Assembly (NCBI RefSeq): GCF_000348685.1
Contig: NZ_ANLA01000004.1
Coordinates: forward strand, 620,001 to 684,000
Length of the DNA: 64,000 nucleotides
Source: Xanthomarina gelatinilytica
GTDB taxonomy: Bacteria > Bacteroidota > Bacteroidia > Flavobacteriales > Flavobacteriaceae
Direction: 5' to 3'
The notes beneath the pieces are model-generated. The model was not told the origin of the DNA. It saw nothing but the letters and a program-made list of their open reading frames with translations, and did no database searches. The translations under genes and the position numbers were made by a program. Position 1 is the stretch's first letter. Every line of letters begins with the position of its first letter. Below, in pieces: positions 1 to 64,000 of the stretch.

Positions 1-844
1 CCTCAAAATCACTCAATAGATAATGTAATTGGGCTTTTTTAACAAAATGCTTAGCAATGTCCCTGTTGGTTAACGAATCCTTTTTTTGAAATATTTCTGA
101 AAGATTCAAATGTTTTAAAGCCAATTCATAATTCCCTTTTTTCAATGCCAATTCGTATTCCAGTTGCTGTTTGTTGAACATACCTTTAGAATTAGGAAAA
201 ATGACATCATTATCTAAATTATTGTTGATAGAGGTGTTTAACGCAATTAAACTAGAGGCTTTAAGCGCGTTTAATTTGTCTTTTTGTTTGGTTTCTATAT
301 TTGAAATGTGCTTGGTTTTATCTATCAAATCCAAAACCGATTGGTGCATGCCACGCGTTTGATAAAGCACAGAAAGATTTATGATTCCCGCAATGTACTG
401 GGTATTGTTTTTGTTTTCTTTGGCTAAAGAAAGGTATTGTTTTATGGTGTTTTCGGCATCTGTATAATTGTTGGTTTTGGTGTATAAATTCCCCAAAGGT
501 TTTAGGCAATACTCGATTATATCGTAATCGGAAATACTTGAAAGCCGGTTATCGTTATAACGCTTCCATGCAGTTTCGTAGGTGGAAATTGCCAGATGGA
601 ACCTGTTTATATCTTTTAGATAATAGGCCTTGTTGCAAAGTAAAAATACAAATGCCAAGTGTTCGTCTTTTGTTGAAACTTGCGACTTAAAGTTTGCTTC
701 CTGTTTACTTAATGTTTCAAGGGACTGTATGTTTTTATTGGCTATAAAGGTTTCGGTAGCCGTGTAAATGGATTCTTCCAAATGTTGTGAAAAGGAAAGA
801 TGGCAAATCATGAACATCAATAATCCGTACCATGTTTTTTTCAT
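1..844 (-). CDS. TPR-type secreted protein, 5' part only (3' end outside window)
   Basis: The frame is open from an ATG at 844 down to base 1 with no stop, so about 281 residues are visible and the C-terminus lies outside the window. The first 20 residues (MKKTWYGLLMFMICHLSFSQ) are a clear signal peptide, so the protein is exported. The rest is helical with tetratricopeptide-like repeats, for example around NLYTKTNNYTDAENTIKQYL, followed by a similar helix pair. The start lies 24 bases after the stop of the upstream PKD gene, so the two are probably one operon. Secreted TPR proteins beside PKD/outer-membrane proteins in flavobacteria often carry a C-terminal CHAT protease domain, but that part is not visible, so CHAT is only a guess. 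The function is unknown. Confidence 0.7.
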   Translation of the reverse strand, partial: MKKTWYGLLMFMICHLSFSQHLEESIYTATETFIANKNIQSLETLSKQEANFKSQVSTKDEHLAFVFLLCNKAYYLKDINRFHLAISTYETAWKRYNDNRLSSISDYDIIEYCLKPLGNLYTKTNNYTDAENTIKQYLSLAKENKNNTQYIAGIINLSVLYQTRGMHQSVLDLIDKTKHISNIETKQKDKLNALKASSLIALNTSINNNLDNDVIFPNSKGMFNKQQLEYELALKKGNYELALKHLNLSEIFQKKDSLTNRDIAKHFVKKAQLHYLLSDFE

Positions 845-868
845 AGGAAGCTGTTTCACATAGGTTTT

Positions 869-2824
869 TTAAAATTTCCAAATGGCGTAGAATTGCCAAT
901 AACTAAAATCCTGTTTAAAATTCAGGACATATCGTGCGCCAATACTTGGGCCAATTCTAGCAAATCCAGCAGTAACATCTACTAACAAGCCTGTTCTAAA
1001 ATTGGTAAAGCCGTTTTTGTTCTCGTTGGAATAGGTAGCGCTGTTCATTAAAAAATTGTCAGTGACACCTTCAAACTGTTCTACCAAAACGTTTTGGGTT
1101 TGCTTCTCGCTTATGCTAAACATGCCTTGCAATCCTGCTCCAACGCCTATGTAATTATTTATGTTGTAACGCACAAGAACAGGGATTTCCCAGTCCACAT
1201 TGTGATAGCTGTTATTGGTTGTGGTGCGTTGTAAAAACAGTAAACCTTGCGCGCTGTCAACCAATTCATCGGTTGTTTCAGTGTCATCACTGTATTTGTG
1301 AAAACTGTTCAATAGCTCCGCTTGCCAATACCATCTATAGGATTTATAGGGCGAGATGGTGGCCCCAAGAAAGTAACTTTCGGAGTTTTTTAGATCTGGG
1401 AAAGCATTATAGCCCACTTTGGCTCCTATGGAAATGCCAGGAGCAAACCTGGTTGTGGAATAATTGGTGATGATGGGTTCGTTTTTATCAAAGATAATGG
1501 CTGTCCTGCTTTTGGTTTTTTGTTTATGAAAATCTTTGGCAAACTTAATATGGTATGTAACAAAGCCTTTGGTGGAATCGTATTCCTTCACATTTTTTTG
1601 TTCACTACCTGGTAAGTATATGTTTTTAAAGGTGAAAATGGCTTGGGTATCTGTAAAGGTGGTATCCAAACAACTGTAATTTACTTCTTCTTTTGGGCAG
1701 ATGTCACATTTGGGATACATGTCTGTAACCTCAATAGTCGATTTGTCCAACATGTCTGGAATATCGGTTTCCAAACGAATGGTTCTTGCTGGTCCTTCAC
1801 CATTATTTTGAAATTTGATTTTATACTTTAAGGTTTTAAAACGTACCGTTCTATAACTCATAAACGTACCATTGCTGGCCATCCTGTTGGGATCGTGAGA
1901 GGTTACAATTTCCATCTCCATGTCCTTTACCTTGTGGTTGTCAAAATTAACATCTGGCACATACACACCACGTATGGAAATAATGGCACTTGTGTCCTTG
2001 AGCATTTCTGGAGGTGTTTTTAGGGTAAAAAACAAATGGCGCTCTTCATTGGGTTTTAAATTGTTGAATTCAAATTGCTCGTAGTTCCTGTAATAAGATT
2101 TCGATTCTTCCAAGGTTAATGGCAAATTGGTTTTTATGGTGGAATCCTGTGGTTTGGCTTTTAGGTTTAAAACATCTTTTTCAGCTGAAGCCAATAAGGA
2201 ATATTCAAAATCATCTATGGCATTTGTGTAAACAAAATTGGCTTTTGGAGTGCGTTTTTCGTTGTGGTAAGCTCTTATGTCTTCCATTATAAAATTGTCT
2301 GCTTTGTATTTATGTTCGTTGTAAAAGAGGAACAGTTTACCGTTTGTGGTATCATTCAAGTAGTTTTTATAGCTCATAATCACAACAATGTCTTCTTCTG
2401 GCATCGGTTCCCTGTTGCGTTGAAGCATGAAATCTTCGGTCATGGAAGCACTGTCGTTTGCTGAAGCATCAGCTTGGGTAACCGTTATTTTTTTTGGTCT
2501 GGAACTAGGTGGTTTTCCAGTGTCGTAATGATTGGTGGCCCAAAGCTTCACTTCGTAATCGCCAGGACTTTTATAGCTGTGTTTCGGGTTTTTTTCCTTG
2601 CTGTAAGTGCCATCGTCAAATTCCCAATAATAGGTATAAAACGCTTTTGGAGCACCAGCAATTTGTTCTAGGGTTGGGGTTTCCGGTGAAAATTGAATGG
2701 CATCCCCTTCTACTTGATGAATTATCCTTGCCACACGTGGAATACTATCTTGAGAGCGTACTTTTTGTGCAGAAAGCCATTGAAAACAACAGCATAAAAG
2801 AATAAAAGTAAAAAATGATCTCAT
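869..2824 (-). CDS. PKD-domain protein with C-terminal outer-membrane-like region
   Basis: Secreted protein of 651 residues from the chosen start. The frame extends 11 codons upstream, but the ATG at 2824 gives a textbook signal peptide (MRSFFTFILLCCCFQWLSAQ). Residues about 30-105 form a PKD domain with the diagnostic WEFDDG and YKSPGDYEVKL segments. The middle looks like the conserved-repeat Ig-like region of bacteroidotal surface proteins (NNGEGPARTIRLETDIPDMLD). It also has two C-x-x-C pairs close together (CDICPKEEVNYSC). The last 180 residues alternate hydrophobic and aromatic residues and end in WQFYAIWKF, as in outer-membrane beta-barrel proteins. It is probably co-transcribed with the downstream TPR gene and separated from the upstream lipoprotein gene by a terminator. 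Substrate and role are unknown. Confidence 0.8.
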   Translation of the reverse strand: MRSFFTFILLCCCFQWLSAQKVRSQDSIPRVARIIHQVEGDAIQFSPETPTLEQIAGAPKAFYTYYWEFDDGTYSKEKNPKHSYKSPGDYEVKLWATNHYDTGKPPSSRPKKITVTQADASANDSASMTEDFMLQRNREPMPEEDIVVIMSYKNYLNDTTNGKLFLFYNEHKYKADNFIMEDIRAYHNEKRTPKANFVYTNAIDDFEYSLLASAEKDVLNLKAKPQDSTIKTNLPLTLEESKSYYRNYEQFEFNNLKPNEERHLFFTLKTPPEMLKDTSAIISIRGVYVPDVNFDNHKVKDMEMEIVTSHDPNRMASNGTFMSYRTVRFKTLKYKIKFQNNGEGPARTIRLETDIPDMLDKSTIEVTDMYPKCDICPKEEVNYSCLDTTFTDTQAIFTFKNIYLPGSEQKNVKEYDSTKGFVTYHIKFAKDFHKQKTKSRTAIIFDKNEPIITNYSTTRFAPGISIGAKVGYNAFPDLKNSESYFLGATISPYKSYRWYWQAELLNSFHKYSDDTETTDELVDSAQGLLFLQRTTTNNSYHNVDWEIPVLVRYNINNYIGVGAGLQGMFSISEKQTQNVLVEQFEGVTDNFLMNSATYSNENKNGFTNFRTGLLVDVTAGFARIGPSIGARYVLNFKQDFSYWQFYAIWKF

Positions 2825-2856
2825 GATAAATTCAATTAGGTTCTTGCTAAAATACA

Positions 2857-2887
2857 AAAAGCGATGGTTTTTACAACCATCGCTTTT
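2857..2887 (-). terminator. Intrinsic terminator after the lipoprotein gene
   Basis: A perfect 13-bp stem (AAAAGCGATGGTT with its complement) encloses a 5-base loop. On the minus strand it ends in a short U-rich stretch. It lies between the lipoprotein gene ending at 2900 and the PKD gene starting at 2824, so it separates their transcription. Confidence 0.85.
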
Positions 2888-2899
2888 CTTTAGGTTAAA

Positions 2900-3934
2900 T
2901 TAGGGTAGATTATTGATAATAACTGTCAGTTCTGCTTCTGTAGCTGTATCTGTTTCGTTGAATGAAAAACCAATAATATCGTTTTCTGCAATGGTAACGG
3001 ACTTTACAGCATATCTCCAGTTGCCATTTTCTTCGGTTACAAATATTAAATGGCATTCCAGTCCAATTGGTATTTGGCCATAGTGTTCACTAAACAATCC
3101 AGATTCAGGATCGTAGGTGTCTAAATGTGCCAGTCCGGAATCTTCACCATCGTAGGACAGGTACACAGCACTATTGGTGTTGTTGTATCCTTCTGGAACT
3201 TCCACATTAATAGTGGTTTTTGGTCTAGGATCGTTATAGAACCTGTCTATGTTTGTCCAGCCAAAGTCATTAAAAAAGGCATAATATTCCGTACCTTCAA
3301 CAAACACCCCGTTTTCGCCTTGACCAGCTGGATCGTCTTCCATTTCATCCCAAGTAAGATCTCCGTTTTCATCTATAACGCCTGTCCAAAGAATCATGCT
3401 GTTGTCTGGAGCTCCTGTAAGTCCAGCAGGGACATTTAGCTGTAAAGGACAGTTGGTTTCCAAAGGAACTCCATCTTGTGTGGCTTCCAGAAAGAATTCG
3501 CCTCCAGTAATTAAAAGCGCTTTGTCTCCATTAGGCATCAAACCCATGGTTGGTTTGTTTGTGGTTAACATATTACCTTTTTCAAATACTTCAACATATT
3601 CTAAATCTACCGTTCCAGAAACAGCATTGCCGTTTTTTGTTAAACAGTTTCCGTTTATTGAAATCGTTACCCCATTGTCCGAGGTTAAGGAAATAAGGCC
3701 ATCCTCTGCATTAAATTGAAAATGTTGCGTTACGTTTTCCAAGGCTTGCTCTCTAATATTGGCAAACTCTTGAGCTGACGGTCTATCTGGAGCTGGAACA
3801 TAATCAACATCGTCGTTGGTATCACAACTTGAAAATAATAAGCTTGCCATTAGAAGGGTTCCAAGAAGCTTTTTGGTGTTTTTGTTCACATTTTTAATAA
3901 GTTTAAAATTGTGACTTTGCTTTGTTGTTTTCAT
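2900..3934 (-). CDS. Cell-surface lipoprotein with ZU5-like repeat region
   Basis: 344 residues. The N-terminus is basic, then hydrophobic, and ends in a lipobox (LLMASLLFSSC), so this is a lipoprotein. The cysteine is followed by DTNDD, and an acidic stretch there is typical of surface-exposed Bacteroidota lipoproteins. Residues about 75-150 include NGNAVSGTVDLEYVEVFEKG and a later T-x-G-L-M segment. I recognise this pattern from bacteroidotal ZU5/carboxypeptidase-regulatory-like domains that adorn surface proteins. No catalytic motif is visible. A GGGTAACAAAA promoter-like element lies about 30 bases upstream and is shared with the neighbouring lipoprotein gene. Function unknown. Confidence 0.75.
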   Translation of the reverse strand: MKTTKQSHNFKLIKNVNKNTKKLLGTLLMASLLFSSCDTNDDVDYVPAPDRPSAQEFANIREQALENVTQHFQFNAEDGLISLTSDNGVTISINGNCLTKNGNAVSGTVDLEYVEVFEKGNMLTTNKPTMGLMPNGDKALLITGGEFFLEATQDGVPLETNCPLQLNVPAGLTGAPDNSMILWTGVIDENGDLTWDEMEDDPAGQGENGVFVEGTEYYAFFNDFGWTNIDRFYNDPRPKTTINVEVPEGYNNTNSAVYLSYDGEDSGLAHLDTYDPESGLFSEHYGQIPIGLECHLIFVTEENGNWRYAVKSVTIAENDIIGFSFNETDTATEAELTVIINNLP

Positions 3935-3964
3935 AATTAAATAGGATTTAAATTGTTATTCATG

Positions 3965-3996
3965 TTTATATAAATAGGGCAACTGTTTTGTTACCC
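3965..3996 (-). promoter_or_regulatory. Putative ECF-sigma promoter, copy A
   Basis: Read on the minus strand, GGGTAACAAAA is followed after exactly 15 bases by TATAAA, 30 bases before the ATG of the lipoprotein gene. The same two boxes with identical spacing occur upstream of the next gene (4746-4777). The -35-like element GGTAAC resembles ECF-family -35 boxes. Assignment to the adjacent sigma factor is inferred. Confidence 0.55.
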
Positions 3997-4118
3997 TATT
4001 TTTTGATTTTTTTTAGACCTTTCATAAATTTGAAGAGTATTTGCTGTCAAATTATTTTTAAGTTGACTTTGGTTTCAAAAAGACACTTTAAAAAACCACA
4101 AACCTGAAGACGGAGTTT

Positions 4119-4709
4119 TTAATAAACTTTAAAGCCTAAAGGAATATAAGGCTGGGCAAAATCTTGGACTGGGCCACCAGAGCCATAGAAATTTGAACTT
4201 AAAAACTCAACACTTCCCTGACCAATAGGATATGGAACGTTGGAATAATCTGCTTTTCGCAACACACGCCCTATGGTTTCGTTTAATGCAGAATAGTTGT
4301 TTATGGTGCGTACAACTTTTATAATATCTCCAGTATTTACAGGAATTGGAGTTATGTTTTGATAATCCAGTTGTGCTTGAGAAAAGGTGTGTAATCCAGA
4401 ATACGAAGTGTTTGAGGTTTCATTTATTACCTCCATGATGTAATCTCCTGTCCAAGTACTTGGATTTTGGTATCCAATACTGCAAATTTCTCCAATGGCA
4501 TTAATTCTTATACGGTATTCATGCGTTTCTAGGTCCATATATTCCGGTAAATCATCATAACCGTTTGAAGAAGAAAAAACATTGGTAATGATAGAGCTTA
4601 CATAAGTGTTTTCGCAAACATTGTTTGTAGCGTCATCGTCGCTATCGCAAGATGAAAAAGTAAATAAACTTATAAGTGCTAGACATGCAATATTTTTTAA
4701 TTGTTTCAT
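4119..4709 (-). CDS. Hypothetical lipoprotein
   Basis: 196 residues. MKQLKNIACLALISLF runs into the lipobox FTFSSC followed by DSDDD, which indicates an acylated, probably surface-exposed lipoprotein. The remainder is beta-rich with many Asn, Ser and Tyr residues (for example NVFSSSNGYDDLPEYMDLE) and shows no domain I recognise. It is transcribed in the same direction as its neighbours but has its own upstream GGGTAACAAAA-N15-TATAAA element, so it is probably transcribed independently and co-regulated with the other lipoprotein gene. I see no terminator in the 184 bases after it. Confidence 0.7.
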   Translation of the reverse strand: MKQLKNIACLALISLFTFSSCDSDDDATNNVCENTYVSSIITNVFSSSNGYDDLPEYMDLETHEYRIRINAIGEICSIGYQNPSTWTGDYIMEVINETSNTSYSGLHTFSQAQLDYQNITPIPVNTGDIIKVVRTINNYSALNETIGRVLRKADYSNVPYPIGQGSVEFLSSNFYGSGGPVQDFAQPYIPLGFKVY

Positions 4710-4745
4710 AATGTATTGTTTTAAGGGTTAATTTGTTTTTACACC

Positions 4746-4777
4746 TTTATATCAATACCATAATTATTTTGTTACCC
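4746..4777 (-). promoter_or_regulatory. Putative ECF-sigma promoter, copy B
   Basis: GGGTAACAAAA, 15 bases, then TATAAA on the minus strand, ending 37 bases before the lipoprotein start codon at 4709. Both boxes match copy A (3965-3996) exactly, while the 15-base spacers differ. That suggests selection on the boxes rather than a recent duplication. Confidence 0.55.
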
Positions 4778-4835
4778 TATTTTTTTGTTTTTTTATTAAA
4801 GCACCTTTAGTTACTGGTTGATTTATATTAAAAAA

Positions 4836-4862
4836 AAGACCCTTCAAATACATGAAGAGTCC
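4836..4862 (-). terminator. Intrinsic terminator after the small secreted-protein gene
   Basis: On the minus strand GACTCTTC pairs, with one mismatch, with GAAGGGTC across an 8-base loop. A run of seven or more T follows. It lies about 50 bases after the stop of the gene ending at 4913. Confidence 0.7.
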
Positions 4863-4912
4863 CTTTTCACTGAATTGGTTTTTACCATTCAGTTCCCGAT
4901 TAATAGCAATCT

Positions 4913-5389
4913 TTATTTCTTTACTCGGGCTTTTTTTCTTGGAGTTCCTTTAACAACACCACTAATAATCACTTTTGAAGTAACAATCTCGCCTTTGGCA
5001 ATAAGTTGGATCATTCTGTTGGCATCGTCTTCAGAAGAAGAAAATCCTTTAGCATAGCCATAGGTGCTTTCTACTTCCCAAAAATACAATCTGTTACTGT
5101 TGTCTTCGGCTTCATAATTAAGCATATAAAAGCTTTCAATTTTTTTCTCAAGAACCACCTCGCCTGCACTAACTAATGCAATCATTTTATTGGCGTGCTC
5201 TAAATTTAATGAGGTTCCTGAATACGTACTTTTGTTGGTTGTTACATTCCAGTCGAATACCTGAACCATGTTTTCTTTAGAAATTGTTACCACTTCATTA
5301 AAAGTGTTGAGGATCTTGTTGTTTTCAGTAGCGTTGATACATAATATGGAAAAGGCTACCATTGCGATACTTAATATTGATTTTTTCAT
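4913..5389 (-). CDS. Small secreted protein with two internal repeats
   Basis: 158 residues with a signal peptide (MKKSILSIAMVAFSILCINA), so it is probably periplasmic or secreted. The mature part contains a visible two-fold repeat: LEHANKMIALVSAGEVVLEKKI near residues 72-93 and EDDANRMIQLIAKGEIVTSKVI near residues 122-143, with the shared pattern A-N-[KR]-M-I-x-L-[VI]-x-x-G-E-[VI]-V. The C-terminus is very basic (TPRKKARVKK), as if it bound something acidic. I do not recognise the family. It is divergently oriented from the sigma-factor gene across a 139-base gap that carries a GGGTAACAATT element. It may be a target of that sigma factor. Confidence 0.65.
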   Translation of the reverse strand: MKKSILSIAMVAFSILCINATENNKILNTFNEVVTISKENMVQVFDWNVTTNKSTYSGTSLNLEHANKMIALVSAGEVVLEKKIESFYMLNYEAEDNSNRLYFWEVESTYGYAKGFSSSEDDANRMIQLIAKGEIVTSKVIISGVVKGTPRKKARVKK

Positions 5390-5451
5390 GACTTAAAAAT
5401 TTAATGGATTAATTAATTTTTTGTTTGTATGGCTTTTTCTGCCCTTACAAC

Positions 5452-5484
5452 CTGATATCAAAACCTTTTTGAAATTGTTACCCA
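5452..5484 (-). promoter_or_regulatory. Putative ECF-sigma promoter, copy C (weaker)
   Basis: On the minus strand GGGTAACAATT is followed after 16 bases by TATCAG, 62 bases before the start codon at 5389. The -35-like box matches copies A and B for GGGTAACAA, but the -10-like box is weaker and the spacing is one base longer. It lies in the divergent region with the sigma-factor gene and could also affect that gene. Confidence 0.4.
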
Positions 5485-5528
5485 TAAATCTGAAACTTTT
5501 TTTACTTTAGTAGAAAATACAAGGGTTC

Positions 5529-6110
5529 ATGAGCCATAAAAAAAATCACGAAGACCAAAAATATATCGATGGATTGGTTCAAAACAATGCGTTTGTTATT
5601 CAAACCATTTACGATAAGTTTGCCCCAAAGGTTATAAACTACATCAAACAGAACAGTGGCGATGTTGCCAATGCCAAAGATGTTATCCAGGAAACCATTA
5701 TTACCATTTACCATCAAGCAACCGAAAAAGGTCTGCAACTAACTTGTCCGTTCGACGCGTATTTTTTCTTGTTATGTAAACGCAAATGGCTGAACCAGTT
5801 AAAAAAAAGAGGCAAAAAAGAGGTAACAATTAACGAAGAGGTGCTATCTAAGGATGACGACGCTCAAGAACTGGCTTTTGAAACCAGCTTATTTGAACAG
5901 CAACACAGTTTGTTTAAGGACATGTTTCAAAAATTGGGTCAAGCCTGTAAAGACTTGCTGACAGCCACTTTTAAAATAAAATCCATGGAAAAAGTTGCCG
6001 AAAGCCTAGGCGTAACCTATGCCTATGCCAGAAAAAAGAAGTCCTTATGTATAGGGAAACTCACCAAAATGGTTCAAGAGTCACCACGTTATAAAAACCT
6101 AAAACCGTAA
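5529..6110 (+). CDS. ECF-type RNA polymerase sigma factor (sigma-70 family)
   Basis: 193 residues. Region 2 is visible at about residues 22-85: FVIQTIYDKFAPKVINYIKQ, then the DVIQETIITIYHQ segment (typical region 2.2 D-x-x-Q-E) and FLLCKRKWLNQLKKRGKK. A weak region 4 helix-turn-helix covers about residues 140-180 (MEKVAESLGVTYAYARKKKSLCIGKL). Length and two-domain layout fit ECF sigma factors, which redirect core RNA polymerase in response to stress or envelope signals. The stop is followed two bases later by the start of a membrane-anchored TPR gene, so the two form an operon. That partner is in the position where anti-sigma factors usually sit. Possible targets are the three divergent genes with GGGTAACAA elements. 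Confidence 0.85.
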   Translation: MSHKKNHEDQKYIDGLVQNNAFVIQTIYDKFAPKVINYIKQNSGDVANAKDVIQETIITIYHQATEKGLQLTCPFDAYFFLLCKRKWLNQLKKRGKKEVTINEEVLSKDDDAQELAFETSLFEQQHSLFKDMFQKLGQACKDLLTATFKIKSMEKVAESLGVTYAYARKKKSLCIGKLTKMVQESPRYKNLKP

Positions 6111-6112
6111 CC

Positions 6113-6844
6113 ATGCAAGACCAAGATTTTATATTATTTGAAGACTACCTTTCGGGATATTTGTCTTTAGAAGAGAAACAGGCTTTTGAAACAAGATTGG
6201 AAAATGATGCCCCTTTTAACAAAGCTTTTGAAGCCTATAAGGAAACTTCTGGTTTTTTGGAACATCATATTAAAAACACAGCAGGGACCGAAGCTTTCAA
6301 AGCCAATTTAGAACGTGTTTCATCTGCTTATTTTAACAAACAAGTACCTTCAAAAACCAAACGGATGAACCCTTGGTATTACTCTATGGCAGCTGCAGCT
6401 ATTTTGGCCATTGGGTTTTTTATAGCACAACAATTTTCAAGTCCTGTTTACGATGATTTTGCCAATTACGGAACCATCAGTTTAACGGTTAGAGGGACAC
6501 AAAACAATTTAACAACCAAAGCAGAAACAGCCTTTAACAACCATAATTACAAAGATGCTGAAAGATATTTTTTAGACATGTTGGAAACAGACAAAGACAA
6601 TATAGAATTACAGCTTTACAGAGCCGTGTCCTTAGTTGAACTGAATAAGTACGACGAAGCAGATAAACTCTACAACAACATCATACAAACCCCTTCGGTT
6701 TATAAAAACAAAGCCATTTGGTATTTGGCATTGAGTAAATTAAAGCAAGGAGACGAAGAGGCTTGTGTGAATGTGTTGAAAACCCTTCCCGAAGAAGCAG
6801 AAGATTACCAACAGGCGCAAGAACTCATTGATAAACTGGATTAA
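6113..6844 (+). CDS. Single-pass membrane protein with TPR domain, possible anti-sigma factor
   Basis: 243 residues. The N-terminal region of about 85 residues (DFILFEDYLSGYLSLEEKQAFETRL) resembles the zinc-less anti-sigma-like N-terminus common in Bacteroidota, in which a short helical cytosolic domain senses or binds a sigma factor. One transmembrane helix follows at about residues 88-105 (WYYSMAAAAILAIGFFIA). The C-terminal part is TPR-like (TAFNNHNYKDAERYFLDML, then DEADKLYNNIIQ) and should lie in the periplasm. It follows the sigma gene by two bases. The anti-sigma role is inferred from position and topology and is not proven by a motif. Confidence 0.7.
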   Translation: MQDQDFILFEDYLSGYLSLEEKQAFETRLENDAPFNKAFEAYKETSGFLEHHIKNTAGTEAFKANLERVSSAYFNKQVPSKTKRMNPWYYSMAAAAILAIGFFIAQQFSSPVYDDFANYGTISLTVRGTQNNLTTKAETAFNNHNYKDAERYFLDMLETDKDNIELQLYRAVSLVELNKYDEADKLYNNIIQTPSVYKNKAIWYLALSKLKQGDEEACVNVLKTLPEEAEDYQQAQELIDKLD

Positions 6845-6905
6845 AATGAGGCACAAAGTTGTTTAAAAAGTTAATCCGAAGAGTTGGGTCGCTTTAGAGG
6901 AATGC

Positions 6906-6938
6906 AACCCATAGCACGCAGTTGCAATGGGTTTTTTA
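6906..6938 (+). terminator. Terminator of the sigma-factor operon
   Basis: AACCCAT pairs with ATGGGTT, followed by TTTTT. A second stem (GCAAC/GTTGC) can form inside or as an alternative. It is located 61 bases after the TPR gene stop. Confidence 0.7.
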
Positions 6939-7061
6939 TAAGCAATATCCAAACAGACCTGTCAATCTGGAAATTTCGGGATAAAACCTAATAGGTTTAA
7001 AGTTTTCAATATTTCAGTATAAAACACGAAAAGTCCTTAAGGTTATTTGTGAAAGAACCCA

Positions 7062-7069
7062 TACTTTTG
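7062..7069 (+). promoter_or_regulatory. Bacteroidota -7 box (TACTTTTG) before the TatD-like gene
   Basis: TACTTTTG matches TAnnTTTG and ends four bases before the ATG at 7074. With the usual 5-7 base distance to the transcription start, the mRNA would have almost no leader. No good -33 TTTG lies 19 bases upstream. Confidence 0.45.
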
Positions 7070-7073
7070 CAAC

Positions 7074-7841
7074 ATGATAATAACCGATACACATACCCAT
7101 TTATATAGCGAAGCGTTTGCTGATGACAGAAATGAGATGATACAAAGAGCCATAGATGCTGGCGTATCGCGTTTTTTTATTCCAGCCATAGATTCTACAT
7201 ATACAGAAGCCATGTTGCAATTGGAAAAAGACTTTCCACTACATGTATTTTTAATGATGGGGCTGCATCCTACATCAGTAAAAGAAAATTATCAGGAGGA
7301 ATTGGCTCTAGTAGAAGCTCAGTTGGCCAAACGTGACTTTTATGCCATAGGCGAAATTGGGATCGATTTGTACTGGGACACATCCACATTGGAGATTCAA
7401 AAGAAAGCCTTTAAGCATCAAATCCAATTGGCCAAGAAATACAAACTACCCATTGTAATACATTGTCGCGATGCCTTCGATGACATTTTTGAAGTTCTGG
7501 AAGAAGAGAAAAGCGATGATTTATTTGGTATTTTCCATTGTTTCACAGGAACTTTGGAACAAGCCAAACGTGCCATTTCCTTTAATATGAAATTGGGCAT
7601 AGGAGGTGTGGTTACTTTTAAAAACGGAAAAATAGACCAATTTCTCGATCTCATAGATTTAAAACATATTGTTTTGGAAACCGATTCGCCTTATTTGGCG
7701 CCAAAACCTTATCGAGGCAAACGCAATGAAAGCAGTTACATAATTAAGGTATTGGAAAAACTATCGGAACTTTATGCCTTGCCTCAAGAAAAAATTGCCG
7801 AAATTACCACTCAAAATTCTAAAGACATCTTTAAAATATAG
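7074..7841 (+). CDS. TatD family metal-dependent hydrolase (DNase)
   Basis: 255 residues, the full family length. It has the metal-binding TDTHTHLY motif at residues 4-11, the G-E-I-G-I-D-L-Y segment near residue 94, PIVIHCRDAFDD near 126, FHCFTGT near 152 and ETDSPYLAPKPYRGKRNESSY near 201-221. Together these are the TIM-barrel amidohydrolase ligands of the TatD family. Members are cytoplasmic metal-dependent 3'-5' nucleases, or D-aminoacyl-tRNA deacylases in some lineages. The stop is followed one base later by the asparaginase start, so the two are probably co-transcribed. A TACTTTTG box lies directly before the ATG. The family is certain, the exact substrate less so. Confidence 0.93.
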   Translation: MIITDTHTHLYSEAFADDRNEMIQRAIDAGVSRFFIPAIDSTYTEAMLQLEKDFPLHVFLMMGLHPTSVKENYQEELALVEAQLAKRDFYAIGEIGIDLYWDTSTLEIQKKAFKHQIQLAKKYKLPIVIHCRDAFDDIFEVLEEEKSDDLFGIFHCFTGTLEQAKRAISFNMKLGIGGVVTFKNGKIDQFLDLIDLKHIVLETDSPYLAPKPYRGKRNESSYIIKVLEKLSELYALPQEKIAEITTQNSKDIFKI

Positions 7842-7842
7842 T

Positions 7843-8874
7843 ATGGAAGCGAACCACCCTAACATTCTTTTAATCTACACAGGAGGTACCATTGGGATGA
7901 TAAAAAACCCAAACACAGGGGAATTGAAGTCCTTCGATTTTAATAATTTGTTAAAACGTATTCCGGAATTAAAGTTGTTGAGTTGCAAAATTTCTACCGT
8001 TTCTTTTGAAGAACCTATAGATTCTTCCAACATGAACCCAGAATACTGGTTGCAAATGGCAGAAATTATAGAAGAAAACTACAATGCCTTTGATGGTTTT
8101 GTGGTGCTTCACGGAAGTGATACCATGAGCTATACAGCCTCTGCCTTAAGTTTTATGCTGGAAAATTTAGCCAAACCGGTAATTTTAACAGGATCCCAAT
8201 TGCCCATTGGGGATTTACGTACAGATGCCAAGGAAAACCTGATTACCACCATTCAAATGGCATCTTTAAGAAAAAACAACAAACCAGTTATTAGGGAAGT
8301 AGGCTTGTATTTTGAATACAAATTATATAGGGGCAACCGAACCACTAAAATAAATGCCGAGCATTTTGAAGCGTTCGAGTCATTAAATTACCCACATTTA
8401 GCAGAGTCTGGGGTTCATATTAAAATAAACAAGGAGGCCTTGTTTGTACCCAATACCAAAAAAAAGTTGGTAGTCCACAAAACATTGGATACCAATATTG
8501 CACTTATAAAACTATTTCCAGGCATATCAAAAACCATTTTGGAGGCAATAATCAATAATCCCAGTTTAAAAGGTATAATTTTGGAAACCTATGGAGCAGG
8601 AAATGCCACTACAGAACCTTGGTTCATTACTTTAATAGATCGGGCCATAAAAAGAGGGCTTCAAGTAGTAAATGTCACACAATGTTCTGGAGGGAGTGTC
8701 AATATGGGACAGTATGAAACCAGTTCAGAGTTAAAAAAAATAGGGGTAATTTCCGGAAAAGACATCACAACAGAGGCAGCCATAGTAAAATTAATGTATT
8801 TATTGGGAGAAAAAATTTCGGCTAACACCTTCAAAACCATATTTGAAACATCATTAAGAGGAGAATTGTCTTAA
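7843..8874 (+). CDS. ansA: Type I L-asparaginase
   Basis: 343 residues, hydrolysing L-asparagine to aspartate and ammonia. The chosen ATG at 7843 directly follows the TatD stop. The frame is open further upstream, but only over the TatD gene. It shows the first active-site threonine motif YTGGTIGM (residues 12-19), the second motif VVLHGSDTMSYTASAL near residue 87, and the LTGSQLPIGDLRTDAKENL segment. There is no signal peptide, which fits the cytoplasmic type I enzyme (AnsA) rather than a periplasmic type II enzyme. The following tRNA gene starts 74 bases downstream. Confidence 0.93.
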   Translation: MEANHPNILLIYTGGTIGMIKNPNTGELKSFDFNNLLKRIPELKLLSCKISTVSFEEPIDSSNMNPEYWLQMAEIIEENYNAFDGFVVLHGSDTMSYTASALSFMLENLAKPVILTGSQLPIGDLRTDAKENLITTIQMASLRKNNKPVIREVGLYFEYKLYRGNRTTKINAEHFEAFESLNYPHLAESGVHIKINKEALFVPNTKKKLVVHKTLDTNIALIKLFPGISKTILEAIINNPSLKGIILETYGAGNATTEPWFITLIDRAIKRGLQVVNVTQCSGGSVNMGQYETSSELKKIGVISGKDITTEAAIVKLMYLLGEKISANTFKTIFETSLRGELS

Positions 8875-8948
8875 AATTAACTTCCAAAATTTTTAGCTTT
8901 CAAAAGTTTTTTTGTTATTTGCCTATCGTATTATTGAATAATATAACT

Positions 8949-9036
8949 AGAGAGGTGGCCGAGTGGTCGAAGGCGCACGCCTGGAAAGTGTGTATACCCC
9001 AAAAGGGTATCGAGGGTTCGAATCCCTTCCTCTCTG
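8949..9036 (+). tRNA. tRNA-Ser (anticodon GGA)
   Basis: An 88-base cloverleaf. The acceptor arm AGAGAGG pairs with CCTCTCT at 9029-9035, with discriminator G at 9036. The anticodon stem CACGC/GTGTG has loop CTGGAAA with anticodon GGA at 8983-8985. A long variable arm (TACCCC/GGGTA) and the T loop GGTTCGAAT complete it, and the long variable arm fits serine. CCA is not encoded. It reads UCC and UCU codons. Confidence 0.97.
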
Positions 9037-9111
9037 CTGTTATTTTTATTTTTTAATCGTATTTTTTTTATATCTTTAACACTTTAACTAATAAAATTAA
9101 GAACAAGAACA

Positions 9112-9897
9112 ATGAAAAGATTATTTTCTATTCTAGCCATTACCGGGATGATGGCTTTCGGAACTGTTAATGCAAATACAACTGCAAACATAACAGCATC
9201 AATAGCAGCAACCGTTGCTAGTGTATCACAAGATGAAGCTGCTACAGATGAGGCAGCAACTGAAAATCTTGGATTTCACCAAGAACTTAAAAAACGTTTT
9301 ATAGAAGGTGGACCAGGTTTTATGGGGATCGTTCTATTGTGTTTAATTCTTGGTTTAGCAATTGCTATTGAAAGAATTATCTTTTTAAACCTGTCCACTA
9401 CAAATACTAAAAAATTAACTCAAGACGTAGAAGAAGCATTACAATCTGGTGGTGTTGAAGCTGCAAAAGAAGTATGTAGAAACACAAAAGGTCCTGTTGC
9501 CTCCATTTTCTATCAAGGTTTGGATAGAACAGACGAAGGTATCGAAGCTGCCGAAAAAGCCGTTATTGCTTATGGTGGTGTACAAATGGGGCAATTGGAG
9601 AAAAACGTATCTTGGATATCCTTGTTTATCGCTTTGGCCCCAATGTTAGGGTTCATGGGAACAGTAATCGGGATGATTCAAGCCTTTGATAAAATTGAAG
9701 CAGCAGGAGACATGCAACCTTCTTTAGTTGCAGGTGGTATTAAAGTAGCACTTTTAACAACTGTATTTGGTCTAATTGTTGCTATTATACTTCAAGTATT
9801 CTACAATTACATTATTGCAAAAATTGATAGCATTGTAAACGATATGGAAGATGCATCAATTACTTTAATGGATTTATTGATTAGAAACAAGAAGTAA
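9112..9897 (+). CDS. exbB: ExbB/TolQ/MotA family proton channel protein
   Basis: 261 residues. It has an N-terminal signal-peptide-like helix (MKRLFSILAITGMMAFGTVNA), a linker rich in Ala, Thr and Glu, then the three ExbB transmembrane helices: FMGIVLLCLILGLAIAIERI near residue 72, WISLFIALAPMLGFMGTVIGM near 165, and IKVALLTTVFGLIVAIILQV near 207. The L-G-F-M-G-T-V-x-G-M segment is the family signature. ExbB forms the inner-membrane ring that couples the proton gradient to TonB, and the cleavable N-terminus is a common Bacteroidota variant. It is the first gene of a four-gene operon with a membrane protein and two ExbD proteins. Confidence 0.93.
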   Translation: MKRLFSILAITGMMAFGTVNANTTANITASIAATVASVSQDEAATDEAATENLGFHQELKKRFIEGGPGFMGIVLLCLILGLAIAIERIIFLNLSTTNTKKLTQDVEEALQSGGVEAAKEVCRNTKGPVASIFYQGLDRTDEGIEAAEKAVIAYGGVQMGQLEKNVSWISLFIALAPMLGFMGTVIGMIQAFDKIEAAGDMQPSLVAGGIKVALLTTVFGLIVAIILQVFYNYIIAKIDSIVNDMEDASITLMDLLIRNKK

Positions 9898-9922
9898 TAA
9901 TAACCTAAAAACACATGAAACA

Positions 9923-10342
9923 ATGAGTTTACATAAAATATTAAAAATTATTGTTGGAATACTTTCAGTAGTAGGTGTCATATTCGCTTTAATGATTATG
10001 TCCGGAAACGAAGGTATGATAGACAATATGATGTATGTTACTTATGTAGTCCTTGCGCTTATACTAGCTTTAGTTCTAGTTTATGTGATTAAAGGATTAT
10101 TTGCAGGTGACATAAAAAAGACCCTACTTTCTGTAGGGGCATTCTTGGTGATTCTTGTAATTTCTTATGCCATGTCTTCAGGTACAGATTTGGATTTAGA
10201 ACCTTTTACCAGTAAAGGCGTTGATATTACAGAAGCAACCTCTAAATATGTTGGAGCAGGATTGTATGCATTCTATGCTTTGGCTATTATAGCAATTGGC
10301 GCGATGGCGTTATCTGGAATTAAAAAAATATTTAATAAATAA
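9923..10342 (+). CDS. Small polytopic membrane protein within the ExbBD operon
   Basis: 139 residues with four predicted transmembrane helices: ILKIIVGILSVVGVIFALMI, MYVTYVVLALILALVLVYVI, LLSVGAFLVILVISYAM and AGLYAFYALAIIAIGAMAL. It has no known catalytic motif. It sits between exbB (25 bases upstream) and the first exbD gene (two bases downstream), which implies a role in assembly or function of this energy-transduction complex. I remember similar hypothetical proteins at this position in other flavobacteria, so it looks like a lineage-specific accessory subunit. That role is inferred from position only. Confidence 0.8.
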   Translation: MSLHKILKIIVGILSVVGVIFALMIMSGNEGMIDNMMYVTYVVLALILALVLVYVIKGLFAGDIKKTLLSVGAFLVILVISYAMSSGTDLDLEPFTSKGVDITEATSKYVGAGLYAFYALAIIAIGAMALSGIKKIFNK

Positions 10343-10344
10343 TT

Positions 10345-10983
10345 ATGGCAAAAAGATCAGCACCAGAAGTGAATGCAGGCTCGATGGCTGACATTGCTTT
10401 CTTACTCCTTATATTTTTCTTGGTTACCACAACCATAGAGACAGATTCTGGACTAAACAGAAAACTGCCTCCAATTGATGATACAGAACAAGAAGATGTT
10501 ATTATTAAAGAGAAAAACATTTTTCAACTGAATGTGAATAAAAACAACCAATTGTTCTTAAAAACAGGAGGAGAGGAAAAAGTAATTCAAATAAAAGACC
10601 TACGTAAAGCTGCTGTTGCCTTCCTAGATAATGGTGGTGGAACAGGTCCTGATGCCTGTAAGCGTTGTCAAGGAAAGAAAAACCCGAGATCTTCGGATAA
10701 CTTCGATAAGGCCATTATTTCGTTGCAAAGTGATAGAGCTACCAAATACGATACGTATATAGCCGTTCAAAACGAAATAATTGCAGCTTACAATACCTTA
10801 AGAAACAGAGAGTTTGAAAGAAGTTTTCCTAACTTGGGAATGAGCTTTGTGGAAGCAGAAAAACGCTATTCGGATCCTAGAACTCCTTCAACAGAAAAAG
10901 CGAAATTAAAAGATAAATTGGAAGAAATTAAAATTTTAATTCCTCAAAAATTCTCTGAAGCAGAACCTAAAAAGTCTAATTAG
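10345..10983 (+). CDS. exbD: ExbD/TolR family biopolymer transport protein (first copy)
   Basis: 212 residues. A short cytosolic N-terminus leads to one transmembrane helix (MADIAFLLLIFFLVTTTIE, residues 14-32) carrying the essential Asp at position 16, followed by a periplasmic domain. The periplasmic part is longer than in proteobacterial ExbD (about 140 residues total there). It contains a cysteine pair in DACKRCQGKKNP near residues 98-109 that could form a disulfide or bind metal. The protein should partner with ExbB in proton-driven energy transfer to TonB. It follows the small membrane protein by two bases and precedes a second exbD by 13 bases. Confidence 0.9.
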   Translation: MAKRSAPEVNAGSMADIAFLLLIFFLVTTTIETDSGLNRKLPPIDDTEQEDVIIKEKNIFQLNVNKNNQLFLKTGGEEKVIQIKDLRKAAVAFLDNGGGTGPDACKRCQGKKNPRSSDNFDKAIISLQSDRATKYDTYIAVQNEIIAAYNTLRNREFERSFPNLGMSFVEAEKRYSDPRTPSTEKAKLKDKLEEIKILIPQKFSEAEPKKSN

Positions 10984-10996
10984 ATAAACAAAACAT

Positions 10997-11482
10997 ATGT
11001 CTAAATTTAAAAAGAAAAAAGGAGGCGATTTGCCAGCTATCTCTACAGCATCTTTACCTGATATTGTATTCATGCTCTTATTCTTTTTCATGGTGGCAAC
11101 TGTTATGAGACAGAACACCCTTATGATTGAGAATAACTTGCCATTTGCAGATCAAGTTGAGAAGCTGGATAAAAAAGATTTGGTAATGTATATCTATGCA
11201 GGAAAACCTAGTAGTAATTATAAATCTACCTATGGTACCGAAGCCAGAATTCAGCTAAACGATAAGTTTGCAGAGGTTTCTGAAATTCCAGCATTTATTG
11301 CTGCAGAACGCGCTTCCAAAAGAGAAGAATTGATCCCGTTTTTAACTACTGCCCTAAAAGTGGACAGTGATGCCAACATGGGATTGGTTACAGATATTAA
11401 ACAGGAATTACGTAAAGTAAATGCACTTAAAATTAATTATACAACCAAAAAAGGTGATGCCTTACAAGGGTTGAAAAAATAA
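10997..11482 (+). CDS. exbD: ExbD/TolR family biopolymer transport protein (second copy)
   Basis: 161 residues. The N-terminus (SKFKKKKGGDLPAISTASLPDIVFMLLFFFMVATVM) places the key Asp of ExbD at the start of the single transmembrane helix. The periplasmic domain is shorter than in the upstream paralogue and lacks the cysteine pair. Paired, non-identical ExbD proteins are common in Bacteroidota and may form heterodimers inside one ExbB pentamer. It is the last gene of the operon, followed by a strong terminator at 11508. Confidence 0.9.
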   Translation: MSKFKKKKGGDLPAISTASLPDIVFMLLFFFMVATVMRQNTLMIENNLPFADQVEKLDKKDLVMYIYAGKPSSNYKSTYGTEARIQLNDKFAEVSEIPAFIAAERASKREELIPFLTTALKVDSDANMGLVTDIKQELRKVNALKINYTTKKGDALQGLKK

Positions 11483-11507
11483 TTGAATTCTTAATTTTAT
11501 ATTATTT

Positions 11508-11537
11508 AAAGGCGTTTTGAGCAATCTTAACGCCTTT
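11508..11537 (+). terminator. Terminator of the exbB-exbD operon
   Basis: AAAGGCGTT pairs with AACGCCTTT across a 12-base loop, and the stem is followed by TGTTTTATTTTT. It lies 26 bases after the last exbD stop. Confidence 0.8.
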
Positions 11538-11574
11538 TGTTTTATTTTTAGTTATATAAATGGTATCTATCAAT

Positions 11575-12279
11575 ATGAAGCTTCAAATTGCTTTTACATT
11601 ACTTTTTTTGTGCGTAACCACACTTTTTTCCCAAGAAGTTGCCATAGACTCTTCCAAGGTTGTAGACACCAAATACAGGGAAGATCAGTTCTATCTAGCC
11701 ATAACTTATAACCTCTTGGCAAATAAACCTCAAAACGTTTCACAAACAGGCTTTTCCAGTGGGTTTCATTTCGGGTACATTAGGGACTTTCCTTTAAACA
11801 AACGAAGAAATTTTGGCTTGGGCTTGGGCTTGGGAGCTTCCATTAACTCTTACAACCATAATATTTATGTGTTTGAAGATGATAAGGGCAACATAAGCTA
11901 TGCCAATTTAAACGATCTGGATCTCAGCTATTCCAAAAACAAGTTTGCCACTTACCTTTTTGAAGTGCCTTTGGAAGTGAGGTGGCGAACCTCTACGGCT
12001 ACCGAATATAAATTCTGGAGAATTTATACAGGCTTTAAAATGGGATATTTGGTGGCAAGCTCCACGAAGTTTAAAGGAAGTGGAGGGAAAGTAAAAAACA
12101 GTAATATAAGTGATTTTAATAATCTTCAATACGGCCTAAGCTTTAGTGCTGGTTACAACACCTGGAATTTCCATATTTATTATTCTTTAAACCCAATTTT
12201 AAATAAGGATGCCAAATTGGATGGAGAAACCATAGACATGTCTGCCATTAAATTTGGGTTGATTTTCTATATTTTATAA
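11575..12279 (+). CDS. Outer-membrane beta-barrel protein (PorT-like)
   Basis: 234 residues from the ATG at 11575, which starts a good signal peptide (MKLQIAFTLLFLCVTTLFSQ). A second in-frame ATG five codons upstream is possible. The mature protein consists of alternating amphipathic strands (FYLAITYNLLANKP, FGLGLGLGASINSY, RIYTGFKMGYLVASS, LQYGLSFSAGYNTW), ending in IKFGLIFYIL. This is the layout of PorT/OmpW-size outer-membrane barrels. The best-known relative, PorT, is needed for type IX secretion, but assignment to that role cannot be made from sequence reading alone. It follows the ExbBD operon after a terminator. Confidence 0.8.
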   Translation: MKLQIAFTLLFLCVTTLFSQEVAIDSSKVVDTKYREDQFYLAITYNLLANKPQNVSQTGFSSGFHFGYIRDFPLNKRRNFGLGLGLGASINSYNHNIYVFEDDKGNISYANLNDLDLSYSKNKFATYLFEVPLEVRWRTSTATEYKFWRIYTGFKMGYLVASSTKFKGSGGKVKNSNISDFNNLQYGLSFSAGYNTWNFHIYYSLNPILNKDAKLDGETIDMSAIKFGLIFYIL

Positions 12280-12379
12280 AAATCCAAATCTTTAAGAAGC
12301 TATCTTATTTAAAAATACAATCCTTAATTCCCTTCAGTCTATGTTCTTGATTCTTGAAGCGAAGCGGTCTTAATTCTAT

Positions 12380-13006
12380 TTATAACCAGTAATTCACTAA
12401 TATAAGTTGAGGTAGCAAACCAATAAAGGCACCTATCAACAACTCTATAGGTGTATGTGCTTTTAAATGAAGTCTGGAAGTGGCAATGGCACCAATTAAA
12501 ATAAACATAAGTGCCAAGGTCCCATTGATATTAATGCTAAAATGAATGCTAAGCGCTATATAGAACATGGTAACACCACAAACGGCTATCATATGAATAC
12601 TGGCTTTAAAGTTTAAAAGAGCCAATATAAAACAGGCTAGGGTGGAAATTAAAATACCAACAAAAAAATAGTACAATTCAATAATCTCGGTAGGAGGAAG
12701 CACGCGATTTATAATTAAAACGCTAATACACCCATTAATGAACAAGGGGAGGATTCTTTCTTTGGTGCTATTTAAATAAAAAGATTGAACCTGTCCTATG
12801 TTTTTTAACAAATAATACAGCAAAATAGGTAAAAAGATGGTCAAGATGCTCAACGAAATAATCTTGGCCCTAATTATTTCCATGGGAATAAACCTGGGCG
12901 ATTTTGAAAAGTAAAAAACCACACCTAATAACGGCATAAGGACAGGATGAAAAATAAACGAGATACTTTTTAAAAGCTGATTCAAATTCTTATCATTTAA
13001 TTCCAC
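12380..13006 (-). CDS. PAP2-like integral membrane protein
   Basis: 208 residues, almost entirely transmembrane, with about six helices. Near the C-terminus SRLHLKAHTPIELLIGAFIGLLP resembles the third motif of PAP2 phosphatases (S-R-x(n)-H-x(3)-D-x(2)-G), with Glu where Asp is usual. An upstream KASIHM segment may correspond to the P-S-G-H motif but lacks the P-S-G-H sequence itself. It is therefore probably a PAP2-fold protein with uncertain activity on lipid phosphates. It follows rpoN by six bases and is probably co-transcribed with it. Confidence 0.7.
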   Translation of the reverse strand: MELNDKNLNQLLKSISFIFHPVLMPLLGVVFYFSKSPRFIPMEIIRAKIISLSILTIFLPILLYYLLKNIGQVQSFYLNSTKERILPLFINGCISVLIINRVLPPTEIIELYYFFVGILISTLACFILALLNFKASIHMIAVCGVTMFYIALSIHFSININGTLALMFILIGAIATSRLHLKAHTPIELLIGAFIGLLPQLILVNYWL

Positions 13007-13012
13007 AAACCA

Positions 13013-14470
13013 TTAAATCTTCTTACGCAACCTGGCTACTGGAATATCCAATTGCTCTCTGTATTTGGCAACCGTTCTTCTGGCTATAGGATAGCCCTTT
13101 TCCTTTAAAATTTTAGCTAAGGCATCGTCCGTTAAAGGCTTTTTCTTGTTTTCCTCCTCGATAACCGTTTCCAGGATTTTTTTAATCTCCCTGGTGGAAA
13201 CCTCTTCGCCTTGATCGTTGGTCATTGATTCCGAAAAGAACTCCTTTATCAGTTTGGTGCCATAAGGTGTGTCTACATATTTACTATTGGCCACTCTGGA
13301 AACGGTGGACACATCCATGTCTATTTCGTCTGCAATGTCTTTTAGGATCATAGGTCTTAACTTGCGCTCATCGCCTGTTAAAAAATATTCTTTTTGATAG
13401 TGCATAATGGCACTCATGGTAACAAATAACGTCTGCTGACGTTGCTTTATGGCATCTATAAACCACTTGGCAGCATCCAGTTTTTGCTTGATAAACATGA
13501 CAGCATCTTTCTGCGATTTCGATTTGTCCTTAGACTCTTTGTAACCCTTCAGCATGTTGTTGTATTCCCTGGATACATGAAGTTCTGGCGCATTTCTACC
13601 GTTAAGGGTTAGTTCAAGCTCACCATCTACAATTTTAATGGCAAAATCTGGCACAACATGTTCCACTATGCGGTTGTTTCCGGAATAGGAGCCGCCAGGT
13701 TTGGGGTTTAAATGTTCTATCTCGTCTATGGCATCTTTAAGTTGCTGTTCGGTAACGTCAAACTTTTGAAGCAGTTTCTTGTAGTGCTTTTTGGTAAACA
13801 TCTCAAACGCATTGTCTATAATATCAATGGCCAACTCCACATCTGGACGTTTCTCCTTTCTATGCAATTGAATGCTTAAACACTCCTGAAGGTTTCTGGC
13901 TCCAACACCAGCAGGATCCAATTGATGGACTATTTTCAAGACTTTTTCTATTTCATCTTCAGTGGTATAAATGTTTTGGGTAAAAGCCAAATCGTCCATA
14001 ATATCAGGTAAGGAACGACGGATATAACCACTTTCATCAATACTGCCTACAAGGAATTCGGCAATATCAAACTCATCATCGGTAAGCCTAAAGGTATTTA
14101 ATTGGTTGATTAAATGTTGCGTAAAAGAGGTTCCAGCAGCATAAGGCATGGTTTTTTCTTCATCATCACTACTGTAGTTATTGGCTTGGGTTCTATAATC
14201 AGGGACATCGTCGTCGCTTAAATAGTCGTCCACGTTAATGTCGTCTGCATTTATAGAGTCATTGTCATCGTCATAATCGTTGCTATTATCAAAATCGTCA
14301 TCGTATTCATCCAATGGTTCTTTACCACTTTCCAAAGCTGGATTCTCCTCCAACTCTTGTTTCAAGCGTTGCTCAAAGGCTTGCGTGGGCAATTGTATCA
14401 ACTTCATCAATTGGATTTGCTGAGGTGATAACTTTTGTGATAATTTAAATTGTAAATATTGTTTAAGCAT
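13013..14470 (-). CDS. rpoN: RNA polymerase sigma-54 factor
   Basis: 485 residues. The N-terminal activator-interaction region is present (QFKLSQKLSPQQIQLMKLIQ and LEENPALE), followed by a strongly acidic linker of Asp and Asn residues at about 50-95. The core-binding domain includes the LDPAGVGARNLQECL motif near 190. The DNA-binding part includes ADEIDMDVSTVSRVANSKYVDTPYG near 375-400 and the RpoN box ARRTVAKYRE at about 460-469. RpoN directs polymerase to -24/-12 promoters and needs an AAA+ activator, none of which is encoded here. It is transcribed towards the PAP2-like gene. asnS lies in the same direction about 5 kb upstream, beyond the accessory island. Confidence 0.97.
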   Translation of the reverse strand: MLKQYLQFKLSQKLSPQQIQLMKLIQLPTQAFEQRLKQELEENPALESGKEPLDEYDDDFDNSNDYDDDNDSINADDINVDDYLSDDDVPDYRTQANNYSSDDEEKTMPYAAGTSFTQHLINQLNTFRLTDDEFDIAEFLVGSIDESGYIRRSLPDIMDDLAFTQNIYTTEDEIEKVLKIVHQLDPAGVGARNLQECLSIQLHRKEKRPDVELAIDIIDNAFEMFTKKHYKKLLQKFDVTEQQLKDAIDEIEHLNPKPGGSYSGNNRIVEHVVPDFAIKIVDGELELTLNGRNAPELHVSREYNNMLKGYKESKDKSKSQKDAVMFIKQKLDAAKWFIDAIKQRQQTLFVTMSAIMHYQKEYFLTGDERKLRPMILKDIADEIDMDVSTVSRVANSKYVDTPYGTKLIKEFFSESMTNDQGEEVSTREIKKILETVIEEENKKKPLTDDALAKILKEKGYPIARRTVAKYREQLDIPVARLRKKI

Positions 14471-14624
14471 TGTTTGGGTTTACTATAAAAATAAAAAAAA
14501 CAATCTATATTTTTTAATTAACGAAGATAGTTTTTACTTCAAACATTCTCTAACTATTAGATGTTTTTTGTAAATTTATAAACTACTCTTTAAGGTTATA
14601 GTTAATAGTCCCTAAAATAATCTT

Positions 14625-15518
14625 ATGAAAAAAGTATTACAAATCATATTATTCTTTGCTTTTTTAAATATTTATGCTCAAGAAATAAAGGAGTATAGAA
14701 TTTTAAGTGTTGTAGATTCTATGCCAATTGAAAATGCATATATCACAGCTGATAATTGGCTGAAAACAATTACAGACAAGAAAGGATTTTTCAAGCTTTC
14801 AGGAGATTATCAAAATATTCAAATTAGTCATCTTGCGTTTAAGGCCAAAATTGTTAAATATAAAACAATGGTTATAAATAAAATAACATATCTCGAAGCA
14901 GATGAGAAGGTCTTAAATGAAGTTATAATAACTAATAAAAAAAAGATAAAAACACTTCTTCCAAGCAATGATTATAAATTTTTTAAAAGGGATAGTTATA
15001 TGGTAAACCAGAATTCTGTTTATACAACCTTTATACCTAATGAAATAGAAAATACATGTTTCATTAATAAAATTATTATAGAGGTTGGTGATAATATGAA
15101 CTCATCAAAGCTATATAATATCCCTTTTAGAGTAAATCTATACACTGTTAATAATAATACAGGGCTACCCGATAAAAAAATATTAGATGAAAGCATATTA
15201 ACATCTCAAAATAAAAATAGAAAAAACAATTTTATTTATGTTGATATTAGAGATTTTGATATTGAATTTCCCAAAGAAGGCATTTTCGTTGCTGTTGAAA
15301 GTTTAAATTTATTAGAACTTGAAGAAATGAAAACATTAAGTGGTCAATTACCCTCATTTAAAGCAATCAAGAATAAAAATAAATATGTAACATATAGTAG
15401 GATTTATTCATGGGATAGATTAACTAAGACAAAGGATACAATTTATAAAGATTGGATTGATAAAATTCTTCCTTTACCAAAATTTGTTTTCAATTTCGGA
15501 ATTGAAGTACAATATTAA
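14625..15518 (+). CDS. Secreted protein with carboxypeptidase-like regulatory domain
   Basis: 297 residues with a signal peptide (MKKVLQIILFFAFLNIYAQ). Residues about 22-100 look like a carboxypeptidase-D regulatory-like beta-sandwich: EYRILSVVDSMPIENAYITA, ITDKKGFFKLSG and IQISHLAFKAKIVK, then LEADEKVLNEVIITNKKK. That last segment is the join usually seen before a TonB plug or barrel. No barrel follows. The remaining 170 residues contain VNLYTVNNNTGLPDKKIL and show no family I know. Base composition is clearly AT-richer than the flanking rpoN and asnS genes. As the first gene of the accessory island it may belong with the peptide system, but that is inferred from position. Confidence 0.7.
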   Translation: MKKVLQIILFFAFLNIYAQEIKEYRILSVVDSMPIENAYITADNWLKTITDKKGFFKLSGDYQNIQISHLAFKAKIVKYKTMVINKITYLEADEKVLNEVIITNKKKIKTLLPSNDYKFFKRDSYMVNQNSVYTTFIPNEIENTCFINKIIIEVGDNMNSSKLYNIPFRVNLYTVNNNTGLPDKKILDESILTSQNKNRKNNFIYVDIRDFDIEFPKEGIFVAVESLNLLELEEMKTLSGQLPSFKAIKNKNKYVTYSRIYSWDRLTKTKDTIYKDWIDKILPLPKFVFNFGIEVQY

Positions 15519-15826
15519 TTTTTATTAGTATGAATTTTCACTTTTCATTTATATTAATTTATATGCAATAAATTTTACACAAGTGTTATTAATTACTAAG
15601 AGAGAGTATCCTAAAGAGTATAATAGAAGTGATTTGTTGTATTTTATATAAAAACTTTCTGAAACAGTTTTAAAAAATAAGATTAATAAAGTGCAAATAC
15701 CTGAAAAACAAAATATATAAGTTTTAAACAGTAAATGTATTAAATAAAATTCTCTTGCAAGGAGTAGACATAAACTGTAAGTGTCTTTAAGTGTTTGCAG
15801 CAATTAATTTCATTAAACTTATAATT
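15519..15826. other. AT-rich intergenic region before the leader-peptide gene
   Basis: Very AT-rich. Stops occur in all plus-strand frames. The one minus-strand open frame of 84 codons has low-complexity hydrophobic composition and no ribosome-binding or family signal, so I do not call it. The region presumably holds the promoter of the peptide gene, but no clean TTTG-N19-TAnnTTTG pair is visible. Confidence 0.5.
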
Positions 15827-15967
15827 ATGAAAAACATATTAAATTTAGGAGTGCCCTTAACCAAAGAGGCGCAAAAGTCAATATTGGGTGGCAATCCAGA
15901 ATTAGTTTGTCTCGTTGAATTTTGTTGGATCAATGGTCAACCGGCTTTATGCGAAGTATGTGAATAG
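15827..15967 (+). CDS. Double-glycine leader peptide precursor (bacteriocin-like), 46 residues
   Basis: A short gene missed by length cut-offs. ATG at 15827, stop TAG at 15965-15967. The leader begins MKNILNLGVP and ends LTKEAQKSILGG, with Gly-Gly at residues 21-22. This fits the Bacteroidota double-glycine leader pattern that C39 peptidase-exporters cleave. The predicted 24-residue product has four cysteines (residues 28, 33, 42, 45; spacing C-x4-C-x8-C-x2-C), one Trp, four Glu and no Lys or Arg, so it is acidic and unlike typical cationic bacteriocins. A strong terminator follows ten bases after the stop. The MG2/TonB-plug gene and a truncated C39 exporter lie downstream. The product's activity is unknown. 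Confidence 0.8.
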   Translation: MKNILNLGVPLTKEAQKSILGGNPELVCLVEFCWINGQPALCEVCE

Positions 15968-15976
15968 CGTTATTTA

Positions 15977-16005
15977 TACAGAGAGAAAATCTATTTCTCT
16001 CTGTA
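15977..16005 (+). terminator. Hairpin terminator/attenuator after the leader-peptide gene
   Basis: A perfect 12-bp stem (TACAGAGAGAAA with TTTCTCTCTGTA) around the loop ATCTA, followed by TTTTT. It separates the peptide gene from the large downstream gene, which suggests most transcripts stop here so the peptide is made in excess. Confidence 0.85.
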
Positions 16006-16031
16006 TTTTTAAATTTTATAAACAATTTAAA

Positions 16032-18416
16032 ATGAACAAGTTACTTATTTTATTGTTGTTATTGTCAAATTATGTTTTTTCACAAAGCGAAAATCAATAT
16101 AGTGAAACGGTATTTGAAAACAAAGACTATTTCCACGAATTTCAACAAGAAAAATTCTTTTTACACACCAACAAAACCACCTATTTTACAGGCGAAACCA
16201 TTTGGTGGAAAGCCTATGTAGTAAGCGATTTTAGCGATAAACCCATAACCAATACTACCAATTTATATGTTAATTTTTACGATGCAAACAAAAAATTAAT
16301 ATCACAGCAATTATTTTATTGTGAGAACGGAAAAGCTTATGGCGAAATAGAGTTACCTAGTACTTTAGACACTGGAGAATATTATATAAATCTGGCCACA
16401 CAATGGAATAAAAACTTTAAGAACAAATACACGGTTCCCATTTACATCATTAATTCTAAAACAAGTAATCCTTTAGATGAAGACCTTAAAGTAAATATAG
16501 TGGATGCAATAGATATCGCTTTCTATCCAGAAAGTGGAAGCTTACTTAATAATACGACAAACACAATTTATTTAACCTTACAAAATAATGATGTCTTTTT
16601 AGCTGAACAGGCAGTAGCAATAACAGACAACACCACTAATAAAGCTATAGCCAATATTAAGACCAATAAACTTGGTCACGCAAAATTTAACTTGCTTTAT
16701 CAAGCAAGTAATAATTATACGGCAACGGTAAAATATGAAGATAGCACATACACAAAGCAATTACCGAAAACATTAAACTCTGGTGTCCTTATTCATAAAA
16801 AAGAGAATTTGAATACTAAAACAAGTCAAGATTTTACTATTGAATTTAGTAAAGAGATGTTAGCTCAATATAACGAAAGCACCATTTTTGCAACTGTACA
16901 TAGAAATCAAAAGTTACTTTATATTTTACCCTTTAAAGTGAATAAAAAACACAAGAAATATGTGATACCTATAGAGACCGAAAACCTTTTTAATGGATTT
17001 AATATCATAACCTTATTTAATGAAAAAAACCACCCTATTTCAGAACGTCCTTTTTATGTAGAAACCAAGCAAAATATAGAGATAGAGACTATTAAAAATG
17101 ATACAACAAAAGATTCTATAACCATTGATTTTCAATTAAAAAATAGTTATACAAGTACCAATTTGAGTATTTCGGTCTTGCCAAAAGATACAAAGCTTAA
17201 TGAAAATTCAAGTAACATCATAGATGCTTTTTTACTAAAACCTTATCTAAAAACCAATATCCATTCTGCCAACCATTTAGCCGATGTCGATTTAGACATG
17301 CTGTTGCAAACACAAACAAAACAGACAGTAAAACATACTTTTAATAAGCAACCACCCATTTACCTACAAACAAGAGGTTTAAGCATCAAAGGACGAATTA
17401 ATACGGAATTTAAGAAAAATTATAAAGTACTACTAACCTCAACAGAAAATGAAATCATAGAGGTTACTGATATCAATCCCGATAAATCCTTTGTATTTCC
17501 AAATTTAATAATGAGGGATAGTTCAAATTATAAACTAGCAGTATTAGATGAAAAAGGAGTTATAGTAAAAGCTGGAATTTATGTATATAAACAAATCGAA
17601 AATTATAAGTCAGACAGTTTGCTCGTTTATAATAAAAATCAGTTTCTAACAACTAAAGAAATAGTAAAAGAAGAAATGTTTATCGATTATATCGATACTA
17701 AAGATTCTGAAATACTTGATGAGGTATTGCTAATGGGTAAAAAGCGAAAAGAAATACAAATGGATGAACTTTATCCAAACACACTAAATGAATTAGGTAA
17801 CGGCTTTACACAAAAACTTCAGTTTGATGAGGTAGATGAAATGAATAATACAGTCATACAATATTTGAATAATCAATCTGGAGTTGTTGCTGTCGAAAGA
17901 CCAATGGGTGCCAGTATTATAATAACAAGGACAACATTTGATTCATTTTATGATAGTACTGAAGCTTTAATCCTTTTAAATGGAGTTCCTACTGATGCAG
18001 AATCTGTAGCATATTTACCATTAAGTGAAGTTGAATCAATAAAAATAAACGCAAGTGGCGCAGGTTATGGAACGCGAGGGAGCAATGGAGTGATTTTTAT
18101 AGATCTTAAGAAAGGTGGTGAAAATTATAAAACAACACCAAATTTAAATTATTATACCAGCTCTACAGATTTTGGTTTTATAACGTCTAGACCAACTTTT
18201 GTAGCCTCACAACTTATTTTTAATTCATCAGCAACAAGTCAATTTTATGAAACTCTTGATTGGATTCCTAATTTTAATATATTACCAAATAAATCAAATA
18301 CTTTAAAAATTTATAAAGGCGAACATGAAAACATCAAATTGTTCATCAATGGGATGAATAATGATGGTCAGTTATTTTGTAAAGTTGTTGATTTACCTAT
18401 TAAAAAGGGATTATAA
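16032..18416 (+). CDS. MG2-like and TonB-plug domain protein
   Basis: 794 residues. The chosen ATG at 16032 starts a good signal peptide (MNKLLILLLLLSNYVFSQ). The frame is open further upstream but overlaps the peptide gene. Residues about 30-145 are an MG2-like macroglobulin domain (FFLHTNKTTYFTGETIWWKA), and more beta-sandwich modules follow. Near residue 570 LDEVLLMGKKRKE marks the start of the plug region. Residues about 610-700 are a TonB-receptor plug (ILLNGVPTDAESV, EVESIKINASGAGYGTRGSN, GVIFIDLKKGG) with no beta-barrel after it. Such proteins occur in Bacteroidota without a known job. Its position between the leader-peptide gene and the exporter remnant links it to that system. Confidence 0.85.
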   Translation: MNKLLILLLLLSNYVFSQSENQYSETVFENKDYFHEFQQEKFFLHTNKTTYFTGETIWWKAYVVSDFSDKPITNTTNLYVNFYDANKKLISQQLFYCENGKAYGEIELPSTLDTGEYYINLATQWNKNFKNKYTVPIYIINSKTSNPLDEDLKVNIVDAIDIAFYPESGSLLNNTTNTIYLTLQNNDVFLAEQAVAITDNTTNKAIANIKTNKLGHAKFNLLYQASNNYTATVKYEDSTYTKQLPKTLNSGVLIHKKENLNTKTSQDFTIEFSKEMLAQYNESTIFATVHRNQKLLYILPFKVNKKHKKYVIPIETENLFNGFNIITLFNEKNHPISERPFYVETKQNIEIETIKNDTTKDSITIDFQLKNSYTSTNLSISVLPKDTKLNENSSNIIDAFLLKPYLKTNIHSANHLADVDLDMLLQTQTKQTVKHTFNKQPPIYLQTRGLSIKGRINTEFKKNYKVLLTSTENEIIEVTDINPDKSFVFPNLIMRDSSNYKLAVLDEKGVIVKAGIYVYKQIENYKSDSLLVYNKNQFLTTKEIVKEEMFIDYIDTKDSEILDEVLLMGKKRKEIQMDELYPNTLNELGNGFTQKLQFDEVDEMNNTVIQYLNNQSGVVAVERPMGASIIITRTTFDSFYDSTEALILLNGVPTDAESVAYLPLSEVESIKINASGAGYGTRGSNGVIFIDLKKGGENYKTTPNLNYYTSSTDFGFITSRPTFVASQLIFNSSATSQFYETLDWIPNFNILPNKSNTLKIYKGEHENIKLFINGMNNDGQLFCKVVDLPIKKGL

Positions 18417-18445
18417 ATTAACAGGTTTTCCTCCAAAAACAACTA

Positions 18446-19204
18446 ATGAAGAGTTTCCCGTTTTACAAACAACGAGATCATAAAGACTGTGGACCTACCT
18501 GTTTAAGAATAGTTTCTAAGCATTATAAAAAAAATATAAATACACAACAGCTACGTGAGCTAAGTGAGACCACTAGAGTTGGAAGTAGTTTATTAGGTTT
18601 AAGTGAAGCCTCAGAAAAACTAGGATTTAGAAGTTTGGGGATAAAAGTTGATTTAGATAAGTTACAGGATGCTCCTTTACCCTGTATTCTACATTGGAAT
18701 AAAAATCATTATGTGGTTCTTTATAAAATAAAAAAAGAAGTGTTTTATATTTCAGACCCTGGGCATGGTTTATTAAAATATAGCAAAGAAGATTTTTTAA
18801 AACACTGGATAGGGAATAATGCTACAGACCAAACCGAAGAAGGTATTGCCTTATTATTAGAGCCTACGCCAAAATTTTATAATTCAGATTTTGATACAGA
18901 AAAACAAGAATTTGGCTTTAAATTCTTGTCAAAATATATATTTAAATATAAACAGTTTTTATGGCAATTAGTGATCGGTCTTATTGCTGCCAGTTTATTA
19001 CAGCTTATTTTTCCGTTCTTAACCCAAAGTGTGGTAGATGTTGGTATCAAAAACCAAGACATTCATTTTATTTACTTGATTCTATTTGCACAATTAGCCC
19101 TGTTTGTTGGTAGAACAGCCATTGAAGTTATAAGAAGTTGGATCTTATTGCATTTAAGCACGAGGATTAATATTTCTCTAGTTTCAGATTTCTTTATTAC
19201 ATAA
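18446..19204 (+). pseudogene. Truncated C39-peptidase ABC exporter (peptidase domain plus first membrane helices)
   Basis: 252 residues, where complete peptidase-containing ABC transporters have about 700-730. The C39 domain (residues 1-135) is intact: KQRDHKDCGPTCLRIVSKHY carries the oxyanion Gln and catalytic Cys15, HWNKNHYVVLYK has the His, and DPGHG has the Asp. Two to three transmembrane helices follow (FLWQLVIGLIAASLLQLIFPFL, FIYLILFAQLALFVG). The reading then stops in mid-helical domain after SLVSDFFI, and nothing resembling the rest of the membrane domain or the ATPase follows in any frame. It is called a pseudogene, although the peptidase part could still be made. It would process the double-glycine leader upstream. 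Confidence 0.85.
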
Positions 19205-19335
19205 CTGTTTGGGAAGAAACAATTTCAAGATCATTTCCTAGATTGTTTGTTAAGAAATCTGGATCTAAAAAGGAAAAGTAAATGATATCTTTAACATCGC
19301 TATTTGTTATATCAAAACTATAGTTTAAATAAGAA
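19203..19335 (-). pseudogene. Possible C-terminal gene remnant at the exporter breakpoint
   Basis: On the minus strand a short open frame reads NYSFDITNSDVKDIIYFSF and LDPDFLTNNLGNDLEIVSSQ. It looks like ordinary protein sequence rather than random translation, and ends exactly where the exporter reading on the plus strand breaks off. It has no start or domain, so it may be the tail of another gene joined to the exporter by deletion. I cannot name it, and it could be chance. Confidence 0.3.
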
Positions 19336-19367
19336 AAACCCCAATGGGGATGCGTTCTTCGCTTACA

Positions 19368-19422
19368 TCTCGACTGCACTCAATGTAACACTCTATATTA
19401 TGGTAACTGAGCCTAGTCGAAG
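19368..19422. repeat. Imperfect palindromic intergenic repeat (TGAGC-x-TAGTCGAAG type)
   Basis: A left arm beginning TCTCGACTGCACTCAATG and a right arm GTAACTGAGCCTAGTCGAAG are imperfect reverse complements across an AT-rich loop. The right arm directly abuts the asnS stop codon. The core CTGAGC-x2-AGTCGAAG recurs at 40155-40170. I recognise it as a type of palindrome scattered between genes in flavobacterial genomes. On the minus strand it could also help end asnS transcription. Confidence 0.7.
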
Positions 19423-20856
19423 TTAAAACTCAGCATTTTGAGGTGTTCTAGGAAACGGAATCACGTCGCGAATATTACCCATGCCTGTGGCGAACATCAC
19501 CAAGCGTTCGAAACCTAAACCAAACCCAGAATGTACAGCCGTTCCGTATTTACGTAAATCCAGATACCACCATAATTCTTCTTCGTCTATGTCCAGAGCT
19601 TTCATTTTTTCTTTAAGCACGTCCAAACGTTCTTCACGTTGCGAGCCTCCAACCATTTCGCCAATGCCTGGAAATAAAATATCCATGGCGCGAACCGTTT
19701 TGCCATCTTCGTTTAAACGCATGTAAAAGGCTTTGATGTTGGCAGGATAATCAAACAAAATAACCGGACAGTTAAAGTGTTTTTCCACCAAATAACGTTC
19801 GTGCTCACTTTGTAAATCGGCTCCCCATTCCTCAATAAGATATTTGAATTTTTTCTTCTTGTTTGGTTTGCTGTTTTTAAGGATGTCTATGGCTTCGGTA
19901 TAGCTTACACGTTTAAAATTGTTGTCCACCACGAACTTAATTTTTTCAATCAAGCTCATCTCGCTACGCTCGGCTTGGGGTTTGGTTTTTTCTTCTTCCA
20001 ACAAACGGTTTTCAAGAAATTCCAAATCTTCACGATTGTGTTTTAAAATATAGCTTAAAACCGATTTCATGAAATCTTCGGCTAGATCCATATTTCCAGC
20101 CAAGTCCATAAAAGCCACTTCTGGTTCTATCATCCAGAATTCTGCTAAATGTCTAGAGGTATTCGAGTTTTCGGCTCTAAAAGTAGGTCCAAAGGTGTAC
20201 ACTTTCCCTAAGGACATGGCATAGGTTTCAGCCTCTAATTGTCCGGAAACGGTTAAATTGGTTTCTTTGCCAAAAAAATCTTCTTTAAAATTGACGTTTC
20301 CAGCCTCGTCCAATGGTGGGTTTTTGGCATCCAAATTGGTCACACGGAACATTTCCCCAGCACCTTCAGCATCACTACCAGTTATAATTGGTGTGTGCAT
20401 ATAATAAAACCCATTCTCGTTAAAATATTTATGAATGGCAAAAGACAGGGCAGAACGCAAACGCATCACAGCACTAAAGGTACTGGTTCTGGTGCGTAAA
20501 TGGGCGTTTTCCCTTAAAAACTCAAAAGAGTGTTTTTTAGGTTGAATAGGAAAACTTTCAGGATCTGAATCCCCTAATATGTCAATGGAACTTACTTGTA
20601 TTTCAACACGCTGTCCTTTACCTTGACTTTCTGTCAACGCTCCTTTAATATGAACAGCAGCTCCGGTTGTGATTCTTTTTAACAGAGCTTCGTCGGTGTT
20701 TTCAAAATCTACAACACATTGAATGTTATGTATGGTAGAACCATCGTTTAAGGCAATAAATCGGTTGGCTCTAAAGGTTCTAACCCAACCTTTTACTTCA
20801 ACATCCTGTAAGGTGTTTTCCTTGGAAAGTAAGTTTGCAATGGTACTTGATATCAT
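19423..20856 (-). CDS. asnS: Asparagine--tRNA ligase
   Basis: 477 residues, class IIb aminoacyl-tRNA synthetase charging tRNA-Asn in the cytoplasm. The N-terminal OB-fold anticodon domain covers about residues 15-100 (VEVKGWVRTFRANRFIALNDGS). Class II motif 2 appears as FGPTFRAENSNTSRHLAEFWMIEPE near residues 215-240, and motif 3 as GFGLGFERLVMFATGMGNIRDVIPFPRTP at the C-terminus. The short C-terminus ending in PQNAEF is usual for AsnRS. A -7 box TATCTTTG lies about 20 bases before the ATG. A palindromic repeat follows the stop directly. Confidence 0.98.
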   Translation of the reverse strand: MISSTIANLLSKENTLQDVEVKGWVRTFRANRFIALNDGSTIHNIQCVVDFENTDEALLKRITTGAAVHIKGALTESQGKGQRVEIQVSSIDILGDSDPESFPIQPKKHSFEFLRENAHLRTRTSTFSAVMRLRSALSFAIHKYFNENGFYYMHTPIITGSDAEGAGEMFRVTNLDAKNPPLDEAGNVNFKEDFFGKETNLTVSGQLEAETYAMSLGKVYTFGPTFRAENSNTSRHLAEFWMIEPEVAFMDLAGNMDLAEDFMKSVLSYILKHNREDLEFLENRLLEEEKTKPQAERSEMSLIEKIKFVVDNNFKRVSYTEAIDILKNSKPNKKKKFKYLIEEWGADLQSEHERYLVEKHFNCPVILFDYPANIKAFYMRLNEDGKTVRAMDILFPGIGEMVGGSQREERLDVLKEKMKALDIDEEELWWYLDLRKYGTAVHSGFGLGFERLVMFATGMGNIRDVIPFPRTPQNAEF

Positions 20857-20875
20857 GGTTTTATTATTTTGAATG

Positions 20876-20883
20876 CAAAGATA
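20876..20883 (-). promoter_or_regulatory. -7 box (TATCTTTG) of asnS
   Basis: Reverse-strand TATCTTTG matches TAnnTTTG, 19 bases before the asnS ATG. No matching -33 box is visible. Confidence 0.5.
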
Positions 20884-20901
20884 AGTCTTTGTGCTGTTTT
20901 T

Positions 20902-23328
20902 TTAAGGGTTCTTGTTTGTTTCAGTTTGGTTTTCATCATCATCTTCATCTTCATCTTCATCCGGAATGATATTTATGGATGGTTCTTTTAAAACTTCCTT
21001 ATTGGCAATGTTTCTTTCCAACGATAGCAATAACGAAGGCAATAGCAACAAATTAGATAACATGGCAAAAAGCAAGGTAGCAGAGACCAAGGCTCCTAAG
21101 GCAACGGTTCCTCCAAAACTGGAAAAGGTAAACACCAGGAAGCCAAAGAACAATACAATAGAGGTGTAAAACATACTTACGCCAGTTTCGCGAAGGGCTC
21201 CATAAACCGATTTTCTAATTTTCCAGTGGTTGGCCTGAAGCTCTTGTCGGTACTTGGCCAAAAAGTGAATGGTATCGTCCACCGAAATCCCAAACGCAAT
21301 ACTAAATACCAAAATGGTTGATGGTTTAATAGGAACACCCAAATATCCCATTAAACCAGCTGTAATGACCAAAGGTAACAGGTTAGGGACCAATGAAACC
21401 ACAATCATTCTAAAAGAACGGAACATGTATGCCATAAATAAGGAAATAAGCAAAATGGCCAAGGACAAGGAAATGGCTAAATTCTTAACCAGATATTTGG
21501 TGCCTTTTTGAAACACAAGAGCCTTTCCTGTAATGGTAACATGGTATTTCTCTTCAGGAAACAGTTTGTTGATCTTGGTTTGAAGATCTTCTTCTATGTC
21601 TTCCATCTTATCTGTACCAATGTCTTTCATGAATGTGGTGATACGTGCATATTGCCCGGTACTATCCACAAAATTGCTTAACAGGTTTAAATTGGAAGAA
21701 GAATTTTTGGCATAACTTAAAATAAAGCTGTTTTCTTGTGAGGTTGGCAATTGATAGTATTTAGGGTTGCCATTGTAATACGCTTGTTTGGAGTATTTTA
21801 CCAAACTCACTACCGAAATAGGTCTGGAGAGTTCCGGTATTTCCAAGATAAGTTCCTCTAGTTCGTTCATGCGCTTTAGGGTAGCCAATTTCATGACGCC
21901 TTTTTTGCGTTTGGTGTCCACTAAAATTTCAACAGGCATGATGCCATTGAATTCTTCTTCAAAAAACCGAATGTCCTGGAAAAATTCGGCTTCTTTAGAC
22001 ATGTCCTCTATTAAACTCCCCGATATCTTTATTTGGTAAATACCAATCATACTTGCAATTAAAAGCACAATGGATGTAATGTATATGGTAATGCGTCTTT
22101 CTTTTACCATACGTTCCATCCAATTGACAAAACCTCCAATCCAACGTTTGTTTAAGTGTTCTAAATGTCTGTCTTTAGGAAACGGTAAAAACGTGTAAAT
22201 TATTGGAATAATCAGTAAGCATAAAATAAATATGGAAAGAATGCTTAAAGAGGCTACCACACCAAATTCCTTTAACAGGGTACTTTCGGTTAACATAAAA
22301 GTAGCAAACCCAGAGGCTGTGGTCACGTTGGTCATTAAAGTGGCATTTCCAACTTTGGTGATAACCCGTTGCAGTGATCTTACTTTATTACCATGCAGTT
22401 TGACTTCGTGCTGGTATTTGTTAATTAAAAAGATACAGTTGGGAATACCAATTACAATAATAAGTGGTGGTATTAAAGCTGTAAGAACGGTTAGTTCGTA
22501 TTGTAAAAACCCAATAATCCCAAAGGTCCACATAACTCCAATACAAACTACTAATAGCGAAATAAAGGTGGCTCTAAACGACCTAAAGAACAGGAAGAAA
22601 ATAAGTGAAGTAACACCTAAGGCCAAAGCAATGAACTTCCCAATTTCGTCAACAATATTTTGGGCATTTAAAGTTCTTACATAAGGCATTCCAGAAATTC
22701 TTACGTCTAAATTTGTAGCTTTTTCAAAGGCCTCCACTTTTGGTAACAAAGCATCAAACACAAAATCTTTACGTGCAGCTGTATTTACAATGTCTTTTCT
22801 TAAATAAATGGCTGTACGTATGGTTTTGGTGTTCTTGTTGAACAGGAAATTATCGTAAAATGGATATTTTTGAAACAGATCTTCTTGAAGGGAATCCAAC
22901 TGCCTGTTGGTATGAATGGAATCTGTAATAAAAGGTTCTAGCTCAAAACGTTCCTCTTCTGTGTTTTTTACTAATTTTTTTAGGTCTTTTATGGAAACCA
23001 CGGCTTCAACTTCATCCAAAGACTTGAAGGCTTCAGAAAGCTTGTTCCAAGCGTTTAAATGTTCAACCGTAAACAATGACGAATCTTTAACACCCAACAC
23101 TACCAGATTGCCTTCCTCACCAAATATGTTTAAAAAATCGGTATAGACTATGTTTACTTCGTGATCGTCCGGGAGTAAATTGGCTTCGGTATAGGTAAAG
23201 CGCATATGGTTCCATTGCGTAATAAATAGAACGGTTATGGCTACAATGGAAAGCAGGATTGCAATTTTATTCCTTAGAATAATACGAGCAACCACGTCCC
23301 AAAACCCTTTTGTAAATAATTTTAACAT
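20902..23328 (-). CDS. RND superfamily (MMPL-type) exporter
   Basis: 808 residues with the two-fold RND layout. One transmembrane helix near residue 20 is followed by a large periplasmic loop, then a helix bundle (residues about 225-375) with the sterol-sensing-like segment LALGVTSLIFFLFFRSFRATF. A second loop and a second bundle follow (ISLSLAILLISLFMAYMFRSF). The segment FSIAFGISVDDTIHFLAKYRQ carries the Gly-x-x-x-Asp-Asp proton-relay motif typical of MMPL/hopanoid-type transporters. The C-terminal tail is strongly acidic (DEDEDEDDDENQTE). The substrate is probably a lipid or hydrophobic compound, but the sequence does not tell. It lies 45 bases upstream of asnS in the same direction. Confidence 0.88.
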   Translation of the reverse strand: MLKLFTKGFWDVVARIILRNKIAILLSIVAITVLFITQWNHMRFTYTEANLLPDDHEVNIVYTDFLNIFGEEGNLVVLGVKDSSLFTVEHLNAWNKLSEAFKSLDEVEAVVSIKDLKKLVKNTEEERFELEPFITDSIHTNRQLDSLQEDLFQKYPFYDNFLFNKNTKTIRTAIYLRKDIVNTAARKDFVFDALLPKVEAFEKATNLDVRISGMPYVRTLNAQNIVDEIGKFIALALGVTSLIFFLFFRSFRATFISLLVVCIGVMWTFGIIGFLQYELTVLTALIPPLIIVIGIPNCIFLINKYQHEVKLHGNKVRSLQRVITKVGNATLMTNVTTASGFATFMLTESTLLKEFGVVASLSILSIFILCLLIIPIIYTFLPFPKDRHLEHLNKRWIGGFVNWMERMVKERRITIYITSIVLLIASMIGIYQIKISGSLIEDMSKEAEFFQDIRFFEEEFNGIMPVEILVDTKRKKGVMKLATLKRMNELEELILEIPELSRPISVVSLVKYSKQAYYNGNPKYYQLPTSQENSFILSYAKNSSSNLNLLSNFVDSTGQYARITTFMKDIGTDKMEDIEEDLQTKINKLFPEEKYHVTITGKALVFQKGTKYLVKNLAISLSLAILLISLFMAYMFRSFRMIVVSLVPNLLPLVITAGLMGYLGVPIKPSTILVFSIAFGISVDDTIHFLAKYRQELQANHWKIRKSVYGALRETGVSMFYTSIVLFFGFLVFTFSSFGGTVALGALVSATLLFAMLSNLLLLPSLLLSLERNIANKEVLKEPSINIIPDEDEDEDDDENQTETNKNP

Positions 23329-23541
23329 ACTAAAATAAAAACAGGCGCAAAGTTAGCGAAAAGCAATGTATTTGCTCACGGATTTTAATCATAATCTATG
23401 TTAAATTCAATGTTTGGTGTAAAAAGCGATCCTCTAAATAGGGATTGCTGCGAAAATTTATTTAAAAACGGAATATAACAGAATTGGAATTGGTGTTCCC
23501 TTATGTAAATACAGGGTTTCTTTTTAAAAATGAAATCATTA

Positions 23542-23568
23542 AAAAAAGCGACTTCAAGTCGCTTTTTT
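23542..23568 (-). terminator. Terminator after frr
   Basis: AAAAAAGCGACTT pairs perfectly with AAGTCGCTTTTTT around a single C. It lies five bases from the frr stop and works in either direction, here ending the pyrH-frr transcript. Confidence 0.85.
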
Positions 23569-23572
23569 ACAA

Positions 23573-24127
23573 TTACACGGTCATAATTTCTTTTTCTTTG
23601 ACTTCCAGTAAGGAGTCAATTTTTTGAACATAGGTATCCGTTAATTTTTGAACATCTGCTTCAGCATTTTTTTGAAGATCTTCAGAAACATCTGCTTTTT
23701 TTATGTCGTTATTGGCATCTTTTCTGGCGGTACGCACACTTATTTTTGCATCCTCGGCTTCTGCTTTTGCTTGTTTTGCCAAGTCACGTCTGCGCTCCTC
23801 GGTTAAAGGTGGTACGTTAATAATAATGGTGTCACCATTGTTCATTGGGTTAAAGCCTAAATTGGCAAACATGATCCCTCTTTCAATTTCCTGAAGCATG
23901 TTTTTTTCCCAAGGTTGAACCGTTATGGTTCTACCATCTGGCGTGTTTACGTTGGCAACCTGACTTAAAGGGGTTTGGGAGCCATAATAATCTACCATCA
24001 CACTTCCCAACATGGCAGGACTTGCTTTGCCAGCTCTAATATTAACAAATTGTTTTTCTAGATGCTTAATGGCGGCATCCATAGATTCCTTTGCTGAGTC
24101 TAATATAAATTGAATGTCTTCGTTCAT
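23573..24127 (-). CDS. frr: Ribosome recycling factor
   Basis: 184 residues, the standard length. RRF splits post-termination ribosomes together with EF-G. Diagnostic segments are the FVNIRAGKASPAML motif (residues 27-40), YGSQTPLSQVANV near 49, and VPPLTEERRRDLAKQAKAEAEDAKISVRTARKDAN (about 105-140). The C-terminal long helix ends in LLEVKEKEIMTV. It follows pyrH by 59 bases, the nearly universal rpsB-tsf-pyrH-frr order. Confidence 0.98.
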   Translation of the reverse strand: MNEDIQFILDSAKESMDAAIKHLEKQFVNIRAGKASPAMLGSVMVDYYGSQTPLSQVANVNTPDGRTITVQPWEKNMLQEIERGIMFANLGFNPMNNGDTIIINVPPLTEERRRDLAKQAKAEAEDAKISVRTARKDANNDIKKADVSEDLQKNAEADVQKLTDTYVQKIDSLLEVKEKEIMTV

Positions 24128-24186
24128 CTTTTAAAATTTATTTTTAATGGCTTTTTCAAAAAACAAGCCAAAAGTAAAAGTACGTA

Positions 24187-24894
24187 TTATAAATTAACTT
24201 TAGTTCCTATATTTTCACCAGAAACCACTTTTAACAGATTGCCTTTTTTATTCATATCAAACACAATAATGGGCAATTCGTTTTCTTGACTTAAGGTAAA
24301 AGCAGTGGTATCCATAACCTTTAATCCTTTTCGTAGCACATCGTCAAAAGAGATATGATCAAATTTTATGGCCTTGGAATCCAATTCTGGGTCTGCATTG
24401 TATATACCATCCACTCGGGTCCCTTTTAAAATCACATCGGCTTCAATTTCTATGGCACGTAACACAGCTGCAGAGTCTGTGGTGAAATAAGGGTTTCCTG
24501 TGCCACCTCCAAAAATGACCACTCGTCCTTTTTCCAAATGTCTTAAAGCCCGTCTTCTAATAAAAGGTTCTGCCACCTCTTCAATATGGATGGCTGTTTG
24601 CAACCTGGTTGGTACACCAGCATCCTCCAGAGCACTTTGCAGCGCCAGACCATTTATAACGGTAGCAAGCATGCCCATGTGATCCCCTTGCACTCTGTCC
24701 ATACCGTTACTGGCTCCAGCAACACCTCTAAAAATATTGCCACCACCTATAACTATGGCTACTTCAACACCTTTGTCTGTAATTTCTTTAATGTCTTTCG
24801 CGTACTCTGCCAAACGTTCTGGGTCTATACCGTATTGTCTGCTACCCATTAAAGCCTCTCCAGATAGTTTTAAAAGAATTCTTTTGTATTTCAT
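24187..24894 (-). CDS. pyrH: UMP kinase
   Basis: 235 residues. It phosphorylates UMP to UDP with ATP in the cytoplasm, as a hexamer of the amino-acid-kinase fold. Visible motifs are [13 protein letters not shown] at the N-terminus, [10 protein letters not shown] near residue 49, [18 protein letters not shown] near 68, [17 protein letters not shown] near 128, and the uridine/ATP-site segment [14 protein letters not shown] near 155. It lies between tsf and frr. A TAGCTTTG -7 box upstream and a terminator after tsf indicate that pyrH-frr has its own promoter. Confidence 0.98.
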
Positions 24895-24945
24895 GTGTTT
24901 TTTAGATGAATATCATTCCTGTTACAAGAGGAATAAAGCGTTTTG

Positions 24946-24953
24946 CAAAGCTA
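24946..24953 (-). promoter_or_regulatory. -7 box (TAGCTTTG) of pyrH-frr
   Basis: Reverse-strand TAGCTTTG matches TAnnTTTG, 51 bases before the pyrH ATG and downstream of the tsf terminator. The same octamer precedes polA. Confidence 0.55.
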
Positions 24954-25006
24954 CATAAATTTTTTATTTATTGAATTTTTATAAAATGAGATTTTACCAA
25001 TAAAAA

Positions 25007-25038
25007 AACCACTACCTCTTAAAAAAGGTAGTGGTTTG
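25007..25038 (-). terminator. Terminator after tsf
   Basis: AAACCACTACCT pairs with AGGTAGTGGTTT across an 8-base loop. On the minus strand it is followed by a run of T. Confidence 0.85.
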
Positions 25039-25070
25039 ATATACTAAGTAATTCTTGCTATTGCGAGAAT

Positions 25071-26039
25071 TTATTCTCCTACTGATACACGTTTAAAACC
25101 TGTAATGGAAACATCTCCATAAGAGGCTACATATTTGGCAACGCTCATTTTCTCATCTTTAATAAAGTTCTGGTCCAATAAGCATTTTTCTTGATCTAAC
25201 GTGGTGTTGTCTGAAATAAAACGTTCCATTTTTCCAGGAAGGATTCTATCCCAAATTTGTTCTGGTTTTCCTTCAGCTTTTAGTTCTGCTTTGGCAGCTT
25301 CTTCTGCTTGGGCCAATACTTCAGGTGTTAATTGTGCCATAGAAATATATTGAGGCACATTTTTTAAAGTTTTACCTAAACGTCCCAATTCAATATTGTC
25401 TTTTTCAATAACAGCAATTCTTGCTTCTGTTTCAGCAGCTATAAACTCAGGATCAAAATCTTTGTAAGATAAGGTAGTTGCTCCCATGGATGCTACTTGC
25501 ATAGCAACGTCTTTTACCAAGGTTTCAGCATTGTCCACTTCTTTGGATAAACCTACTAAAGCTGCAATTTTGTTAATATGCACATATTGTCCAACGTAAG
25601 GAGCTTCTAGTTTTTCAAAAGCGGTAATGTCCAGTTTTTCTCCAATAACACCTGTTTGCTCAACTAATTTATCGGCAACGGTCATGCCTCCAAAATCAGA
25701 CGCTAAAAAGTCTTCTTTAGAGTTGAAGTTGATGGCCTTTTCCGCCAATTCGTTAGCAAGGGCCACGAAGTTTTCGTTTTTACCAACAAAGTCTGTTTCA
25801 CATCCTAAAACAATAGCAACACCAACTGTGTTGTCGTCGTTTATTTTAGCGATAGCAGCACCTTCAGAAGATTCTCTGTCGGCTCTTTTTTCTGCCACTT
25901 TTTGACCTTTTTTACGTAATACGTCAATAGCTTTGTCGAAATCGCCTTCTGCTTCAACTAATGCTTTTTTGCAGTCCATCATTCCTGCACCTGTAGCTTG
26001 TCTTAATTTATTAACCTCTTGAGCTGTAATTTTTACCAT
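25071..26039 (-). CDS. tsf: Translation elongation factor Ts
   Basis: 322 residues from the preferred start (MVKITAQEV). An ATG three codons upstream is also possible, but other EF-Ts proteins begin just before K-I-T-A. EF-Ts is the nucleotide exchange factor of EF-Tu. The N-terminal UBA-like helix is present (VNKLRQATGAGMMDCKKALVEA), followed by the CETDFVGKNENF core motif near residue 80 and the paired core subdomains. The C-terminal part (QEKCLLDQNFIKDEKMSVAKYV) matches the conserved dimerisation end. It lies downstream of rpsB with a hairpin between them. Confidence 0.97.
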   Translation of the reverse strand: MVKITAQEVNKLRQATGAGMMDCKKALVEAEGDFDKAIDVLRKKGQKVAEKRADRESSEGAAIAKINDDNTVGVAIVLGCETDFVGKNENFVALANELAEKAINFNSKEDFLASDFGGMTVADKLVEQTGVIGEKLDITAFEKLEAPYVGQYVHINKIAALVGLSKEVDNAETLVKDVAMQVASMGATTLSYKDFDPEFIAAETEARIAVIEKDNIELGRLGKTLKNVPQYISMAQLTPEVLAQAEEAAKAELKAEGKPEQIWDRILPGKMERFISDNTTLDQEKCLLDQNFIKDEKMSVAKYVASYGDVSITGFKRVSVGE

Positions 26040-26064
26040 AGCTTCCATTATATGTTTAATATTT

Positions 26065-26114
26065 AAAAAAGTCGTTTAATCTATTTTCAGAAAGAAAAGA
26101 ATAAACGACTTTTT
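26065..26114 (-). terminator. Stem-loop between rpsB and tsf (partial terminator)
   Basis: AAAAAGTCGTTTA pairs with TAAACGACTTTTT across a loop of about 23 bases. On the minus strand it is followed by TTTTTTAAA. It may reduce rather than abolish read-through from rpsB into tsf. Confidence 0.65.
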
Positions 26115-26133
26115 AATGTGTTTTACTTAATTT

Positions 26134-26910
26134 TTATTCTTCCTCTTCTGTAGCTACTGCTTTCTTTTTGGATGCAGATTTTTTATCAGCCTTAGGAGCA
26201 TCTTCTTTAGTTGCGTCTTTCTCAGCTTTTCTTTCTGCCAAACCACCAGCAATAGCGTCTGTTACGTAAGTTAAAATTTTGTTGATTGACTTAGAAGCAT
26301 CATCGTTTGCTGGAATCACATAATCCACTTGACGTGGGTCTGAGTTGGTATCTACCATAGCAAAGATTGGAATGTTTAATTTTTGAGCTTCTGCAATCGC
26401 AATATGTTCACGTTTAATGTCTACTACAAATAATGCAGCTGGTAAACGCGTCATGTCGCTAATAGAACCTAAGTTTTTTTCTAATTTAGCACGTTGACGG
26501 TCTACTTGTAAACGTTCTTTTTTAGATAAAGAATCGAAGGTACCATCTTTCTTCATTCTATCAATAGTAGCCATTTTTTTAACAGCTTTTCTAATAGTCA
26601 CAAAGTTAGTTAACATACCACCTGGCCATCTTTCTGTAATGTAGGGCATGTTGATGTTACCTGCTTTTTCAGCAACAATATCTTTAGCTTGTTTTTTTGT
26701 TGCAACAAATAAAATTTTACGTCCAGAAGCTGCAATTTTAGCAAGTGCTGCTCCAGCTTCCTCAATTTTAGCTGCTGTTTTGTATAAGTTGATAATATGG
26801 ATGCCGTTGCGCTCCATATATACGTAAGGAGCCATGTTTGGATCCCATTTACGTGTAAGGTGACCAAAGTGTACACCTGCTTCTAGTAAGTCTTTTACTT
26901 CTACTGCCAT
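26134..26910 (-). CDS. rpsB: 30S ribosomal protein S2
   Basis: 258 residues from [26 protein letters not shown]. Translation from an upstream in-frame ATG is possible but would add 11 residues absent from the family. Conserved segments are [41 protein letters not shown], and the [10 protein letters not shown] motif near residue 95. [30 protein letters not shown] lies near 170-200. The C-terminal tail is Lys- and Glu-rich ([16 protein letters not shown]), as in other Bacteroidota S2 proteins. The 5' region has a compact hairpin that could regulate it. Confidence 0.98.
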
Positions 26911-26942
26911 TTTGTAATAGTTTACGTTCTGTTGAATTAGCA

Positions 26943-26985
26943 ATGATTAAGTGGTTCACACCCCATGGTGTGTCGCCAAAATCAT
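26943..26985 (-). promoter_or_regulatory. Structured 5' region of rpsB
   Basis: An inner 6-bp hairpin (CACACC, loop CCAT, GGTGTG) sits inside an outer pairing ATGATT/AATCAT. It lies 33-75 bases before the rpsB ATG. The position and compact two-stem shape fit a ribosomal-protein leader on which S2 might act, but I cannot match it to a known leader family from memory. Confidence 0.35.
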
Positions 26986-27057
26986 TTAGATGCTAAACTA
27001 AATCCCGACCTCTGGGTCATGGACAACAATAACTGGGTTATTTTTTTGTTTTGTTTC

Positions 27058-27091
27058 AACAAGATGGAAATAAAAGGTTCCATCTTGTTGA
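27058..27091. repeat. Stem-loop between rpsI and rpsB
   Basis: CAACAAGATGGA pairs perfectly with TCCATCTTGTTG across a 10-base loop. It lies eight bases after the rpsI stop. There is no U-run on the minus strand after the stem, so it is probably a processing or stability hairpin rather than a full terminator. Confidence 0.6.
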
Positions 27092-27098
27092 AGATGTA

Positions 27099-27485
27099 TT
27101 AACGTTTAGAGAACTGGAACTTCTTACGCGCTTTCTTCTGACCGAATTTTTTACGCTCTACCATTCTTGGGTCTCTAGTTAATAAACCTTCTGGTTTAAG
27201 AATAGATCTGTTTTCAGGATCTAACTCGCACATAGCACGAGATAAACCTAAACGGATTGCTTCAGCTTGACCTGTTATGCCACCTCCATATACGTTTATT
27301 GTAATATCAAAGTTGCCATCATTGTTAGTCATAGCTAAAGGTTGGTTTACTTTGTACTGCAAGGTAGCAGTAGGAAAATAAACAGCCATGTCTTTTTTGT
27401 TCACGGTCATGTTCCCTTTTCCTGGGGCAACATACACACGAGCAACAGCCGTCTTTCTACGGCCAATTTTGTGAATTACTTCCAT
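27099..27485 (-). CDS. rpsI: 30S ribosomal protein S9
   Basis: 128 residues, full length. VIHKIGRRKTAVARVYVAPGKG at the N-terminus, the NVYGGGITGQAEAIRLGLSRAM segment near residue 65, and the terminal LTRDPRMVERKKFGQKKARKKFQFSKR are diagnostic. The last two residues K-R reach the ribosomal P site, and this end is intact. The start codon overlaps the rplM stop by one base, the usual rplM-rpsI pair. Confidence 0.98.
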   Translation of the reverse strand: MEVIHKIGRRKTAVARVYVAPGKGNMTVNKKDMAVYFPTATLQYKVNQPLAMTNNDGNFDITINVYGGGITGQAEAIRLGLSRAMCELDPENRSILKPEGLLTRDPRMVERKKFGQKKARKKFQFSKR

Positions 27486-27940
27486 TAATTGAATTCGTTT
27501 AAGTTAATTGTTTTTGGTTTTTGAGCCTCATGTGTATGAGTTGCACCAACCACAACGTTAAGATTACGGAATAAATTGGCACCTAATTTGTTTTTAGGTA
27601 ACATTCCTTTTACTGATTTCTCTACCAATCTTGCTGGATCTTTTCCATACAATTCTGTAGCAGATAAACTTCTTTGACCACCCGGATAACCTGTGTGACG
27701 AATGTAAGTCTTATCGTTCCACTTGTTTCCCGTTAAGTTGATTTTTTCTGCATTGATAACAATAACGTTATCTCCACAATCAACGTGTGGTGTGAAGTTA
27801 GGCTTGTGTTTACCTCTTAAAAGTTTTGCAACTTTAGAAGCTAAACGGCCTAGGCTTTGACCTTCAGCATCAACTAAAACCCACTCTTTTGTAACAGTAG
27901 CTTTGTTGGCTGAAATTGTTTTGTAGCTTAATGTGTCCAC
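27485..27940 (-). CDS. rplM: 50S ribosomal protein L13
   Basis: 151 residues. The start is GTG at 27940 (product begins [20 protein letters not shown], the usual Bacteroidota beginning). No ATG is available in frame nearby. Family motifs are [45 protein letters not shown], and [23 protein letters not shown]. It is the first gene of the rplM-rpsI unit, preceded by a near-perfect promoter at 28009-28039 and a palindrome in the 5' region. Confidence 0.98.
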
Positions 27941-27958
27941 ACTTATTAATTTTTATTA

Positions 27959-27979
27959 ACCTGTCTGCCGACAGGCAGA
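27959..27979. repeat. Palindrome CTGTCTGCCGACAGGCAG in the rplM 5' region
   Basis: The sequence can fold as TCTGCC/GGCAGA or as CCTGTC/GACAGG, two mutually exclusive stems. It lies 19-39 bases before the rplM start codon, within the transcribed leader. A similar CTGCC-type palindrome is widespread in Bacteroidota intergenic DNA, so it may be a dispersed repeat. It might also be an L13 leader element. Confidence 0.5.
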
Positions 27980-28008
27980 TTAAACATTCCTCTCTTTAAA
28001 AGAGTTTG

Positions 28009-28039
28009 CAAATTTACGATTATATATTTGATTACCAAA
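28009..28039 (-). promoter_or_regulatory. Promoter of rplM-rpsI
   Basis: On the minus strand TTTG (28036-28039), exactly 19 bases, then TAAATTTG (28009-28016). It matches both boxes of the Bacteroidota primary promoter (TTTG-N19-TAnnTTTG) perfectly. The transcript would start near 28002, giving a leader of about 60 bases. Confidence 0.8.
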
Positions 28040-28081
28040 TAGTGTGATGAGATATTTTTGATAACTTTGTTTATGTCTTTT

Positions 28082-28321
28082 TTCTAACATAATATATATT
28101 GAAAATTATTAAACCCCTATTGATGATTAAATTATTTTTTTCAGTCTTTCAGTACATTTTAAGTTTAATAAAAACGAACTTAAGTTAATTCAGTTCAATT
28201 TTTTTTAAGACTCATTAACATGAATCGTTAATCTTGGGTTAAACCCTCTTAATTTCTTGACTTCTGCCCATATTAAAGGTATCTTGAAGTAAATAATAAT
28301 TAATTAAAAACACACACAAAA
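28082..28321. other. Intergenic region before the DJ-1/PfpI gene
   Basis: AT-rich with no open frame of interest. CTTG, 20 bases, TATCTTGA near 28257-28290 is an imperfect promoter candidate for the downstream gene. No repeat or RNA gene is visible. Confidence 0.4.
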
Positions 28322-28882
28322 ATGGAAAACTTAAATAGAAAGACCGTTGCAATATTAGCAACCAATGGATTTGAAGAAAGCGAATTAAGAGAACCAAAAA
28401 AAGCTTTGGAAGAAGCTGGGGCAGATGTGCATATCGTTTCTTTGGAAGCTGGAGAAATTAAAGCTTGGGCAGATGGAAACTGGAGCAATACCTATAAAGT
28501 AGACAAAACAATTGATGAAGTTTCCCAAAAGGATTACCATGCTTTAATGTTGCCTGGAGGTGTTATTAATCCAGATTTGTTGAGAAGAAACGATCAGGCA
28601 GTTGCTTTTGTAAAATCGTTTTTTGAAAATAAAAAACCTGTAGGAGCTATTTGTCATGGACCTTGGCTCTTGGCAGAAGCAGATGTTTTAAAAGGACGAA
28701 AAGTGACCTCCTACAACTCTATTAAAACCGATATTAAAAATGCAGGTGCCAATTGGGTAGATGAAGAAGTAGTCGTTGATGAAGGATTGGTTACCAGTCG
28801 CTCGCCTAAAGACTTGCCGGCATTTAATTCCAAATTGGTAGAGGAAGTTTATGAAGGCAAACATGAGATGCAAACAGCATAA
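28322..28882 (+). CDS. DJ-1/PfpI family protein (type 1 glutamine-amidotransferase-like)
   Basis: 186 residues. The fold signatures are VAILATNGFEESELREPKKALEEAG at the N-terminus with the conserved acidic residue (Glu in FEESE), YHALMLPGGVINPD near residue 75, and the nucleophile elbow AICHGPWLLAEA with Cys near 104 followed by His. This belongs to the PfpI/YhbO branch, whose members act as stress-related hydrolases, chaperones or deglycases. The exact activity is debated and not decided by sequence. It is monocistronic, with a perfect palindromic terminator after the stop. Confidence 0.93.
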   Translation: MENLNRKTVAILATNGFEESELREPKKALEEAGADVHIVSLEAGEIKAWADGNWSNTYKVDKTIDEVSQKDYHALMLPGGVINPDLLRRNDQAVAFVKSFFENKKPVGAICHGPWLLAEADVLKGRKVTSYNSIKTDIKNAGANWVDEEVVVDEGLVTSRSPKDLPAFNSKLVEEVYEGKHEMQTA

Positions 28883-28905
28883 GGTGTAGACATCCATCTA
28901 ATAAA

Positions 28906-28945
28906 CCAAAAAAACAGGGCGTGAATTCACGCCCTGTTTTTTTGG
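28906..28945. terminator. Bidirectional terminator after the DJ-1/PfpI gene
   Basis: A 40-base perfect palindrome centred on GAATTC, with arms CCAAAAAAACAGGGCGTG and its complement. The A and T runs on the two sides allow termination in both directions. Confidence 0.9.
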
Positions 28946-29374
28946 CTTGCCTATGTTAACATATAACATATAAGGAAATAAGCAGATGCAATTGTTAGGT
29001 ATAACACCATAAGAAATACAGTCATTTTAGGGTTAAAAAGTATTATTGTAAAATAATATCAGGATTTATTTATTGATCTGTATAGCTATTTTAAGATAGG
29101 TTATATCAACGGCTAGTATATGGCTTAAGTATAGCTTAAGTATAGATAGTGTATGCAGAGTGTATGGAGAGTATATGAAACCTATACAATCCATTCGGGA
29201 TTAAATAGCATTATAGTATCATAAATCAGGATGTAATTAATAACCTGTATAGTTGTTTTAGGACGGGTTTAACCATATAGATACTCCATGGATAGTGTAT
29301 GAACGCCAGCGTTTTTTCCTACAAAACCGTGTTATTGTTTCATGGGATAAAAATAGTAGAAAAAAAACAGTCGC
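28946..29374. repeat. Gene-free region with two diverged copies of a roughly 100-base unit
   Basis: No gene is visible in 429 bases. A unit starting near 29041 (containing ATATCAGGATTTATTTATTG and CTGTATAGCTATTTTAAGA) recurs near 29209 as AATCAGGATGTAATTAATAA and CTGTATAGTTGTTTTAGGA, with both copies running on to a TAGTGTATG. The copies are about 168 bases apart and roughly two-thirds identical by eye. Between them are short iterations of GCTTAAGTATA and GTGTATG. The origin is unknown. It lies between two converging genes. Confidence 0.6.
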
Positions 29375-32230
29375 TTAATGTGCTTCCAACCAATTGTCAC
29401 CAACATCTAAATCAACGTCCAAAGGCACTTTTAACTTAAAAGCAGATTCCATTTCGGTTTTAATTAAGGGTTTTATGTGCTCCAATTCAGGTTTGTAAAC
29501 ATCAAAAACCAATTCATCATGTACTTGTAGCAACATTTTGGTTTTGTAATGTCCAGCTTCCAGTTTTTTATGGATATTAATCATGGCTACTTTAATAATA
29601 TCTGCAGCACTTCCTTGTATAGGGGCATTAACGGCATTCCGTTCGGCAGCTCCTCGAACTACGGCATTCCTGGAATTGATATCCTTTAAATAACGTCTTC
29701 TGCCCAAAACTGTTTGTACATAACCATGGTCTCTGGCAAAATCCACCTGTTTCCCAATATAGCTTTTAAGTTTTGGATAGGTTTCATAATAGGTGTCAAT
29801 CAGCTCTTTCGCTTCACTCCTGGATAAATTGGTCTGGTTGCTCAACCCAAAGGCCGAAACACCATAAATAATTCCAAAATTAACCGTTTTTGCATTGCTA
29901 CGTTGTTCGCGTGTCACCTCATTTAAAGGCACATTAAACACTTTGGATGCCGTAGATGCGTGAATGTCTTCGCCGTTTTTAAAGGCTTCAATCATGGTTT
30001 CTTCATCACTTAAGGCAGCAATGATTCGCAATTCAATTTGAGAGTAATCGGCTGCCAATAAAGTGTAATCCTCATTCTTTGGAATAAACGCTTTCCTAAC
30101 TTGTCGGCCACGTTCTGTTCTAATAGGGATGTTCTGTAAATTGGGATTGTTACTGCTCAACCTTCCTGTTGCAGCTACCGTTTGCATATAATCTGTATGG
30201 ACACGACCTGTTGAAGGTGCCACTTGTAATGGAAGAGCATCCACATATGTGCTTTTTAGTTTGGCCAAACCACGATACTCCAAGATGTGTTTTATAATGT
30301 CATGATCTTTTGCTAAGTAGGACAAAATATCCTCGGACGTAGCGTATTGACCGGTTTTTGTTTTTTTGGGTTTGTCAACCAGTTTTAATTTGTCAAACAG
30401 GATGTCTCCCAATTGCTTTGGGGAAGCAATATTAAAGGCTTCGCCAGCTTCCTTGTAAATATTGGCTTCCAAGGTTTTGATATCGCTATCCAATTGTTTT
30501 GAAAGTGTATTTAAATAAGCAATATCCAAGTTAATCCCTTCCAGTTCCATATCTGCTAGCACACGTAGTAAAGGGATTTCAATCTCGTCAAAGAGTTTTT
30601 GGGTATTGGCCTCACCTAATTCCTTTTCAAAATGTTCTTTAAGTTGTAGGGTAATATCGGCATCTTCCACAGCATATTCCGTTTGTTTTTCCAAAGGCAC
30701 ATCTCTCATGGAAAGTTGATTTTTACCTTTCTTCCCTATTAATTCCGTAATGGAAATAGGTGTGTAATTTAAGTAAGTTTCAGCCAAAACATCCATACTG
30801 TGCCTCATGTCTGGATTGATTAAATAATGTGCCAACATGGTGTCGAACAATTTGCCCTTAATGGTTACTTGATATTTTTTAAGAACCTTAATATCGTATT
30901 TCAAATTCTGGCCAATTTTTTCAATATTCTCATCTTCAAAAAACGGGCGCAATTGCTCTATGAGTTCTTGGGCTTCATCCTTTTTTTCAGGAAATGGTAT
31001 GTAAAACCCTTTGCCTATATCCCAAGAAAAAGCAATCCCAACCAACTCTGCTTCCAACGGGTTTAAACTGGTTGTTTCAGTATCAAAACAAACGCTTTTT
31101 TGACTCATTAAATTGTTAATAAAGAGTTGGGTAGCCATTCCTGGTGCCACACTTTGATAAAAATGAGAGGTCGTTTCGACTGTGTTTCTGGTATATTCTG
31201 AAGTGGTCTCGGTTTTTGAAACTGAAGGGTCGCCACCAAACAATGAAAATTGTCCAGCTCCTGCAGACGCCTGTTCTTTTGGACTTGTTTTTTTTGGATT
31301 GTCTGCATTGGAAGCTCCCGTTGTCTTTGAAGTTGTTTCGGTTTCCGTACCAAAGGTTTTCAGAAAATTATCAATCAATCGTCTAAATTCCAATTCCTGA
31401 AAAATTTGGGTCACAGCTTCCACATCGGGTTCAGACATTTCAAAATCCTTTTCATCAAATTCCACAGGAACATCCAACATAATACGCGCCAATTCTTTAG
31501 AGAGCATGCCTAATTCTTTGGAAGCTTCAACTTTCTCCTTCATTTTCCCTTTTAGCTCATGCGTATTTGCCAATAAGTTCTCCATGCTTCCATAGGCTTG
31601 AATGAATTTTTTGGCCGTTTTTTCCCCAACCCCAGGCAAACCCGGAATGTTGTCGCTGGAATCTCCCATCATTCCAAGAAAATCAATCACTTGCTCTGGA
31701 CGTTCCACTTCAAATTTTTGCTGTACTTCCGGAATGCCCCAAACTTCATAACCACCACCAAAAGATTTTGGACGATACATAAAGATGTTTTCTGAAACCA
31801 ATTGGGCAAAATCTTTATCTGGAGTTACCATAAAGGTTTGATAGCCTACTTTCTCGGCTTTTTTTGCCAAGGTTCCTATCACATCGTCGGCTTCATAACC
31901 CTCTTTGACCATGATGGGAATGTGCATGGCCTTTAAAATCTCACAAATGTATGGTACAGCAATCTTAATGGCTTCTGGTGTTTCATCTCTATTGGCTTTA
32001 TATTCAGAGAACATTTCCACTCTATCTGTGCTTCCACCCTTATCAAAACAAACAGCAAGATGATCTGGTCTTTCACGCTTAATGACATCTAAAAGGGAGT
32101 TCATGAAACCCATAATGGCAGACGTGTCCAGTCCTTTCGAATTGATTCTTGGGTTTTTTATAAAAGCGTAATAGCCACGAAAAATTAACGCGTAGGCATC
32201 TACTAAAAAAAGGCGTTTTTGTTCAGACAT
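29375..32230 (-). CDS. polA: DNA polymerase I
   Basis: 951 residues. The 5'-3' flap nuclease domain covers residues 1-290 (LFLVDAYALIFRGYYAF, HLAVCFDKGG, EADDVIGTLA, DFLGMMGDSSDNIPGLPGVGEKTA). A low-complexity Ser/Thr/Lys linker spans about 290-350. The 3'-5' exonuclease domain has its catalytic acidic motif in VCFDTETTSLNPLEAELVG near 375, so proofreading residues look intact. The polymerase domain has DYSQIELRIIAALS, the O helix RSNAKTVNFGIIYGVSAFGLS, and QVHDELVFDV near the end. It acts in repair and Okazaki-fragment processing. A TAGCTTTG -7 box precedes it. Confidence 0.98.
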   Translation of the reverse strand: MSEQKRLFLVDAYALIFRGYYAFIKNPRINSKGLDTSAIMGFMNSLLDVIKRERPDHLAVCFDKGGSTDRVEMFSEYKANRDETPEAIKIAVPYICEILKAMHIPIMVKEGYEADDVIGTLAKKAEKVGYQTFMVTPDKDFAQLVSENIFMYRPKSFGGGYEVWGIPEVQQKFEVERPEQVIDFLGMMGDSSDNIPGLPGVGEKTAKKFIQAYGSMENLLANTHELKGKMKEKVEASKELGMLSKELARIMLDVPVEFDEKDFEMSEPDVEAVTQIFQELEFRRLIDNFLKTFGTETETTSKTTGASNADNPKKTSPKEQASAGAGQFSLFGGDPSVSKTETTSEYTRNTVETTSHFYQSVAPGMATQLFINNLMSQKSVCFDTETTSLNPLEAELVGIAFSWDIGKGFYIPFPEKKDEAQELIEQLRPFFEDENIEKIGQNLKYDIKVLKKYQVTIKGKLFDTMLAHYLINPDMRHSMDVLAETYLNYTPISITELIGKKGKNQLSMRDVPLEKQTEYAVEDADITLQLKEHFEKELGEANTQKLFDEIEIPLLRVLADMELEGINLDIAYLNTLSKQLDSDIKTLEANIYKEAGEAFNIASPKQLGDILFDKLKLVDKPKKTKTGQYATSEDILSYLAKDHDIIKHILEYRGLAKLKSTYVDALPLQVAPSTGRVHTDYMQTVAATGRLSSNNPNLQNIPIRTERGRQVRKAFIPKNEDYTLLAADYSQIELRIIAALSDEETMIEAFKNGEDIHASTASKVFNVPLNEVTREQRSNAKTVNFGIIYGVSAFGLSNQTNLSRSEAKELIDTYYETYPKLKSYIGKQVDFARDHGYVQTVLGRRRYLKDINSRNAVVRGAAERNAVNAPIQGSAADIIKVAMINIHKKLEAGHYKTKMLLQVHDELVFDVYKPELEHIKPLIKTEMESAFKLKVPLDVDLDVGDNWLEAH

Positions 32231-32536
32231 CGGATTGTTTTTGTAAGAACATCAAAGCTACAAAAAAGTTATTAGACCATATGGGTTTTTAAATCTGGAA
32301 ACATCTTAATTTTTTTAAACAGTGAGTGCGTTTTGAAATTTTGGGAATAGCTGTAAAACAACATTTGTATCTAACCGCTTGAGCTCGAACAAATGGAACC
32401 CTGCTTTTAAAAGTTGTTGGATATTAAATGTCTCAAACATTTCAGTATATTTACCATAACCAATCTATTTGGCAAAACCCCAAAATTTAAAGAACAAGAA
32501 TCCAGTGGGGAATTAATGTGTGCAGAGTAGAAAAAC
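32231..32536. other. Intergenic region between polA and the aldehyde dehydrogenase gene
   Basis: Apart from the polA -7 box at 32253-32260 I see no repeat, hairpin or open frame. The promoter of the rightward gene is not obvious. Confidence 0.5.
32253..32260 (-). promoter_or_regulatory. -7 box (TAGCTTTG) of polA
   Basis: Reverse-strand TAGCTTTG, 22 bases before the polA ATG. It is identical to the box before pyrH. No clear -33 box. Confidence 0.5.
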
Positions 32537-33946
32537 ATGAACGACAATAACAACCCATATTCTCAATTGTTTCAAAAACAAAAAGCCAATCAGTTTCAGG
32601 TTGGGAATACGTCCTATAAAGAACGTATAAAAAAATTGAAACGATTAAAACACGCTTTGGAGCACACCTACAAACAAGAGATTAGGGATGCCCTTTTTGC
32701 AGATTTCAAAAAACCTCAATTGGAAACCGATTTAACTGAAATTTACCCAGTTGTAGACGAGATAAATTTCGTGAAACAAGAATTAAAGACTTGGTTGAAA
32801 AGGAAGCAAGTAGGTACGCCTTTGGCCATGTTGGGTAGCAGTTCTTATATAATTAACGAACCCAAAGGTGTTTGTTTGATTATCTCACCATGGAATTACC
32901 CCATTAACTTAACTTTTGGGCCTTTGGTGTCTGCAATTGCTGGAGGAAACACAGTGATTTTAAAACCTTCTGAAATGACGCCAAACACGTCAAAATTAAT
33001 GGCTAAAATGGTATCGGCACTTTTCGATGACAATGAGATAGCCTTGGTGGAAGGGGAAGTGGAAACAGCTCAAGCTTTGTTGGAGTTGCCATTTAACCAT
33101 ATTTTCTTTACAGGCTCACCAGCAGTTGGAAAAATTGTAATGAAAGCTGCGTCCAAGCATTTAACTTCTGTTACTTTGGAATTGGGAGGTAAATCCCCAA
33201 CCATTGTAGATGAAACTGCACATCTTGAAAAAGCTGTTAGAAAAATTGTTTATGGCAAGTGCACCAATGCAGGACAAACATGTATTGCTCCAGATTATGT
33301 GTTGCTTCAAGAGTCGTTAAAGGATGAGTTTGTTCAGCATTTTCGAAAAGAAGTAAAAGCCTTTTATTCGCAAAACCCGGAAGAATCAACATCCTACAGC
33401 CGCATTGTAAACAACAAGCATTTTGAAAGACTTAAAAACAGCTTGGATGATGCTAAAGATAAAGGTGCTTCCATTGACGCTGGAGGTGCTTTAAATCCCT
33501 CCCATTGTTATATAGAACCAACTTTGGTAAGTGAACTAACTGAAGATACTAGCTTAATGCAGGAAGAGATTTTTGGGCCAATTTTACCATTAAAAACATT
33601 TAAAACGCTGGAGGAAGCTGTAAACTACATCAATTCAAAAGAAAAACCCTTGGCCCTTTATATTTTTAGCAAAAGCAAAAAGAATACAGATTATATTATT
33701 AACAACACAAGAGCTGGTGGTACCTGCCTGAATCATAATTTATTGCAGTATTTGAACCACCATTTACCGTTTGGGGGTTCCAATAACAGTGGTATTGGTA
33801 AATCGCATGGCTATTTTGGGTTTTTGGAGTTTACCAATCAACGCTCGTTGTTAAAACAACATACTCTTGGAGCAGTCGATTTGCTAAAACCGCCTTATAC
33901 CAATTGGAAACAAAAATTGGTGGATCTAACCATTAAGTGGTTTTAA
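32537..33946 (+). CDS. NAD(P)-dependent aldehyde dehydrogenase
   Basis: 469 residues. It oxidises aldehydes to carboxylates. The catalytic Cys is in NAGQTCIAPDYVL near residue 250, and the general-base Glu in VTLELGGKSPTIVD near 215. The oxyanion Asn is in ISPWNYPINLTFGPLVSAIAGGN near 118, and the cofactor loop is FTGSPAVGKIVMKAA near 193. The short length, lack of an N-terminal extension and a hydrophobic C-terminal segment (LKPPYTNWKQKLVDLTIKWF) fit the class 3/fatty-aldehyde branch. The natural substrate is not determined. It is transcribed alone, with 158 gene-free bases after it. Confidence 0.93.
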   Translation: MNDNNNPYSQLFQKQKANQFQVGNTSYKERIKKLKRLKHALEHTYKQEIRDALFADFKKPQLETDLTEIYPVVDEINFVKQELKTWLKRKQVGTPLAMLGSSSYIINEPKGVCLIISPWNYPINLTFGPLVSAIAGGNTVILKPSEMTPNTSKLMAKMVSALFDDNEIALVEGEVETAQALLELPFNHIFFTGSPAVGKIVMKAASKHLTSVTLELGGKSPTIVDETAHLEKAVRKIVYGKCTNAGQTCIAPDYVLLQESLKDEFVQHFRKEVKAFYSQNPEESTSYSRIVNNKHFERLKNSLDDAKDKGASIDAGGALNPSHCYIEPTLVSELTEDTSLMQEEIFGPILPLKTFKTLEEAVNYINSKEKPLALYIFSKSKKNTDYIINNTRAGGTCLNHNLLQYLNHHLPFGGSNNSGIGKSHGYFGFLEFTNQRSLLKQHTLGAVDLLKPPYTNWKQKLVDLTIKWF

Positions 33947-34114
33947 CATGTTTCTTATTCTCTAGCTATCACGTTTAAAGGTCTTCTTGCTAGAACCCTT
34001 TCAGTTGAATTTAGGTTTTTTTTAAAACCCAAATGTTTATTCACAGGCCTGAAAAAGAAAATCTTAACAGATGGTTAAATTTTTTTTTAAGCAGATGTTA
34101 ATGGGTGAATTCAA

Positions 34115-34122
34115 TTATCTTT
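34115..34122 (+). promoter_or_regulatory. -7 box (TATCTTTG) of the metallophosphoesterase gene
   Basis: TATCTTTG matches TAnnTTTG and places the transcript start near 34129, just before the ATG at 34141. It therefore argues against the upstream in-frame GTG at 34105, which would lie before the transcript. Confidence 0.6.
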
Positions 34123-34140
34123 GAACAAAATTTGCATGTT

Positions 34141-35367
34141 ATGCGTTGGGTACTTTTTACTATTGTTTACATTTTTTTGGTGGTTTATGGTTTTCAGGCC
34201 ATTAAAACACTTACCAAAAACAAATGGATTCACATAGCATTTATTGGACTTGCACTTTTGGTTGTGGGTAATTTTGTTTTTGAATTTGCCATTGCCACTA
34301 ACGAGAAAGTTTTAACACAACCTAAAAGCGAAGCATTTGGGTTTTTGTTGGCTTTCATGTCTTTTAGTCTAGTGATTGCACCTATTTTGTTCAGTGAAGA
34401 TCTCGTTAGGTTTTTTGCAGGAGTATACCATAAATTCAGTCCATCAAAAAAAAATTTTCATGTGCCTTCCAGAAGGAAATTTATAAGCCAAATAGCTTTG
34501 GGCATTGCTGCCATCCCTTTTTCTTCTTTGCTTTATGGCATGTTTAAAGGAAAATACGATTTTAGGGTCTTAACGTACAAATTGTATTTTGATGATCTGC
34601 CCCAAGCCTTCGATGGCTATAAAATCACCCAAATAAGCGATATCCATTCCGGAAGTTTTGATGATAGGGAAAAAATCGAATATGCTGTAAATTTGGTCAA
34701 TGAGCAAAAATCCAATGCCATATTTTTTACTGGAGACATGGTAAACAATAAAGCATCCGAAATGTTACCTTGGAAAGATGTATTTAGCAAGCTAAAAGCT
34801 GCAGACGGAAAATTTTCAGTTTTGGGGAATCATGATTATGGCGATTATGTGGATTGGGGAAATGAAGAAACCAAGCGTAGAAATTTAGAGCAATTAAAAG
34901 ATATTCAAAAAGATATGGGTTTCGATTTGCTTTTAAACGAAAGTCGTTTCATTGAAAAGAATGGGGAACGTATTGCTTTATTAGGGGTTGAAAATTGGGG
35001 AAGAGGGCCTTTTAAAAAAGCTGGCGATTTAAAAAAAGCAGCTCAACATATTGAAAAAGAAGATTTTAAAATTTTATTGAGCCACGACCCTTCTCATTGG
35101 GAAGATGTGGTCATTTCAGACGATTATAAGTACCATTTAACATTGAGTGGTCATACACATGGCATGCAATTTGGCATAGAAATTCCAGGTTGGGTAAAGT
35201 GGAGCCCTATTAAGTGGCGTTATAAATATTGGGCTGGCATTTATAAGGAAATGGGTCAATACATAAACGTTAACAGAGGGTTTGGGTATCTGGGTTATCC
35301 AGGAAGAGTAGGCATTTGGCCAGAAATTACCGTTATTGAACTTAAAAAAGGAAAAGCTTTAACTTAA
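34141..35367 (+). CDS. Membrane-anchored metallophosphoesterase (YkuE-like)
   Basis: 408 residues from the ATG at 34141. The N-terminal 110 residues hold three transmembrane helices (WVLFTIVYIFLVVYGF, IAFIGLALLVVGNFVF, FGFLLAFMSFSLVIAPILF). A twin-arginine-like SRRKFISQIALGIAAIP follows inside the chain, and then the calcineurin-like phosphoesterase domain. The domain's metal ligands are DIHSGSFDD, GDMVNN, GNHDYGDY, LLSHDPSHWE and LSGHTHGMQFG, so the active site is complete. Such proteins hydrolyse phosphoesters, sometimes lipid-linked (UDP-diacylglucosamine, phosphatidylglycerol phosphate), but the substrate here is not known. The internal SRRKF motif is a feature of this branch. Confidence 0.9.
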   Translation: MRWVLFTIVYIFLVVYGFQAIKTLTKNKWIHIAFIGLALLVVGNFVFEFAIATNEKVLTQPKSEAFGFLLAFMSFSLVIAPILFSEDLVRFFAGVYHKFSPSKKNFHVPSRRKFISQIALGIAAIPFSSLLYGMFKGKYDFRVLTYKLYFDDLPQAFDGYKITQISDIHSGSFDDREKIEYAVNLVNEQKSNAIFFTGDMVNNKASEMLPWKDVFSKLKAADGKFSVLGNHDYGDYVDWGNEETKRRNLEQLKDIQKDMGFDLLLNESRFIEKNGERIALLGVENWGRGPFKKAGDLKKAAQHIEKEDFKILLSHDPSHWEDVVISDDYKYHLTLSGHTHGMQFGIEIPGWVKWSPIKWRYKYWAGIYKEMGQYINVNRGFGYLGYPGRVGIWPEITVIELKKGKALT

Positions 35368-35454
35368 TAAAAAAAAGACGGGTTTTGAAATTACCCAACC
35401 GTTGGAACTCACTATTTATAAGGCATGTATACAAAATATGAAAAAAATACGTAG

Positions 35455-35488
35455 GTTTGTATATAATCATTTGACTTAAAACTTTAAA
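35455..35488 (+). promoter_or_regulatory. Probable promoter of the thioredoxin-like gene
   Basis: TTTG (35455-35458) is followed after 19 bases by AAACTTTA, a partial match to TAnnTTTG. The ATG lies at 35492. Confidence 0.4.
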
Positions 35489-35491
35489 AGT

Positions 35492-35788
35492 ATGTCAAAA
35501 TTTGGGGAACTAATAGATGTAGATATTCCTGTTTTACTTGATTTTTTTACTGAATGGAATGAACAATCTACTGCCATGCATCCTGTTTTAAGAGATGTCG
35601 CTGCTGCCTTGGGAGACAAAGCAAAAGTTATAAAAATTGATGTGGATAAAAACAAAGAACTTGCCGAAGCCTTAAGGGTAAAAGGCTTGCCAACATTGAT
35701 TATTTATAAAAATGGCGAAATGAAATGGCGTCATAGTGGTGAACAAGATGCCAACACGTTAATTGGGATTATCCAAGAGTACGTGTAA
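35492..35788 (+). CDS. Thioredoxin-fold protein lacking the catalytic cysteines
   Basis: 98 residues. The thioredoxin fold is clear: VDIPVLLDFFTEW, then VIKIDVDKNKELAEALRVKGLPTLIIYKNGE with the cis-proline T-L after P. But the active site W-C-G-P-C is replaced by W-N-E-Q-S, and the protein has no cysteine at all. It therefore cannot do dithiol-disulfide exchange. I recall similar cysteine-less copies in other flavobacteria, so this is a conserved non-redox variant rather than a local mutation. It may act as a scaffold or subunit. It ends two bases before the convergent polysaccharide deacetylase gene. Confidence 0.85.
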   Translation: MSKFGELIDVDIPVLLDFFTEWNEQSTAMHPVLRDVAAALGDKAKVIKIDVDKNKELAEALRVKGLPTLIIYKNGEMKWRHSGEQDANTLIGIIQEYV

Positions 35789-35790
35789 CA

Positions 35791-36534
35791 TCAAAAAACA
35801 TCTGGATTCAACGACTTGAATGTATAGCCTTGTTTGCTGAAATGTTCAAGCACTTTTGGCAAGGCATATTGCATGTTTTCTGAAGCTTTTTCACTGTCGT
35901 GAAACACTACAATACTTCCTCTTTTAACATTTTTAATGACATTTTTCACACATTTTTCTTTTGTGGTTTTCAAGCTCCAATCCAAAGCTAAAATACTCCA
36001 CATAATGATTTTGTAATCCAACGCCATTAATCTTCGGCCTTGTGCTTTGGTTATTCTTCCATAAGGCGGACGGAAGAGATTGTTGGTCGTTGATTGATGA
36101 CCCGCCCGAACCTGCCTTCTCGGTTCGGGCTGGTTGTTGTTTTTTGACCCGCCCGAACATGCCTTCTCGGTACGGTCGAGTTTTTGAAGCTGAAAATCAA
36201 TAATATCTTGAGTTCGTTTTACATTTTCCACATAAGCCTCAGTTGTGGTTTTCCAGCCTGTAGGATGATTGTAAGAATGATTTCCCACCACATGACCTCT
36301 TTTAAGTATTTCCTGAAAAATATCTGGATGCTTTTCAATATTGTTTCCTATACAGAAAAACGTGGCCTTAGCTTGATACTCATCCAACATATCCAAGGTC
36401 CAATTGGTAATTAATGGCGTAGGCCCATCATCAAACGTGAGGTATAGAACCTTTTCCTCTGTGGGTAAATTCCAAGTGTATTTTGGAAACAGTTTTTTTA
36501 CAAACAGAGGAAGTTTTGCCGGAATGAATTCCAT
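35791..36534 (-). CDS. Polysaccharide deacetylase (NodB domain) with in-frame repeat insertion
   Basis: 247 residues. The NodB/carbohydrate-esterase-4 motifs are all present: LTFDDGPTP (motif 1, catalytic Asp), HVVGNHSYNHP (motif 2, metal His), LFRPPYGRI (motif 3), MWSILALDWSLK (motif 4) and IVVFHDS (motif 5). It removes N-acetyl groups from a cell-wall or surface polysaccharide, but there is no signal peptide, so the compartment is unclear. Between motifs 2 and 3, residues about 120-150 are encoded by two copies of a palindromic 32-base repeat. That makes the protein longer than the roughly 205-220 residues I expect. It follows the DUF2723 gene by three bases. Confidence 0.92.
   Translation of the reverse strand: MEFIPAKLPLFVKKLFPKYTWNLPTEEKVLYLTFDDGPTPLITNWTLDMLDEYQAKATFFCIGNNIEKHPDIFQEILKRGHVVGNHSYNHPTGWKTTTEAYVENVKRTQDIIDFQLQKLDRTEKACSGGSKNNNQPEPRRQVRAGHQSTTNNLFRPPYGRITKAQGRRLMALDYKIIMWSILALDWSLKTTKEKCVKNVIKNVKRGSIVVFHDSEKASENMQYALPKVLEHFSKQGYTFKSLNPDVF
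36099..36177. repeat. Two palindromic 32-base repeats inside a coding region
   Basis: Copy 1 at 36099-36130 and copy 2 at 36146-36177 start GACCCGCCCGAAC and continue TGCCTTCTCGGT. They differ at three or four positions. Copy 1 folds into an 8-bp stem (CCCGAACC/GGTTCGGG). The period is 47 bases, which is not a multiple of three, so the two copies are read in different frames of the deacetylase gene. They are much GC-richer than the surrounding gene. Confidence 0.85.
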
Positions 36535-36537
36535 GAC

Positions 36538-39500
36538 TTAGTTATTTAAATCCAATAACATGCTATCCAATTCTTTTTCTTGTTGGAAATCTAGGTTTGG
36601 TTGAGGTTCCTGTTCGTAGTCGTCTCCTTGGTAAAAGTGACTGAATAGATTTAAATAGTTGGTAAACACTTTGGCTTCCTCTTTATAAAAATCTGTATCG
36701 TATTCTTGCAATACATTTAAAATGCCTTTGTAACGCTCTATATCCGTTAGGATGTCCTCTATTAGTTTGTATTGGCTTTCTACGTCCAATTTACTGAAAT
36801 AGCTAAGGTTTTCCTGATATTTTATAGAAACATCTTTAAACAGCTGTTGTGCTTTCTCTTCAGATCCAACTTCGTAATAAATACCAATATAAGGCTCCAA
36901 TAGGGTGTAATATCCAAAGAGTTCCACTGGCATGTTTTCCATGGCAATATCTGCAATTTCCTCAGCTTTTGTTAATTTTTCATCATTGATTAGTTGCTCT
37001 GCTAAACGTGCTAAATTCCCTCTATAGGTTATGGAGTTTTTACGGGTTTCTGTATCATGATAGATGTCTGGGCTGCCACTATTCCCCCAATCCCAATTCA
37101 CTACTTTTTCGTACATTAAATCGGCATCCACACGTCCCATGTCAAATGGGTTAGCTCTATCTACTGGTGTTTTAATAGGCACCAATTTGTAGCACATGCC
37201 ATCTAGCTGCAAATAATCTTTCATCCAGATATAATCTTCATTGCTAAACGCACCACCTGTAAAGTAAATAGGACGTTTCCAATCGTTATTGGCCACAATA
37301 TCCAACATTAGAAGCCTGTTTTTATAAATAGCATTGTCAGTAATTTTAACATCCAAAAAATCCACCATCTCATCGGCATCCTTCTCTTTTACAATGCCAG
37401 ATGCTAACGCATTTTCCTTGTTAACAGGAACTCTAATGTTCTCTACAGGAAAATAGTTGGAGTTTACCAATTGCGATGGGTAAAAGCTTGTGTCTTCGCC
37501 TTGTTGTTCTAAAATATACTTGAATTTGGTCCTAGGATTATCGCTAGTAATAAAATCCATAAAATCCTGAATCAACATGGTGTCTTTAGAAATCTCTCTT
37601 TTCATGATATAATCCCTGGTGCCATATCTATATTGATCATGTCTTAACTTAGTAGGGATTGGGTCGCTTTCATAAGCTTTGCGTTTCATTTGGTCTATGT
37701 ACCAATCTGTTTGGAACAAACTAGTGTTAACCACACGAACATCGGTTCTGTAGCCTTCTATTTCCTGGGCATACCAAAGCGCAAAGGTGTCGTTATCTCC
37801 AATGGTAAATAAGATGCCGTTTTCGGCACATGAGTCCAAATACATTTTTGCCATGGCTCTGGCTGTATATTTTCCGGACCTGTCATGGTCGTCCCAATTG
37901 TTTGCCGCCAAAATTCCAGGTACCAAAGCCAAACAGGCTAGGGTAATGGCAGGAGCTAGAAATTTGGAAGAGGCATATTTGTTTAGTATGTCATATAAAG
38001 CATATACACCAAAACCTATCCACATGGCAAACACATAAAAAGAACCTACAACAGAGTAATCCCTTTCCCTTGGCTCAAAAGGTCTTACATTGGTATAAAA
38101 TTGGATGGCCAAACCTGTAAATAGGAAAAACACCAACATGGTCCAAAATAGTTTTTTGTCTTTTTGGTACAAAAAGAATAAGCCAATAAGCCCTAAGATA
38201 AGAGGTAAAAAATAATACGTGTTTCTGGCTTTGTTGTTTTTAACATCGCTTGGTAAATTGTCCTGAGATAAGCCCAAATGCCACTCGTCTATAAACTTTA
38301 TGCCACTTAACCAATTTCCATGGTTATCGTATCTCCCTTGTATGTCGTCTTGTCTTCCAACAAAATTCCATAAAAAATACCTCCAATACATATACCCTAA
38401 CTGATATTCCAGCATGTAAGCAATATTGCTTCCCAAAGATGGTTTTTCAACATTGATATATTGTCCAAATTGTTTTAAAAAATCATGGTAATCCTCATAA
38501 TCAACCAATCCTTGAGCCACATTGTTTTTAAACTCGGCTACAGCAGCTCTCAGTTCGTTTTGCATTTGGTATTCAGGTTTTATTTTGAAATCCAAATATC
38601 CAGAAAACAACATGTAATTCGTAGCGTTTTCTTGGCTCCACATACGAGGTAAGATAGAGGCATGTTCGTGATTATAGTTTTGTTTGGCATTTTTCCAATC
38701 GTTTATAATGACATATTTCCCAGTCTCATAGTCTTTTTCGTAATTGGGCTTATCGTCCACATAAGGTTCGTTTTCATCCAATCCAGAATATTGATCGGTA
38801 AACAAAGGGCCGTAAAACAAATGTGTTTCCGGATACTGTTCTAGGTTATAATATGCTAATAATTCTCTGGCATCAGATGGGTCATTTTCGTTAATTACTA
38901 CATTAGCATTCGCACGAATAGGCAGCATTAACCAGGAAGAAAACCCGATAAAAATAAACATCAAACATAAAATAGCTGTGTTTAAATGAGTGTAATTCTT
39001 GTCCCTGGTATATTTTATGCCAAAATAAAAAGCAGCAATCAAAACAAGACCAGCTATAATGGTTCCAGAGTTAAAAGGCATTCCTATTGAGTTGACAAAG
39101 AAAATTTCAAAGGCACTGAAAATCTTTAAGGCATTTGGTAATAACAATTTAAATATAAAAAGTAAAATGGCAACTGAAACCACATTTGCAACAATGAAGT
39201 TTTTAACTGTAACTGTTTTGTAGTTTTTAAAATAGTAAATCAATCCAATAGCAGGAATGGTTAAAAGTCCCATAAAATGCACACCAAACGAAAGTCCTAT
39301 GATAAAGGCAATAAGAATCAGCCATTTGTTTCCACGCGGCTTGTCCATATCTTGTTCCCAACGCAGTCCCAAATAAAACAATACAGACATGATTAGGGTT
39401 GCCATGGCATATACTTCGGTTTCAACGGCATTGAACCAAAATGAATCTGTAAACGTAAAAGCCAAACTTCCAACTAAGGCGCTTCCAAGTACAGCAACTT

Positions 39501-39852
39501 GTTTTGATGTGGTAAACTCACCATTTAATGTTATTATTTTTTTAAGAAGCAAGGAGATGCTCCAAAACATAAACAAAATAGTAAAAGCACTGGCAACAGC
39601 ACTCATTAAATTCATAACTAATCCTATTTGGCTAGGTTCCAAGGCAAACATAGAAAAGAACGCGCCAAACATTTGGAATAATGGAGCACCAGGAGGATGT
39701 CCAACTTGTAATTTAGAGGAGGTTAGTATGTATTCCCCAGCATCCCAAAAACTTACAGTTGGCTCTACAGTTAAGCTATAGGTTGTTAATGCAATTAAAA
39801 AGGAGAACCATCCCAAAAGTGTATTCCATTTTTTAAAGCTGAAGTGTGTCAT
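36538..39852 (-). CDS. DUF2723 (GT117-like) integral membrane protein
   Basis: 1104 residues. The N-terminal DUF2723 domain begins WNTLLGWFSFLIALTTYSLTVEPTVSFWDAGEYI with the Asp-Ala-Gly-Glu-Tyr motif of a GT-C glycosyltransferase loop. It has about ten transmembrane helices up to residue 320, then a further membrane block near residues 530-640. The C-terminal half is soluble and contains the NDTFALWYAQE segment and helical TPR-like repeats (EKAQQLFKDVSIKYQENL). The family is classed as GT117 and is proposed to be a protein O-mannosyltransferase-like enzyme of Bacteroidota. The acceptor is unknown. It is the first gene of an operon with the polysaccharide deacetylase, which fits a cell-surface glycan role. 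Confidence 0.88.
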   Translation of the reverse strand: MTHFSFKKWNTLLGWFSFLIALTTYSLTVEPTVSFWDAGEYILTSSKLQVGHPPGAPLFQMFGAFFSMFALEPSQIGLVMNLMSAVASAFTILFMFWSISLLLKKIITLNGEFTTSKQVAVLGSALVGSLAFTFTDSFWFNAVETEVYAMATLIMSVLFYLGLRWEQDMDKPRGNKWLILIAFIIGLSFGVHFMGLLTIPAIGLIYYFKNYKTVTVKNFIVANVVSVAILLFIFKLLLPNALKIFSAFEIFFVNSIGMPFNSGTIIAGLVLIAAFYFGIKYTRDKNYTHLNTAILCLMFIFIGFSSWLMLPIRANANVVINENDPSDARELLAYYNLEQYPETHLFYGPLFTDQYSGLDENEPYVDDKPNYEKDYETGKYVIINDWKNAKQNYNHEHASILPRMWSQENATNYMLFSGYLDFKIKPEYQMQNELRAAVAEFKNNVAQGLVDYEDYHDFLKQFGQYINVEKPSLGSNIAYMLEYQLGYMYWRYFLWNFVGRQDDIQGRYDNHGNWLSGIKFIDEWHLGLSQDNLPSDVKNNKARNTYYFLPLILGLIGLFFLYQKDKKLFWTMLVFFLFTGLAIQFYTNVRPFEPRERDYSVVGSFYVFAMWIGFGVYALYDILNKYASSKFLAPAITLACLALVPGILAANNWDDHDRSGKYTARAMAKMYLDSCAENGILFTIGDNDTFALWYAQEIEGYRTDVRVVNTSLFQTDWYIDQMKRKAYESDPIPTKLRHDQYRYGTRDYIMKREISKDTMLIQDFMDFITSDNPRTKFKYILEQQGEDTSFYPSQLVNSNYFPVENIRVPVNKENALASGIVKEKDADEMVDFLDVKITDNAIYKNRLLMLDIVANNDWKRPIYFTGGAFSNEDYIWMKDYLQLDGMCYKLVPIKTPVDRANPFDMGRVDADLMYEKVVNWDWGNSGSPDIYHDTETRKNSITYRGNLARLAEQLINDEKLTKAEEIADIAMENMPVELFGYYTLLEPYIGIYYEVGSEEKAQQLFKDVSIKYQENLSYFSKLDVESQYKLIEDILTDIERYKGILNVLQEYDTDFYKEEAKVFTNYLNLFSHFYQGDDYEQEPQPNLDFQQEKELDSMLLDLNN

Positions 39853-39955
39853 AGATTCTATGTTTGTTAAAGAGGCGAATTTAACAATAATTATGTTATC
39901 AGAAATGTTTTTAAGGAAACGTTAAGCATTTTGAAAATATTTTCTTTGAAAAATA

Positions 39956-39986
39956 CTTGCGCAAACAAAACTTTGTTTTAAATTTG
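39956..39986 (+). promoter_or_regulatory. Promoter of tRNA-Gln
   Basis: CTTG (39956-39959), 19 bases, then TAAATTTG (39979-39986). The tRNA starts 18 bases after the -7 box. Confidence 0.65.
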
Positions 39987-40003
39987 CAACCTCAATTACA
40001 CAA

Positions 40004-40076
40004 TGGCCTATGGTGTAACTGGCAACACGTCTGGTTTTGGTCCAGAAGAGTCTAGGTTCGAGCCCTAGTAGGCCAA
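40004..40076 (+). tRNA. tRNA-Gln (anticodon TTG)
   Basis: A 73-base cloverleaf. Acceptor TGGCCTA pairs with TAGGCCA (40069-40075), discriminator A at 40076. The anticodon stem TCTGG/CCAGA has loop TTTTGGT with TTG at 40037-40039. The T arm CTAGG/CCTAG has loop TTCGAGC. CCA is not encoded. Its 3' end lies within an 89-base direct repeat. Confidence 0.97.
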
Positions 40077-40148
40077 CGTAAATTTGAAGCCCTTACTTTA
40101 ATTAGTAGGGGTTTTTTAATTTAAGCAAGAAAGTATCTTGGGCGAGAA
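40060..40148 (+). repeat. 89-base direct repeat, copy 1 (tRNA-Gln 3' end plus terminator)
   Basis: Starts GAGCCCTAGTAGGCCAACG, so it covers the last 17 bases of the tRNA. It then includes an intrinsic terminator (CCCTTACT/AGTAGGGG, TTTTTT) and ends GGGCGAGAA. It is identical to 40173-40261. Confidence 0.95.
40090..40117 (+). terminator. tRNA-Gln terminator
   Basis: CCCTTACT pairs with AGTAGGGG (one G-U pair) across the loop TTAATT, followed by TTTTTT. An identical second copy lies at 40203-40230 within the duplicated segment. Confidence 0.8.
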
Positions 40149-40150
40149 GT

Positions 40151-40172
40151 TTATGCTGAGCGCAGTCGAAGT
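40151..40172. repeat. Half copy of the TGAGCGCAGTCGAAG repeat
   Basis: The bases between the two 89-base repeats contain CTGAGCGCAGTCGAAG. It matches the right arm of the palindromic repeat at 19401-19422 except for two positions. No matching left arm is present. Confidence 0.65.
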
Positions 40173-40261
40173 GAGCCCTAGTAGGCCAACGTAAATTTGA
40201 AGCCCTTACTTTAATTAGTAGGGGTTTTTTAATTTAAGCAAGAAAGTATCTTGGGCGAGAA
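40173..40261 (+). repeat. 89-base direct repeat, copy 2 (tRNA-Gln 3' fragment plus terminator)
   Basis: Identical to 40060-40148, at an offset of 113 bases. It carries the last 17 bases of tRNA-Gln without the rest of the tRNA, and a second terminator. Confidence 0.95.
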
Positions 40262-40336
40262 ACCTAACTTTCGGCAAACAGTTTTACACTTAACATGTAA
40301 GGCAAACCCTGTAGCGCCAAGTCTCAATTTATCAAT

Positions 40337-40374
40337 AAAAAAAGCCTTTCAATATTATAGAAAGGCTTTTTTTA
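40337..40374. terminator. Bidirectional terminator after the universal stress protein gene
   Basis: AAAAAAGCCTTTC pairs with GAAAGGCTTTTTT across a 9-base loop, with A and T runs on opposite sides. It lies about 15 bases from the stop at 40388. Confidence 0.85.
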
Positions 40375-40387
40375 TTTTGCCAAAGCT

Positions 40388-41212
40388 TTATATTTTAAAG
40401 GTTATTACAGGTCTTTTGGCATGATTTACTAAATCTTCGCTTATACTGCCATTTAAAAAATGAGCAATACCTTGTCTGCCATGCGTGCTGATACCAATTA
40501 AATCGGCATCGATAATGTGGGAAAAGTTTAAAATGCCTTTTTCAACATTTTCATCATTATAAATGTTAATGGTGTAATTTTTAAAATCGTAGCCATTTAT
40601 AAAATCCAAGATCCTGGCATTTGCCTTTGCGGTTGTTGTAAAGTTGCTGGCCGTGTTAACCATTAATAAATGCAGTTTTGCATTAAAAGCCTTGGCCAAT
40701 TCAGAGGCTTGCCTATAGGTTTCTTTGTTGTCGTTTTTAAAATCGGAAGCAAAAACAATATTGTTTATGTCAAAGTTTTTATGTTCGTTTTTAATCACCA
40801 AAACAGGAACTTCAGATGTTCTAACCACTTTTTCGGTATTGGACCCAATAAACATCTCCTTAAACCCAGAAGCTCCATGGGAACCCATAACAATTAAATC
40901 CACATGGTTTTGTTTGGCAGTATCGGCAATTCCAGAAAAAGATTGGTTAAAATCTACCGTTTCATGGACTGTAATGCCATCCAGGTAGTCCTTGGCCAAA
41001 ACTTCTTCAAATTTTTTGTGAGCCAATTTCATGAAAAATACAGCTTCCGGCAGTTCGCTATGGTGGCTAAGTGCATCCACTTGACTTAATGGAAGTTCCA
41101 ATAAATGGGTTAAGAATATTTCGCTTCCGTATTTTTTTGCTAGTTGTGCAGCTACTTTTAAGGCGTTTTCGGCTTCTTCGGAAAAATCTGTTGGTACAAG
41201 AAGTTTTTTCAT
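40388..41212 (-). CDS. Universal stress protein, two Usp domains
   Basis: 274 residues made of two tandem Usp domains. Domain 1 starts KKLLVPTDFSEEAENALKVAAQLA and has the ATP-binding pattern VMGSHGASGFKEMFIGSNTEKVVR near residues 108-131. Domain 2 starts NNIVFASDFKNDNKETYRQA and ends GISTHGRQGIAHFLNGSISEDLVN, a variant G-x2-G-x9-G-S pattern. Tandem Usp proteins are cytoplasmic stress-response proteins that often bind ATP. No partner gene is nearby, and a bidirectional terminator follows. Confidence 0.92.
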   Translation of the reverse strand: MKKLLVPTDFSEEAENALKVAAQLAKKYGSEIFLTHLLELPLSQVDALSHHSELPEAVFFMKLAHKKFEEVLAKDYLDGITVHETVDFNQSFSGIADTAKQNHVDLIVMGSHGASGFKEMFIGSNTEKVVRTSEVPVLVIKNEHKNFDINNIVFASDFKNDNKETYRQASELAKAFNAKLHLLMVNTASNFTTTAKANARILDFINGYDFKNYTINIYNDENVEKGILNFSHIIDADLIGISTHGRQGIAHFLNGSISEDLVNHAKRPVITFKI

Positions 41213-41303
41213 AGTTGGTAGTTAATTGTCGTTAAATTGATGTCTTTAAAATTAAGAATAAAAATTGACATTTCAATCATTATGTATTTCAATATAAATA
41301 TTG

Positions 41304-41311
41304 TATATTTG
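41304..41311 (+). promoter_or_regulatory. -7 box (TATATTTG) of rimP-nusA-infB
   Basis: TATATTTG matches TAnnTTTG. TATG at 41281-41284 lies 19 bases before it as a weak -33 box. The transcript would begin near 41318, upstream of a terminator-like hairpin. Confidence 0.6.
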
Positions 41312-41336
41312 CAGCGTTGTAAGAATTAAGAGATAT

Positions 41337-41364
41337 GAGGGGACGGAAAGTCCCCTCTTTTTAT
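41337..41364 (+). promoter_or_regulatory. Terminator-like hairpin in the rimP-nusA-infB leader
   Basis: GAGGGGA pairs with TCCCCTC across CGGAAAG and is followed by TTTTTAT. It lies after the predicted transcript start and 16 bases before the rimP ATG, the position of an attenuator. There is no gene directly upstream on this strand to terminate. Confidence 0.7.
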
Positions 41365-41372
41365 ACCAAAAA

Positions 41373-41834
41373 ATGTTTAGAACAACTGTTGAAAAATTAC
41401 TGAAAGAAGGCCTGGAACAAAAACAAAATTTGTTTTTAATAGACCTAACCATTACAGAAGACAATACCATTAAGGTGGTTATCGATGGAGACCATGGTGT
41501 TACTGTGGAAGATTGCATGTTTATAAGTCGTGCTATTGAACATAACCTGGACAGGGAAGAACAGGATTTTTCTTTAGAGGTTGCTTCGGCTGGTGCTACG
41601 GCACCTTTAGTAAATGTGAGACAGTACAAGAAAAACATTGGACGGACTTTAGAGCTTAAAACAAACGATAAAGTTATAGAAGCGGATCTTATAGAAGCAA
41701 CAGACAATAACATTAAAGTACAGTGGAAATCCAGAGAGCCTAAACCTGTTGGAAAAGGCAAAGTGACTGTACAAAATGAGGCAGAAATAGCCTACAAAGA
41801 TATAGTAGAAGCAAAAGTTATGATAAAATTTTAA
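41373..41834 (+). CDS. rimP: Ribosome maturation factor RimP
   Basis: 153 residues from the ATG at 41373 (MFRTTVEKLLKEGL). The frame is open further upstream but would read through the leader hairpin. It matches the RimP fold: an N-terminal alpha/beta domain with VVIDGDHGVTVEDCMFISRAIEHNLD, the VASAGATAPLVNVRQYKKNIGRTLEL linker, and a C-terminal SH3-like barrel. The usual S-P-G-x-D/x-P-L motif is here S-A-G-A-T-A-P-L. It assists 30S subunit assembly. It is first in the classic rimP-nusA-infB operon, 12 bases before nusA. Confidence 0.95.
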   Translation: MFRTTVEKLLKEGLEQKQNLFLIDLTITEDNTIKVVIDGDHGVTVEDCMFISRAIEHNLDREEQDFSLEVASAGATAPLVNVRQYKKNIGRTLELKTNDKVIEADLIEATDNNIKVQWKSREPKPVGKGKVTVQNEAEIAYKDIVEAKVMIKF

Positions 41835-41846
41835 TTCAAAAGAGAT

Positions 41847-43079
41847 ATGGAAAATCTTGCGTTAATTGAATCGTTTTCAGAATTCAAAGACGACAAATTA
41901 ATAGATCGTGTCACGTTAATGGCAATTCTTGAGGATGTGTTTAGAAATGCCTTAAAAAAGAAATTTGGAGACGACGATAATTTTGATATTATTATAAACC
42001 CTGATAAGGGAGATTTGGAAATTTGGAGAAATAGAGTAGTTGTTGCTGATGGAGAAGTTGTAGATCCAAATCAAGAAATATCTTTAACTGAAGCTCGTAA
42101 AATTGAACCAGATTTTGAAGTAGGGGAAGATGTGTCTGAAGAAGTAAAGCTTATAGACCTTGGACGTCGTTCTATTTTAGCGTTAAGACAAAACTTGATT
42201 TCTAAAATACATGAACACGATAACACTAATATCTACAAACAATTCAAGGATTTAGTAGGTGAAATCTATACGGCAGAAGTGCATCATATTCGTCACAGAG
42301 CTGTCATTTTATTGGATGATGAAGGAAACGAGATTATTTTGCCAAAAGAAAAACAAATCCCTTCAGATTTCTTTAGAAAAGGAGATAACGTTCGTGGAAT
42401 CATTGAAAGTGTAGAGCTTAAAGGGAATAAGCCAGCCATTATCATGTCACGTACCTCGCCAATATTTTTAGAGAAATTGTTCGAACAGGAAATCCCTGAG
42501 GTTTTTGATGGGTTAATTACCATTAAAAATGTGGTGAGAATCCCAGGAGAAAAAGCCAAAGTGGCAGTAGACTCTTATGATGATAGAATTGACCCTGTTG
42601 GAGCTTGTGTGGGAATGAAAGGGTCTAGAATCCATGGTATCGTTCGTGAATTAGGAAACGAAAATATAGATGTTATCAACTATACAAACAACTTACAGCT
42701 TTACATTACAAGAGCTTTAAGTCCTGCACGCGTAACATCCATCAAAATTGATGAAGAAAACAAGCGCGCTGAAGCTATTTTAAAACCAGAAGAAGTTAGC
42801 AAGGCCATTGGTCGTGGTGGACACAACATACGTTTGGCTGGCCAACTTACAGGTTATGAAATAGACGTATTTAGAGAAGGTGCAGAAGAAGATGTGGAAT
42901 TATCTGAGTTCTCAGATGAAATAGAAAGCTGGATCATTGCTGAATTTAGCAAAGCTGGTCTGGACACAGCAAAAAGTGTCTTGGAGCAAGAAGTTGCAGA
43001 TTTAGTGAAAAGAACAGATTTAGAAGAAGAAACAATTATTGACGTTATTAGAATTCTTAGGGAAGAATTTGAAGAATAA
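41847..43079 (+). CDS. nusA: Transcription termination/antitermination factor NusA
   Basis: 410 residues. It has an N-terminal RNA-polymerase-binding domain (residues 1-125), then S1 (VGEIYTAEVHHIRHRAVILLDDEG) and KH1 (DPVGACVGMKGSRIHGIVRELGNENIDVI). KH2 follows (AIGRGGHNIRLAGQLTGYEIDV). The C-terminal acidic repeats of the E. coli protein are absent, as in most Bacteroidota NusA proteins of about 410 residues. NusA modulates pausing and termination and could act on the leader hairpin of its own operon. It lies between rimP and infB. Confidence 0.97.
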   Translation: MENLALIESFSEFKDDKLIDRVTLMAILEDVFRNALKKKFGDDDNFDIIINPDKGDLEIWRNRVVVADGEVVDPNQEISLTEARKIEPDFEVGEDVSEEVKLIDLGRRSILALRQNLISKIHEHDNTNIYKQFKDLVGEIYTAEVHHIRHRAVILLDDEGNEIILPKEKQIPSDFFRKGDNVRGIIESVELKGNKPAIIMSRTSPIFLEKLFEQEIPEVFDGLITIKNVVRIPGEKAKVAVDSYDDRIDPVGACVGMKGSRIHGIVRELGNENIDVINYTNNLQLYITRALSPARVTSIKIDEENKRAEAILKPEEVSKAIGRGGHNIRLAGQLTGYEIDVFREGAEEDVELSEFSDEIESWIIAEFSKAGLDTAKSVLEQEVADLVKRTDLEEETIIDVIRILREEFEE

Positions 43080-43109
43080 CATATTTTTAGGTTATATTAA
43101 AGGCAATTT

Positions 43110-45887
43110 ATGGCTGAAACAATTAGATTAAATAAAGTATTACGCGAGTTAAACATATCTTTAGATCGTGCTGTGGAGTATTTGGACTCCAAAGGCATTG
43201 AAATAGAGAAACGTCCAACTACAAAAATTTCAGACGAGGTTTACCAAGTCCTTTCAGACGAATTTCAAACAGATGCCAATAAAAAAATGGCATCTCAAGA
43301 AGTGAGCGAAGCAAAACAGAAAGAAAAAGAAGCCCTGAAAGAACAGCGTGAACGCGAGATTGAAGAAAAAGAAAAAGCTAGAGCAAAAAGAGAGGCTGCT
43401 GCTAAAGAAGCCGAAGTTGTTAAAGCTAAATCTACGTTGTCTGGTCCAAAACAAGTTGGTAAAATAGACTTGGAGCCTCATAAAAAAGTTGCCGAAACGC
43501 CTGCCAAAAAAGAGGAAGAAGCTGTTAAAGCCGAAAAACCTCAAGAAAAGTTTGAAAAGCCAAAAGAAGAAAAAGTAGCAGAGGATAAGCCAAAAGAAAA
43601 AGTAGCAGAGAAACCTCAGGAAAAGGTTGTTGAAAAAACGGCTGAAAAACCTGTAGCAGAAGCTCCAAAAAAAGAGTTGGCTAAAGAAGAAGCTCCTGTT
43701 GCTGATGAAAAATTAAAAACACAGTACCAAAAACTTTCAGGGCCAAAAATTGCTGGAGATAAAATAGATTTATCGCAATTTAACAAGCCAAAGAAAAAAA
43801 CCGACGATAAGAAAAAAGACGATAAGTCCACTGCCAATAAGAAAAAACGTCGAAGAATAAGCAAAGCCGGAGCACCAGGCTCAGGAAACGGGAATACCAC
43901 TTCAACTAGAGTTGGAAACGATAGGTTTAAAGGAAAAGCTGGTTCTGGAAAAGGTAGAAGAAATATTGTAAAAGAGGAGCCTAGCGAAGAAGAAGTACAA
44001 AAACAAGTTCGCGAAACCCTGGAGAAACTTCAAGGAAAATCCAGCAAAGGAAAAGGAGCCAAATACCGTAGGGACAAAAGAGACCAACACAGGGAGCAAA
44101 CGGCCAAGGAATTACAGGCTGAAGCAGCAGATAGTAAAATTTTAAAAGTAACCGAATTTGTTACTGCCAGCGAAGTTGCCACCATGATGGATGTACCAGT
44201 AACACAAATTATTTCTGCCTGTATGTCTTTAGGAATGATGGTTACCATGAACCAGCGTTTGGATGCAGAAACCTTAAGTATTGTAGCTGATGAATTTGGT
44301 TACCAAGTGGAATTTGTTACTGCAGATATTGAAGAGTCTTTAGAAAAAGTAGAAGACAAACCAGAAGATTTAATAGAACGTGCACCTATTGTAACTGTTA
44401 TGGGTCACGTAGATCATGGTAAAACATCTTTATTGGACTACATACGTAAAGAAAATGTTATTGCTGGAGAATCTGGTGGTATTACACAACATATTGGAGC
44501 CTATGGGGTTCAATTGGAAAATGGTCAAAAAATCGCCTTTTTGGATACACCTGGTCACGAAGCCTTTACCGCCATGCGTGCTCGTGGTGCCCAAGTAACA
44601 GATATTGCCATTATTGTAGTTGCTGCAGACGATGATATCATGCCACAAACCAAAGAAGCCATTGCCCATGCGCAAGCTGCTGGAGTTCCAATAGTGTTTG
44701 CCATTAATAAAATTGATAGACCTACGGCAAATCCAGATAAAATTAAAGAAGGCCTTGCCAGTATGAATTTATTGGTTGAAGATTGGGGAGGAAAAATTCA
44801 ATCCCATGATATTTCTGCAAAAATGGGAACAGGTGTCAAGGAATTGTTGGAAAAAGTCTTGTTGGAAGCCGAATTATTGGAGCTGAAAGCAAATCCAAAC
44901 AAACCTGCAGTTGGAACCGTTGTAGAAGCTTTCTTGGATAAAGGACGTGGCTATGTGTCTACCATCTTGGTGCAAGCAGGAACCCTTAGGGTTGGAGACT
45001 ATGTGTTAGCTGGTAAAAACAGTGGAAAAGTGAAAGCCATGCACGATGAGCGTGGCAACGAAGTTAAAGAAGCTGGTCCTTCAACTCCAGTATCGATCTT
45101 AGGATTGGATGGAGCACCTCAAGCAGGAGATAAGTTCAGTGTTTTTGAGGACGAACGTGAAGCAAAACAAATTGCAACCAAACGTACCCAATTACAACGT
45201 GAGCAATCTGTTAGAACCCAAAGACATATTACTTTGGATGAAATAGGAAGGCGTATTGCTCTTGGAGACTTCCAGGAACTAAACATCATTTTAAAAGGAG
45301 ATGTGGATGGTTCTGTGGAAGCTTTAACCGATTCGTTCCAAAAATTATCTACAGAAGAAATTCAGGTCAACATCATTCATAAAGGTGTAGGTGCCATTAC
45401 AGAAAGTGATGTGTTGTTGGCTACAGCTTCAGATGCCATCATTATTGGATTCAACGTAAGACCAATGGGTAATGCGCGTCAGATAGCTGATAAGGAAGAA
45501 ATCGATATCAGAATGTACTCGATTATTTACGATGCCATCAACGACCTTAAAGATGCTATGGAAGGTATGTTGTCTCCAGAACTTAAAGAAGAGATTACTG
45601 GAACAGCCGAGATAAGGGAAATCTTTAAAGTTTCTAAAATTGGTAGCATTGCAGGGTGTATGGTAACTTCCGGTAAAATATACAGAAACTCCGGAGTGCG
45701 TTTAATTCGCGATGGAGTTGTTGTATACACTGGCGAGTTGGCTTCCTTAAAACGTTTTAAAGACGATGTTAAAGAAGTTTCCAAAGGATACGATTGTGGA
45801 ATGCAAATTAAAAACTATAACGATATTAAAGAAGGTGATATTATAGAAGCCTATCACGAAGTAGAAGTTAAAAAGAAATTGAAATAA
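43110..45887 (+). CDS. infB: Translation initiation factor IF-2
   Basis: 925 residues. A short N-terminal domain ([34 protein letters not shown]) is followed by a Lys/Glu/Ala/Pro-rich low-complexity region from about residue 55 to 330, which is unconserved and likely disordered. The GTPase domain has [18 protein letters not shown] (G1) near 430, [44 protein letters not shown] (G3), and INKIDRP (G4). Domains II-IV follow, with the fMet-tRNA-binding C-terminus intact. IF-2 places initiator tRNA on the 30S subunit. It is the last gene of the operon, with a strong terminator after it. Confidence 0.98.
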
Positions 45888-45905
45888 TCTCTAAATCTCA
45901 ATTTT

Positions 45906-45941
45906 AAAATAAACAGCGACCCTTGGGTCGCTGTTTATTTT
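45906..45941 (+). terminator. Terminator after infB
   Basis: AAATAAACAGCGACCC pairs perfectly with GGGTCGCTGTTTATTT around TT, followed by T and A bases. It lies 19 bases after the infB stop. Confidence 0.9.
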
Positions 45942-46138
45942 AAAAAGTAATAAATAGTTTTAATTTTTAAATTTCCGTTTGGAATATTGCATCAATTTGG
46001 GCTTTCAAAAACAGAGAGTATTTAAATCTTGAATGGTTTTTAACAAGGAGTAAAGTGGTATAATTAGTAAAAATGCTGTGCTAAAAATTATAATATATCA
46101 TCAAATGCTCTTTAATTATGAATATAAAGTAAAGAATC

Positions 46139-46537
46139 CTATTCTTTATCTTTTTTAGGTTTAAAAATAAAAGCAGTAGGGAATTTGGACTTCACCTTAA
46201 CCAAAGCTCTGTCTGCCTCCAGGCGGGTTCTAAAGTTTCCAACCCAAATTTTGTAGTTTGGTGTTTCGTAAACCAATTTAGATGCCATTTCCAAATCCAT
46301 GCTTTTAAAGGTGCTTTGCGATTTTTCAGCCTCAGACCTGTTTCCGGAATAAATTTGGATACGATATCTATCCGAGGTGTTTTCCGAAGTGTTAATTTCG
46401 GTTTTTAACTTCAATAATTGGGTTATTTCTTCATCTTGATTGATAATAACATTGCCTTGTTGGGCAAAACTTTCACTGGTAAAACTAGCCATAAAAACTA
46501 TGGCAAGAAGGCTGTTTTTAGGGTTCAATATTTTCAT
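46139..46537 (-). CDS. SPOR-domain protein
   Basis: 132 residues from the ATG at 46537. The N-terminal hydrophobic stretch (ILNPKNSLLAIVFMASFTSESFAQ) is a signal peptide. A short linker is followed by a C-terminal SPOR domain (RYRIQIYSGNRSEAEKSQ, YKIWVGNFRTRLEADRALVKVKSKFPTAFIFKP), which binds denuded peptidoglycan glycan strands. The protein is therefore periplasmic and wall-associated. Its precise role, such as in division, is not shown. A TACATTTG -7 box lies 18 bases upstream of the ATG. It is convergent with infB and divergent from the act operon. Confidence 0.85.
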   Translation of the reverse strand: MKILNPKNSLLAIVFMASFTSESFAQQGNVIINQDEEITQLLKLKTEINTSENTSDRYRIQIYSGNRSEAEKSQSTFKSMDLEMASKLVYETPNYKIWVGNFRTRLEADRALVKVKSKFPTAFIFKPKKDKE

Positions 46538-46661
46538 TTTCAACAATATTTAATGCAAATGTATGCCTTATAAACTAATTTTTATAGGGATTTATTATTT
46601 AGAATTCCTCTAAATTACCAATTAACACTTCTGTAACATTTCTAAAATCGACTTTTAATAT

Positions 46662-46669
46662 TACTTTTG
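46662..46669 (+). promoter_or_regulatory. -7 box (TACTTTTG) of the act-cta operon
   Basis: TACTTTTG with TTTC 19 bases upstream (46639-46642). The transcript would start near 46676, giving a leader of about 75 bases. Confidence 0.6.
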
Positions 46670-46694
46670 CGAGTGATTTTATAATTGTATTTTT

Positions 46695-46712
46695 TCTTCA
46701 CATATGTGAAAA
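46695..46712 (+). promoter_or_regulatory. Palindrome TTCACATATGTGAA in the actA leader
   Basis: A perfect 14-base palindrome flanked by T on the left and A on the right. It resembles a CRP/FNR-family half-site pair (TGTGA-N6-TCACA reversed as TCACA-TATG-TGA). It lies after the predicted transcript start, so it would act as a repressor site or as an RNA hairpin. Confidence 0.4.
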
Positions 46713-46750
46713 AATCATACCAAAGTTTAGAAGTTAATTCAACCATTAAT

Positions 46751-48043
46751 ATGAAACAGGTGAGTAACCGTAAGTTAGGCAGAAATATTCTTACACTAAG
46801 TTTAATTTTTATTCTAACACTTTCAACCTCAATTTTCGCTCAAGATGGCGACCCGGAAAAAGGAAAGTCTTTGTTTAATTCCAATTGTGCTGCTTGTCAT
46901 AAGTTAGATAAAAAAATGACAGGTCCTGCTTTGCGTAATATTGAGCAAAAGTTGGCTGATGAGCAAGGATTGGATAGAGAATGGCTAGCAGCTTGGATTC
47001 GTAACAGTTCAGCGCTTATCAAGGCAGGAGATACCTATGCCAACAAAATTTATGATGAGTATGGTGGCGCAGCCATGACAGCTTTCCCTCAGTTATCCGA
47101 TGAAGATATTAGCCACATTCTTGCTTACACGGCACAAGAACCAGAGGTGCCTGCACAAGTGGCAGGAACAGAAGCAACAGGTGCTGCAGCAGGTTCAGAG
47201 TCTGGAGTTTCCAATAAAATAATTTTAGGAGCCTTGGCTTTATTGTTTGCCTTATTGGCTATGGCTTTGGTGTTGGTAAGACGTACTTTAAATCGTTTTG
47301 CTGAAGCCAAAGGGGTGAATTTGGAACAAACCAAGCGTACACCAATCTGGAAAGCCTTCGTTCAAAATCAGTTTTTGGTATTGGTTACGGCTATTATCCT
47401 CTTGTTGGCAAGTGGTTATTATTTATATGGTTACATGATGCAAATTGGTGTAGACCAAGGATATCAACCGGTTCAACCAATTCATTTCTCACACAAAATT
47501 CACGCAGGTGATAATGGAATCGATTGTAAATTCTGTCACTCTTCTGCAAGAGTTAGTAAAACTTCAGGTATACCATCATTAAATGTTTGTATGAACTGTC
47601 ATAAATCTATTTATGAAGTAGCTGAATCTACAGCAACTGAAGAGTACAGCAAGGAATTTTACGATGGAGAGATCAAAAAGTTATATGATGCTGTAGGATG
47701 GAGTGATGAAGACCAAAGCTATACAGGCGAATCTCAACCAGTTAAATGGATACGAATCCATAATTTGCCAGACTTTGCCTATTTCAACCACTCACAACAC
47801 GTTACTGTTGCTGGATTAGAGTGTCAAACATGTCATGGTCCTGTTGAAACCATGGAAATTATGTATCAATATTCTCCATTAACCATGGGATGGTGTGTTG
47901 AATGTCACAGAACAACCAATGTAAAAATTGAAGACAATGCTTACTACACCAAAATTCATGAAGAATTATCGAAAAAGTATGGTGTAGAAAAGCTTACAGC
48001 TGCTCAAATGGGTGGGCTGGAATGTGGTAAGTGTCACTACTAA
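46751..48043 (+). CDS. actA: Alternative complex III subunit ActA (multiheme cytochrome c)
   Basis: 430 residues from the ATG at 46751. The frame extends 22 codons upstream through the leader palindrome, so this start is preferred. It has a signal peptide (NILTLSLIFILTLSTSIFA), a mono-heme cytochrome domain (CAACHKLDKKMTGPALRN), and a transmembrane helix (IILGALALLFALLAMALVLV). A second helix follows (FLVLVTAIILLLASGYYLYGY), then a multiheme domain with CKFCH, CMNCH, CQTCH, CVECH and CGKCH. That makes six C-x-x-C-H sites. It carries electrons from menaquinol oxidation in complex III towards the oxidase. First gene of actABCDEF-ctaCD. Confidence 0.95.
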   Translation: MKQVSNRKLGRNILTLSLIFILTLSTSIFAQDGDPEKGKSLFNSNCAACHKLDKKMTGPALRNIEQKLADEQGLDREWLAAWIRNSSALIKAGDTYANKIYDEYGGAAMTAFPQLSDEDISHILAYTAQEPEVPAQVAGTEATGAAAGSESGVSNKIILGALALLFALLAMALVLVRRTLNRFAEAKGVNLEQTKRTPIWKAFVQNQFLVLVTAIILLLASGYYLYGYMMQIGVDQGYQPVQPIHFSHKIHAGDNGIDCKFCHSSARVSKTSGIPSLNVCMNCHKSIYEVAESTATEEYSKEFYDGEIKKLYDAVGWSDEDQSYTGESQPVKWIRIHNLPDFAYFNHSQHVTVAGLECQTCHGPVETMEIMYQYSPLTMGWCVECHRTTNVKIEDNAYYTKIHEELSKKYGVEKLTAAQMGGLECGKCHY

Positions 48044-48115
48044 AAAAATATTGATTGGTCTGAAAGGATTGTCAAAAAACAATAAATTAAATAAGAAGTA
48101 ATTCAATTATATAAT

Positions 48116-51100
48116 ATGTCATCAAACAAGAAATACTGGAAAAGTGTTGAAGAGCTAAACGAGAATAGCTCTATTGTTGAGACGCTACAACAAAACGAGT
48201 TTGTTAAAGAAATTCCTACCGATGAGTTTTTAGGTGATAAAAATTCTTTGGAGAGTTCTAAAACAACACGTCGTGATTTCTTAAAATATGTTGGTTTTAG
48301 TACAGCAGCTGCATCTTTGGCAGCCTGTGAAGGACCAGTTATTAAATCCATTCCTTATGTGGTTCAGCCGGAAGAAATTGTTCCTGGTGTTGCTAATTAT
48401 TATGCCACAACCATAGCAAATGGATTTGATTTTGCTAGCGTATTAGTGAAAACCCGTGAAGGTCGTCCTATTAAAATCGAAAACAATACTATGGCAACTA
48501 CCAATGGTGGAGCAAATGCCAGGGTAAATGCATCGGTTTTGGATTTATACGACAGTATGAGGATGCAAGGTCCTGTAAAAGGAGATACTTATGTTTCTTG
48601 GGAAGATTTAAATGCTGAAGTTACAAACAAATTAACAGCTTTAACTGGTTCTGGTAAACAAATTGTTTTGTTAACTCAAACTTTTGCAAGTCCATCAACC
48701 ACAAAATTGATTGCTGAGTTCAAACAAAAATACGGAAACGTAAACCACGTAGTTTATGACGCTATTTCAGAATCTGCTGCTCTAGATGCATATCAAGCTA
48801 AATATAATGAAAGAGGATTGGCAAATTACGATTTCTCCAAAGCTGATACCATAGTATCCATTGGTGCAGATTTTCTTAGCGATTGGCAAGGAGGAGGTTT
48901 CGACTCCGGTTATGCTGCTGGACGTGTGCCAACCAACGGGAAAATGTCTCGTCACATTCAGTTTGAGTCTAACATGTCTTTAACTGGAGCCAATGCAGAC
49001 AAGCGTGTACCTTTAACGCCAAGCCAACAAAAATTGGCTTTGGCCAAATTATATAGTGAGGTTGTTGGTGGATCTGTCTCTGTAGATTTACCTGAACATA
49101 TCTCAATCGCAATAAGCAATGCAGCTTCACAGCTTAAAAAAGCAGGAAGTAATGCTGTTGTTGTTACAGGAATTCAAGACGTGAATGCACAAACAGTAGT
49201 TTTAGAAATTAATGAATACTTAAATTCTAAAGCTTTTGATCCTGCTACCCCTATTAAAACAAGGCAAGGAAATGATAAAGCCGTAAATACCTTAATTGCT
49301 GATATGAAAGCAGGTAAAGTAGGCGCTATCATTATGAGTGGAGTAAATCCATTATATACATTGCCAAATGCAGCAGATTTTGCTGAAGGTTTGGCGCAAA
49401 CAGAGCTTTCAGTTACTTTCTCAATGAAAGCTGATGAAACCTCAACACAAACACAATACATTGCTGCAGCTCCACATTACTTGGAGTCTTGGGGAGACGT
49501 AGAGTTGAAAAAAGGACATTTTGCTTTAATGCAACCAACCATACGTCCTTTATTCGATACAAAACAATTTCAAGATGCTTTATTAAACTGGACAGGAAAT
49601 ACCATGTCCTATCACGATTATATCAAGCAAACTTGGAACGAAAACATTTTAGGTGGCTCATCATTTAGTCAAGCCTTACACGATGGTATTTTTGTTTCCA
49701 ACGGAAACGTTACAACCTCAAGTGAAACAAGTGCAGCTTCCAATGACGACAAGACTTTTGTTGGAGGTATTATAGAAGATGTGGCTCAAGGTTTGGGATT
49801 GAAGAATGACGATGATGCACAAACCGAACAAACAATAAGTGCTCCAGCTGTTTCTGGAGGACAAGCAGCAAGAGCTTTAGCATCTTCTGTGTCTTCTGAA
49901 GGTTTCGAGTTAACATTGTACCCAAAAGTAGGAATGGGAGATGGCCAACAAGCCAATAACCCATGGTTACAGGAGTTTCCAGATCCAATTACAAGAACAT
50001 CTTGGGATAACTATTTAACAATTTCCAGAGCTGATGCAGAAGCCTTAGGCTTAAAGAATGAGCATGTGGCAGATGGTGCTTTAAACGGTAGTTATGCTAA
50101 TGTAACTGTAAATGGAACCACTTTGGAAAATGTGCCAGTGATGATTCAGCCAGGACAAGCAAAAGGATCTGTAGGTCTTGCCTTTGGTTATGGTAGAAGA
50201 ATTGGTTTAAAAAGCGAAATGAAAACTGGTGTTAATGCATATGTGTTATACCAAGATTTCAATAATGTACAAAATGTAAGCGTTACAGCTGCTTCAGGAA
50301 TGCACGAGTTTGCCTCTGTACAGTTGCACAATACGTTAATGGGTCGTGGAGATATTATAAAGGAAACCACTTTAGAGATATTCAACACTAAAGATAAATC
50401 TGTTTGGAATGCAGTTCCTGTAGTTTCATTGAATCACGTTGAAACTCCAGTATCTTCACCAGAAGTTGACCTGTGGGATGAATTTGATCGTTCTATAGGA
50501 CATCACTTTAACTTATCTATAGACTTAAACGCCTGTACAGGATGTGGTGCTTGTGTAATTGCATGTCATGCTGAAAACAACGTTCCGGTTGTAGGTAAAG
50601 AAGAAGTACGTAAAAGTAGAGATATGCACTGGTTGCGTATTGATAGATATTATTCTTCAGAAGAATCTTTTGAAGGCGATAACGAAAAGAAAGAAAATAT
50701 TTCAGGATTGGGAAGTTCATTAAGTGAATTTGGTGAAATGGAGCATGCTTCAGAAAACCCACAAGTTGCTTTCCAACCAGTTATGTGCCAGCACTGTAAC
50801 CATGCACCATGTGAAACAGTTTGCCCTGTTGCAGCAACATCCCATGGTCGTCAAGGTCAAAACCATATGGCATACAACCGTTGTGTTGGTACAAGATACT
50901 GTGCAAACAACTGTCCGTATAAAGTACGTCGTTTTAACTGGTTCTTATACTCTCAAAACGATGAGTTCGATTATCATATGAATGACGATTTAGGACGTAT
51001 GGTATTAAATCCAGACGTTGTAGTACGTTCTCGTGGTGTTATGGAAAAATGTTCTATGTGTATTCAAAAAACACAAAAAACCATTTTGGATGCGAAGCGT

Positions 51101-51310
51101 GATGGACGTGAAATTAAAGATGGCGAATTCCAAACAGCTTGTTCAGCAGCTTGTAGCAATGGAGCTATGGTGTTTGGTGACATCAATGATAAAGAAAGTA
51201 AAGTTGCAAAACTTTTAGAAGATAAACGTATGTATCACTTATTGGAACATGTAGGCACAAAACCAAATGTGCAGTATCATACTAAAGTGAGAAATACAAC
51301 CGAAGCATAA
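48116..51310 (+). CDS. actB: Alternative complex III subunit ActB (molybdopterin-oxidoreductase-like, iron-sulfur)
   Basis: 1064 residues. TTRRDFLKYVGFSTAAASLAAC near residues 48-70 is a twin-arginine signal that ends in a lipobox-like cysteine. Residues about 90-790 follow the molybdopterin-oxidoreductase fold, but ActB proteins do not bind the cofactor. The C-terminal part holds four cysteine clusters for iron-sulfur centres: CTGCGACVIACHAENNVP, CQHCNHAPCETVCPVAA, CVGTRYCANNCPYKVRRF, and CSMCIQKTQ with a later CSAAC. Together they form an electron wire facing ActC. It is located 72 bases after actA. Confidence 0.96.
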   Translation: MSSNKKYWKSVEELNENSSIVETLQQNEFVKEIPTDEFLGDKNSLESSKTTRRDFLKYVGFSTAAASLAACEGPVIKSIPYVVQPEEIVPGVANYYATTIANGFDFASVLVKTREGRPIKIENNTMATTNGGANARVNASVLDLYDSMRMQGPVKGDTYVSWEDLNAEVTNKLTALTGSGKQIVLLTQTFASPSTTKLIAEFKQKYGNVNHVVYDAISESAALDAYQAKYNERGLANYDFSKADTIVSIGADFLSDWQGGGFDSGYAAGRVPTNGKMSRHIQFESNMSLTGANADKRVPLTPSQQKLALAKLYSEVVGGSVSVDLPEHISIAISNAASQLKKAGSNAVVVTGIQDVNAQTVVLEINEYLNSKAFDPATPIKTRQGNDKAVNTLIADMKAGKVGAIIMSGVNPLYTLPNAADFAEGLAQTELSVTFSMKADETSTQTQYIAAAPHYLESWGDVELKKGHFALMQPTIRPLFDTKQFQDALLNWTGNTMSYHDYIKQTWNENILGGSSFSQALHDGIFVSNGNVTTSSETSAASNDDKTFVGGIIEDVAQGLGLKNDDDAQTEQTISAPAVSGGQAARALASSVSSEGFELTLYPKVGMGDGQQANNPWLQEFPDPITRTSWDNYLTISRADAEALGLKNEHVADGALNGSYANVTVNGTTLENVPVMIQPGQAKGSVGLAFGYGRRIGLKSEMKTGVNAYVLYQDFNNVQNVSVTAASGMHEFASVQLHNTLMGRGDIIKETTLEIFNTKDKSVWNAVPVVSLNHVETPVSSPEVDLWDEFDRSIGHHFNLSIDLNACTGCGACVIACHAENNVPVVGKEEVRKSRDMHWLRIDRYYSSEESFEGDNEKKENISGLGSSLSEFGEMEHASENPQVAFQPVMCQHCNHAPCETVCPVAATSHGRQGQNHMAYNRCVGTRYCANNCPYKVRRFNWFLYSQNDEFDYHMNDDLGRMVLNPDVVVRSRGVMEKCSMCIQKTQKTILDAKRDGREIKDGEFQTACSAACSNGAMVFGDINDKESKVAKLLEDKRMYHLLEHVGTKPNVQYHTKVRNTTEA

Positions 51311-51345
51311 TAAAAACGAATTAAGAAAATAATTATAAAAGGATT

Positions 51346-52803
51346 ATGGCGTCTCATTACGAAGCACCTATTAGAAGACCTTTAGTTACAGGCGAAAAAT
51401 CATACCACGATGTATCTGTGGATGTAGCAAGACCTGTTGAAGGTAAAGCAAACAAATCTTGGTGGATAGTTTTTTCTATAGCACTAGTAGCTTTTCTCTG
51501 GGGAATAGGATGTATCATTTACACAATATCAACAGGTATCGGAACTTGGGGTTTAAATAAAACCGTAGGTTGGGCTTGGGATATTACCAATTTCGTTTGG
51601 TGGGTTGGTATTGGTCACGCAGGAACATTAATTTCTGCAGTACTATTACTTTTCCGTCAAAAATGGAGAATGGCAATTAACCGTTCTGCCGAAGCAATGA
51701 CAATTTTCTCAGTGGTACAAGCAGGTTTGTTCCCAATCATTCACATGGGTCGACCATGGTTGGGTTACTGGGTATTACCTATCCCAAACCAATTTGGATC
51801 TCTATGGGTAAACTTTAACTCTCCATTACTTTGGGACGTATTTGCTATCTCAACGTATTTATCAGTGTCTTTAGTATTCTGGTGGACTGGTTTACTACCT
51901 GACTTTGCCATGTTAAGAGATAGAGCAATTAAGCCTTTCCAAAAGAAAATCTATTCCTTATTGAGCTTTGGTTGGTCTGGAAGAGCTAAAGATTGGCAAC
52001 GTTTTGAAGAAGTATCTTTGGTACTTGCTGGTTTGGCAACTCCATTGGTACTTTCGGTACATACCATTGTATCTTTTGACTTCGCAACTTCGGTTATTCC
52101 AGGATGGCATACCACCATTTTCCCTCCTTACTTTGTTGCTGGAGCCGTATTCTCAGGATTTGCTATGGTAAACACACTTCTTATTATTATGAGAAAAGTG
52201 TGTAACCTTGAAGATTATATTACAGTGCAACACATCGAATTAATGAACATAGTAATTATGATTACCGGTTCTATAGTTGGTGTGGCTTATATTACAGAGT
52301 TGTTTATTGCATGGTATTCAGGTGTTGAATACGAACAATATGCCTTTTTAAACAGAGCCACTGGACCTTACTGGTGGGCATATTGGGCCATGATGACCTG
52401 TAACGTGTTCTCACCACAGTTCATGTGGTTTAAGAAACTTAGAACTAGCATCATGTTCTCATTCTTTATCTCTATTGTTGTAAATATTGGAATGTGGTTT
52501 GAACGATTTGTAATTATTGTTACCTCTTTACATAGAGATTACTTACCATCTTCATGGACCATGTTCTCTCCAACATTTGTAGATATAGGTATTTTTATAG
52601 GAACTATTGGATTCTTCTTTGTGCTATTCTTATTATACTCAAGAACATTCCCTGTAATCGCCCAAGCAGAGGTAAAAACCATTTTAAAATCTTCTGGCGA
52701 AAGCTATAAAAACATTAGAGAAAGAGGAGACAGTTTAGTAGGTACAGGAGCAGACGTAAGAACTTCTGGAAGTCAAGTTAACAAAACAAAAAACGACGAG
52801 TAG
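51346..52803 (+). CDS. actC: Alternative complex III subunit ActC (NrfD-like quinol-binding membrane protein)
   Basis: 485 residues with about ten transmembrane helices, NrfD/PsrC family (SWWIVFSIALVAFLWGIGCIIY, GHAGTLISAVLLLFRQKWRM, FPIIHMGRPWLGYWV). It provides the menaquinol site in the inner membrane and passes electrons to the ActB iron-sulfur clusters. The conserved segments WWVGIGHAGTLIS and WHTTIFPPYFVAGAVFSGFAMV are typical of ActC. It overlaps neither neighbour: 35 bases after actB and three before actD. The C-terminal tail is polar (GADVRTSGSQVNKTKNDE). Confidence 0.96.
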   Translation: MASHYEAPIRRPLVTGEKSYHDVSVDVARPVEGKANKSWWIVFSIALVAFLWGIGCIIYTISTGIGTWGLNKTVGWAWDITNFVWWVGIGHAGTLISAVLLLFRQKWRMAINRSAEAMTIFSVVQAGLFPIIHMGRPWLGYWVLPIPNQFGSLWVNFNSPLLWDVFAISTYLSVSLVFWWTGLLPDFAMLRDRAIKPFQKKIYSLLSFGWSGRAKDWQRFEEVSLVLAGLATPLVLSVHTIVSFDFATSVIPGWHTTIFPPYFVAGAVFSGFAMVNTLLIIMRKVCNLEDYITVQHIELMNIVIMITGSIVGVAYITELFIAWYSGVEYEQYAFLNRATGPYWWAYWAMMTCNVFSPQFMWFKKLRTSIMFSFFISIVVNIGMWFERFVIIVTSLHRDYLPSSWTMFSPTFVDIGIFIGTIGFFFVLFLLYSRTFPVIAQAEVKTILKSSGESYKNIRERGDSLVGTGADVRTSGSQVNKTKNDE

Positions 52804-52806
52804 CAT

Positions 52807-53340
52807 ATGGAAACTTCAAAAGTAATTCACGCTATTTATACAGATGATGATGTATTAATGTCTGCCGTAAAAAAAGTAAAGGCAGAGAGACATCACATAG
52901 AAGAAATATATACACCTTTTCCTGTTCACGGACTAGATAAAGCTATGGGATTGGCACCAACAAGAATTGCAATCACTTCATTTTTGTATGGTTGTGTTGG
53001 ATTAATCGTGGCCATTGTAATGATGAACTATATCATGATTGAAGATTGGCCTCAAAACATAGGTGGAAAACCAAGTTTTAGCTATATGGAAAACATGCCA
53101 GCTTTTGTGCCAATTATGTTTGAGCTTACCGTGTTTTTTGCAGCCCACTTAATGGTAATTACCTTCTATCTAAGAAGTAGAATGTGGCCATTTAAAGAAG
53201 CTGAAAATCCAGATCCAAGAACCACAGACGACCATTTTTTAATGGAAATTGCTGTTCATGGCAATGAAACTGAGTTGGAAAGCTTGCTTAGGGAAACAGG
53301 TGCAGTTGAAATTAAATTAATAGAAAAAGAAGCACATTAA
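52807..53340 (+). CDS. actD: Alternative complex III subunit ActD (DUF3341)
   Basis: 177 residues. The cytosolic N-terminal domain (IHAIYTDDDVLMSAVKKVKAERHHIEEIYTPFPVHGLDKAMGL) is characteristic of DUF3341. Two transmembrane helices follow (IAITSFLYGCVGLIVAIVMM, PIMFELTVFFAAHLMVITFYL). It is a structural subunit of alternative complex III with no cofactor-binding residues. It follows actC by three bases and precedes actE by nine, in an uninterrupted operon. Confidence 0.95.
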   Translation: METSKVIHAIYTDDDVLMSAVKKVKAERHHIEEIYTPFPVHGLDKAMGLAPTRIAITSFLYGCVGLIVAIVMMNYIMIEDWPQNIGGKPSFSYMENMPAFVPIMFELTVFFAAHLMVITFYLRSRMWPFKEAENPDPRTTDDHFLMEIAVHGNETELESLLRETGAVEIKLIEKEAH

Positions 53341-53349
53341 TATTATAAT

Positions 53350-53907
53350 ATGAAGAGCTTAGTAAAAATAACGGTTATAGCATTAATATTCGCATCGTTT
53401 GTGTCTTGCCAAAACAAGTCAAGACCTAACTACCAGTTTATGCCAAATATGTATGAGCCTGTAGGATATGAAACATATTCAGAATCCCAAGCTTTTAGAA
53501 CTGGTGTTGAAGCACAATTACCTGTTGAAGGAACCGTACCTAGAGGTCATACACCTTTTGATTACAAAAATACCATAGAAGACTTTATGTTGGCGAAAGC
53601 AAACTTGAAGAGTCCTTTGGATTCAACCCAAGTAGACCTAATTGAAGCAAAGGTGTTATACGATATTTATTGTGCCATCTGTCACGGAACTAAAGGTGAT
53701 GGTCAAGGAAACTTGGTTAAAAGAGAAAAAATACTAGGGATTCCAAGATATGACGATATAGGTAGAGCCATCACAGAAGGTAGTATTTACCATACCATTT
53801 ACTACGGTAAAAACACCATGGGTTCTTATGCAAACCAGCTAAATGAAGAAGAGCGTTGGCAAGTAGTAGCATACGTATTGGATTTAAAAGCTAATTTAGA
53901 AAAGTAA
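53350..53907 (+). CDS. actE: Alternative complex III subunit ActE (mono-heme cytochrome c lipoprotein)
   Basis: 185 residues. The signal ends in a lipobox (ALIFASFVSC), so the protein is lipid-anchored on the periplasmic face. The cytochrome domain has one heme site CAICHGTKGDGQG near residue 113 and an axial Met in KNTMGSYANQL near 158. It is the last carrier before the oxidase in the supercomplex. It sits between actD and actF. Confidence 0.95.
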   Translation: MKSLVKITVIALIFASFVSCQNKSRPNYQFMPNMYEPVGYETYSESQAFRTGVEAQLPVEGTVPRGHTPFDYKNTIEDFMLAKANLKSPLDSTQVDLIEAKVLYDIYCAICHGTKGDGQGNLVKREKILGIPRYDDIGRAITEGSIYHTIYYGKNTMGSYANQLNEEERWQVVAYVLDLKANLEK

Positions 53908-53931
53908 GAAAGATAAAGATTAAATATAGAT

Positions 53932-55311
53932 ATGTACACAATCTCAAATAAATTAAAGACATTTTCTATAGCCTTAATAATTTTAGGACTATTGGGTGTA
54001 GGATATGGTTTTATGACATCTCATAAATCTTTTGAAGAAGTTGAAACCATGCTTGCAGAAGAAACAGCTCATCATGGTGGAGGTCATGCTGTGGCAACTG
54101 AAGCTCATGTGGTAGCCGATGATTCGGATCATTCAGATAATAGTCACCAAGCTAATGCGCACGATGCTACTACAGATGTAGAGCATCATGTAGACGATCA
54201 TGCCAAACACGTTGAACATGTGCAACACCAAATCGCAAACAGACCTTGGTCTGCCTTGTATGTAGCTGCCTTTTTCTTCTTTATGATTGCACTTGGAGTT
54301 TTGGCTTTTTATGCCATCCAGTATGCATCTCAAGCAGGTTGGTCTCCAGTACTATTTAGGGTTATGGAAGGTATTACAGCTTATGTTTTACCTGGAGGTC
54401 TTATTGTTTTGGCCATAGCCGTTGCTTCTGGAACCATAGGGCATTACAATATTTTTATATGGATGGACCCTGACGTGGTAGCTCATGATAAACTGTTGCA
54501 AGGAAAATCTGGTTGGTTAAGTTTGGGATGGTTTGCCGTTAGAGGATTAATATTTATTGCAGGTTGGAGTTTGTACAGACATTTTTCGCGTAAATTTAGT
54601 ATTGCTAACGATACAGCAACAGACAATAGTAACTTTAAGAAAGCTTTCCGTATTTCTGCAGCCTTTTTGGTGTTCTTTATTTACACAGAATCTATCATGT
54701 CGTGGGATTGGATCATGAGTGTCGATCCACACTGGTTTAGTACCTTATTTGCTTGGTATGTGTTTGCTGGAATGGCAGTAAGTGGTATTACTGTAATTGC
54801 ATTTATATCCCTATATCTAAAATCAAGAGGTCATTTGGAAATTGTTAACGATAGTCATATTCATGACCTGGCAAAATTCATGTTCGGATTTAGCATTTTT
54901 TGGGCTTATTTATGGTTCTCTCAATTCATGTTGATTTGGTATGCAAATATTCCAGAAGAAGTCACTTATTTCATTACTCGTATAGAAGATTATAATGGAC
55001 TGTTCTTTGGTATGTTGGTTTTAAACTTCGTATTCCCGTTCTTAGTATTGATGAATAGCGATTACAAACGCATCCCTTGGTTTGTTGTAATGGCTGGAAT
55101 TATCATATTAATTGGACATTATATTGATGTTTATGTTATGATTATGCCTGCTACGGTTGGAGATAGATGGAGCTTTGGTATTCCAGAAATAAGTTCAGTA
55201 ATGTTATTTGCAGGACTGTTCTTGTTCATCGTGTTTACTGCTTTAACTAAAGCACCATTAGTAGTAAAAAGAAACCCGTTCCTGAAGGAAAGTGAACATT
55301 TTCATTATTAA
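53932..55311 (+). CDS. actF: Alternative complex III subunit ActF (membrane subunit) with a His-rich loop
   Basis: 459 residues with about ten transmembrane helices, an ActC paralogue lacking cofactors (ALYVAAFFFFMIALGVLAFYA, YWVFAGMAVSG-like segments, FWAYLWFSQFMLIWYANIPEE). After the first helix (residues 10-28) the expected short loop is replaced by a strongly His- and Asp-rich stretch of about 60 residues (about 40-100), with 16 or more His and no aromatic residues. It could bind metal. It is the last act gene and precedes the oxidase gene ctaC by 26 bases. Confidence 0.94.
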   Translation: MYTISNKLKTFSIALIILGLLGVGYGFMTSHKSFEEVETMLAEETAHHGGGHAVATEAHVVADDSDHSDNSHQANAHDATTDVEHHVDDHAKHVEHVQHQIANRPWSALYVAAFFFFMIALGVLAFYAIQYASQAGWSPVLFRVMEGITAYVLPGGLIVLAIAVASGTIGHYNIFIWMDPDVVAHDKLLQGKSGWLSLGWFAVRGLIFIAGWSLYRHFSRKFSIANDTATDNSNFKKAFRISAAFLVFFIYTESIMSWDWIMSVDPHWFSTLFAWYVFAGMAVSGITVIAFISLYLKSRGHLEIVNDSHIHDLAKFMFGFSIFWAYLWFSQFMLIWYANIPEEVTYFITRIEDYNGLFFGMLVLNFVFPFLVLMNSDYKRIPWFVVMAGIIILIGHYIDVYVMIMPATVGDRWSFGIPEISSVMLFAGLFLFIVFTALTKAPLVVKRNPFLKESEHFHY

Positions 55312-55337
55312 AAATTAATTAAAGAAGAGAAAAGACA

Positions 55338-56405
55338 ATGACAGCTTTTTTAACAATTATAATAGTACTTTTTGTAGCTGTTGCCATATGGCAAATGGTT
55401 AAAATATTTGATTTGGCCCAAGTAGGTGTATCAAATAGCCAGATAGCAACAGATAACGATAACAAAATAAACGCATACCTAATGTTGGCTTTCTTAGCTT
55501 TCATTTACATCATTACCATTGTTTGTTTTGTTAAATGGGGAGATTTGCCTTTAATGTCAAATGCGGCATCAGAACACGGTTCTCAAATAGATAATTTAAT
55601 GATTATCTCTATGGTCATTATTTTTATAGTACAGACCGTTACCCAATTCCTATTACACTATTTTGCTTACAAATATAGAGGTGAAAAAGGTAAAAAAGCT
55701 TTGTTTTATGCAGATAACAACACCTTGGAAGCTATCTGGACCATTATTCCTGTTATTGTTCTAGCTGGATTGATTATTTACGGATTGTTTACTTGGACAA
55801 GCATAATGAACGTGAATGAGGACGACGACCCTTTGGTGATAGAACTTTATGCCCAACAATTTAGCTGGAAAGCCAGATATGGTGGAAACGACAATACCTT
55901 AGGAAAAGCGAACGTGAGATTAATTAATTTAGACAATGCTAACATTTTAGGATTGGATGAATCTGATCCAAATGCACAAGACGATATTATTACAACAGAA
56001 GTACATTTACCAGTAGGAAAACCGGTTTTGTTTAAAATGCGTTCTCAAGACGTATTACACTCTGCATATATGCCACACTTTAGAGCACAAATGAACTGTG
56101 TTCCTGGCATGGTAACCCAATTTGGATTTACTCCTACAGTAACCACAGCAGAAATGAGGCAAACACCAGAGATCATGGAAAAGGTTGCCAATATCAACAG
56201 AATTAGGGTTGAAAAAAGCAAGGAATTGGCGGCTAAAGGCGAACCAGCTCTAGATCCATATGAATTTGATTATTTATTGTTATGTAATAAAATCTGTGGG
56301 AAATCACATTATAACATGCAAATGAATATCATTGTTGAAACTCAGGAAGAGTACGACGCTTGGATAAAAGAACAAAAAGAATTTAAAGATTCTTTAATTA
56401 AGTAA
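55338..56405 (+). CDS. ctaC: Cytochrome c oxidase subunit II
   Basis: 355 residues. It has transmembrane helices at about 1-20, 50-66, 86-110 and 138-158. The last two are the classic pair. The periplasmic CuA domain follows. The CuA site is in LLCNKICGKSHYNMQM (about residues 314-329), giving two Cys, one His and one Met, with the first His upstream in VLHSAYMPHFRAQMN. The usual Glu between the two Cys (C-x-E-x-x-C) is Lys here. This subunit receives electrons from alternative complex III. It follows actF and precedes ctaD by 35 bases. Confidence 0.95.
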   Translation: MTAFLTIIIVLFVAVAIWQMVKIFDLAQVGVSNSQIATDNDNKINAYLMLAFLAFIYIITIVCFVKWGDLPLMSNAASEHGSQIDNLMIISMVIIFIVQTVTQFLLHYFAYKYRGEKGKKALFYADNNTLEAIWTIIPVIVLAGLIIYGLFTWTSIMNVNEDDDPLVIELYAQQFSWKARYGGNDNTLGKANVRLINLDNANILGLDESDPNAQDDIITTEVHLPVGKPVLFKMRSQDVLHSAYMPHFRAQMNCVPGMVTQFGFTPTVTTAEMRQTPEIMEKVANINRIRVEKSKELAAKGEPALDPYEFDYLLLCNKICGKSHYNMQMNIIVETQEEYDAWIKEQKEFKDSLIK

Positions 56406-56440
56406 ATTAAGAAACGGTTTTAAAAAGTATATAATAGATT

Positions 56441-58234
56441 ATGTCAACACACGCAGATACTCACGCACACGAAGACGATCACGGACATCATCATAAAGAA
56501 ACATTCGTGACTAAATACATATTTAGTCAGGATCATAAAATGATATCTAAACAATACCTTATTACAGGTACTATTATGGGTGTTATAGGTGTTTTAATGT
56601 CCATCATGTTTCGTATGCAAATTGCATGGCCAGAAGAACCAAATATATTGTTTGAGGCTTTATTAGGAAAATGGGCTCCAGGAGGGGTTATGGATGCAGA
56701 TATTTATTTGGCATTGGTAACCATTCACGGAACCATCATGGTTTTCTTTGTGTTAACTGCTGGATTAAGTGGTACCTTTAGTAACCTATTGATTCCGTTG
56801 CAAATTGGAGCTCGCGATATGGCTTCGGGATTCCTGAACATGATTTCATATTGGTTGTTTTTCTTATCCAGCGTTATCATGATTATCTCTCTGTTTGTTG
56901 AAGCAGGACCAGCTGCTGCAGGTTGGACAATCTATCCGCCACTATCGGCATTGCCTATGGCTCAAGGTGGTTCCGGAATGGGTATGACCTTGTGGTTGGT
57001 GTCTATGGCTATCTTTATTGCGTCTTCACTATTAGGATCATTGAATTATATCGTAACAGTAATCAACTTAAGAACTAAAGGAATGTCCATGACAAGACTT
57101 CCACTTACCGTTTGGGCATTTTTTGTTACTGCTATTATTGGCGTGGTGTCTTTCCCAGTATTATTGTCAGCAGCTTTATTGTTGATCATGGATAGAAGCT
57201 TTGGAACCTCTTTCTTCTTATCAGATATTTTTATTCAAGGTGAAGTTTTGCATTATCAAGGTGGATCCCCTGTTTTATTTGAACATTTATTCTGGTTCTT
57301 AGGACATCCAGAGGTGTATATAGTTATCTTACCTGCCATGGGTATGGTTTCAGAAATTATGGCATCAAATTCTCGTAAACCTATTTTTGGGTATCGTGCC
57401 ATGATTGCTTCTATTTTAGCTATCGCATTTCTATCAACCATAGTTTGGGGTCACCATATGTTTATCTCAGGAATGAATCCGTTTTTAGGGTCTGTATTTA
57501 CTTTCACAACCTTATTGATTGCCATTCCTTCAGCTGTAAAAGCATTTAACTGGATCACAACCATCTGGAAAGGTAACTTACAAATGAATACAGCCATGTT
57601 ATTCTCCATAGGTTTTGTTTCCACATTTATTACTGGAGGTTTAACAGGTATAATTTTGGGTGATTCTGCTTTGGATATTAACGTTCACGATACCTACTTT
57701 GTAATTGCTCACTTCCATTTGGTAATGGGTATCTCTGCACTTTACGGAATGTTCGCAGGTGTTTATCATTGGTATCCAAGAATGTTTGGTAGAATGATGA
57801 ACAAAAACCTAGGATATATTCACTTTTGGGTAACAGCTATTTGTGCTTATGGTGTATTCTTCCCAATGCATTTTATTGGAATGGCAGGCTTACCAAGAAG
57901 ATATTACACAAATTCAGCGTTCCCATTGTTTGATGATTTAGCAAATGTTAATGTGGTAATTACCGTATTTGCCATCATTGGTGGTGCTTTCCAATTGGTA
58001 TTCCTTTACAATTTCTTTGTAAGTATCTTCTTTGGAAAGAAAGCCCCTCAAAACCCATGGAGATCTACTACCTTAGAGTGGACTGCACCAGTTAAACACA
58101 TTCATGGAAACTGGCCAGGAGAGATTCCTCATGTATACCGTTGGGCATACGATTATAGCAAACCAGGCCATGATGTTGATTTTGTGCCTCAAAACATTCC
58201 TTTAAAAGAAGGGGAAGAGGAACTTCAACACTAA
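56441..58234 (+). CDS. ctaD: Cytochrome c oxidase subunit I (aa3 type)
   Basis: 597 residues with about twelve transmembrane helices and a His-rich N-terminus (THADTHAHEDDHGHHH). It shows HGTIMVFFVLTAGLSG (heme a ligand), GHPEVYIVILPAMGM (CuB His, crosslinked Tyr, and the proton-channel Glu of A1-type oxidases), GHHMF (two CuB His) and HDTYFVIAHFHLVMG (heme ligands). It reduces oxygen to water and pumps protons. Subunit III is not encoded in the window. It is the last gene of the operon, with a terminator after it. Confidence 0.97.
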   Translation: MSTHADTHAHEDDHGHHHKETFVTKYIFSQDHKMISKQYLITGTIMGVIGVLMSIMFRMQIAWPEEPNILFEALLGKWAPGGVMDADIYLALVTIHGTIMVFFVLTAGLSGTFSNLLIPLQIGARDMASGFLNMISYWLFFLSSVIMIISLFVEAGPAAAGWTIYPPLSALPMAQGGSGMGMTLWLVSMAIFIASSLLGSLNYIVTVINLRTKGMSMTRLPLTVWAFFVTAIIGVVSFPVLLSAALLLIMDRSFGTSFFLSDIFIQGEVLHYQGGSPVLFEHLFWFLGHPEVYIVILPAMGMVSEIMASNSRKPIFGYRAMIASILAIAFLSTIVWGHHMFISGMNPFLGSVFTFTTLLIAIPSAVKAFNWITTIWKGNLQMNTAMLFSIGFVSTFITGGLTGIILGDSALDINVHDTYFVIAHFHLVMGISALYGMFAGVYHWYPRMFGRMMNKNLGYIHFWVTAICAYGVFFPMHFIGMAGLPRRYYTNSAFPLFDDLANVNVVITVFAIIGGAFQLVFLYNFFVSIFFGKKAPQNPWRSTTLEWTAPVKHIHGNWPGEIPHVYRWAYDYSKPGHDVDFVPQNIPLKEGEEELQH

Positions 58235-58262
58235 ATAATTAGTCTTTATATAATACAACAGG

Positions 58263-58289
58263 AGCCTTTCAATTTTAGAAAGGCTTTTT
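58263..58289 (+). terminator. Terminator after ctaD
   Basis: AGCCTTTC pairs with GAAAGGCT across AATTTTA, followed by TTTTTG. It lies 30 bases after the ctaD stop and just upstream of the ruvB -7 box. Confidence 0.85.
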
Positions 58290-58292
58290 GTT

Positions 58293-58300
58293 TATATTTG
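58293..58300 (+). promoter_or_regulatory. -7 box (TATATTTG) of ruvB
   Basis: TATATTTG matches TAnnTTTG and ends six bases before the ruvB ATG at 58307. The predicted transcript start falls on or next to the ATG. Confidence 0.6.
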
Positions 58301-58306
58301 TGGTAT

Positions 58307-59329
58307 ATGAATGAAAACCTAGATCCAACAGGACATAGTTTTACACCAGAAGAACTGGATGTGGAAAAAAAATTGAGACCTCTGTCATTCAATGATTTTA
58401 CAGGTCAGGATCAAGTATTGGAAAATCTTCAAATTTTTGTTCAAGCAGCTAATTTACGGGATGAGGCTTTGGATCACACCTTGTTTCATGGACCTCCAGG
58501 ATTAGGGAAAACCACTTTAGCTCACATTTTGGCTAGTGAGTTAAGTGTTGGAATTAAAGTAACTTCTGGTCCCGTTTTGGATAAACCAGGCGATTTAGCT
58601 GGATTGCTTACCAATTTAGAAGAGAGGGATGTATTGTTTATTGATGAAATCCATAGGTTAAGCCCAATTGTGGAAGAGTATTTATATTCTGCCATGGAGG
58701 ATTATAAAATAGACATCATGATAGAATCTGGACCTAATGCAAGAACGGTTCAAATTAATCTCAATCCGTTTACTTTGGTTGGCGCTACCACACGTTCAGG
58801 ATTGCTTACGGCTCCAATGCGCGCACGTTTTGGTATCCAAAGCAGGTTACAGTATTATAATACCGAATTACTTACAACCATCGTGCAACGTAGTGCAGAT
58901 ATTTTACAGGTTCCCATCTCTATGGAAGCTGCCGTTGAAATTGCAGGTAGAAGTCGTGGCACACCAAGAATAGCCAATGCTCTGTTACGTCGTGTGCGCG
59001 ATTTTGCCCAAATTAAAGGCAATGGAAGTATCGATATAAAAATTGCCAAGTTTGCTTTAGAGGCACTTCATGTAGATGCTCATGGATTGGACGAGATGGA
59101 CAATAAAATTTTAACTACCATAATCGATAAATTCAAAGGTGGCCCAGTAGGCATCACAACTTTAGCAACAGCCGTAAGCGAAAGTGCCGAAACCATAGAG
59201 GAAGTTTACGAACCTTTTCTAATTCAACAAGGATTCATCATGCGAACCCCAAGAGGTCGCGAAGTTACTGAACTGGCTTATAAACACTTAGGAAGGGTTA
59301 AAGGGCCTACTCAAGGAGGATTGTTTTAA
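58307..59329 (+). CDS. ruvB: Holliday junction branch-migration ATPase RuvB
   Basis: 340 residues from the ATG at 58307 ([17 protein letters not shown]). Two of its three upstream in-frame codons would lie within or before the -7 box. It is an AAA+ ATPase with Walker [16 protein letters not shown] near residue 64, Walker [19 protein letters not shown] near 111, sensor [18 protein letters not shown] near 162, and the C-terminal winged helix ([28 protein letters not shown]). It drives branch migration with RuvA, whose gene lies 3.4 kb downstream. It is separated from the oxidase operon by a terminator. Confidence 0.98.
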
Positions 59330-59366
59330 TTAACATCTTATTCTAGCAAATTGGCTCATCTATAAA

Positions 59367-60290
59367 ATGAATTTAAAGCAACAACATACAGATTTTATAA
59401 AAACCGAAGCCAAACGCCTCGGTTTTTTGTCATGTGGTGTTAGTAAAGCCCAGTTTTTGGAAGAAGAAGCACCACGACTGGAAAACTGGCTCAATAAACA
59501 GATGCATGGTCAGATGCATTATATGGAAAACCATTTTGATAAACGTTTGGATCCCACTAAATTGGTAGAAGGTTCTAAATCTGTTATTTCATTACTCCTA
59601 AATTATTTTCCAGAAAAAACTCAAGATCATGAGACCTACAAGCTGTCAAAATATGCTTATGGAACCGACTATCATTTTGTGATAAAAGATAAACTTAAAT
59701 CTTTATTGCATGCCATTCAGGGCGAAATAGGAGAGGTGGAAGGTCGCGCATTTGTGGATTCAGCTCCAGTGTTGGATAAAGCTTGGGCAGCCAAATCTGG
59801 GTTGGGATGGATTGGAAAACACAGCAATTTGCTCACTCAACAAGTAGGCTCTTTTTATTTTATAGCCGAATTGATAATAGACTTAGAGCTGGAGTATGAT
59901 GGTATAACCACAGACCATTGTGGAACATGTACCAAATGTATCGATGCCTGCCCAACCAAAGCCATAGCAGAGCCCTATGTGGTAGATGGCAGTAAATGCA
60001 TTTCCTATTTTACCATAGAATTAAAAGAAAACATTCCAACGGAATTTAAAGGCCAGTTTGAAGATTGGATGTTTGGTTGCGATATCTGTCAAGACGTATG
60101 TCCTTGGAACCGTTTTTCAAAATCCCATAACGAACCCCTTTTTAATCCACATCCAGACTTATTGGATATGACCAAAAAGGATTGGGAAGAAATTACTGAA
60201 GAAACATTTAAAAAAGTGTTTAAAAAGTCTGCAGTAAAACGTACCAAATTTTCAGGCCTAAAACGTAATATCAATTTCTTAAAAGATTAG
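59367..60290 (+). CDS. queG: Epoxyqueuosine reductase
   Basis: 307 residues. It is a cobalamin-dependent enzyme that converts epoxyqueuosine to queuosine at position 34 of tRNAs. Two iron-sulfur motifs are complete: [16 protein letters not shown] near residue 191 and [14 protein letters not shown] near 240. [28 protein letters not shown] near residue 130-155 is the substrate/cofactor region. The C-terminal HEAT-like extension of longer orthologues is absent, as in many Bacteroidota. It lies between ruvB and maeB in the same direction. Confidence 0.96.
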
Positions 60291-60362
60291 GCTTTAAGGT
60301 TGAGTATTGTTACATTTGTTAGTTCAGAATTTTTTTGAATATAGCTTTAATTAATAGCACTT

Positions 60363-62666
60363 ATGAGCAAACAAAGTAAACGCAGGGAAGCCTTAGTATA
60401 TCACGCCAAACCAACCCCTGGAAAGATTCAGGTGGTACCAACAAAAAAATATGCTTCGCAAAGGGATTTGTCTTTGGCTTACTCTCCAGGAGTTGCCGAG
60501 CCATGTCTGGAAATAGCAAAAGACGTAAACAATGTTTATAAATATACTGCCAAAGGAAATTTGGTTGCAGTAATCTCTAACGGAACAGCCGTTTTAGGTT
60601 TGGGGAACATAGGCCCTGAAGCTTCAAAACCCGTTATGGAAGGAAAAGGTTTGCTTTTTAAAATTTTTGCAGATATTGACGTGTTCGATATAGAAGTTAA
60701 TACCGAAAACATTGAAGAATTCATTCAAACTGTAAAAAAGATTTCTCCCACTTTTGGAGGCATCAATTTGGAAGACATAAAAGCTCCTGAAGCATTTGAA
60801 ATTGAAAGACGTTTAAAAGAAGAACTGGACATTCCTGTTATGCACGACGATCAGCATGGAACAGCCATCATTTCAGCAGCCGCTTTGTTGAATGCCTTGG
60901 AACTGGCAAATAAGAAAATAGATCAGGTGCAAATTGTAATAAGTGGCGCAGGAGCTGCTGCTATTTCCTGTACCAGATTGTATCAAGCTTTTGGTGCCAA
61001 ACGCGAACACATTGTCATGCTGGACAGTAAAGGGGTTATTAAACAAAATAGAGACAATTTAACTTCTGAAAAAGCCGAATTCGCTACAAATAGAAACATA
61101 GACACCTTAGAGGAAGCCATGAAACATGCCGATGTGTTTATCGGTCTTTCTCAAGCAAATATCGTAACTCCAGAAATGCTGCTGTCTATGGCTAAAAACC
61201 CAATTGTGTTTGCCATGGCAAACCCAGATCCGGAAATCGATTACCAATTGGCTATAGACACAAGAGAAGATATTATTATGGCTACAGGTCGATCAGACAA
61301 CCCTAACCAAGTAAATAATGTTCTTGGATTCCCATTTATTTTTAGAGGCGCTTTAGACGTTAGAGCTACAAAAATCAATGAAGCCATGAAAATGGCAGCA
61401 GTAAAAGCGCTTGCTAAATTGGCCAAAGAACCTGTTCCGGAACAAGTGAATATAGCTTATGGAGAAACCAGGTTAACCTTTGGAAGGGACTACATTATCC
61501 CAAAACCTTTTGATCCTAGACTGATTGCCGAAGTACCTCCAGCAGTAGCAAAGGCCGCCATGGAAAGTGGTGTTGCCAAAGAACCCATAGAAAATTGGAC
61601 CAAATATAAAGATGAACTTTTAGAGCGTTTGGGCTCCGACAATAAAATTGTAAGGCTTTTGCTCAATAGAGCCAAAATTAACCCAAAACGTGTGGTTTTT
61701 GCAGAGGCAGACCATTTGGACGTGTTAAAAGCCGCTCAAATTGTGCATGACGAAGGAATAGCCATTCCTATATTACTTGGACGAAGGGATGCAATTGAAA
61801 AGCTTAAAGAAGAAATAGAATTTGATGCCGATGTTGAAATTATAGATCCAAAATCCGATGAAGAGGAGGTACGCAAGAATACCTATGCCAAGGTGTATTG
61901 GAATCAACGTAACAGAAGAGGTGTAACGTTGTATTCTGCTCAAAAAATTATGAGGGAACGCAATTATTTTGCTGCCATGATGGTCAATGAAGGAGATGCA
62001 GACGCCATGATTTCAGGATTTTCCAGATCTTACCCATCAGTTGTTAAGCCGGTTTTAGAACTTATTGGTTTAGCACCAGACTCTACAAGGGTTGCTACCA
62101 CAAATGTTATGATGACCAAAAGAGGCCCTATGTTTTTAAGTGATACAGCTATAAACATCAACCCTTCTGCCGAAGATTTAACCAAAATTGCGCAGATGAC
62201 AGCTGGAGTGGTAAAAATGTTTGGAATGGAGCCTGTTATGGCCATGATTTCGTACTCTAACTTTGGATCTTCTAAAAATCAAACAGCCATAAAAGTTCGT
62301 GAAGCCGTAAATTATTTACATAAAAGACACCCTAATTTATTGGTAGATGGAGAACTTCAAGCAGACTTTGCCTTGAACAGGGAAATGCTACAAGACACCT
62401 TTCCGTTCTCTAAATTGGCCGGAAAGAAAGTAAATACTTTGATTTTCCCTAATCTGGAATCGGCCAATATTACCTATAAGTTAATGAAAGAACTCAACAA
62501 TTCAGATTCAATAGGACCTATCATGATGGGCTTAAGAAAACCTGTGCACATCCTACAATTGGATGCAAGTGTGGATGAGATTGTTAACATGACAGCTATT
62601 GCAGTTATAGATGCACAACAAAAAGAAAAAAAGGAACTTGAAAATAAAGCAGCAATAGAAAAATAA
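60363..62666 (+). CDS. maeB: NADP-dependent malic enzyme (MaeB type, fused to a phosphotransacetylase-like domain)
   Basis: 767 residues. The N-terminal malic-enzyme domain (1-430) has [32 protein letters not shown], the metal-binding [17 protein letters not shown] and [10 protein letters not shown], and the nucleotide fold [17 protein letters not shown]. The C-terminal half (about 440-767) is phosphotransacetylase-like ([40 protein letters not shown]) and probably regulatory, as in other MaeB proteins. It decarboxylates malate to pyruvate with formation of NADPH. It is located between queG and ruvA and transcribed in the same direction. Confidence 0.96.
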
Positions 62667-62723
62667 ACGGCTTAATAATGTGAATAATTTTATTACATTT
62701 GAGAGTTTATTAAAGTTTTGTTA

Positions 62724-63305
62724 ATGATTACACATATTCAAGGGAAACTTATTGAGAAAAATCCAACCGATGTTGTTATAGATTGTAATGGTGTAGGCTA
62801 TATGTTAAACATTTCTTTACATACGTTTTCACAAATTCCAGATCAAGAACATTTAAAATTATATACACACCTTCAAGTAAAAGAAGATTCGCATACCTTG
62901 TTTGGATTTTCATCATTGGCCGAAAGAGAGATTTTCAGGTTGTTAATTTCCGTGAGTGGTGTTGGAGCCAGTACAGCAAGAACCATGCTGTCTTCCTTAA
63001 CACCAAAACAGGTAAGGGAAGGAATTGCTGTTGGAGATGTAGCCTTAATTCAATCCATAAAAGGTATTGGTGCCAAAACAGCTCAACGAGTAATTTTGGA
63101 TTTAAAAGATAAAATTTTGAAAGTCTACGATATTGACGAACTTTCAACTCCAAAAAACAATACTAATAAAGATGAAGCGTTATCTGCTTTAGATGTTCTT
63201 GGATTTAACAAAAAACAATCCGAGCGTGTGGTAGATAAAATTATATCCAATCAACCAGATGCAACTGTCGAAGTAATTATAAAACAGGCTTTAAAAAATT
63301 TATAA
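62724..63305 (+). CDS. ruvA: Holliday junction DNA helicase subunit RuvA
   Basis: 193 residues from the ATG at 62724 (MITHIQGKLIEKNPTDVVIDC). The two upstream codons (TTG, TTA) are less likely starts. It has an OB-fold domain I, then two helix-hairpin-helix motifs (LLISVSGVGASTARTMLSSL and ALIQSIKGIGAKTAQRVILDLKDK), an acidic linker, and the C-terminal RuvB-binding domain III (DEALSALDVLGFNKKQSERVVDKII). It holds Holliday junctions for RuvB. It precedes sprA by five bases. Confidence 0.97.
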   Translation: MITHIQGKLIEKNPTDVVIDCNGVGYMLNISLHTFSQIPDQEHLKLYTHLQVKEDSHTLFGFSSLAEREIFRLLISVSGVGASTARTMLSSLTPKQVREGIAVGDVALIQSIKGIGAKTAQRVILDLKDKILKVYDIDELSTPKNNTNKDEALSALDVLGFNKKQSERVVDKIISNQPDATVEVIIKQALKNL

Positions 63306-63310
63306 AAGAT

Positions 63311-64000
63311 TTGAGTACTACCAACCATAATTATTTAAAAGCAAACAAACAAAATGTCCTATTAAGCATGTTCTTGCTTTTTAGTATATATTCTTTCTCA
63401 CAAATAACACCAACACCACAAGATTCAACAAGTACAGGTTTTTCATTAGGAAACATAAACATGCCCAATCCTTCCAGTATTGAATCCAAATATACCTACG
63501 ATCCATTAACAGACAGATATATTTACACCGAAACGGTTGGAAGCTTCAATATAAATTACCCCATAATTTTAACACCTGAAGAGTTTAGGGAACTTGTATT
63601 ACAGGAAAATTTAAAACAATATTACAAGCAGAAAATTGATGCTTATGACGGAAAGAAAGAAGGTTCCGAAGAAGAACAAAAAAACCTGCTTCCAGAATTT
63701 TATGTAAGATCTGGATTGTTTGAAACCATCTTTGGAGGCAATACCATTAATGTGGTGCCACAAGGTTCTGTGGAAATGGATTTGGGTGTTTTGTTTACAA
63801 AGCAAGACAATCCAACATTTTCACCCCAAAACAGAAGTAATTTTACATTCGATTTTGACCAAAGAATTAGTTTGAGCTTGTTGGGAAAAGTTGGAACCAG
63901 ATTACAAGTTACAGCAAACTATGATACCGAATCGACCTTCGATTTCCAAAACTTAATAAAACTGGAATACACACCTACAGAAGATGATATCATCCAAAAA
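63311..64000 (+). CDS. sprA: Cell surface protein SprA, N-terminal part (3' end outside window)
   Basis: About 230 residues are visible, and the frame is open to the window end. The TTG at 63311, five bases after the ruvA stop, gives a basic N-terminus plus a hydrophobic core (NVLLSMFLLFSIYSFSQ) that fits a signal peptide. The ATG at 63368 would give a very short signal, so TTG is preferred with some doubt. The SprA segments VEMDLGVLFTKQDNP and FDFDQRISLSLLGKVGTRLQ followed by ANYDTESTFDFQNLIKLEY are distinctive. SprA is the very large translocon barrel of the type IX secretion system and is needed for gliding. Confidence 0.9.
   Translation, partial: MSTTNHNYLKANKQNVLLSMFLLFSIYSFSQITPTPQDSTSTGFSLGNINMPNPSSIESKYTYDPLTDRYIYTETVGSFNINYPIILTPEEFRELVLQENLKQYYKQKIDAYDGKKEGSEEEQKNLLPEFYVRSGLFETIFGGNTINVVPQGSVEMDLGVLFTKQDNPTFSPQNRSNFTFDFDQRISLSLLGKVGTRLQVTANYDTESTFDFQNLIKLEYTPTEDDIIQK

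What the first reader, a model, noticed from the sequence alone, without database searches (positions are those of the whole stretch)
14625..19422. Accessory island with a secreted-peptide system inserted between rpoN and asnS
An AT-rich block holds a carboxypeptidase-regulatory-domain protein, a double-glycine leader peptide, an MG2/TonB-plug protein and a C39-peptidase exporter, all on the plus strand. Flanking rpoN and asnS are on the minus strand, and I recall them as neighbours in other flavobacteria. The combination of a processed peptide with an MG2/TonB-plug partner has no assigned function that I know. It could be a toxin, a signal or a metal-binding peptide system.
Basis: partly seen in the sequence, partly recalled or inferred. 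Interest (0 to 1): 0.75.

Follow-up and report, generated by a model that had tools for sequence, protein, structure and literature searches.

The report
Pseudoknot RNA heading secreted-peptide genes
The flagged DNA block is the broken remnant of a bacterial peptide-secretion gene cluster, but the small peptide gene left in it carries, just in front of its start, a folded RNA that recurs before cysteine-rich peptide genes of the same type in related bacteria and that we did not find in the RNA family database searched.

Summary
Confirmed: a 4.9-kb AT-rich block (14511-19422) sits between rpoN and asnS, which are neighbours without it in 33 of 36 relatives, including all 7 congeners held. Corrected: it is a decayed cluster. 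The exporter stops at residue 251 of about 730, no HlyD gene lies in the window, and a VKOR oxidoreductase is reduced to about 38 C-terminal residues with a stop. A terminator separates the peptide from the MG2/plug gene, and MG2 relatives do not accompany such clusters (0 of 22 loci with C39 peptidase, VKOR or HlyD). L150 is an intact relative.

Unexpected: a ~60-nt element (15742-15812) heads the peptide gene. Sequence-only and structure models find it across the family: at least 145 hits in 49 of 397 genomes. In the loci examined 98 of 113 hits precede a double-glycine-leader ORF (random positions 64 of 2260). Three helices covary, including a pseudoknot (92.8% of cells paired; 0 of 500 shuffles reach this); 66 held-out sites agree. 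No Rfam match.

Best reading: a new cis-acting structured RNA controlling secreted Cys-rich peptide genes, surviving here on an orphaned member. Signal and mode are unknown.

The parts
13013..14470 (-). rpoN (sigma-54), left neighbour
   Evidence: NCBIfam TIGR02395 E 1e-121
14496..14510 (.). left arm of the hairpin found between asnS and rpoN in relatives; insertion edge
   Evidence: blastn of the interval against 15 relatives, alignment ends here
14511..19422 (.). inserted AT-rich block
   Evidence: absent from 33 of 36 relatives; edges
14625..15518 (+). CPR: 297-aa protein with weak carboxypeptidase-regulatory-like domain; relatives beside double-glycine peptides in L150, L151 and L099
15562..15675 (+). 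remnant (about 38 codons, one in-frame stop) of the C-terminus of a VKOR-domain protein
   Evidence: tblastx to L084, L085, L089 E 2e-5 to 2e-4; those ORFs are VKOR relatives
15742..15812 (+). structured RNA element: P1 15750-15755/15760-15764, P2 15766-15771/15781-15786, pseudoknot P3 15775-15780/15795-15800
   Evidence: R2 69.4 bits; helices counted
15827..15967 (+). double-glycine peptide precursor, 46 aa; leader 22 aa (15827-15892), core 24 aa with 4 Cys
15976..16006 (+). intrinsic-terminator-like hairpin after the peptide gene
   Evidence: 13 bp stem, z -6.7; pattern scan
16032..18416 (+). MG2/TonB-plug protein, 794 aa; 70% identical relative in G003 outside any rpoN-asnS interval
18446..19204 (+). 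truncated C39 peptidase/ABC exporter (residues 1-251 of about 730)
19198..19422 (.). segment of unknown origin; asnS-side hairpin 19338-19351 (minus strand)
   Evidence: no Pfam match at E<=10, no second copy in the genome, hairpin
19423..20856 (-). asnS, right neighbour
   Evidence: NCBIfam PRK03932 E 9e-198

Best explanation
The block is an acquired, partly deleted cluster for a secreted Cys-rich double-glycine peptide (bacteriocin-like or signal). What looks intact is a one-gene unit: a structured 5' leader RNA, the 46-aa precursor and a terminator. The leader RNA belongs to a family of about 60 nt: hairpin P1 with a CGCG loop, then an H-type pseudoknot (P2 GACAY.../...RTGTC, loop AAA, P3 CYKTGA/TCAMRG, joining strand TTTAAATGT), then usually 25-31 nt of AU-rich sequence before the ATG. 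I propose that it acts in cis on its own mRNA and controls translation initiation or decay of each peptide gene, with a metabolite, ion or RNA-binding protein stabilising the pseudoknot just outside the initiating ribosome. Shown: conservation, covariation, position, link to the peptides, decay of the cluster here. Inferred: that it acts as RNA (base-pair bias only), the translational level, any ligand, and past horizontal transfer.
For: Unsupervised covariation on rows aligned by a sequence-only model: the five top-ranked column pairs are all P2 or P3 pairs (scores 42-57; largest of 20 column shuffles 15.2); 11 of the 18 pairs above 15.2 are helix pairs. MAFFT alignment of 111: 92.8% of cells paired against 82.0% shuffled and 38-56% slid; covariation 0.403 against 0.203; 0 of 500 shuffles reach it. 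G-U exceeds A-C 137 to 53, and 86 to 13 in P2+P3, as expected if the coding strand folds as RNA. 98 of 113 hits precede an ORF with a GG leader, random positions 64 of 2260; P3-to-ATG distance 25-31 nt in 90 of 96 measured. Held out: of 66 sites not in the alignment 62 precede a GG leader, and P3 forms at 86% of positions against 23-56% when slid. Hit L084:10864, also not in the alignment, has a different P3 sequence that still pairs and precedes a GG peptide. In 63 loci (1.25 Mb; MG2-, C39- and CPR-centred plus the window) all 9 hits lie at such genes, one of them decayed. Cores: 98 distinct, median 6 Cys, 91 with at least 4. Of 60 element loci VKOR is in 34, C39 peptidase in 27, HlyD in 24. 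Decay here. Intact relative L150.
Against: Folding of five single sequences is weak (z -0.6 to -1.1), though that program ignores pseudoknots. P1 is less well paired (85.8%) and has two registers (80.9% in the other); its A-C count (40) is near its G-U count (51). Seven non-helix column pairs also exceed the shuffle maximum (two are one-column neighbours of P3 pairs), so relatedness contributes to the signal. No expression or binding data, and no conserved alternative pairing was seen, so no switch is evident. Of 18 C39-centred loci (L080, L082-L098) only L084 and L086 have the element, so it is not needed for export; 20 of 60 element loci show no C39, VKOR or HlyD within the 10-19 kb fetched. 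In the phylum-wide draw only 11 of 395 genomes have it.
Confidence: 0.78

Rival explanations
1. The element works as DNA: an operator or promoter region, or a folded single-stranded recombination site that lets peptide cassettes be shuffled.
For: Multi-copy, always in front of a short variable cassette; arrays with several copies (L202, L203). Palindromic TCGCGA in P1.
Against: Covarying pseudoknot and strand-specific G-U over A-C bias; tight spacing to the ATG; no conserved promoter-like positions in the 75 nt upstream; 44 of 111 sites have a same-strand ORF of at least 45 aa ending within 60 nt upstream, which leaves little room for a promoter (those ORFs were not checked as genes).
Confidence: 0.12
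2. A structured leader, but read by a protein or small RNA, or acting as an mRNA stabiliser or standby site, and not a ligand-binding riboswitch.
For: Small, near the ribosome site, no expression platform seen; many copies per genome suit a common regulator.
Against: None specific; conserved unpaired positions in the loop and joining strand would fit a pocket as well.
Confidence: 0.45
3. The leader is conserved only by descent: peptide genes are copied and transferred together with their upstream DNA, with no function of the structure.
For: Leaders and elements are both conserved while cores differ; related sequences inflate covariation, and 7 non-helix pairs exceed the shuffle maximum.
Against: Compensatory changes (238 cells against 82.6 shuffled; slid versions 19-55) and the held-out sites.
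Confidence: 0.05
4. The locus is still a working secretion system: the peptide leaves by another exporter, and the short C39 protein or the MG2 protein has a role in it.
For: Peptide ORF, element pairing and CPR and MG2 reading frames are intact.
Against: No other C39 domain of this type in the genome; terminator before MG2; no MG2 association elsewhere.
Confidence: 0.12

Closest known systems
Bacteroidetocins (PMC6671954; passages read)
   Same: small double-glycine peptide with a peptidase-bearing ABC transporter and a thiol oxidoreductase in one gene region
   Different: Bacteroidales and functional; four-gene region with a TM protein; the cluster here is decayed and has a CPR protein. In the passages found no leader RNA is described ('untranslated' 0 occurrences).
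Curated precursor models of Bacteroidetes: NF047798 leader_Chryseo, NF047792 CCPGW, TIGR04149, PF14406
   Same: same style of leader; 5 of the 10 distinct element-linked peptides scanned show matches below the cut-off to one of these models
   Different: the window peptide matches no model at E<=0.1; the models describe the peptide, not an upstream RNA
Small H-type pseudoknot riboswitches (SAM-II, SAM-V, preQ1; recalled, for SAM-V the abstract start was seen)
   Same: compact pseudoknot near the ribosome site with a conserved joining strand
   Different: no Rfam match; additional P1 hairpin; linked to secreted peptides; no ligand known

Membership tests
Double-glycine (C39-processed) secreted peptide | leader ending in GG with a hydrophobic residue two before it, and a short core | tested here: met
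   15827-15967; found by the same pattern as 98 of 113 element-linked ORFs
Double-glycine (C39-processed) secreted peptide | complete C39 ABC exporter available | tested here: not met
   exporter ends at residue 251; no other C39 match in the draft genome
Bacteriocin | kills competitors, has immunity | not testable with these tools
   no assay; no immunity gene was identified or searched for
Curated Bacteroidetes precursor models (Pfam, NCBIfam) | score above curated cut-off | tested here: not met
   window peptide: 0 families at E<=0.1 in both libraries
Structured cis-regulatory RNA (general kind) | compensatory covariation supporting helices | tested here: met
Structured cis-regulatory RNA (general kind) | fixed position upstream of one functional class of genes | tested here: met
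Structured cis-regulatory RNA (general kind) | changes expression of the downstream gene | not testable with these tools
   no expression data
Riboswitch | direct ligand binding | not testable with these tools
   only a hint: conserved unpaired positions
Any family of Rfam 15 | match at gathering score | tested here: not met
   0 matches in 10 loci that carry hits; at E<=10 only matches far below gathering score for window 14400-19500 and L232 4990-5190

The most novel reading that the evidence does not exclude
The element is an orphan riboswitch class: a pseudoknotted sensor RNA that turns a whole arsenal of secreted Cys-rich peptides (up to a dozen or more copies per genome) on or off in flavobacteria in answer to one unknown signal, an RNA layer of control over peptide warfare or signalling.
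Probability: 0.3. Interest if true: 0.9.

Novelty: new variant of a known kind. Interest (0 to 1): 0.8.

Why it matters
Double-glycine peptides of Bacteroidota are poorly understood, and how they are regulated is, as far as my nine paper searches went, not described. A conserved leader RNA would mark these genes in genomes whatever their core sequence, so that hypervariable peptides can be found by the RNA; it points to one common signal for many peptides in one cell; and it is small enough for quick structure and ligand work. If it binds a ligand it is a new riboswitch class with an unusual target, secreted peptides. The island itself is ordinary: an accessory cluster in decay.

Tried and rejected
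MG2/plug protein as partner: rejected (neighbourhoods read). A named genome scan with the CPR protein found no relative. CPR is a true but rare companion: of the five best CPR matches outside the window (G167, G122, G069, G035, G062) I read four neighbourhoods; three (L150, L151, L099) have a double-glycine peptide beside CPR, one of them decayed, and L152 (G069) showed none by the leader pattern. Rfam at low thresholds gave only unrelated weak matches. Single-sequence folding was uninformative. P1 in the other register scores slightly lower. A uORF starting at the NTG in the joining strand was considered from the alignment and dropped, because the distance to the ATG varies by single bases; not tested further. 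A promoter upstream of the element: no conserved positions. Virus contigs: 0 exact matches of the core pattern. The 225-bp tail of the block has no assignable origin. In-order failures: script stopped on an off-by-one check and was rerun corrected.

Limits: R1 was built from five sequences that all came from CPR-neighbour loci, but it holds no coding sequence. The 60 stretches were picked by me from the listed hits, mostly the stronger ones; weaker and unlisted hits were not examined. Of the 15 hits of 113 without the strict GG pattern, five have near-GG variants, two precede cluster-type genes (a VKOR relative; a CPR-like ORF judged by eye), two have GG leaders in frame without an ATG, three precede degenerate peptides, one has a GG peptide further downstream, and L240:6972 and L248 fit neither (2+5+2+3+1+2 = 15). 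The held-out sites come partly from the same or related species, and the search pattern fixed P2 and the 5' arm of P3, not the 3' arm. Shuffle and slide controls do not model phylogeny fully. In some searches only 12 candidates per genome were scored, so copy numbers are lower bounds. The search for HlyD and VKOR covered the window only, not the rest of the genome. The paper 'Detection of 224 candidate structured RNAs' (title recalled) was not read; one search listed only papers that name it.
Full report
What is in the block. Four plus-strand ORFs lie at the places named: CPR (14625-15518), peptide (15827-15967), MG2/plug (16032-18416) and a C39 peptidase ORF (18446-19204). Pfam and NCBIfam support the C39 assignment strongly (E 2.3e-37) and the CPR and MG2 assignments only below their cut-offs. 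The flanks are rpoN and asnS, both on the minus strand.

It is an insertion. I searched the two flanking proteins in 36 relatives. In 33 the two genes are neighbours (32 with 48-297 bp between the matches; G006 has an N-run and was read directly in L067), including all 7 congeners. G024 carries an unrelated 3-kb insert in the same interval, G030 has the genes apart and G023 has them on different contigs. Comparison with 15 intervals puts the left edge at about 14510, inside a hairpin conserved in relatives, and the right edge at the asnS stop codon. No C39 exporter match was found in the 7 congeners, and the closest MG2 relative (70%, G003) lies on another contig than that genome's rpoN and asnS.

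It is decayed. The exporter ORF matches relatives only over residues 1-251; the ten best relatives have open frames of 731-756 aa. DNA similarity to the exporter gene of L150 stops at 19197 and no further part of it, nor of HlyD, is in the window. The genome, a draft of 47 contigs, has no other match to this C39 domain; I did not search it for HlyD or VKOR. Between CPR and the peptide, 15562-15675 reads as the C-terminus of a VKOR-domain protein with an in-frame stop (tblastx E 2e-5 to 2e-4; identity of those proteins). An intact relative, L150, shows the likely parent: VKOR protein, double-glycine peptide, thioredoxin-like protein, second peptide, CPR (50% identical), C39 exporter (78% over the first 251 residues) and HlyD, in that order on one strand. 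Two more relatives are also decayed: L151 has HlyD fragments, a frameshifted peptide and CPR; L099 has a 38-residue C39 match, a peptide and CPR.

MG2 is not part of it. Of 22 MG2-centred loci none has the C39 peptidase, VKOR or HlyD; of 60 element loci none has MG2. MG2 relatives sit as single or tandem genes beside housekeeping genes. In the window a 13-bp hairpin followed by U's separates peptide and MG2 (z -6.7).

The unexpected part. Comparing the spacer upstream of the peptide with the other CPR loci showed a strikingly similar stretch (79% over 72 bp to L099) also present before both peptides of L150 and the decayed peptide of L151. I built a model of sequence alone from these five and searched 397 genomes of the family: 96 had hits at E<=0.1, where about 40 would be expected by chance at that threshold, but many hits were far stronger. 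I fetched 60 stretches picked from the listed hits and searched these plus 18 other sources: 113 hits. 98 of 113 are followed within 110 nt by an ATG ORF with a [ILVM]xGG leader; random positions give 64 of 2260. The 15 others are listed in Tried and rejected. The distance from the end of P3 to the ATG is 25-31 nt in 90 of 96. The 98 cores are all different, with a median of 6 Cys; 91 have at least 4.

Structure. RNAalifold on the model alignment already pointed to a covarying stem. A covariation scan without any structure input put P2 and P3 pairs in the first five places, far above column shuffles; 11 of 18 pairs above the shuffle maximum are helix pairs and 7 are not, two of these being one-column neighbours of P3 pairs. 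On an independent MAFFT alignment of 111 sequences the structure P1+P2+P3 has 92.8% of cells paired (shuffles 82.0, slid 38-56), 238 cells changed on both sides (shuffles 82.6) and covariation 0.403 (shuffles 0.203), with 0 of 500 shuffles reaching any of these. P3 is a pseudoknot: loop CYKTGA pairs with TCAMRG downstream. In the window it is CTGTAA with TTGCAG. G-U pairs exceed A-C 86 to 13 in P2 and P3, but only 51 to 40 in P1. P1 is therefore the least certain helix, with two registers.

Held-out tests. A pattern that fixed P2 and the 5' arm of P3, but not its 3' arm, found 72 stretches in named genomes: mainly Tenacibaculum, also Bizionia, Lacinutrix, Winogradskyella, Polaribacter, Lutibacter, Mangrovimonas, Psychroserpens, Snuella, Ulvibacterium, Gaetbulibacter, Pontimicrobium, Aquaticitalea and two Roseivirga bins. 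Of 92 distinct sites 82, and of 66 not in the alignment 62, precede a GG leader; P3 forms at 86% of positions in the 66, against 23-56% when slid. A structure model (P1, P2 only) found 9 hits in 63 control and reference loci, all at such peptide genes, among them a new one, L084:10864, with a different P3 that still pairs, before a GG peptide. In the family it has at least 145 hits in 49 of 397 genomes at E<=0.001 (42 of 237 genera), up to 12 per genome with 12 candidates scored; the window's genome has one. A phylum draw gave 11 of 395 at E<=0.01, ten of the same family and one of another family of the class, which also precedes a GG peptide. Of the G genomes, G035 is probably Mangrovimonas spongiae, since contig lengths agree (944,624).

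Known or new. Rfam 15 has no match at gathering score in 10 loci with hits, and only weak unrelated ones otherwise. Nine paper searches turned up no description of an RNA or upstream element for such genes; I read passages of PMC6671954, PMC2864571, PMC6429828 and PMC10043782 and only listings of the rest. The library holds open-licence papers only, so a description elsewhere is possible.

How it may work. The element lies in the place of a 5' leader, close to many upstream ORFs (44 of 111 within 60 nt), with no promoter-like conservation before it and an AU-rich stretch to the ATG after it. A pseudoknot at this distance would sit at the edge of an initiating ribosome, so control of initiation or of mRNA decay is the likeliest role; conserved unpaired positions in the loop and joining strand would allow a ligand pocket. 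Which of these holds is not shown.

Noticed in passing
L073 (G024:C2:272500-276100): The same rpoN-asnS interval holds an unrelated 3-kb insert with four minus-strand genes, one reading like an ABC transporter ATPase, so the interval has taken up DNA at least twice in the relatives searched.
   Followed up: partly
L077 3938-5614 and 7820-10210 (G003): The closest relative of the window's MG2 protein (70%) lies about 2 kb from a TPR/AraC-type regulator related to the one beside double-glycine peptides in L150.
   Followed up: no
L078 (G000:C19): The window's genome has a second MG2/plug protein (38%) beside clpB-like and pheT-like genes, an arrangement shared with other congeners.
   Followed up: partly
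L151 8600-9966: A cluster in another state of decay: HlyD fragments, a frameshifted double-glycine peptide with its RNA element, and an intact CPR gene.
   Followed up: partly
L202, L203, L217: Several element-headed peptide genes with different Cys-rich cores stand in one locus, an arsenal-like array.
   Followed up: no
window 19338-19351: The hairpin after asnS in relatives is cut by the insertion; a CCCC/GGGG hairpin with a U-run on the minus strand may now serve as asnS terminator.
   Followed up: no
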